Source: a virus. Taken from it: a DNA stretch of 21,372 nt. The notes beneath the pieces were generated by a model, which ran no database searches, was not told where the DNA came from, and saw nothing but the letters and a program-made list of their open reading frames with translations. Both the position numbers and the translations under genes were made by a program. Where the stretch lies: positions 1 to 21,372 of the IMG/VR virus record IMGVR_UViG_3300042558_003177; one strand, given 5' to 3'. This document shows positions 1-21,372 of the stretch, one piece after another; position 1 is the stretch's first letter, and the number at the start of each line of letters is the position of its first letter.

Positions 1-853
1 ATAAATTACTCAAGTCATATCCGCTTTTTGGTAATACACGTTTAGCTTCTTCTATAACGGCATTGTTAATAGATATATTCTTATTGTAAGTAGATATAAT
101 ATCTATTAAATTTTGTTCATCACTGACAGCCCAAAACGATGGATCTGGAGGACTAACTCCTGCCGGTACTGATCTTATTGGAGTATAAATTTTATCACCA
201 TATGTTACTGTATATCCAACTTCATATGAAGTAGTTGAATCCCAATCACCAATATAATTATCTTTGTTAATTGGATCTTTAAGAATATCATTAAATTCTT
301 GACTATTGACCAATGGTTCACATTTAATTCTCCACATATGTGGGAACCAAGTGGCACTAAAACCTTCGCTGGCATAATTTGAATCAGTTACTTGATAATA
401 TCTACGTAAACCAATTGGTATTGTATCATTAAGCGGATGATAATCTATTAAATGTGGTAATTCAAATACATCACCAACCATTAATTTACGTCCAATGATA
501 TCAATCATTTGATTATAATGAACGGTAATGAAAATAACATCACTGGTTAAAAATAAACCAAATTGACTTAGATCAAAGTCTAAATTCTGGACATTATAAT
601 GTCCACGTAATCTATAAATATTATTATCATACTTACGATCACGGTTTTCTAAGAATAGTAAATCTTGAATATTTGTAGGATTAGTACTATCATAGGTAGG
701 CAATGTAGCGTCATTATTAACCGGATTATTGGTGCCTAAATATTTGTGTATGTAAAGATCAGTTGCACCGACAGTATACATCTCTTTGATTGTTTTATCA
801 AAAAATGAATAATCATTTGATTGGGTTGGACGATATAGGCTGAGTCTTGGCAT
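1..853 (-). CDS. 14: Neck protein gp14-like (T4 family), 3' end outside window
   Basis: Reading the complement from the ATG at 853 gives an open frame of 284 residues, beginning MPRLSLYRPTQSNDYSFF, that leaves the window without a stop. In T4, gp14 joins gp13 to form the neck that closes the filled head and accepts the tail. The core fits the family pattern: a segment near residues 105-130 containing FGLFLTSDVIFITV, then a GRKLMVGDVFELP stretch, where T4 gp14 has FGMQVQDEVTLSI and PKEGDLIYFP. Residues about 204-245 look like an extra module: W204, a YEVGYTVTYGDKIYTP stretch and a closing FWAVSD resemble carbohydrate-binding module family 5/12. The gene is divergent from its neighbour, with a late promoter octamer ending 7 bases before the ATG and no clear Shine-Dalgarno. 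The gp14 call rests on remembered family patterns, not an alignment. Confidence 0.72.
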   Translation of the reverse strand, partial: MPRLSLYRPTQSNDYSFFDKTIKEMYTVGATDLYIHKYLGTNNPVNNDATLPTYDSTNPTNIQDLLFLENRDRKYDNNIYRLRGHYNVQNLDFDLSQFGLFLTSDVIFITVHYNQMIDIIGRKLMVGDVFELPHLIDYHPLNDTIPIGLRRYYQVTDSNYASEGFSATWFPHMWRIKCEPLVNSQEFNDILKDPINKDNYIGDWDSTTSYEVGYTVTYGDKIYTPIRSVPAGVSPPDPSFWAVSDEQNLIDIISTYNKNISINNAVIEEAKRVLPKSGYDLSNL

Positions 854-860
854 AGTTAAG

Positions 861-868
861 TATTTATC
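861..868 (-). promoter_or_regulatory. Late promoter octamer for gp14
   Basis: The minus strand reads GATAAATA, one base from the T4 late consensus TATAAATA. It is followed by CTTAACT and then the ATG at 853. T4 late transcripts start about 6-7 bases after this element, so the message would begin at or next to the start codon. No minus-strand gene lies close upstream, so this is the natural promoter for gp14. Confidence 0.7.
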
Positions 869-877
869 CAAAAACGT

Positions 878-906
878 TTGACAATAAATACCGTTTATAG
901 TATAAT
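878..906 (+). promoter_or_regulatory. Perfect-consensus sigma70 promoter
   Basis: TTGACA at 878-883 and TATAAT at 901-906 are separated by exactly 17 bases, the ideal bacterial housekeeping promoter. Transcription should start near 913, about 23 bases before the ATG at 936. The spacer also contains CAATAAATA (882-890), so a late start from the same place is possible. An ideal host promoter in a late structural region suggests that the downstream gene is made early, by unmodified host polymerase. Confidence 0.85.
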
Positions 907-935
907 GTACTTTGTTACTTAAATTTGAGAATAAA

Positions 936-2147
936 ATGGCCACAAAATCTACTAAAAAAGTTTTAGCATCTACTAAAAAAGTCTTAGCGTCTACTGAACG
1001 AACAATTGTTTCGGATTTTAAGCCAAAAGACGCTGATACTCAGTATTATGGCACAGAACCTATGTTTGTGACACAACCCGATTCAGATAATCGGTCTTTG
1101 GCATTAGGAATGTCATTTAATTGGTATAGTCGTTTCTGTAGTGTTAAAAATTCTAAAGATTTTTTAATTGATTATGCCGAAAAAACTGATAGAAAAGAAC
1201 TTTCCAAATTATTAAGTAAAGTGGAAGAACGTGAAATTATGCCAACATTAGGTTGGTTGGCACGTATGTACATGCGTGGGTTAAATCTTTCAACTGAAGA
1301 AACTACTCGTTTGACTAATGAATTAAATCGCTTGATTGAATCAATCTCAAAACCAAAAGTAGTTAGTCCCACTGCACCACAAGTTGTAGAAACGATTTCA
1401 TCAAATCGCCCAAACATTCAAGAAATTATGCGTGAGCGTACTCGTGAAGTTGCGGGAGAAATTGAAGGTTGGTTAGACGATTTCATTATTCTTGGTGCAA
1501 AACCTGTTAATATTGACGTTAATAGTGTTGGAATGTTAACTGAACGTAATATTATGCCACAACATATGTCTATTTTGACTGATGTATGGAAGCGTAAATT
1601 GGCTGAGTTTCAAGAAGTACAAACGGGAAAAGACAAACAACTCAATGAAGCCTATTCTCATTATACTAAAACACAAATCAAGGCAGTTATTAAGTTTTGT
1701 GAAGCCGTATTGGCTAGTTTAAGTAGTTATGTTTCGGTTAAAAAGGCATCAAAAGCAGTTCGTGCTCGTAAACCAGTTTCTCCAGAGAAACAAGCTTCAA
1801 AAATGAAGTATCAGAAGTCAGAAGAAACACTTAAACTTGTCAGTGTTCATCCTAGTAAGATTATTAATGCCACAGAAGTATGGGCATATGATACTGCCAA
1901 ACGTAAACTTCATTATTACATTGCTGATGATCATATTGGTACTCTTGGAATCAAAGGTACAACTATTATTGGGTATGATTCTATGAAAAGTGGAGTTAAA
2001 ACTCTACGTAAACCAGCCGAGATTCTAAAGAAATTAATGTCTGGTGGAAAACCTTCAAGTCGTAAAGTTTTTGCCGAGATTAATGCTGTACAGGCTCAAC
2101 CCAATGGTCGTACTAGTGATAATTTAATTATTCTGAAAGCTTATTGA
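936..2147 (+). CDS. Unknown phage protein, 403 aa
   Basis: I do not recognise a function. The frame is open from a TTG at 912, but the ATG at 936 is preferred because GAGA at 927-930 gives a weak ribosome-binding site and the protein then begins MATKSTKKVLAS. An exact 7-residue repeat (STKKVLA) sits at the N-terminus, encoded by two 21-base near-copies at 948-968 and 969-989. The middle is charged and helical-looking (about residues 90-260), possibly coiled coil. A lysine-rich linker with KKASKAVRARK follows near residue 270. The C-terminal ~100 residues look like a separate compact domain with alternating hydrophobic strands (VWAYDTAKRKLHYYIADDHI). There is no signal peptide or membrane segment. 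The gene is transcribed away from gp14 and lies just upstream of gp13; its sigma70 promoter sets it apart from the late genes around it. Confidence 0.75.
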   Translation: MATKSTKKVLASTKKVLASTERTIVSDFKPKDADTQYYGTEPMFVTQPDSDNRSLALGMSFNWYSRFCSVKNSKDFLIDYAEKTDRKELSKLLSKVEEREIMPTLGWLARMYMRGLNLSTEETTRLTNELNRLIESISKPKVVSPTAPQVVETISSNRPNIQEIMRERTREVAGEIEGWLDDFIILGAKPVNIDVNSVGMLTERNIMPQHMSILTDVWKRKLAEFQEVQTGKDKQLNEAYSHYTKTQIKAVIKFCEAVLASLSSYVSVKKASKAVRARKPVSPEKQASKMKYQKSEETLKLVSVHPSKIINATEVWAYDTAKRKLHYYIADDHIGTLGIKGTTIIGYDSMKSGVKTLRKPAEILKKLMSGGKPSSRKVFAEINAVQAQPNGRTSDNLIILKAY

Positions 2148-2162
2148 TTCAACTTAATATTT

Positions 2163-2170
2163 GATAAATA
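2163..2170 (+). promoter_or_regulatory. Late promoter octamer for gp13
   Basis: GATAAATA, 25 bases before the gp13 ATG. Its last four bases form part of the 5' arm of the hairpin at 2167-2192, so transcripts started here (expected near 2176) would lack that arm. Confidence 0.65.
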
Positions 2171-2192
2171 CTCTATCTTATGATAGGGTATT
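2167..2192 (+). terminator. Hairpin before gp13: possible terminator and RBS block
   Basis: An 11-base left arm (2167-2177) pairs with 2182-2192 around the loop TTAT, with one G-T wobble, and three further T residues follow. It therefore looks like a weak, AT-rich intrinsic terminator for the gene ending at 2147. The right arm also contains ATAGGG (2183-2188), the only plausible gp13 ribosome-binding site, so in any transcript containing both arms that site would be paired. Confidence 0.6.
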
Positions 2193-2195
2193 TTT

Positions 2196-2951
2196 ATGGC
2201 TAATCTCGTAGAATTAAAACAACAATTATTTAATAGTATCAGATATCGTCTTGGTGATGGTATTATTGATCTAGAATTAGATCCTGAACACTACGAGGCT
2301 GCTTATCGCTATGCTATTTCTACATATCGTCAACGTGGTCAAAATGCATATGAAGAATCATATATGTTATTAGAAGTTCAAGCCAATCAAAATTCCTATA
2401 TTTTACCACAAGAAGTAACTAGAGTTAGACAAGCATTTCGTAGAACTGTTGGATTAGAAACTGGACCAAGTGCTACATCATTTGATCCATTTTCATCAGC
2501 GATTTTAAATACATATTTGTTAAACTACAATTATGCTGGTGGATTAGCCACATATGACTTTTATGCACAATATGTTGAATTAGCTGCACGTATGTTTGGT
2601 GGATATGTTATCTATACATTTAATCCAGTAACAAAAGAGATTCAATTTGTTCGTGATTTTAAAGGTACTGGTGAAAGAATTCTATTGTGGACTGACAATA
2701 TGAAGCCAGAAATTACATTACTTCAAGACCCTAATATTGGTAATTGGATTACAAGTTGGACATTAGCCCAATGTAAACTTACCATTGGTGAAGCTCGTGA
2801 AAAATTTGGTACAATAGCTGGTCCGCAGGGTGGAACAACATTGAATGGTGCTGCCATGAAAGCCGAAGGTGCGGCATTACAAGTTGCTCTAATTGATGAA
2901 CTCAAAGCCTATGTAGATGGTTCTGAACCACTATCTTGGGTAATTGGATAA
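2196..2951 (+). CDS. 13: Neck protein gp13-like (T4 family)
   Basis: A 251-residue protein matching the T4 gp13 neck/head-completion family, in the shorter form seen in marine T4-like phages (T4 gp13 is 309 aa). gp13 and gp14 form the collar at the portal vertex after DNA packaging. The most diagnostic part is the C-terminal segment with KLTIGEAREKFGTIAGPQGG, TTLNGAAMKAEG and a final YVDGSEPLSWVIG. The N-terminal half is helical and contains the YRYAISTYRQRG segment. The ATG at 2196 is the only reasonable start, with ATAGGG 7 bases upstream. In T4, genes 13 and 14 are adjacent and co-directional; here they are on opposite strands with another gene between them. Confidence 0.8.
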   Translation: MANLVELKQQLFNSIRYRLGDGIIDLELDPEHYEAAYRYAISTYRQRGQNAYEESYMLLEVQANQNSYILPQEVTRVRQAFRRTVGLETGPSATSFDPFSSAILNTYLLNYNYAGGLATYDFYAQYVELAARMFGGYVIYTFNPVTKEIQFVRDFKGTGERILLWTDNMKPEITLLQDPNIGNWITSWTLAQCKLTIGEAREKFGTIAGPQGGTTLNGAAMKAEGAALQVALIDELKAYVDGSEPLSWVIG

Positions 2952-2959
2952 TCCGACAC

Positions 2960-2988
2960 TTGACTAATCATTAACATAGTATTACAAT
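2960..2988 (+). promoter_or_regulatory. Sigma70-type promoter for dNMP kinase
   Basis: TTGACT (2960-2965), 17 bases, then TACAAT (2983-2988): 5 of 6 matches in each box at ideal spacing. Start expected near 2995, 16 bases before the GTG at 3011. No GATAAATA octamer precedes this gene, unlike the structural genes, which fits early expression of a nucleotide-metabolism enzyme. Confidence 0.7.
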
Positions 2989-3010
2989 AATATTTCATTG
3001 TGGAGATACT

Positions 3011-3670
3011 GTGTCAAATAAGATTATAGTAGGTGTATGTGGATTTCAGGGTAGCGGGAAAGATACTGTTGCTGATTATCTAGTAAACGTACACGGATTC
3101 AGAAGAATAAGTTTCGCTGGTACATTAAAAGATGCTGTCTCTGCTATATTTGGCTGGGATCGTGAACTACTTGAGGGTAGAACCACAGAAAGTAGAGATT
3201 GGAGAGAGAAGGTAGATAAGTGGTGGGCAAATAAGCTCAATATGCCACATTTAACTCCACGTTGGGTTCTACAATATTGGGGAACAGAAGTGGCACGTAA
3301 AGCCTTTCACGACAATATTTGGATTCATAGCGTAGAATATAAACTTGCCACGATATCAGATAATGTTGTAATCTCAGATGTAAGATTTCCTAATGAAATA
3401 AAATCTATTAAAGATGCGGGTGGTATGGTTATCAGAACTCATCGTGGACCTGATCCAGAATGGTATCATGCAGCTGAAATAGTGAATAAGGGACCTACTA
3501 AAAACTTATCATGGGCAAGTAACAAATCATTTTTAGATAATTATAAAATTCATGTTAGTGAAACTTCTTGGATAGGTACTAATTTTGATGCTATTTTAGA
3601 TAATGATGGTACAATAGATGACTTATATAGTCAAATTAATCAACTGTTAAATCCCCTATTTTCCAAGTAG
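3011..3670 (+). CDS. 1: Deoxynucleoside monophosphate kinase (T4 gp1-like)
   Basis: A 219-residue P-loop kinase that in T4 phosphorylates dNMPs to dNDPs to feed phage DNA synthesis. The Walker A loop is GFQGSGKDT at residues 11-19, followed by ADYLVNVHGFRRISFAGTLK, the usual nucleoside-kinase continuation. The family-typical segment with WVLQYWGTEVARK lies near residues 94-106, and VVISDVRFPNE near 120-130 resembles the substrate/LID region of T4 gp1. The start is a GTG at 3011, supported by GGAG at 3002-3005. The gene has its own sigma70-type promoter, sits between late structural genes and overlaps the convergent gene at 3636 by 35 bases. T4 gp1 is 241 aa, so this is slightly short but complete. 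Confidence 0.88.
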   Translation: MSNKIIVGVCGFQGSGKDTVADYLVNVHGFRRISFAGTLKDAVSAIFGWDRELLEGRTTESRDWREKVDKWWANKLNMPHLTPRWVLQYWGTEVARKAFHDNIWIHSVEYKLATISDNVVISDVRFPNEIKSIKDAGGMVIRTHRGPDPEWYHAAEIVNKGPTKNLSWASNKSFLDNYKIHVSETSWIGTNFDAILDNDGTIDDLYSQINQLLNPLFSK

Positions 3671-3980
3671 TATTATTTCGTTTAACAACTTCAACACAGT
3701 TTAAACATATTGAACGTAAATTGATTAATTCACAATTATTTAAGTTACCATCAATATGATGAACTAGAATTTGATTAGTATATCTAGCTTTAAAATTACA
3801 AAGATCACAATGTGTTTTCTTTTTATAGCCGCGAATCTTCCAACGAGGATCAGCGGCTTTTAGTTGTTTATTTTTTCTGATACAACTTTCACAACGACTG
3901 CGATAATATCGTTTATCATTACGATAATAGGCGGCTGCTCTTGGTAATTTATTACAAACAGTACATAACGGTCTATTCAT
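3636..3980 (-). CDS. Small HNH-type zinc protein (possibly degenerate HNH endonuclease)
   Basis: A 114-residue protein with four CxxC pairs: C6/C9, C30/C33, C58/C61 and C92/C95. The second half has the HNH layout: CDLC, then LVHHIDGN with the catalytic-position His75, then N87 and CLNC. The usual last His (CxxCH) is Val96, so nuclease activity is uncertain; as far as I recall, related small phage proteins also lack it. Members may act as nicking or homing endonucleases or only as zinc-binding proteins. The gene is convergent with dNMP kinase and its last 35 bases are antisense to the kinase 3' end. ATAAATA on the minus strand (3987-3993) could serve as a late promoter. The start ATG at 3980 has no obvious Shine-Dalgarno. 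Confidence 0.75.
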   Translation of the reverse strand: MNRPLCTVCNKLPRAAAYYRNDKRYYRSRCESCIRKNKQLKAADPRWKIRGYKKKTHCDLCNFKARYTNQILVHHIDGNLNNCELINLRSICLNCVEVVKRNNTTWKIGDLTVD

Positions 3981-3986
3981 AATGAC

Positions 3987-3993
3987 TATTTAT
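3987..3993 (-). promoter_or_regulatory. Late promoter-like element for the HNH-type gene
   Basis: The minus strand reads ATAAATA, 6 bases before the ATG at 3980, the same placement as the octamer before gp14. It lacks the leading G found in most of the others. Confidence 0.5.
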
Positions 3994-4024
3994 GTTACTT
4001 TGAAAAGTAACTCTACTAGTAGAG
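3994..4024. repeat. Two adjacent inverted repeats between divergent genes
   Basis: GTTACTT and AAGTAAC (3994-4000 and 4005-4011) pair around TGAA, and the perfect palindrome CTCTACTAGTAGAG follows at 4011-4024. They lie between the minus-strand gene at 3980 and the late promoter at 4055. No T-tract follows directly, so they are not clear terminators. They could be protein-binding or RNA-structure elements. Confidence 0.45.
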
Positions 4025-4054
4025 ATCAGTAACAGAGTACTTTTTCTAAATTTA

Positions 4055-4062
4055 GATAAATA
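4055..4062 (+). promoter_or_regulatory. Late promoter octamer for the tail sheath gene
   Basis: GATAAATA, 68 bases before the sheath ATG. The expected start near 4068 coincides with the ATG of a 17-codon ORF, and gives the sheath message a leader of about 60 bases, longer than for the other genes here. Confidence 0.68.
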
Positions 4063-4067
4063 TTATT

Positions 4068-4121
4068 ATGAAACTGTCACGCATAGTGCTGACATTTAAT
4101 CGTTGTAATACTAAATTTTAG
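4068..4121 (+). CDS. Possible 17-aa leader peptide before the sheath gene
   Basis: ATG at 4068 opens a 17-codon frame (MKLSRIVLTFNRCNTKF) whose TAG stop at 4119-4121 overlaps the AGGAG (4120-4124) used by the sheath gene. A ribosome finishing here would sit on the sheath ribosome-binding site. The ATG has no Shine-Dalgarno and would have to be translated as a leaderless start. It may be a chance frame. Confidence 0.25.
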   Translation: MKLSRIVLTFNRCNTKF

Positions 4122-4130
4122 GAGAAAACA

Positions 4131-7100
4131 ATGGCTCTAGAATCGCCTGGTGTAGAAATCACCATTATTGACCAAAGTCAATACTTACCTGCACCACCAG
4201 CATCGGTTCCACTTATTATCATGGCAACCGCACAAAACAAACCTGATCCTTCTGGAACAGCAATTGCTCCCGGAACATTGGCAGCCAATGCTAATAAACT
4301 ATACAGAGTCACAAGTCAACGTGATTTGGTAAGTTTCTTTGGAACACCATTTTTCTATAAGACAACTGATGGAACAGCAATTCAAGGTTATGAACTAAAT
4401 GAATACGGTTTATTTGCCGCTTATTCAGTTCTTGGAACAAGTAATCTATGTTATGTAATTCGTGCCAATATTAACTTAGCTGATTATATTGGTCAAACTG
4501 GACGTCCAAGTGCACCTCCAGTAGATGGATCTTATTGGTTGAATACAACTACCAGTACATGGGGTATGTTTCAATTCAATTCGGCAACAGGAACATTCTC
4601 TGTAATTAGTCCAATCGTTATTGAAGATGTGGCTGACGTTGCTAGTTCTGATGGTCAACCACAACAATATATTGGAAATATTGGCGATTACGCTATGGTA
4701 TTGACAGAACAGTATGGATCTCCATCAAGTTATTATACTTATTGGTTTAAAAATTCAAATAATGAATGGGTTGTTCTTGGGGGTCACTCTTGGAAAAATA
4801 GTTGGCCAACAGTTCAGGGTACTGCTACTCCAGTAACAGTAACTGCGGGAAGTATTATAATCAATAGTAATACTGTAACAGTTCCAGTGAGTCCAAATAA
4901 CACAGTTGATGGTGTTGTTGGGGAAATTAACGGGGCCAATATTTTAGGTGTTACAGCTCTAAATATTGATGGAAGATTACAAATATTTCAAGATAATGGA
5001 TCAACTGTAATTATTGGAAGTGGAAGCACTTCGGCGACATTAACAAGTTTGGGAATTACTGCAAAGACATATTACTCTCCAAAACTTGTTTATGGTACCA
5101 ATGCTCAACAACCATTATGGAAGTCAACTGATAGTCAACCTCATCCAACAGGATCAGTTTGGGTTAAAACAAACTCTCCAAATTTAGGTACTAACATTGT
5201 TATTAGTAAATATAGCGCATCTACTGCTACATTCTCTGCTAAGAGTTGCCCACTATCTACTAGTGATTGGGTTATTAGTAATTCATTAGATTCTTCTGGT
5301 GGACAAGCAATTCCCGCTGGATCAATATACGCTCAGTATGATTTTGATGAAGAGACAAATTCATCACCATTACAATTGTTTGAACGTTCAAGTATTGGAG
5401 AAGCTGTATTTGTTGGAACAAATACCGCACCAACATTTGCAAATAATGCAACATTTGAAGTTTATGTTAGTACTCCAAGTTCAGCAAGTTTAAGTGTATC
5501 ATATACAGTTACAATGCCAAGTTCTGGAACTTTAGATGCATCAGATTTTGTAACCGCATGGACATCTGCCAATATTCCTTATACTACGGCTCAAGTTTCA
5601 TCAACTGGATCAATCGTATTAACTCATACTGAAGGTGGAGTTATTATTATGAATGATAATGGTGTAATTAGTCCTGCATCGGCAGTTACTGCAGCAGGAT
5701 TTACAATTAATACTGATGTTACTACTCCAACAGGTTGTGTAGGTGCTAAATGGGGACCATTTAAAACCATTAGTTATTCATACTTCCCAGCAATCAATGT
5801 GTCTAGTTCTGGTTCCGGTGCTTCATTGTATGTAACTACATTTGGATATATTCCTACATTTACAATAGCTGGTGGTGGTTCTTCTTATGCTGTTGGTGAT
5901 TTATTGGAAATTGACGGTGGTGGTTATTTGATTGATCCATATACTGTTCAAGTTACTACAGTTGGCGGGGGAGGTAATATAACAGGTGTACAATGGTATG
6001 CAAATTTTGCAACACCACAATATTCAGTACAGTTAAGTAATTGGAGAATTTTCAATTATACACCAAATCTAATCGCACCAGTAACAATTCCAACTGATGG
6101 AACTCCATGGTATTATAGCGTTGTCAATCAAGTTGATATTATGACTAACGTTGGTGGAGTATGGACTGGTTATAAAAATATAAGTTATGCATCTGATGGT
6201 TTACCACAAGCATCTGGTACTCCTAGTACTGATCCAGCTGGTCCTATCATTTCAGCAACTGCACCAACAACTCAAAGCGATAACAGTGTATTAGTATATG
6301 GTGATTTGTGGATTGATTCTAATGATTTAGAAAATTATCCAGTAATCAGTCGTTGGCAGAATGTTAATGGCGAAGATCAATGGGTTTTAATTGACAATAC
6401 AGATCAGACAACAGAAAATGGTATTTTATTCCAAGATGCTCGTTGGGCAACTAATGGAACTACAAATCCAATTGATGATCCGATTCCAACAATTGTTAGT
6501 TTATTAACAAGTAACTATTTAGATATTGATGCTCCTGATTCTCAATTGTATCCACAAGGTACATTGTTGTTCAATACTCGTCGTAGTGGTTATAACATTA
6601 AAGAGTTTATGGTTAACTACTTTAATGGAACAACATTCCCAGACGAAGCATTGCCACAAGAAACAAATGCATGGGTTAGCGTAAGTGGTTTACAGACAAA
6701 TGGTGCCCCATATATGGGTCGTAGTGCTCAACGTAATATGATTGTTAAAGCTCTTAAGACAACAATTGATACTTCAACACAACTTCGTGATGAAGATACA
6801 TTCTTTAACTTAATGGCAACACCTCAATATCCAGAGTTACAACCTAACATGGTAACACTAAATAATGATCGCGGTCAAACTGCATACATTATTGGTGATA
6901 CACCATTACGTTTAGTAGCAAATGGTCAATCAATCTTTGACTGGACAAACAATACAGCTGGTGCATCAAGTACTGGTGAACAAGGTCTTGTAACACGTAA
7001 TACATATCTTGGTATCTATTATCCAAGTGGTATTACTAATGACTTAACTGGAACTCAAGTTGTTGTTCCACCAAGTCATATGATATTACGTACAATGATT

Positions 7101-7670
7101 TATAACGATACAGTTGCTTATCCATGGTTTGCTCCAGCCGGTCAACGTCGCGGTATTATTGATAACGCTACTAATATTGGTTACATTGATCCAACTACAG
7201 GTGAATTTGTAGCGGATAAGAATAACGTTGGTCTTCGTGATATGGAATATAGAAACTTTATTAATCCAATCACATCATTTACTAACATTGGATTACTAAA
7301 CTATGGTAACAAAAATAGTTTTGACAGTTCATCAGCTTTGGATAGAACCAACGTTGCTAGACTAGTTAACTATCTACGTGATCGTTTAGCAAAAGCTGTT
7401 AGTCCATTCTTGTTTGAACCAAATGATAATTTAACTCGTACACAAGTACGTGCAATTTGTCAAACATTGTTAGCTGATATATTAGCTAAACGTGGTTTAT
7501 ATGATTATCTAGTAGTATGTGATACATCAAATAACACACCAGCTAGAATTGACAGAAATGAGCTTTGGATTGATATAGCGATTGAACCAGTGAAAGCAGT
7601 TGAATTTATCTATATCCCAATCCGTATTCTCAATACTGGCGAAATCGCTGGTTTGGTAACGAACGGGTAA
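4131..7670 (+). CDS. 18: Tail sheath protein gp18-like, very large (1179 aa)
   Basis: The contractile sheath subunit. Residues 1 to about 120 begin MALESPGVEITIIDQSQYLP, continue with PPASVPLIIMATAQNKP and include the DLVSFFGTPFF segment, as in T4-like sheaths. Residues from about 816 to 1179 are the conserved C-terminal part that forms the inner contractile layer. T4 gp18 is 659 aa, and most of the excess lies between about 124 and 800. That insert is rich in Ser, Thr and Gly, shows beta-type patterns, and carries three recurrent stretches with a small-residue/W signature: GSYWLN near 133, GSVWVK near 343, GDLWID near 723. It also has segments resembling adhesin or hook-type modules (VDGVVGEINGANILGVTA near 262; YAVGDLLEIDGGG near 585). 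Such insertions in T4 gp18 face outward. AGGAG at 4120-4124 supports the start, and a terminator follows. Confidence 0.9.
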   Translation: MALESPGVEITIIDQSQYLPAPPASVPLIIMATAQNKPDPSGTAIAPGTLAANANKLYRVTSQRDLVSFFGTPFFYKTTDGTAIQGYELNEYGLFAAYSVLGTSNLCYVIRANINLADYIGQTGRPSAPPVDGSYWLNTTTSTWGMFQFNSATGTFSVISPIVIEDVADVASSDGQPQQYIGNIGDYAMVLTEQYGSPSSYYTYWFKNSNNEWVVLGGHSWKNSWPTVQGTATPVTVTAGSIIINSNTVTVPVSPNNTVDGVVGEINGANILGVTALNIDGRLQIFQDNGSTVIIGSGSTSATLTSLGITAKTYYSPKLVYGTNAQQPLWKSTDSQPHPTGSVWVKTNSPNLGTNIVISKYSASTATFSAKSCPLSTSDWVISNSLDSSGGQAIPAGSIYAQYDFDEETNSSPLQLFERSSIGEAVFVGTNTAPTFANNATFEVYVSTPSSASLSVSYTVTMPSSGTLDASDFVTAWTSANIPYTTAQVSSTGSIVLTHTEGGVIIMNDNGVISPASAVTAAGFTINTDVTTPTGCVGAKWGPFKTISYSYFPAINVSSSGSGASLYVTTFGYIPTFTIAGGGSSYAVGDLLEIDGGGYLIDPYTVQVTTVGGGGNITGVQWYANFATPQYSVQLSNWRIFNYTPNLIAPVTIPTDGTPWYYSVVNQVDIMTNVGGVWTGYKNISYASDGLPQASGTPSTDPAGPIISATAPTTQSDNSVLVYGDLWIDSNDLENYPVISRWQNVNGEDQWVLIDNTDQTTENGILFQDARWATNGTTNPIDDPIPTIVSLLTSNYLDIDAPDSQLYPQGTLLFNTRRSGYNIKEFMVNYFNGTTFPDEALPQETNAWVSVSGLQTNGAPYMGRSAQRNMIVKALKTTIDTSTQLRDEDTFFNLMATPQYPELQPNMVTLNNDRGQTAYIIGDTPLRLVANGQSIFDWTNNTAGASSTGEQGLVTRNTYLGIYYPSGITNDLTGTQVVVPPSHMILRTMIYNDTVAYPWFAPAGQRRGIIDNATNIGYIDPTTGEFVADKNNVGLRDMEYRNFINPITSFTNIGLLNYGNKNSFDSSSALDRTNVARLVNYLRDRLAKAVSPFLFEPNDNLTRTQVRAICQTLLADILAKRGLYDYLVVCDTSNNTPARIDRNELWIDIAIEPVKAVEFIYIPIRILNTGEIAGLVTNG

Positions 7671-7673
7671 ATG

Positions 7674-7701
7674 AAAATGTGGTCAGAAATGGCCACATTT
7701 T
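7674..7701 (+). terminator. Intrinsic terminator after the sheath gene
   Basis: An 11-base-pair stem (7674-7684 with 7691-7701, one G-T pair) around the loop AGAAAT. The right arm ends in a T run. It lies 4 bases after the sheath stop and 5 bases before the next late promoter, so sheath and tube genes appear to be separate units, which would allow independent dosage. Confidence 0.78.
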
Positions 7702-7706
7702 TAAAA

Positions 7707-7714
7707 GATAAATA
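7707..7714 (+). promoter_or_regulatory. Late promoter octamer for the tail tube gene
   Basis: GATAAATA directly after the sheath terminator; expected start near 7720, just ahead of the ribosome-binding site AGGAG (7721-7725) and the ATG at 7733. Confidence 0.72.
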
Positions 7715-7732
7715 GAATATAGGAGATATAAA

Positions 7733-8383
7733 ATGGCATTTAGTTCAATTTCGAGAATGACAGTTCCAGCACCTGGATCAGATGGGTCATTGAATGCACA
7801 AGGCTTGTTAATGCCAAAATTATCATATAGATTTAGAATCTTATTTGATAATTTCGGCGTCAGTCAGCCAACAACAGAAATAACAAAACAAGTAGTTGAC
7901 TTTACTCGTCCAAACGTATCGTTTGGTGAAATACCAATTGAAATTTATAACAGTAGATATTATCTAGCTGGTAAACCAACTTGGGAACCAGTTACTGTTA
8001 ACATTCGTGATGACGCTAGTGGTGAAGTTGCTAAATTAGTTGGAGAACAGATTCAGAAACAATTTGATTTCAGTGAACAAGCTTCGGCTGCAGCTGGCAT
8101 TGATTATAAGTTTCAGTTACGTTGTGACATCTTAGACGGTGGTAATGGAGCATTTGCCCCAACTGTATTAGAATGTTGGGAAATGTACGGTTGTTACATT
8201 GTTAGTGCAAATTATAATACAGTAGCATATAGTACAAATGATCCACTTATGATTGGTTTGTCAATTCGTTTTGATAATGCAGTACAATCACCAACAGAAA
8301 ATGCACCAAGTATTCGTGGTATTGGTACAAATATTGGTCGTACTATTGGAAACAGTGTAAGTGGTATTGGTCAAACAGGTTAA
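7733..8383 (+). CDS. 19: Tail tube protein gp19-like
   Basis: A 216-residue tube subunit; stacked hexamers form the rigid inner tube through which DNA passes. Family signs are the N-terminal segment with LSYRFRILFDNFGVSQP (about residues 30-46), VVDFTRPNVSFGEIPIEIYN (near 60-80) and TWEPVTVNIRDDASGEV (near 86-102), plus the LECWEMYGCYIVSANYNTVAYS stretch near 145-165. T4 gp19 is 163 aa; the extra length is a short N-terminal extension and a Gly/Ser/Asn-rich tail (PSIRGIGTNIGRTIGNSVSG). Its place directly after the sheath gene matches T4 order (18, 19). The start has a good AGGAG at 7-base spacing. Confidence 0.88.
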   Translation: MAFSSISRMTVPAPGSDGSLNAQGLLMPKLSYRFRILFDNFGVSQPTTEITKQVVDFTRPNVSFGEIPIEIYNSRYYLAGKPTWEPVTVNIRDDASGEVAKLVGEQIQKQFDFSEQASAAAGIDYKFQLRCDILDGGNGAFAPTVLECWEMYGCYIVSANYNTVAYSTNDPLMIGLSIRFDNAVQSPTENAPSIRGIGTNIGRTIGNSVSGIGQTG

Positions 8384-8393
8384 TTAAAATACT

Positions 8394-9551
8394 ATGGCTG
8401 GAATGTTTCAAGAGTTTCTTCAAGGTGCCGAGAGTGGATTCTTCGGCACTGATTATTTGCGTGATTATAAACATGCAAGTAAAACTTTCAGACCAAATGC
8501 TTATGCAAATTCACCTAAGTTTAAATGGTTATTTCATGTATACTTTGATATCAACAAAACTCTAATTACACAACAACCTAATATTTTTCCAGATGATGCT
8601 ACGCCAGGATTACTAGTAAAAAGCATTTCATTGCCTAAATTTTCTATTAGTTTAGCTGAAATGAATCAATATAATCGTAGACGTTATGTTCAAACTAAAT
8701 TAACTTATGATCCAATTCAAGTGGCATTTCATGATGATAATGCTGGTGCTATTAGATCAATGTGGTATAATTATTTTAGTTATTACTATAATGATCCAAA
8801 TAATCCAATTGGAGCCACTGCAAGTCAAGCATCTGCCATGCTAAATAAAAGAAATCAATATACTCCGGATATTAGTAGTGATGTAAACTGGGGATATCGT
8901 GGAGAACCGGCAAATACATCAACTTCAAGTGCCATAGGAATTGCAAAAGCTCCATTCTTTAAATCAATAAAAATTTATGGATTTAATCAACATAATTTTG
9001 CACTGTATGAATTGATTAATCCAATCATTGAAAAATTTGATCATGATACATATGATTATTATCAAACTAGTGGAATCATGGAAAATCGCATGACTATTAA
9101 ATATGAAACTGTCAAGTATCAACAGGGTGCATTAAATGGTCAAAATCCAAGTGCTGTAGTTGCTGGGTTTGGATCTGAGGCAAATTATGATAGAAATCTT
9201 AGTCCAATTGCAAGACCTGGAAGTAATAGAACTATTCTTGGTCAGGGTGGACTTCTTGATGCTGGTGTTGGTGTATTAGAAGATTTGAAAAATGGTAACA
9301 TTCTGGGTGCCATTCAGAAGGGTGGTACATTAGCCAATACATTTAAAAACCCACAATCTATATTTCAAACTGCTAAAGCTGAACTTATTAGCGGACTATT
9401 TAACGCTACTCAAAACCCACAAACTGCCAGAAATATTTTCAATTTCCCAAGTACAAGTTCAACTAACGGCCCAACCGCTCAGTCAGTATCTAATCAAAAC
9501 TTTAATAATCCAAATAATCAAGAATTTATTGATCAAGGACAGTTTCTTTGA
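8394..9551 (+). CDS. Tail tube-fold structural protein, possibly baseplate-tube initiator (gp54-like)
   Basis: A 385-residue virion protein starting 10 bases after the tube gene, with no Shine-Dalgarno, so probably translationally coupled. It carries tube-like features: KFKWLFHVYFDINKTL near residues 44-58, LLVKSISLPKFSISLAEMNQ near 72-92 and YNRRRYVQTKLTYDPIQVAF near 94-113. These parallel the 'structured strand, then F/P motif, then DNF/HDD' pattern of gp19 and of the related tube initiator gp54. The HDDNAGAIRSMWYNYFSYYY stretch (near 114-133) is characteristic of homologues I remember from marine T4-like phages. The last ~60 residues are Asn/Gln/Ser-rich and probably disordered. gp54 of T4 is 320 aa. 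A second tube paralogue is the alternative; the exact role is inferred. Confidence 0.65.
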   Translation: MAGMFQEFLQGAESGFFGTDYLRDYKHASKTFRPNAYANSPKFKWLFHVYFDINKTLITQQPNIFPDDATPGLLVKSISLPKFSISLAEMNQYNRRRYVQTKLTYDPIQVAFHDDNAGAIRSMWYNYFSYYYNDPNNPIGATASQASAMLNKRNQYTPDISSDVNWGYRGEPANTSTSSAIGIAKAPFFKSIKIYGFNQHNFALYELINPIIEKFDHDTYDYYQTSGIMENRMTIKYETVKYQQGALNGQNPSAVVAGFGSEANYDRNLSPIARPGSNRTILGQGGLLDAGVGVLEDLKNGNILGAIQKGGTLANTFKNPQSIFQTAKAELISGLFNATQNPQTARNIFNFPSTSSTNGPTAQSVSNQNFNNPNNQEFIDQGQFL

Positions 9552-9554
9552 TAG

Positions 9555-9577
9555 TATTGTATTGACTAAATACAATA
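9555..9577 (+). other. Hairpin overlapping a promoter upstream of the 111-aa gene
   Basis: A perfect 9-base-pair inverted repeat, 9555-9563 with 9569-9577, loop GACTA. It contains the late-type element CTAAATA (9566-9572). The same bases also give TTGATA (9548-9553), 17 bases, TACAAT (9571-9576), a plausible sigma70 match. The ribosome-binding site (GGGAG, 9579-9583) lies just outside the stem. No T-tract follows, so it is not a standard terminator. Confidence 0.5.
9566..9572 (+). promoter_or_regulatory. Late promoter-like element for the 111-aa gene
   Basis: CTAAATA, differing from the GATAAATA of neighbouring genes, 17 bases before the ATG at 9590. Expected start near 9578, leaving GGGAG at the extreme 5' end of the message. 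Confidence 0.5.
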
Positions 9578-9589
9578 TGGGAGAAACAC

Positions 9590-9925
9590 ATGGCCGTAGA
9601 TACCACTGTCAAAATATTTGATCAATTTTACAATTTAGATTTAGTTGTCAATGCAGATCAATATGAAATTGTATATTCATTTTTCAAAGGATATACTAGT
9701 AGTATTGCCACCGCTCAATCTTTTACAACAACATTATTTTTAATTGCCAATCAAACACAATCAAATGTATTAGAACTATTACAAACATTTGAAGGTAGTG
9801 ATAAATTAAAAGTCAGTTTAACTATGGCTTATTATCTCAATAGTGTAAGTAACAAAACAGTTATGTTTGGAGTTAATAATGTTCTTGTTCCAAATAACAC
9901 AGTACAACGAAACATTCTTCAATAA
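9590..9925 (+). CDS. Small conserved phage protein, 111 aa, unknown function
   Basis: Function not known to me. The protein is mostly helical in appearance with several aromatic residues (DQFYNLDLVVNADQYEIVY, then FFKGYTSSIATAQSFTTTLF) and ends in NNVLVPNNTVQRNILQ. It resembles, from memory, a small conserved protein found near tail and head-completion genes of T4-like marine phages, but I cannot name it with confidence. GGGAG at 9579-9583 sets the start at 9590. The gene lies 2 bases before gp4 and likely shares its transcript. No signal peptide, no membrane segment, no cysteines. A structural or assembly role is inferred only from position. Confidence 0.7.
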   Translation: MAVDTTVKIFDQFYNLDLVVNADQYEIVYSFFKGYTSSIATAQSFTTTLFLIANQTQSNVLELLQTFEGSDKLKVSLTMAYYLNSVSNKTVMFGVNNVLVPNNTVQRNILQ

Positions 9926-9927
9926 TC

Positions 9928-10359
9928 ATGTCTAAATATGCTCAAGGGTTTTTCGTTCCTAAAAATCCAAAAAAATACGTAGGTACTGGAAATATCAGAT
10001 ATCGTAGTGGTTGGGAACTTACATTTATGATGTTTTGTGACAATAATGATAAAGTACTTCAATGGGCTAGTGAAAGTATACAAATACCATATAGAAATCC
10101 ATTAACTGGAAAACAAACAATATATGTTCCTGACTTTATGGTAGTTTATCAAAGTAAAGGCAAAAAAGTTGCCGAAATGATAGAGATCAAACCTAAGAAA
10201 CAAACTATGATAACTGAAAAAGTTAAAAGTGCCAGAGATCGCGCCGCTGTAGCAGTTAATCATGCTAAGTGGGCGGCAGCTAATGCATGGTGTGCTAGAG
10301 CTGGTATTAAGTTTAGAGTGGTAACTGAAGATGATATCTTTTATTCGGGTCGTAGATAA
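9928..10359 (+). CDS. 4: Head completion protein/nuclease gp4-like
   Basis: A 143-residue homologue of T4 gp4 (150 aa), needed for head completion and carrying a nuclease fold related to TnsA-type endonucleases. The PD-(D/E)xK elements are visible: E30 in RYRSGWELTFM, D69 in IYVPDFMVVY, and E86-x-K88 in EIKPKKQ. YRSGWE and VPDF are typical of the family. It starts 2 bases after the upstream stop with no Shine-Dalgarno, so translation is probably coupled. The three catalytic-position residues are intact, so an active enzyme is expected. Confidence 0.85.
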   Translation: MSKYAQGFFVPKNPKKYVGTGNIRYRSGWELTFMMFCDNNDKVLQWASESIQIPYRNPLTGKQTIYVPDFMVVYQSKGKKVAEMIEIKPKKQTMITEKVKSARDRAAVAVNHAKWAAANAWCARAGIKFRVVTEDDIFYSGRR

Positions 10360-10366
10360 CTAAATA
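10360..10366 (+). promoter_or_regulatory. Late promoter-like element for small terminase
   Basis: CTAAATA, starting right after the gp4 stop, followed by TATTACT and the ATG at 10374. The 7-base gap from element to ATG equals that at gp14, so a transcript from here would also be leaderless or nearly so. Confidence 0.5.
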
Positions 10367-10373
10367 TATTACT

Positions 10374-10898
10374 ATGACAAAAAAATTGGAAGAACTATTT
10401 GGTCTTGATGATGAAGATATTATTGAGATTCAAGAAATTGAAGAACAACAGCCATCAACTGAATTAATCACTAGAGAGACATTGGCTACTATTGAAAAAG
10501 TAGAAAATGCATTACCTCAAGTTCGTGATTTAGAAACATCAGACAAAGAGATGGATGAGTTAGCTGGTTTAGCTAAAGAAGCATTTAATAACTTAATGGA
10601 TCTTGGAATGCAAGTAGATTCTAGATTTTCAGCAGAGATATTTAACAGTGCCAGTAGTATGTTAGGTCATGCTATTACGGCAAAAACTGCAAAAGTTAAT
10701 AAAAAATTAAGAATGATTGATTTACAGTTGAAAAAAGCAGAATTAGAAAGAAAACTAAGTGTTCAATCAATGAAAGAAAATGGCTCAAGTGGTGAAAAAA
10801 CTGACTTGGGTACTGGTAGTATTATGAATAGAGATGAACTTATCAAGATGATTCTCAGTAATAATGATGCTAATAATCCAGACAAAAATGATAAATAA
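10374..10898 (+). CDS. 16: Terminase small subunit gp16-like
   Basis: A 174-residue protein close in size to T4 gp16 (164 aa), which recognises concatemeric phage DNA and stimulates the gp17 packaging motor. The N-terminal ~50 residues are acidic (LEELFGLDDEDIIEIQEIEE). The core matches the family: DKEMDELAGLAKEAFNNLMD near residues 57-76, FNSASSMLGHAITAKTAKVN near 90-109, then KKLRMIDLQLKKAELERKL as a coiled coil, and a C-terminal MNRDELIKMILSNN motif. There is no Shine-Dalgarno. In T4, gene 17 (large terminase) follows; here an endonuclease gene follows and gp17 is not in the window. Confidence 0.82.
   Translation: MTKKLEELFGLDDEDIIEIQEIEEQQPSTELITRETLATIEKVENALPQVRDLETSDKEMDELAGLAKEAFNNLMDLGMQVDSRFSAEIFNSASSMLGHAITAKTAKVNKKLRMIDLQLKKAELERKLSVQSMKENGSSGEKTDLGTGSIMNRDELIKMILSNNDANNPDKNDK
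10890..10897 (+). promoter_or_regulatory. Late promoter octamer for the GIY-YIG gene
   Basis: GATAAATA overlapping the last codons and stop of small terminase. Expected start near 10903, inside the 5' arm of the following inverted repeat, 55 bases before the ATG at 10958. Confidence 0.6.
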
Positions 10899-10900
10899 AT

Positions 10901-10930
10901 GTGAGTCACGGAACGCCAATTCCCACTCAC
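10901..10930 (+). other. Stem-loop in the leader of the GIY-YIG gene
   Basis: GTGAGT (10901-10906) pairs with ACTCAC (10925-10930), and an inner GGAA/TTCC (10910-10913 with 10920-10923) extends it. It has no T-tract, so it is unlikely to be a terminator. The ribosome-binding site (AAGGA, 10944-10948) lies outside the stem. Full folding needs a read-through transcript, since a late transcript would start inside the left arm. Confidence 0.45.
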
Positions 10931-10957
10931 TCTAACAGTTTATAAGGAACTATCAGC

Positions 10958-11665
10958 ATGACTATTTATTATCTATACATCAAGACTCACGAAAATACTG
11001 GTCTTAAATACCTAGGTCAAACATCAAAAAAAGACCCGTTCAAATATAAAGGGTCAGGAGTTGATTGGAAACTTCATCTCAAAAATCACGGATCAAATCA
11101 TCATACTGAAATACTATTAGAAACCACTAATAAAGAAGAACGTAATTGGTGGGGAAGATATTACAGCAAATTATACAACATTATCAATGCACAAGATGAT
11201 TTTGGCAATAAAATATGGGCAAACAAAATTCCTGAAACTGGAGGTGGTGGAGGCTCTAGGTTTGGTCCAAATCCAAAAATTAGTGAGTTCATGAAAACCC
11301 ATCATTCAACAATGTCAGATATTAAAAAGAAAGAATGGATTGACAATATATCAAAATCTAAGATTGGAAAGAATCAGCCAAATATTAGTCTATCTAAACT
11401 AGGAAAAAAACAACCAATCAGAAGTAAATTAATGAAAGGAAAACAATCTCCGTGGCTGATTGGACGAAGAAATGGAGAAACGTATACTAATAATAACCCA
11501 AATAGTAAATATAATATTATATATACTTGGGAAAACATATTAACTGGAGAAATCATTAAAATGAAACGACATGAATTTCAGAAAAAATTTAATATTCTTC
11601 CATCTAGCGTGTCAAATTTAATATCAAAACTTAGCAATAGTGCTGGTGGATGGAAGATAGTATAA
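10958..11665 (+). CDS. GIY-YIG homing-type endonuclease
   Basis: A 235-residue free-standing endonuclease of the T4 Seg type. The catalytic domain is at the N-terminus: YYLY at residues 4-7 and GLKYLGQT at 15-22 are the GIY and YIG strands, followed by DPFKYKGSG and WKLHLKNHG, and an EERNWWGRYY helix (near 59-68) with the conserved Glu. The middle (about 125-170) has repeated Lys/Ser/Gly/Pro motifs (SKSKIGKNQPN, SKLGKKQP, MKGKQSP) typical of NUMOD3 DNA-binding modules. The C-terminus with MKRHEFQKKFNILPSSVSNL looks like a helix-turn-helix (NUMOD1-like) unit. The frame is intact. AAGGA at 10944-10948 supports the start. It sits directly after small terminase and is probably a mobile intruder that cuts and copies itself into related genomes. 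Confidence 0.85.
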   Translation: MTIYYLYIKTHENTGLKYLGQTSKKDPFKYKGSGVDWKLHLKNHGSNHHTEILLETTNKEERNWWGRYYSKLYNIINAQDDFGNKIWANKIPETGGGGGSRFGPNPKISEFMKTHHSTMSDIKKKEWIDNISKSKIGKNQPNISLSKLGKKQPIRSKLMKGKQSPWLIGRRNGETYTNNNPNSKYNIIYTWENILTGEIIKMKRHEFQKKFNILPSSVSNLISKLSNSAGGWKIV

Positions 11666-11677
11666 ACTAATCTAAAT

Positions 11678-11685
11678 GATAAATA
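11678..11685 (+). promoter_or_regulatory. Late promoter octamer for the 205-aa gene
   Basis: GATAAATA followed by AGTAA and the leader TAGATATAGGA, also found before the gene at 17450 (17431-17441). ATAGG (11696-11700) serves as the ribosome-binding site for the ATG at 11710. Confidence 0.68.
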
Positions 11686-11709
11686 AGTAATAGATATAGG
11701 AATTAATAT

Positions 11710-12327
11710 ATGAAACTTCATTCATTTCGTAAGTATTTGGCAGAGAGCGTCAGAACTTATCACTATAAAATTAAAATCGCTGGTCAACCACCTAAAAATT
11801 GGTTGGATATGTTTTGCTATAATCTATCAAAATTTGACCCAGTTAAAATTAGTGATCCAAAAACTACTCCTATTCAGAAAGATCCATATGGATTCCCAGA
11901 CTTAGAAAATCAAGCAATTACAATGATTGATGTTGAATTTAGATATCCAGCCATTGAACCAATGATTAAACAAGTTGCTCGGTTATTAAATTATGATGAA
12001 AATTTAGTTAGAATGGTTCAAGCTGATTATGATGATAGTATTAATCATGAAGCAGAACAATATGCAAATCAAGCTTCACATAGTCCAGTTCTAACTCATG
12101 AAGAATTAGAAGACAATGGTAAAGAAGCTAATAAAGCATATGGTGAACAATATATGTCTAATATATTCAAAGATTACAAGGCTGATAAAATTAAAATGGC
12201 TGGTCCACAAACCAAGCCGGCTGTAGACTCACGTAAATTTCCAGGAAATCAAAAGAGTCCTATGACAAAAGTACAAAGACAGCCTAAGCCACAAACCGGT
12301 GCCAGTCAAGGCACAAAATTCAAATAA
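11710..12327 (+). CDS. Virion protein with internal-protein-like N-terminus, 205 aa
   Basis: No assigned function. The N-terminus, MKLHSFRKYLAES, resembles the propeptides of T4 internal head proteins IPI-IPIII (MKTYQEFIAEA), which direct the protein into the prohead and are removed by protease gp21 after an (L/I)-x-E site. Here the site would be L10-A11-E12 before S13. After it come a beta-type segment (YHYKIKIAG, VEFRYP) and a TPIQKDPYGFPDL stretch, a combination I associate with structural proteins of marine T4-like phages. The last ~50 residues are Lys/Pro/Gln-rich and probably disordered. Packaging in the head is inferred from the N-terminus; a general virion role is better supported. 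The following gene begins 22 bases later without a promoter, so the two are probably co-transcribed. Confidence 0.65.
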   Translation: MKLHSFRKYLAESVRTYHYKIKIAGQPPKNWLDMFCYNLSKFDPVKISDPKTTPIQKDPYGFPDLENQAITMIDVEFRYPAIEPMIKQVARLLNYDENLVRMVQADYDDSINHEAEQYANQASHSPVLTHEELEDNGKEANKAYGEQYMSNIFKDYKADKIKMAGPQTKPAVDSRKFPGNQKSPMTKVQRQPKPQTGASQGTKFK

Positions 12328-12348
12328 TTCAAAAGTCAAGGAAAAAAC

Positions 12349-15300
12349 ATGGATATCAAATCACTATGGCAAAAATTAGATCAGATCGCTGAAGCAACTG
12401 ATCCTATCCCAGTTACAAAAGGACATTTTGCCGATAAAAAAGGTCAACCTAAGCCTTATCCAGCATTAAAAAACACTTCAACAGGTAAAGTTCGCGCTCA
12501 CCCTAATGATCCCGACCCGGGTGTCACAGAAGGCATGCTGACCCACAGAGATTTTGAGAAACCGGACGACGCGGACGTCATGAAGATGGCCAAGCTGGCA
12601 GCTCGGGGATTATTGACTTATGCTGCCAAGACCAAAATGAATCCAGCCAACTTGCTTAAAAAAGACTACTATGCTCTGGCGGCAATGTTAGAAAAAGTAA
12701 ATCCAAGTTTGTATGCCACCATCGACGGTCAGTTGAGCGATAATGATTATAATTGGCTTTATTTCAAAGCCGCTGATTTGGCCGCCAATGCGGCGGCCAA
12801 ACAAGGTGTGTCGGAAGCCGAACAGACTATGAGTCGCGCTGCCAAAGGTAATGAAAAGTATGGTAAAGAAGGCATGCAGGCACTGGCCAAAGCAGGTCGT
12901 GAAGGTAAAGATTTAGATCCAGTTAGAGCTAAGTATAACAAGTATGATGAAGCGGTTGCGGAAGACGCTCCAGAATTAAAAAATGTCAAACACTTTGCTA
13001 AGCCTGGTGGTTATGGTCGTAAAATTGATAAAGATGATGAAAGTGGTGATGCATTTCATAGTTCAGATATTGATGATACTGATGATGCACCAGCAGCAAA
13101 AGCACCAGTAAAACGTGGTCGTGGACGTCCAATGAAGGGCGGAGATAGCGAAACTGGTATTACTAAGAAGTATGATACTGATACACTTTCCAGTTGGATC
13201 ATTGGTAACAAACCAAAAAATATTGATAAGATCGGTAAAGTATCTCATGTAAACAGATTGAAAGAATACATGGAAATGGTTGAGCGTAAGACCATTGTAG
13301 AAGGTTATATTGCTGAAGGTAGAATGAGTGAATTGTCTATGATTGTTGATGATATTATTGATGGTCGTTTAGACATTTATGACATTATATCAGGTAAATT
13401 TATTCCAACTAGTGATTTAGAAGATTTTGTTCAACAAACATTGATAAAATCATATGAAGAAACGGCACGCGATCATAATTTAGAATTAGATGATAATGTT
13501 GATGAAATTATTGGAATAATGTATAATGATATTCATGACATTATGTCTAACGCTTTAAATAAAGGTATTGATGAGCAAGCTCAACCAATGCCAGCACAAG
13601 CCGCAGCACAACAAGCAGGACAACAAGCGGGGCAACAAACTCAACAACAACTACCAGTTCTTGCTGGAGGTAAACCTGTTGGTTCAGCACCAACCGCTCA
13701 AGCTGTTCAAGCTGCCACTCCAATGGTAAATGATATTCTTAATAAAAAACAAGCTCTTGGAAAAATGGGAGTTTCAGTAACGGCACTAGAAGAATCATTG
13801 GCTGATACAATGAATAGATTTTCTTCAATACTAAATGAATCAAAAAGTAGTCGTACTGTAGGTCGTCGTACTTTATCAGAAAGTAAAACACCACAGTTAG
13901 TTTTAGAAGGTACATTAGAAGAAATTATTGCCGTTCATCCACATGAGCACAAAATGTATCAACAAGGATGGGGACTTGATCCACATTTATATGATGCATT
14001 GTGTGATCATTATCATAAAGAGGGTCGTATTCCTCGTAGTGTTTGGCATGGTTCATCAGAAGATTTACGTAAATGTGTAGAAGAATGTTACATGCAAGAT
14101 ACACAATCTTTAATGGGTGAAGAAGTTAAAGAAGATGAGCAACTTAATGAGTTCTTGCCTTTGGCTGGAGCAATTGCAGGTAGAGCACTTGTTGGAGGTG
14201 CTGGGGCTGCAGGAAGAGTCGCGGGCAGCTTACTAGGTAGAGCAGCGGGCAACGCAGCAGAAGACTTTTTTGCTGGAGATGAAGAAGATGATCTGGAAGA
14301 AGGCGTTAACTATACAGATGAGTTACGTGATAAAATAGAATGGTTAATGACAACTTATCATATGCGTAGCGGAGAAGCCGAAGAAACTGCATATTATGAT
14401 GATAACCCAGAAACATGGAAAGGCAGTCCATGGGAAAATGAATACGGTATGAAAGAAGGATTTGTTGGTGGTGCATTGGGCGGTATTGCGGGTGCAGCAT
14501 TAACAAAATCTCCAAGTGGTGCCATTGCTGGTGCAAAATTAGGTAGTGGTATTCAAGATAGTTTTGGTAAAAAAAATCCATTTGAAAATGAAGAAATGGA
14601 TATTAGAAGACATGCAATGAACAGACTCATTGATGAATTAGATGAATCTACTTACGGGACTCTAAAAAAAGATATGAGTGAATCTAAAAAACCAAGTGCT
14701 GGTATGACAAAAGATGAAAAATCTTCTCTTGTAAAGAAAGCAAAATCAGGAAAAGATATTGGTAAACCTGGTAAAGGATTTGACAAATTAGCCAAGAAAG
14801 CTGGTGAGAAATATGGTAGTACTGAAAAAGGTAAGAAAGTAGCCGCAGCCGCAATGTGGAAAAATGCAGCTCCAACTAATGAAGGTGAAGAACAATTAGA
14901 TGAGTTGTCACCCGAAACTCTCAAATCATATGTCAAGAAAGCTGCTCCTGAAGTTGCACACAGAGCTCGTGTTGACTCTCAAATAGCATCGGACGACGAA
15001 CTCACAATGGCAAAAACCGGAAAGAAAACCGCGCGTGTAGTAGGTTCTGAAAACAGAACAAAAAGACGAGTGGCTGGGATCAAACAAGCTGTTGATAAGA
15101 TGACAAACGAAGCAACAGACGATGACTACGATCAAGCCGCAATTCTCGGGGGCAAACGTGGTCGTGATGCTCGTGACAATCCTTCAAAAGCAGTAGCAGC
15201 AGCTAAACGTAGTCCAGCCGCTCAAGATGCACGTGCTAAACTTGACAAAGTACGTCAGTCTGAAATCAAAGTAAAAGAATCAGCAAAACCAGACTTCTTA

Positions 15301-17349
15301 GACTTAGACAAAGACGGCAACAAAAAAGAGTCAATGAAGAAAGCATCTGCAGACAAGAAGAAAGTCAAAGAAAATGTTAATGTAGCTCAGATGCATGCAG
15401 GTACATTTAGACCAGGCGATAAAGCAATGGCTAGAGATGGATCACAAGTTACAATCGCTAAAGTAGAAGGTAATGGAGATGTATGGATCAAGTCATGGCA
15501 AGATAACAAACCACAACGTGTTGATGCTCGTACTCTAAAGTCAGTTGGATCTTCAGGTAAAGCACTTGCTGAATCATATGACTTTTCTGAGTGGGACAAT
15601 CAATTGTCATCATTATTGAAACCAACTCCAAAACAAGCAGTTTCTGAATCTGTTAAAATTAAGAAACGAATGATCACTGAAAGTTCTAACGAATTGTCTA
15701 CTATGTTACAATTTGCTGGTCTTAAGAATGTTCAACAAGTAATGGAAGAGTTTAATGCTAGTATATATGCTGATGATAGTGAGTCAACTTCTTCAACAGA
15801 CGGTGCAGATAATCCTCCTCAATTAGCTATGCCTACAGGTATGGGTATGAGTCAACAGAAAGAAGAAGACGATGAGTCATCAGTTGTAGAACCAATGATG
15901 AGTGATGAAGTTATTGGTGGTTTGGCAAAAGGTGATAAAGAATCAACTCAATCTGATAACGATCATTTAAGTTTCTTCAAGAAAATGCTCAGTCATGGAC
16001 AAAGTGAAGTAAAAACTGAAAAACCAAAATCTGAATCGGGTGAACAAAGTGGAATTCCAGCATCTACTAGTCAAAGTCCAGTAAGTGGAGAAACAAGTGA
16101 TAAGCCAGTTACAGAAGCATCACCAGTTACTTCAATTATAAACAAATTTAAGCCTAAGATAACTCCAGGTGGTATTCCTCCACAACCAGTAGCATCACCA
16201 GTTACTTCAAACAAATTTAAGACTATATCTAAGATAACTCCAGGTGGTATTCCTCCACAACCCGCAGCAACTACTAGTACTATTCCAACATCAAGAACTA
16301 GTACTATTCCAACATCAAGTACTCTTGATCAAGATCCACGAGCCATTGAAAAAAATGCCGCTGAAAAAATTGATGCATTAAATTCAAATTGGGGAAACAA
16401 TTTTTCATCATCTACTCCTAGTACGTCATCTTCAACACAACAAGCCGCTGACATGGCAGATTTCAAAGCTCTAACTGGTGTTGGTGAACCAGGAATGACT
16501 CCCGCTGATACAATGACAGTTGGATCAAAGTATGATGCGGCAGACATGGCAGATTTCAAAGCTCATCATGGTGTTGGTGAACCAGGAATGACTCCCGCTG
16601 ATACAATGAAAAAATTATCCACTCCAGAAATCAATGGTCCAAATGGTACTGGTGGTTCATTAGAAGAAGACGACATGGAAGAAGGTAATGAGTTTACTGG
16701 AGCTTTAGCCAAAGCCAGATTAAACGGAGTTGAACAAGGAGAAACCATGAAAGTTGGTGGTAAAACTTATCCAGTTAAAGTTAAGGAAGACTCGGTTGTT
16801 GCTGGTAATGGAGACAATGAAGAAGAACAAAGTGAAGTTAGTAGTGATGCAACTCGTGACGCTGCACTAGCACAAAACTATACCGCAGAAGATGAACATC
16901 AAGGTATGTCCAGCGACAGTATTATTGGTGACATTTTAGCTAAATTAACTCAACTAGTTGGATCAGAACAAGGTCAACCAGCAATGAGTGCCGAACCACC
17001 TGTAATGGTAGATGTACAAACATATACTGATGGACAAGATTATGCTGATGAAGAATCACAAGATGAAGAACAATGTGATCAGTGTCAATCATGTGGTGGC
17101 GCAATGTATGAAAATCATCAATGTATGGAAAATTTAAACGAGTGGGCCAATAGTCCTACTGGTGAAAGTGATGATGAACAGTTTCAAACTGATATGGATT
17201 TCATGACTAAAGTAATTAGTGGTGGATTAAATAATCAGAAACAAGATCAGACAACTTTACCAAGTACACGAGTAGTTACTAGAGATGAAAGTAAAGATGT
17301 TTCTAATACTATGGGTGCAATGTTACGTAAATTGTCAGGGATTAACTAA
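12349..17349 (+). CDS. Giant modular low-complexity virion protein, 1666 aa; possible processed head-internal protein
   Basis: No single function is recognisable. The start MDIKSLWQKLDQIAEATD again has a gp21-type site (I13-A14-E15). Distinct modules follow: a helical block near 60-150; KYGKEGMQALAKAGREGKDL near 170-190; an AT-hook-like KRGRGRPMK at 255-263; a charged helical region 280-400; Gln/Ala-rich 405-450; a His-rich HPHEHKMYQQGW block near 528-585; two glycine-zipper hydrophobic stretches (about 604-640 and 704-732); a basic KSGKDIGKPGKGFDKLAKKA block near 800; an EF-hand-like D985-x-D987-x-D989-G loop; an SH3/KOW-like stretch 1015-1068; acidic linkers with tandem repeats around 1257-1420; and a Cys cluster C1576, C1579, C1582, C1592. 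AAGGA precedes the start and a terminator follows. Bases 12481-12900 are about 49% GC by hand count, far above the surroundings. Confidence 0.75.
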   Translation: MDIKSLWQKLDQIAEATDPIPVTKGHFADKKGQPKPYPALKNTSTGKVRAHPNDPDPGVTEGMLTHRDFEKPDDADVMKMAKLAARGLLTYAAKTKMNPANLLKKDYYALAAMLEKVNPSLYATIDGQLSDNDYNWLYFKAADLAANAAAKQGVSEAEQTMSRAAKGNEKYGKEGMQALAKAGREGKDLDPVRAKYNKYDEAVAEDAPELKNVKHFAKPGGYGRKIDKDDESGDAFHSSDIDDTDDAPAAKAPVKRGRGRPMKGGDSETGITKKYDTDTLSSWIIGNKPKNIDKIGKVSHVNRLKEYMEMVERKTIVEGYIAEGRMSELSMIVDDIIDGRLDIYDIISGKFIPTSDLEDFVQQTLIKSYEETARDHNLELDDNVDEIIGIMYNDIHDIMSNALNKGIDEQAQPMPAQAAAQQAGQQAGQQTQQQLPVLAGGKPVGSAPTAQAVQAATPMVNDILNKKQALGKMGVSVTALEESLADTMNRFSSILNESKSSRTVGRRTLSESKTPQLVLEGTLEEIIAVHPHEHKMYQQGWGLDPHLYDALCDHYHKEGRIPRSVWHGSSEDLRKCVEECYMQDTQSLMGEEVKEDEQLNEFLPLAGAIAGRALVGGAGAAGRVAGSLLGRAAGNAAEDFFAGDEEDDLEEGVNYTDELRDKIEWLMTTYHMRSGEAEETAYYDDNPETWKGSPWENEYGMKEGFVGGALGGIAGAALTKSPSGAIAGAKLGSGIQDSFGKKNPFENEEMDIRRHAMNRLIDELDESTYGTLKKDMSESKKPSAGMTKDEKSSLVKKAKSGKDIGKPGKGFDKLAKKAGEKYGSTEKGKKVAAAAMWKNAAPTNEGEEQLDELSPETLKSYVKKAAPEVAHRARVDSQIASDDELTMAKTGKKTARVVGSENRTKRRVAGIKQAVDKMTNEATDDDYDQAAILGGKRGRDARDNPSKAVAAAKRSPAAQDARAKLDKVRQSEIKVKESAKPDFLDLDKDGNKKESMKKASADKKKVKENVNVAQMHAGTFRPGDKAMARDGSQVTIAKVEGNGDVWIKSWQDNKPQRVDARTLKSVGSSGKALAESYDFSEWDNQLSSLLKPTPKQAVSESVKIKKRMITESSNELSTMLQFAGLKNVQQVMEEFNASIYADDSESTSSTDGADNPPQLAMPTGMGMSQQKEEDDESSVVEPMMSDEVIGGLAKGDKESTQSDNDHLSFFKKMLSHGQSEVKTEKPKSESGEQSGIPASTSQSPVSGETSDKPVTEASPVTSIINKFKPKITPGGIPPQPVASPVTSNKFKTISKITPGGIPPQPAATTSTIPTSRTSTIPTSSTLDQDPRAIEKNAAEKIDALNSNWGNNFSSSTPSTSSSTQQAADMADFKALTGVGEPGMTPADTMTVGSKYDAADMADFKAHHGVGEPGMTPADTMKKLSTPEINGPNGTGGSLEEDDMEEGNEFTGALAKARLNGVEQGETMKVGGKTYPVKVKEDSVVAGNGDNEEEQSEVSSDATRDAALAQNYTAEDEHQGMSSDSIIGDILAKLTQLVGSEQGQPAMSAEPPVMVDVQTYTDGQDYADEESQDEEQCDQCQSCGGAMYENHQCMENLNEWANSPTGESDDEQFQTDMDFMTKVISGGLNNQKQDQTTLPSTRVVTRDESKDVSNTMGAMLRKLSGIN
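16117..16262 (+). repeat. In-frame duplication, 2 x 71 bases, period 75
   Basis: Units 16117-16187 and 16192-16262 begin GCATCACCAGTTACTTCAA and end in the same 32 bases, starting AAGATAACTCCAGG. They encode SPVTS...NKFK and KITPGGIPPQP twice. The middle is slightly rearranged. The period is a multiple of three, so the frame is kept. Confidence 0.85.
16273..16319 (+). repeat. Tandem 24-base repeat (TSTIPTS)
   Basis: Two 23-base identical stretches, 16273-16295 and 16297-16319, period 24, encoding TSTIPTSR and TSTIPTSS inside the giant protein. Confidence 0.85.
16450..16609 (+). repeat. In-frame duplication, 2 x 67 bases, period 93
   Basis: Units 16450-16516 and 16543-16609 are identical except for a 5-6-base change, and encode ADMADFKA(LT/HH)GVGEPGM then TPADTM twice. 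The near-identity, including third codon positions, indicates a recent duplication. Confidence 0.88.
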
Positions 17350-17366
17350 TTAAATTAATTAGTTAA
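17342..17366. repeat. Perfect inverted repeat across the stop of the giant gene
   Basis: An 11-base arm TTAACTAATTA and its complement around AAT. It includes the TAA stop (17347-17349) and ends 5 bases before the terminator stem. All A/T except two positions, so a weak RNA stem; it may aid termination or message stability. Confidence 0.55.
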
Positions 17367-17371
17367 ACAAG

Positions 17372-17397
17372 GGGCTCAACTAAGTTGGGCCCTTTTT
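17372..17397 (+). terminator. Intrinsic terminator after the giant gene
   Basis: A 9-base-pair GC-rich stem (17372-17380 with 17384-17392, one T-G pair), loop TAA, followed by TTTTT at 17393-17397. The clearest terminator in the window; it closes the 11710-17349 unit. Confidence 0.9.
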
Positions 17398-17421
17398 GTT
17401 GATAATAACAAGAAAAATAAA

Positions 17422-17429
17422 GATAAATA
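17422..17429 (+). promoter_or_regulatory. Late promoter octamer for the fibre-region genes
   Basis: GATAAATA followed by the same TAGATATAGGA leader as at 11691. ATAGG lies 9 bases before the ATG at 17450. It follows directly on the terminator, so a new transcription unit starts here. Confidence 0.72.
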
Positions 17430-17449
17430 TTAGATATAGGACAAATATT

Positions 17450-18283
17450 ATGGCTCAACAAACAATTGATTACGGTAATTTCCCAGATGATGCATCTGCT
17501 GATGCTATTAGAATAGCGTTTCAAAAAACTCAAAATAATTTCACTGAGTTATATGGTAATTTATCTAATATTGCTAGTAATGTTACCGCTATAACAGCTG
17601 GAAGTGGTATTGATGTCAATTCTAGTACTGGTAATGTTACTATTGATGCTACTTTTAGTTCATTAAACGTTCATAGTAATACATTGACTATCACTGGAGT
17701 TGGTGGCACAGTAACTCCTGGCGGTAATATAGGAGAAGATTATACAGTCAATAACGCTAGTAGTACATTAATAGTTGAATTGAATTCCGCAATGAATGTT
17801 ACATTTGCCAATATAACAGCAAATGGTAATTTAATAATAAATGGAAATTCTATATCTTCTGCCAATGCTAATATTACATTAACTAATGGAAATATTACAT
17901 TGTCCAATGGATCATTTACAGGTGATATATTCACTACATATGGAGCAAACACAGTCCAGTTTGCAAACTCTACTAGTATCGTTGTAGGTGATCCTAATTT
18001 TACATACAATACTGTTGGTAGTACATTGACTCTAAATAATGGAAATCTCAATGCTGCAACAATTAACAGTCAATTTCAATTAAATGCAGTAAATGTTGCC
18101 GTCAGTAATTCTGTAACAGTAACAAACTCAGTAACCGCTGCATCAATGCTAGCAACATCAGTAAAGTTTACTGGTTTAACAAGTGATCCTACACCATCAG
18201 CTGGATTAATGTACTATAATAGTACAACTGGAAAATTGAGATTGTACAATGGTATCACTACTACATGGCAAGATTTAAACTAA
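17450..18283 (+). CDS. Fibre-like virion structural protein, 277 aa
   Basis: The frame is open from 17396, but that start lies inside the terminator; the ATG at 17450, behind the late promoter and ATAGG, is the real one. The N-terminal 35 residues, with IDYGNFPDDASADAIRIAF and QKTQNNFTELYGNL, match a motif I recognise from many phage virion and fibre proteins (pattern: NDGTGDxIRxAFxKxNxNFxELY), thought to be an attachment or trimer-start helix. The remaining ~220 residues are Asn/Thr/Ser-rich short beta-strand repeats (NANITLTNGNITLSNGSFTG), like beta-solenoid or fibre shafts, ending with GLMYYNSTTGKLRLYNG and TTWQDLN, a common fibre tip motif. It lies 1 base before the start of the next fibre gene. 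A role in the tail fibre or the virion surface is inferred. Confidence 0.72.
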   Translation: MAQQTIDYGNFPDDASADAIRIAFQKTQNNFTELYGNLSNIASNVTAITAGSGIDVNSSTGNVTIDATFSSLNVHSNTLTITGVGGTVTPGGNIGEDYTVNNASSTLIVELNSAMNVTFANITANGNLIINGNSISSANANITLTNGNITLSNGSFTGDIFTTYGANTVQFANSTSIVVGDPNFTYNTVGSTLTLNNGNLNAATINSQFQLNAVNVAVSNSVTVTNSVTAASMLATSVKFTGLTSDPTPSAGLMYYNSTTGKLRLYNGITTTWQDLN

Positions 18284-18284
18284 T

Positions 18285-21200
18285 ATGGCAAATTGGAACA
18301 CACCAGCGGGAACAATAGGTAATTATACACAGGGTCAATCATTAACATTCACCTTAAGTGCTAGTCCTACGCTTGGTGGAACAATAAGATATGTGTTGGC
18401 TAATGGAACAACTTTACCATCTGGTCTAACTTTAAATACAACTACTGGTGTTATTTCAGGTACACCGGATTATGTCAGTGTAAATACAATTAATTATTTT
18501 TCTGTAAATGCTATAGAAACTTCAGGTGGAATCCAGTATTCAAATATTCGGGCATTTTCAATTAATATTACTACATTAGTTTGGAATACTGCATCTGGTA
18601 GTATCGGTGTATTTGCTGAAAATTCATCAATTAATTATCAATTTACTGCCACAAAAAGTCAATCATCTAATACAGTTCAATATACATTACTAAATGGTAC
18701 GTTACCAATTGGAACAGTTACTCCAGTAACTTTAAATAGTACTGGACTATTAACTGGTATTCCTAATTCAGAAATTCAAAGTTCAACATATAATTTTAGC
18801 GTAAGAGCAATTGAATATAACGGTTTAAATCAAGTTGGATTTAAAGATAGAACTTTTAGTATTACTGTTGATATTAGTACTCCTATACCCGAATTCACTA
18901 CTCCGAGTGGCTCATTATTCTCGGCTGATGACAGTACATGGCAATCATTTCAACTTCAATATATAGATCAAGACCCAAATAGTCCCATATCAATACAAGT
19001 TGTATTGGGAAGTTTACCTCCAGGTTTAGAAATTAACAGTACTGGATTGATTCGTGGATATCCAGATATTCCTCCAAGTGCCAGTGTTACATATGAATTT
19101 ACATTAGAAATTTCTAGTATTAATGGTAGAAGTACTAATAATTATAATATTACTATTAATAATCAAGGATCTACAGGAAGAGAACCAGTAATACTTAATA
19201 CTCAACCACTTACTTTTGTTATTTCAAATGATGATCCTTATAAATCTTATTATCTTACTTCAGATAGTTTAGGTAATTATCCAGAAGATACGGAATTTAT
19301 TTTTAAAATTATAGGATATAATTTTGACGGTCAAGAAACTGATTTAACCTACGTATTTAATAGTCCAACTATTGGTGGGTTAACATTTAATGCACAAACT
19401 GGATGGATCAGTGGTCTATTTCCAACCATTGGCGACAATGTTGTTACTTATAACTTTACAGTTTTTGTTGAAAAAACATCAGACCCAACTCTTTTCAGTG
19501 ATACTTTATTTTTAAGTATGACAGTTATAGGAAATAGTGTCACTGAAATCACATGGACTTCATCTGGCGATTTAGGTACTATTAATAATGGTGCAATCAG
19601 TGATATATCAGTTGATGCAATAGGCGGTACAGGATTAGATATTAATTACAGAATTGTAGGAAGTCAAATTCAAAGTAATTTAAAAACTTTAAGTTATAGT
19701 GGAATAGAATTTAGTTCATTTGGTGACCAAGGTGCATTTGTTACTGGAACAGATGATGGAGAAACATGGACAAATCAAACTCCAATTAATAGTGATATTA
19801 GTCTTTTCTATTTTACTTCATCAGTATATAATGGTTCGGGTTCTACTACTGTAGTAGTTGGATATAATCAGATAGGAACTGCTATTATCGGACAAGTAAC
19901 AGATTCTACGTATGGTTATACTCCGAGCGCGGTTACAACGGCTAATCCATTGAGAAAAATAATTTATGTAGGTTTCTATAGTCTTTATATTGCAGTTGGA
20001 GATAACGGGACTATTACAACCACCAATAGTCCAGATAATTGGTCTAATATACAAACAACTCCAACTTTTTCTAATTTAAATGGAGTGTGTTATTCTAATG
20101 AAACATTTGGATTAAGATATGTCGCGGTTGGTGATAATGGAACTATTCTAACTAGTAATAATGCCATTACATGGACTTCTAGAACTTCAGGTACAACTTT
20201 AAGCTTACGATCAGTAATATTTGACGATGATAAATTTATCATAGTTGGTGATCTTGGACTAATATTAACAAGTATTAATGGTATTGTTTGGACTGTTCCT
20301 CAAGTATTTGGAAATAATTATAATTTTAAATCTTTAGTCACTGGTGGTACACTTTTAGACGATAATATTAGAACAGTTGCGGTTGGAGATGATGGTGTTA
20401 TTATAGAAAGTTTTGATCATGGAGTAAGTTGGTTTCAAGTTACTAACGTAATATCAACTTCTAATATCACTGACATAATTTATGATAATAATACTAATAG
20501 TTTTTATATGGTTGGTGATGTAGGAACAATATTAGTTTATAATAATGATCCATTAACTGCATTTTATAATAACTTATCAAGTCCGACATTAGATAGTTTT
20601 CCACCAGATTTAATACTATTAAGTAGTGGAGATATATCAGGTCGTTTGGCATTTGAATCTACTGATTCAGTTCAAGATCAAGATGTAACTAGAACATATT
20701 CATTTACTATTCAAGCTTTTTATCCTGCTTTCCCTCAGATAAATTCTATTAAAACATTTACATTAACTACATTACAAAAGTTTTATTTACCATATGATAC
20801 TGTATATATTAAAGCTTTACCATCAATTGATGATAGATCAAAATTAAATTATCTATTAGTTAATGATCAAATTATTCCACCAGAATATATATATCGCGCG
20901 GATGATTCATATTTTGGAAAATCAACCAGTGTAATATATGATCATATATATGGAGTACCAAGTATTGCCAGAGATGATTTCTTTACCGATTATGTTGATG
21001 CGGTTCAGATAAATCATTATTGGAGAAATATTACACTAGGTGAAATTAAAGTTGCTGTTGCAAGAGATAGTGTCAATAATATTATATATGAAGTGGTCTA
21101 TAGTGCAATACAAGATAATTTAGTAAATGCCGCTGGACAATCTATCAGTAAAGAAATTGTTTGGCCAAGAACTATTGATTTACATTTGAACAATTGGGTA

Positions 21201-21372
21201 GATTCATTAACCAATATATATACATCATACACATATGACAATAGTAGTCCAATTGTAAAAAACTATATATCATCATTGAATTCTACTACATTGATATTAG
21301 ATTCAATAACTGATATTGAAGTTGGTATGGTTATGACTGCACCAGCTAATTTCACTGTGACTAATGATGTTA
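18285..21372 (+). CDS. Very large Ig-like/beta-propeller virion protein, 5' 1029 codons
   Basis: Reading from the ATG at 18285 (one base after the upstream stop; no Shine-Dalgarno, so coupled) gives 1029 residues with no stop before the window ends. Residues 1-425 hold four putative-Ig (He_PIG/cadherin-like) domains, each with the signature LPxGLxxNxxTGxIxGxP: LPSGLTLNTTTGVISGTP near 43-60, then near 150, 250 and 380. A fifth Ig-like unit starts at about 421 (TWTSSGDLGTINNGAISDIS) and appears interrupted after NYRIVGSQ near 460. Residues about 480-755 carry at least six VGDxGxIxxSxxxxxW repeats (near 480, 570, 614, 653, 699, 742), as in BNR/Ycf48-like propellers. Residues about 766-810 look like the second half of the interrupted Ig unit. 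From about 830 comes a segment with YIYRADDSYFGKS, INHYWRNITLGEIKVA and EVVYSAIQDNLVN. Likely an adhesin or tail-fibre-associated protein. Confidence 0.8.
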   Translation, partial: MANWNTPAGTIGNYTQGQSLTFTLSASPTLGGTIRYVLANGTTLPSGLTLNTTTGVISGTPDYVSVNTINYFSVNAIETSGGIQYSNIRAFSINITTLVWNTASGSIGVFAENSSINYQFTATKSQSSNTVQYTLLNGTLPIGTVTPVTLNSTGLLTGIPNSEIQSSTYNFSVRAIEYNGLNQVGFKDRTFSITVDISTPIPEFTTPSGSLFSADDSTWQSFQLQYIDQDPNSPISIQVVLGSLPPGLEINSTGLIRGYPDIPPSASVTYEFTLEISSINGRSTNNYNITINNQGSTGREPVILNTQPLTFVISNDDPYKSYYLTSDSLGNYPEDTEFIFKIIGYNFDGQETDLTYVFNSPTIGGLTFNAQTGWISGLFPTIGDNVVTYNFTVFVEKTSDPTLFSDTLFLSMTVIGNSVTEITWTSSGDLGTINNGAISDISVDAIGGTGLDINYRIVGSQIQSNLKTLSYSGIEFSSFGDQGAFVTGTDDGETWTNQTPINSDISLFYFTSSVYNGSGSTTVVVGYNQIGTAIIGQVTDSTYGYTPSAVTTANPLRKIIYVGFYSLYIAVGDNGTITTTNSPDNWSNIQTTPTFSNLNGVCYSNETFGLRYVAVGDNGTILTSNNAITWTSRTSGTTLSLRSVIFDDDKFIIVGDLGLILTSINGIVWTVPQVFGNNYNFKSLVTGGTLLDDNIRTVAVGDDGVIIESFDHGVSWFQVTNVISTSNITDIIYDNNTNSFYMVGDVGTILVYNNDPLTAFYNNLSSPTLDSFPPDLILLSSGDISGRLAFESTDSVQDQDVTRTYSFTIQAFYPAFPQINSIKTFTLTTLQKFYLPYDTVYIKALPSIDDRSKLNYLLVNDQIIPPEYIYRADDSYFGKSTSVIYDHIYGVPSIARDDFFTDYVDAVQINHYWRNITLGEIKVAVARDSVNNIIYEVVYSAIQDNLVNAAGQSISKEIVWPRTIDLHLNNWVDSLTNIYTSYTYDNSSPIVKNYISSLNSTTLILDSITDIEVGMVMTAPANFTVTNDV

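Follow-up and report, generated by a model that had tools for sequence, protein, structure and literature searches.

Can one phage gene encode a precursor that is cut inside the assembling head into several different peptides? The question is raised by an open reading frame (ORF) of 1666 amino acids (aa) at positions 12349-17349 (+), with the N-terminus MDIKSLWQKLDQIAEA, in a 21,372-base virus record from a T4-like phage. This record, a fragment of about 21 kb, is called the window below. A first-pass annotation had read the product as a possible prohead-processed internal polyprotein, a reading that is partly supported here at the level of sequence. We give a probability of roughly two-thirds to the following form of it: the gene product would be targeted to the capsid as a precursor, the prohead protease would divide it in trans into cassettes, and some of these would stay with the DNA.

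Gene neighborhood and a family defined by position

The whole 1666-aa protein had no match above any cut-off in Pfam, PHROGs, NCBIfam, or PDB sequences. A tblastn search of phage records matched a single stretch, a module of 51 aa that is shared with two phage records of 735 kb. Upstream of the ORF, the gene order is tail sheath, two tail tube genes, head closure, a short gene, a homing-endonuclease-like ORF, and the gene of a phrog_14802 "virion structural protein"; a baseplate-type gene comes after the ORF. The adjacent upstream gene is the following (a vertical bar marks a putative cut here and below):

11710-12327 (+): phrog_14802 virion structural protein, 205 aa, leader MKLHSFRKYLAE|S; neighbor in 122 loci

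In most relatives, the leader of the phrog_14802 protein reads YL(A/T/V/M)E|S. Some clades have Ala or other residues instead of this Glu, as does the Pseudomonas jumbo phage PA5oct (MKSFRDYYDASKRKY), so this leader may not be cut everywhere.

Further observations concern the surrounding genes. The tail sheath (4131-7670, +; 1179 aa) is far longer than usual T4-type sheaths, and its conserved Pfam C-terminal domain sits at its end. The tail-tube-like genes (7733-9551, +; 216 and 385 aa) stand in tandem, as they do in PA5oct. The homing-endonuclease-like ORF (10958-11665, +) is of the GIY-YIG type and lies between a terminase-small-like gene and the 205-aa gene; the relatives L002 and L003 are without it at the corresponding place. 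A small HNH-endonuclease-like ORF with Cys pairs (3636-3980, -) follows the dNMP kinase gene.

Searching viral contigs with the 205-aa neighbor yielded 303 candidates, from which 80 loci were kept. Further loci were found via the tube protein and the 1666-aa ORF itself, bringing the total with the neighbor to 122. In almost every complete locus, the phrog_14802 gene is followed by a gene for a single protein of 200-1666 aa. We gathered 113 such downstream proteins, 66 of them non-redundant; one (L093) was unlike a member, leaving about 65 family proteins. The carriers are uncultivated T4-like phages with the gene directly after the phrog_14802 structural gene. This is a mosaic multidomain protein beside virion genes, the layout known from polyvalent proteins. 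PA5oct has, between its phrog_14802 gene and the terminase, a 498-aa "structural protein" (gp281, EST35_0203) with the note ESI-MS/MS. It shares slot and virion annotation with the family, but an HMM built from short members did not match it and no sequence homology was detectable; PA5oct is thus counted as synteny only.

Leader, cleavage-type motif, and module edges

T4 gp21 cleaves after L/I-x-E and thereby strips leaders off internal proteins (PMC9026906; PMC9958956). The 1666-aa protein begins MDIKSLWQKLDQIAE|A, and its first part divides as follows:

12349-12393 (+): proposed capsid-targeting propeptide MDIKSLWQKLDQIAE, aa 1-15, cut after E15; identical in aa and nucleotides in L002 and L003
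12394-12987 (+): aa 16-213, module region wholly different between close relatives in the alignment with L002 and L003

The first 15 codons are identical in the three genes. The L002 DNA diverges right from the codon after E15; in L003, a few more codons agree and the sequence is then unrelated. According to the alignment, the three proteins are unrelated or patchily alignable until about aa 200-214. A capsid-targeting propeptide predicts this pattern: a leader that is conserved, a change behind L/I-x-E, and exchangeable sequence from there on. The likeness to T4 propeptides claimed in the first-pass annotation is borne out. Most family members start with M(D/N/E)(F/I/L/M)(K/R)xx(L/I)xxxxxQ(L/I)xE|(A/S/G), and the P3 residue of this site is I or L in most of them, as in T4; about a dozen members have no recognizable N-terminal site. 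The family thus shows the T4-type internal-protein trait of an independently conserved leader of 10-20 residues that ends in L/I-x-E before a small residue.

All (L/I)-x-E sites listed in that annotation exist in the ORF; the total is 18, with E306, E318, E409, E763, and E1598 added. Its estimate that the number of sites is about that expected by chance stood for bare (L/I)xE (18 vs 13.4 in shuffled sequences, z 1.7) but not once the residue after the cut was included. We counted 10 (L/I)xE|[SAG] sites vs 3.5 in shuffles (z 3.7) and 19 [LIVMF]xE|[SAG] sites vs 7.4 (z 4.8). Real module-edge sites with V or M at P3 had been overlooked earlier (E520, E703, E778, E977, E1100, and E1445). In the 65 non-redundant family proteins, [LIVMF]-x-E|[SAG] occurred 606 times vs 212 in shuffles (2.9-fold), whereas there was no enrichment in 336 long control ORFs from these contigs (386 vs 402). 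A position scan of the family placed the hydrophobic preference at exactly P3 (606 vs 213; z 28.8, descriptive like the other z values because family counts are not independent), with far smaller values elsewhere. At P1, Glu was the one strongly enriched residue and Asp was depleted (0.45-fold). At P1', S, G, and A were enriched, as were C and W, probably owing to recurring modules. Many family sites carry V or M at P3, unlike the L/I of T4 gp21; the gp22 proteins of relatives do likewise. The PA5oct slot protein has 5 motif sites vs 2.3 expected.

Left edges of blocks shared between proteins fell exactly at a motif Glu 111 times vs 15 expected; since related proteins are counted repeatedly in this statistic, the counts were redone on merged module starts. 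After merging of similar starts, 14.3 of 170 were at a motif Glu vs 2.1 expected, and control ORFs gave no signal (0.9 vs 0.7). Nor was there a signal at left block edges for E|[SAG] without the hydrophobic P3 (16 vs 18 expected). Right edges, the module ends, were only weakly tied to the motif. We distinguished 26 module starts, many of them found behind several unrelated upstream sequences that keep just the hydrophobic P3 and the Glu. In close relatives, conserved stretches break at the motif Glu, for example, at QSL(M/I)(G/S)E| and at LAE|SYDFSEW vs VKE|SYDFSEW. Between proteins 35-75% identical, retention in aligned pairs was 78% for the motif Glu and 53% for the remaining Glu residues. 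Thus, the placement of sites at module edges and their conservation among homologues, both proposed earlier, were found, and the absence of (L/I)xE conservation at these edges, which had been named as an argument against the polyprotein, did not come true. Judged by sequence, the family has what a prohead-protease polyprotein should have, several conserved protease-type sites between modules. Its members look like strings of small interchangeable modules, the joints of which match the signal of the head-maturation protease.

Modules, fused genes, and the protease of relatives

Beyond aa 213, the following modules and domains were delimited in the 1666-aa protein:

13108-13137 (+): AT-hook-like motif VKRGRGRPMKG, RGRP at aa 258-261; RGRP recurs in the family, with Pfam AT_hook in members
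13318-13575 (+): predicted helical domain, aa 324-409, flanked by IAE|G (E323) and IDE|Q (E409); AF2
13909-14118 (+): HEHK/Cys helical domain, aa 521-590, between VLE|G (E520) and LMGE| (E590); 12 homologous domains, AF2
14152-14283 (+): glycine-zipper-like module, aa 602-645, after LNE|F; seen in the sequence, region replaced in L002 and L003
14302-14457 (+): module, aa 652-703, between LEE|G and MKE|G; found only in the 1666-aa copy
14683-14880 (+): basic SKKPSAGMT...AAAAMWKN module, aa 779-844, after MSE|S; recurs in other members
15280-15372 (+): EF-like module SAKPDFLDLDKDGNKKE, aa 978-1008, after VKE|S; same start behind several unrelated upstream sequences
15373-15573 (+): KOW-like module, aa 1009-1075, ending in LAE|; retained in L002; L003 has another sequence here, as far as the shared E|SYDFSEW
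15574-15681 (+): SYDFSEWDNQL module, aa 1076-1111, with VSE|S and ITE|S at its end; starts at E|S behind two different upstream sequences
17074-17124 (+): zinc-ribbon-like Cys cluster, C1576, C1579, C1582, and C1592; seen in the sequence, Zn_Ribbon_1 in one member
17143-17346 (+): conserved C-terminal region, aa 1599-1666, after LNE|, family consensus ..FMTKxISGGLNxxKxDQTTLP....LSGIN

The glycine zipper, basic, EF-like, and KOW-like stretches and the Cys cluster described earlier are visible in the sequence, and none of them reaches a Pfam cut-off in the 1666-aa protein. Family members contain glycine zippers, zinc ribbons, and modules that resemble EF-hands, DUF3008 over its full length, and, in one case, RMF; most of them score under the Pfam cut-offs. 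RGRP occurs in 32 of the 66 family proteins and in 0 of 385 control ORFs. In place of the insert of aa 652-703, L002 and L003 read ...DD(I/M)E-EGF. The RMF-like (ribosome modulation factor) module lies inside another family protein (L141:10651-13587), bounded by MKE|S and VIE|A.

AlphaFold modeling of aa 296-860 with a shallow alignment predicted two confident helical domains, at about aa 326-400 and 523-585. The first has pLDDT values of 75-83 over the block of about aa 326-400, and its bounding sites fall outside. The second, the HEHK domain, has a pLDDT of 77 with low-confidence flanks; upstream of it, homologues keep mainly P3 and Glu, and V/I-x-E|G/S persists there despite changed surrounding residues. 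Every motif site checked in the modeled part lies in a block with pLDDT < 60, outside the confident domains. The fold of the HEHK domain had no match in the PDB. In BFVD, its best matches were two uncharacterized proteins of uncultured phages (E 0.02 and 0.17), which are likely family members.

A natural gene fusion was seen in the family. One locus (L101) has two genes, of 551 and then 822 aa, the second starting with MDFRDILGQLHGIIDE|GKMADIKGKKHTG; in place of this pair, L111 and L157 have a single ORF (1370 and 1525 aa, respectively). The fused ORFs hold internally ...VEST(T)MN(I/L)DMRQM(L/I)ALLDE|A(A/T)KMADIKGKKHTG. The presence of this leader with LLDE|A inside both ORFs shows that the second leader and its site persist internally. 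GGAG precedes an internal ATG at the L157/L111 fusion junction, and internal initiation could be another way to separate the two products.

The search for a gp21-type protease suggested by the first-pass annotation succeeded in part. A gp21-type S77 protease was found above the cut-off in 5 of the 12 relatives' records searched, including PA5oct; no such gene was seen in the 21-kb fragment, and the closest longer relative (G004, possibly itself a fragment) showed just a short ORF that resembles S77 weakly and in part, with no gp23 seen there. In the relatives, gp21 adjoins gp23 and two genes that we take to be gp22 and gp67-like from their position and the T4 gene order. The gp22 proteins of the five gp21-encoding relatives contain 60 motif sites vs 12 expected. 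The first 60 aa of their gp23 contain 13 vs 1.9, including LSE|S and LAE|S close to where gp23 of T4 is known to be cut. Their gp67-like proteins showed no enrichment (11 vs 9.8).

Possible processing, alternatives, and related systems

In the reading that we favor, the 15-residue leader would direct a head-internal precursor to the core of the assembling prohead. A gp21-type prohead protease would cut after Glu in (L/I/V/M)-x-E|(S/A/G). It would free the leader first and would next separate small modules (helical, AT-hook, glycine-zipper, zinc-ribbon-like, EF-like, and basic) at the many disordered linkers that join them. At least some of the released pieces would remain in the head beside the DNA and probably enter the host, where the modules may act as effectors. 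The array would evolve by gain, loss, and swap of cassettes, the first residues of which would be those right after the cut site, so that any new cassette would emerge with a proper N-terminus. A broader proposal, which we put forward tentatively and at a little under even odds, is that swapping exactly at prohead-protease sites takes place in many T4-like phages, making the head a loader of small modules (RMF-like, DUF3008-like, AT-hook, zinc-ribbon, and glycine-zipper) that would be set free by a protease acting in trans and delivered together with the DNA.

The strongest rival is an extra scaffold or core protein, because gp22 carries the same motif more densely (60 vs 12). Like T4 gp22, gp67, and gp68, such a protein would be packed into the core of the prohead and degraded there through cuts at numerous LxE sites; its fragments would exit, and its modules would be spacers rather than cargo. 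T4 core proteins are indeed cut to small peptides that mostly exit (PMC9026906; PMC9958956), and a large share of the modeled part of our protein is of low confidence. Against this stand the separate gp22 and gp67-like genes that relatives own beside gp21 and gp23, the compact conserved domains with invariant Cys/His, the exchange of modules like cargo, and the annotation of the same-slot gene of PA5oct as a virion protein; we consider the scaffold unlikely. Identity with the gp22 scaffold itself was rejected, the ORF lying outside the gp20-gp21-gp23 cluster, in which relatives have their own gp22 and gp67-like genes.

Cleavage of the leader alone would leave one long or a few large virion polypeptides, with the internal motifs as remnants of leaders or linkers from cassette insertion. 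In T4, an N-terminal propeptide is removed from Alt and the internal proteins (PMC9026906), and the mostly I or L residue at P3 of the N-terminal site fits this, but remnants would decay, whereas the internal motif Glu is conserved above other Glu residues among divergent homologues, and P3 and P1 survive where the surroundings changed. We regard such limited cleavage as improbable, clearly more so than the scaffold. The least probable alternative, to which we give hardly any weight, is an unprocessed modular structural protein of head or neck/tail in which E|S/G/A would serve for linking or docking or would mark a favored site of recombination. The surrounding tail tube, head closure, terminase-type, and baseplate-type genes would suit it, but an uncut structural protein is made unlikely by the exactness of the P3/P1 signal, in which P3 is position-exact and Glu, not Asp, is required; moreover, expected gp21 substrates of relatives share the motif, and other ORFs of the same contigs have no edge signal. 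A tape measure was rejected, the 1666-aa protein having no PHROG match. One short member matched phrog_167, probably via its glycine-zipper stretch.

The processed precursor that we favor resembles T4 IPI, IPII, IPIII, and Alt in the short leader ending in L/I-x-E before a small residue, the late head-gene context, and the gp21 homologue in relatives. These T4 proteins, however, are small or single-function and lose an N-terminal peptide, whereas the longest member of the family, at 1666 aa, carries about 19 motif sites and is a mosaic of modules. T4 gp22, gp67, and gp68 also have many gp21-type sites per protein; unlike them, the family shows cassette exchange and folded Cys/His domains, and its gene is outside the gp20-gp23 cluster. 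To our knowledge, polyproteins are not a known trait of bacterial viruses. If the product is a true polyprotein, a whole set of different packaged peptides would come from one late gene, and hundreds of uncharacterized phage proteins could be divided objectively, by means of the protease motif, into modules that are candidates for injection. The long-standing question of what large phages inject along with their DNA would then become testable via peptides that start after the predicted Glu residues.

In phiKZ and SPN3US, inner-head proteins (for example, SPN3US gp53 and gp54) are cut by the prohead protease after x-x-E, and identical short N-termini occur on diverged proteins, as in our family; the extra cuts lie in propeptides, and the portions of that report drawn on here describe no chain of exchangeable cassettes (PMC5694885). 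Polyvalent proteins are multidomain, mosaic, late-gene products proposed to deliver several activities together (Iyer et al. 2017, PMC5512222), and their layout, like that of P1 DarA and DdrB, resembles the family. For polyvalent proteins, splitting by a metallopeptidase embedded in the protein has been proposed, whereas in the family the prohead protease would act in trans on a motif between modules; no Pfam peptidase match was found in 54 members at E <= 0.01. With a proposed T4-internal-like function and a polyvalent-like layout but no embedded peptidase, the family is counted as a member of neither group.

Stand-alone copies of ten modules were few in the collected contigs, the clearest being in L188/L189 and in a protein of the 735-kb phage. 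In the latter, which is otherwise unrelated, the SKKPSAGMT module follows LIIE|. L188 (G010) is a structural protein with a phrog_14154-like C-terminus that exceeds 600 aa through the same module types, with joints at LKE|S and VSE|G; its counterparts in other relatives have about 245 aa. In the 735-kb phage record (L008), several neighboring proteins have short leaders, such as MIKTFDEFINES and MIKKFKLFEADE, that recall T4 capsid-targeting sequences.
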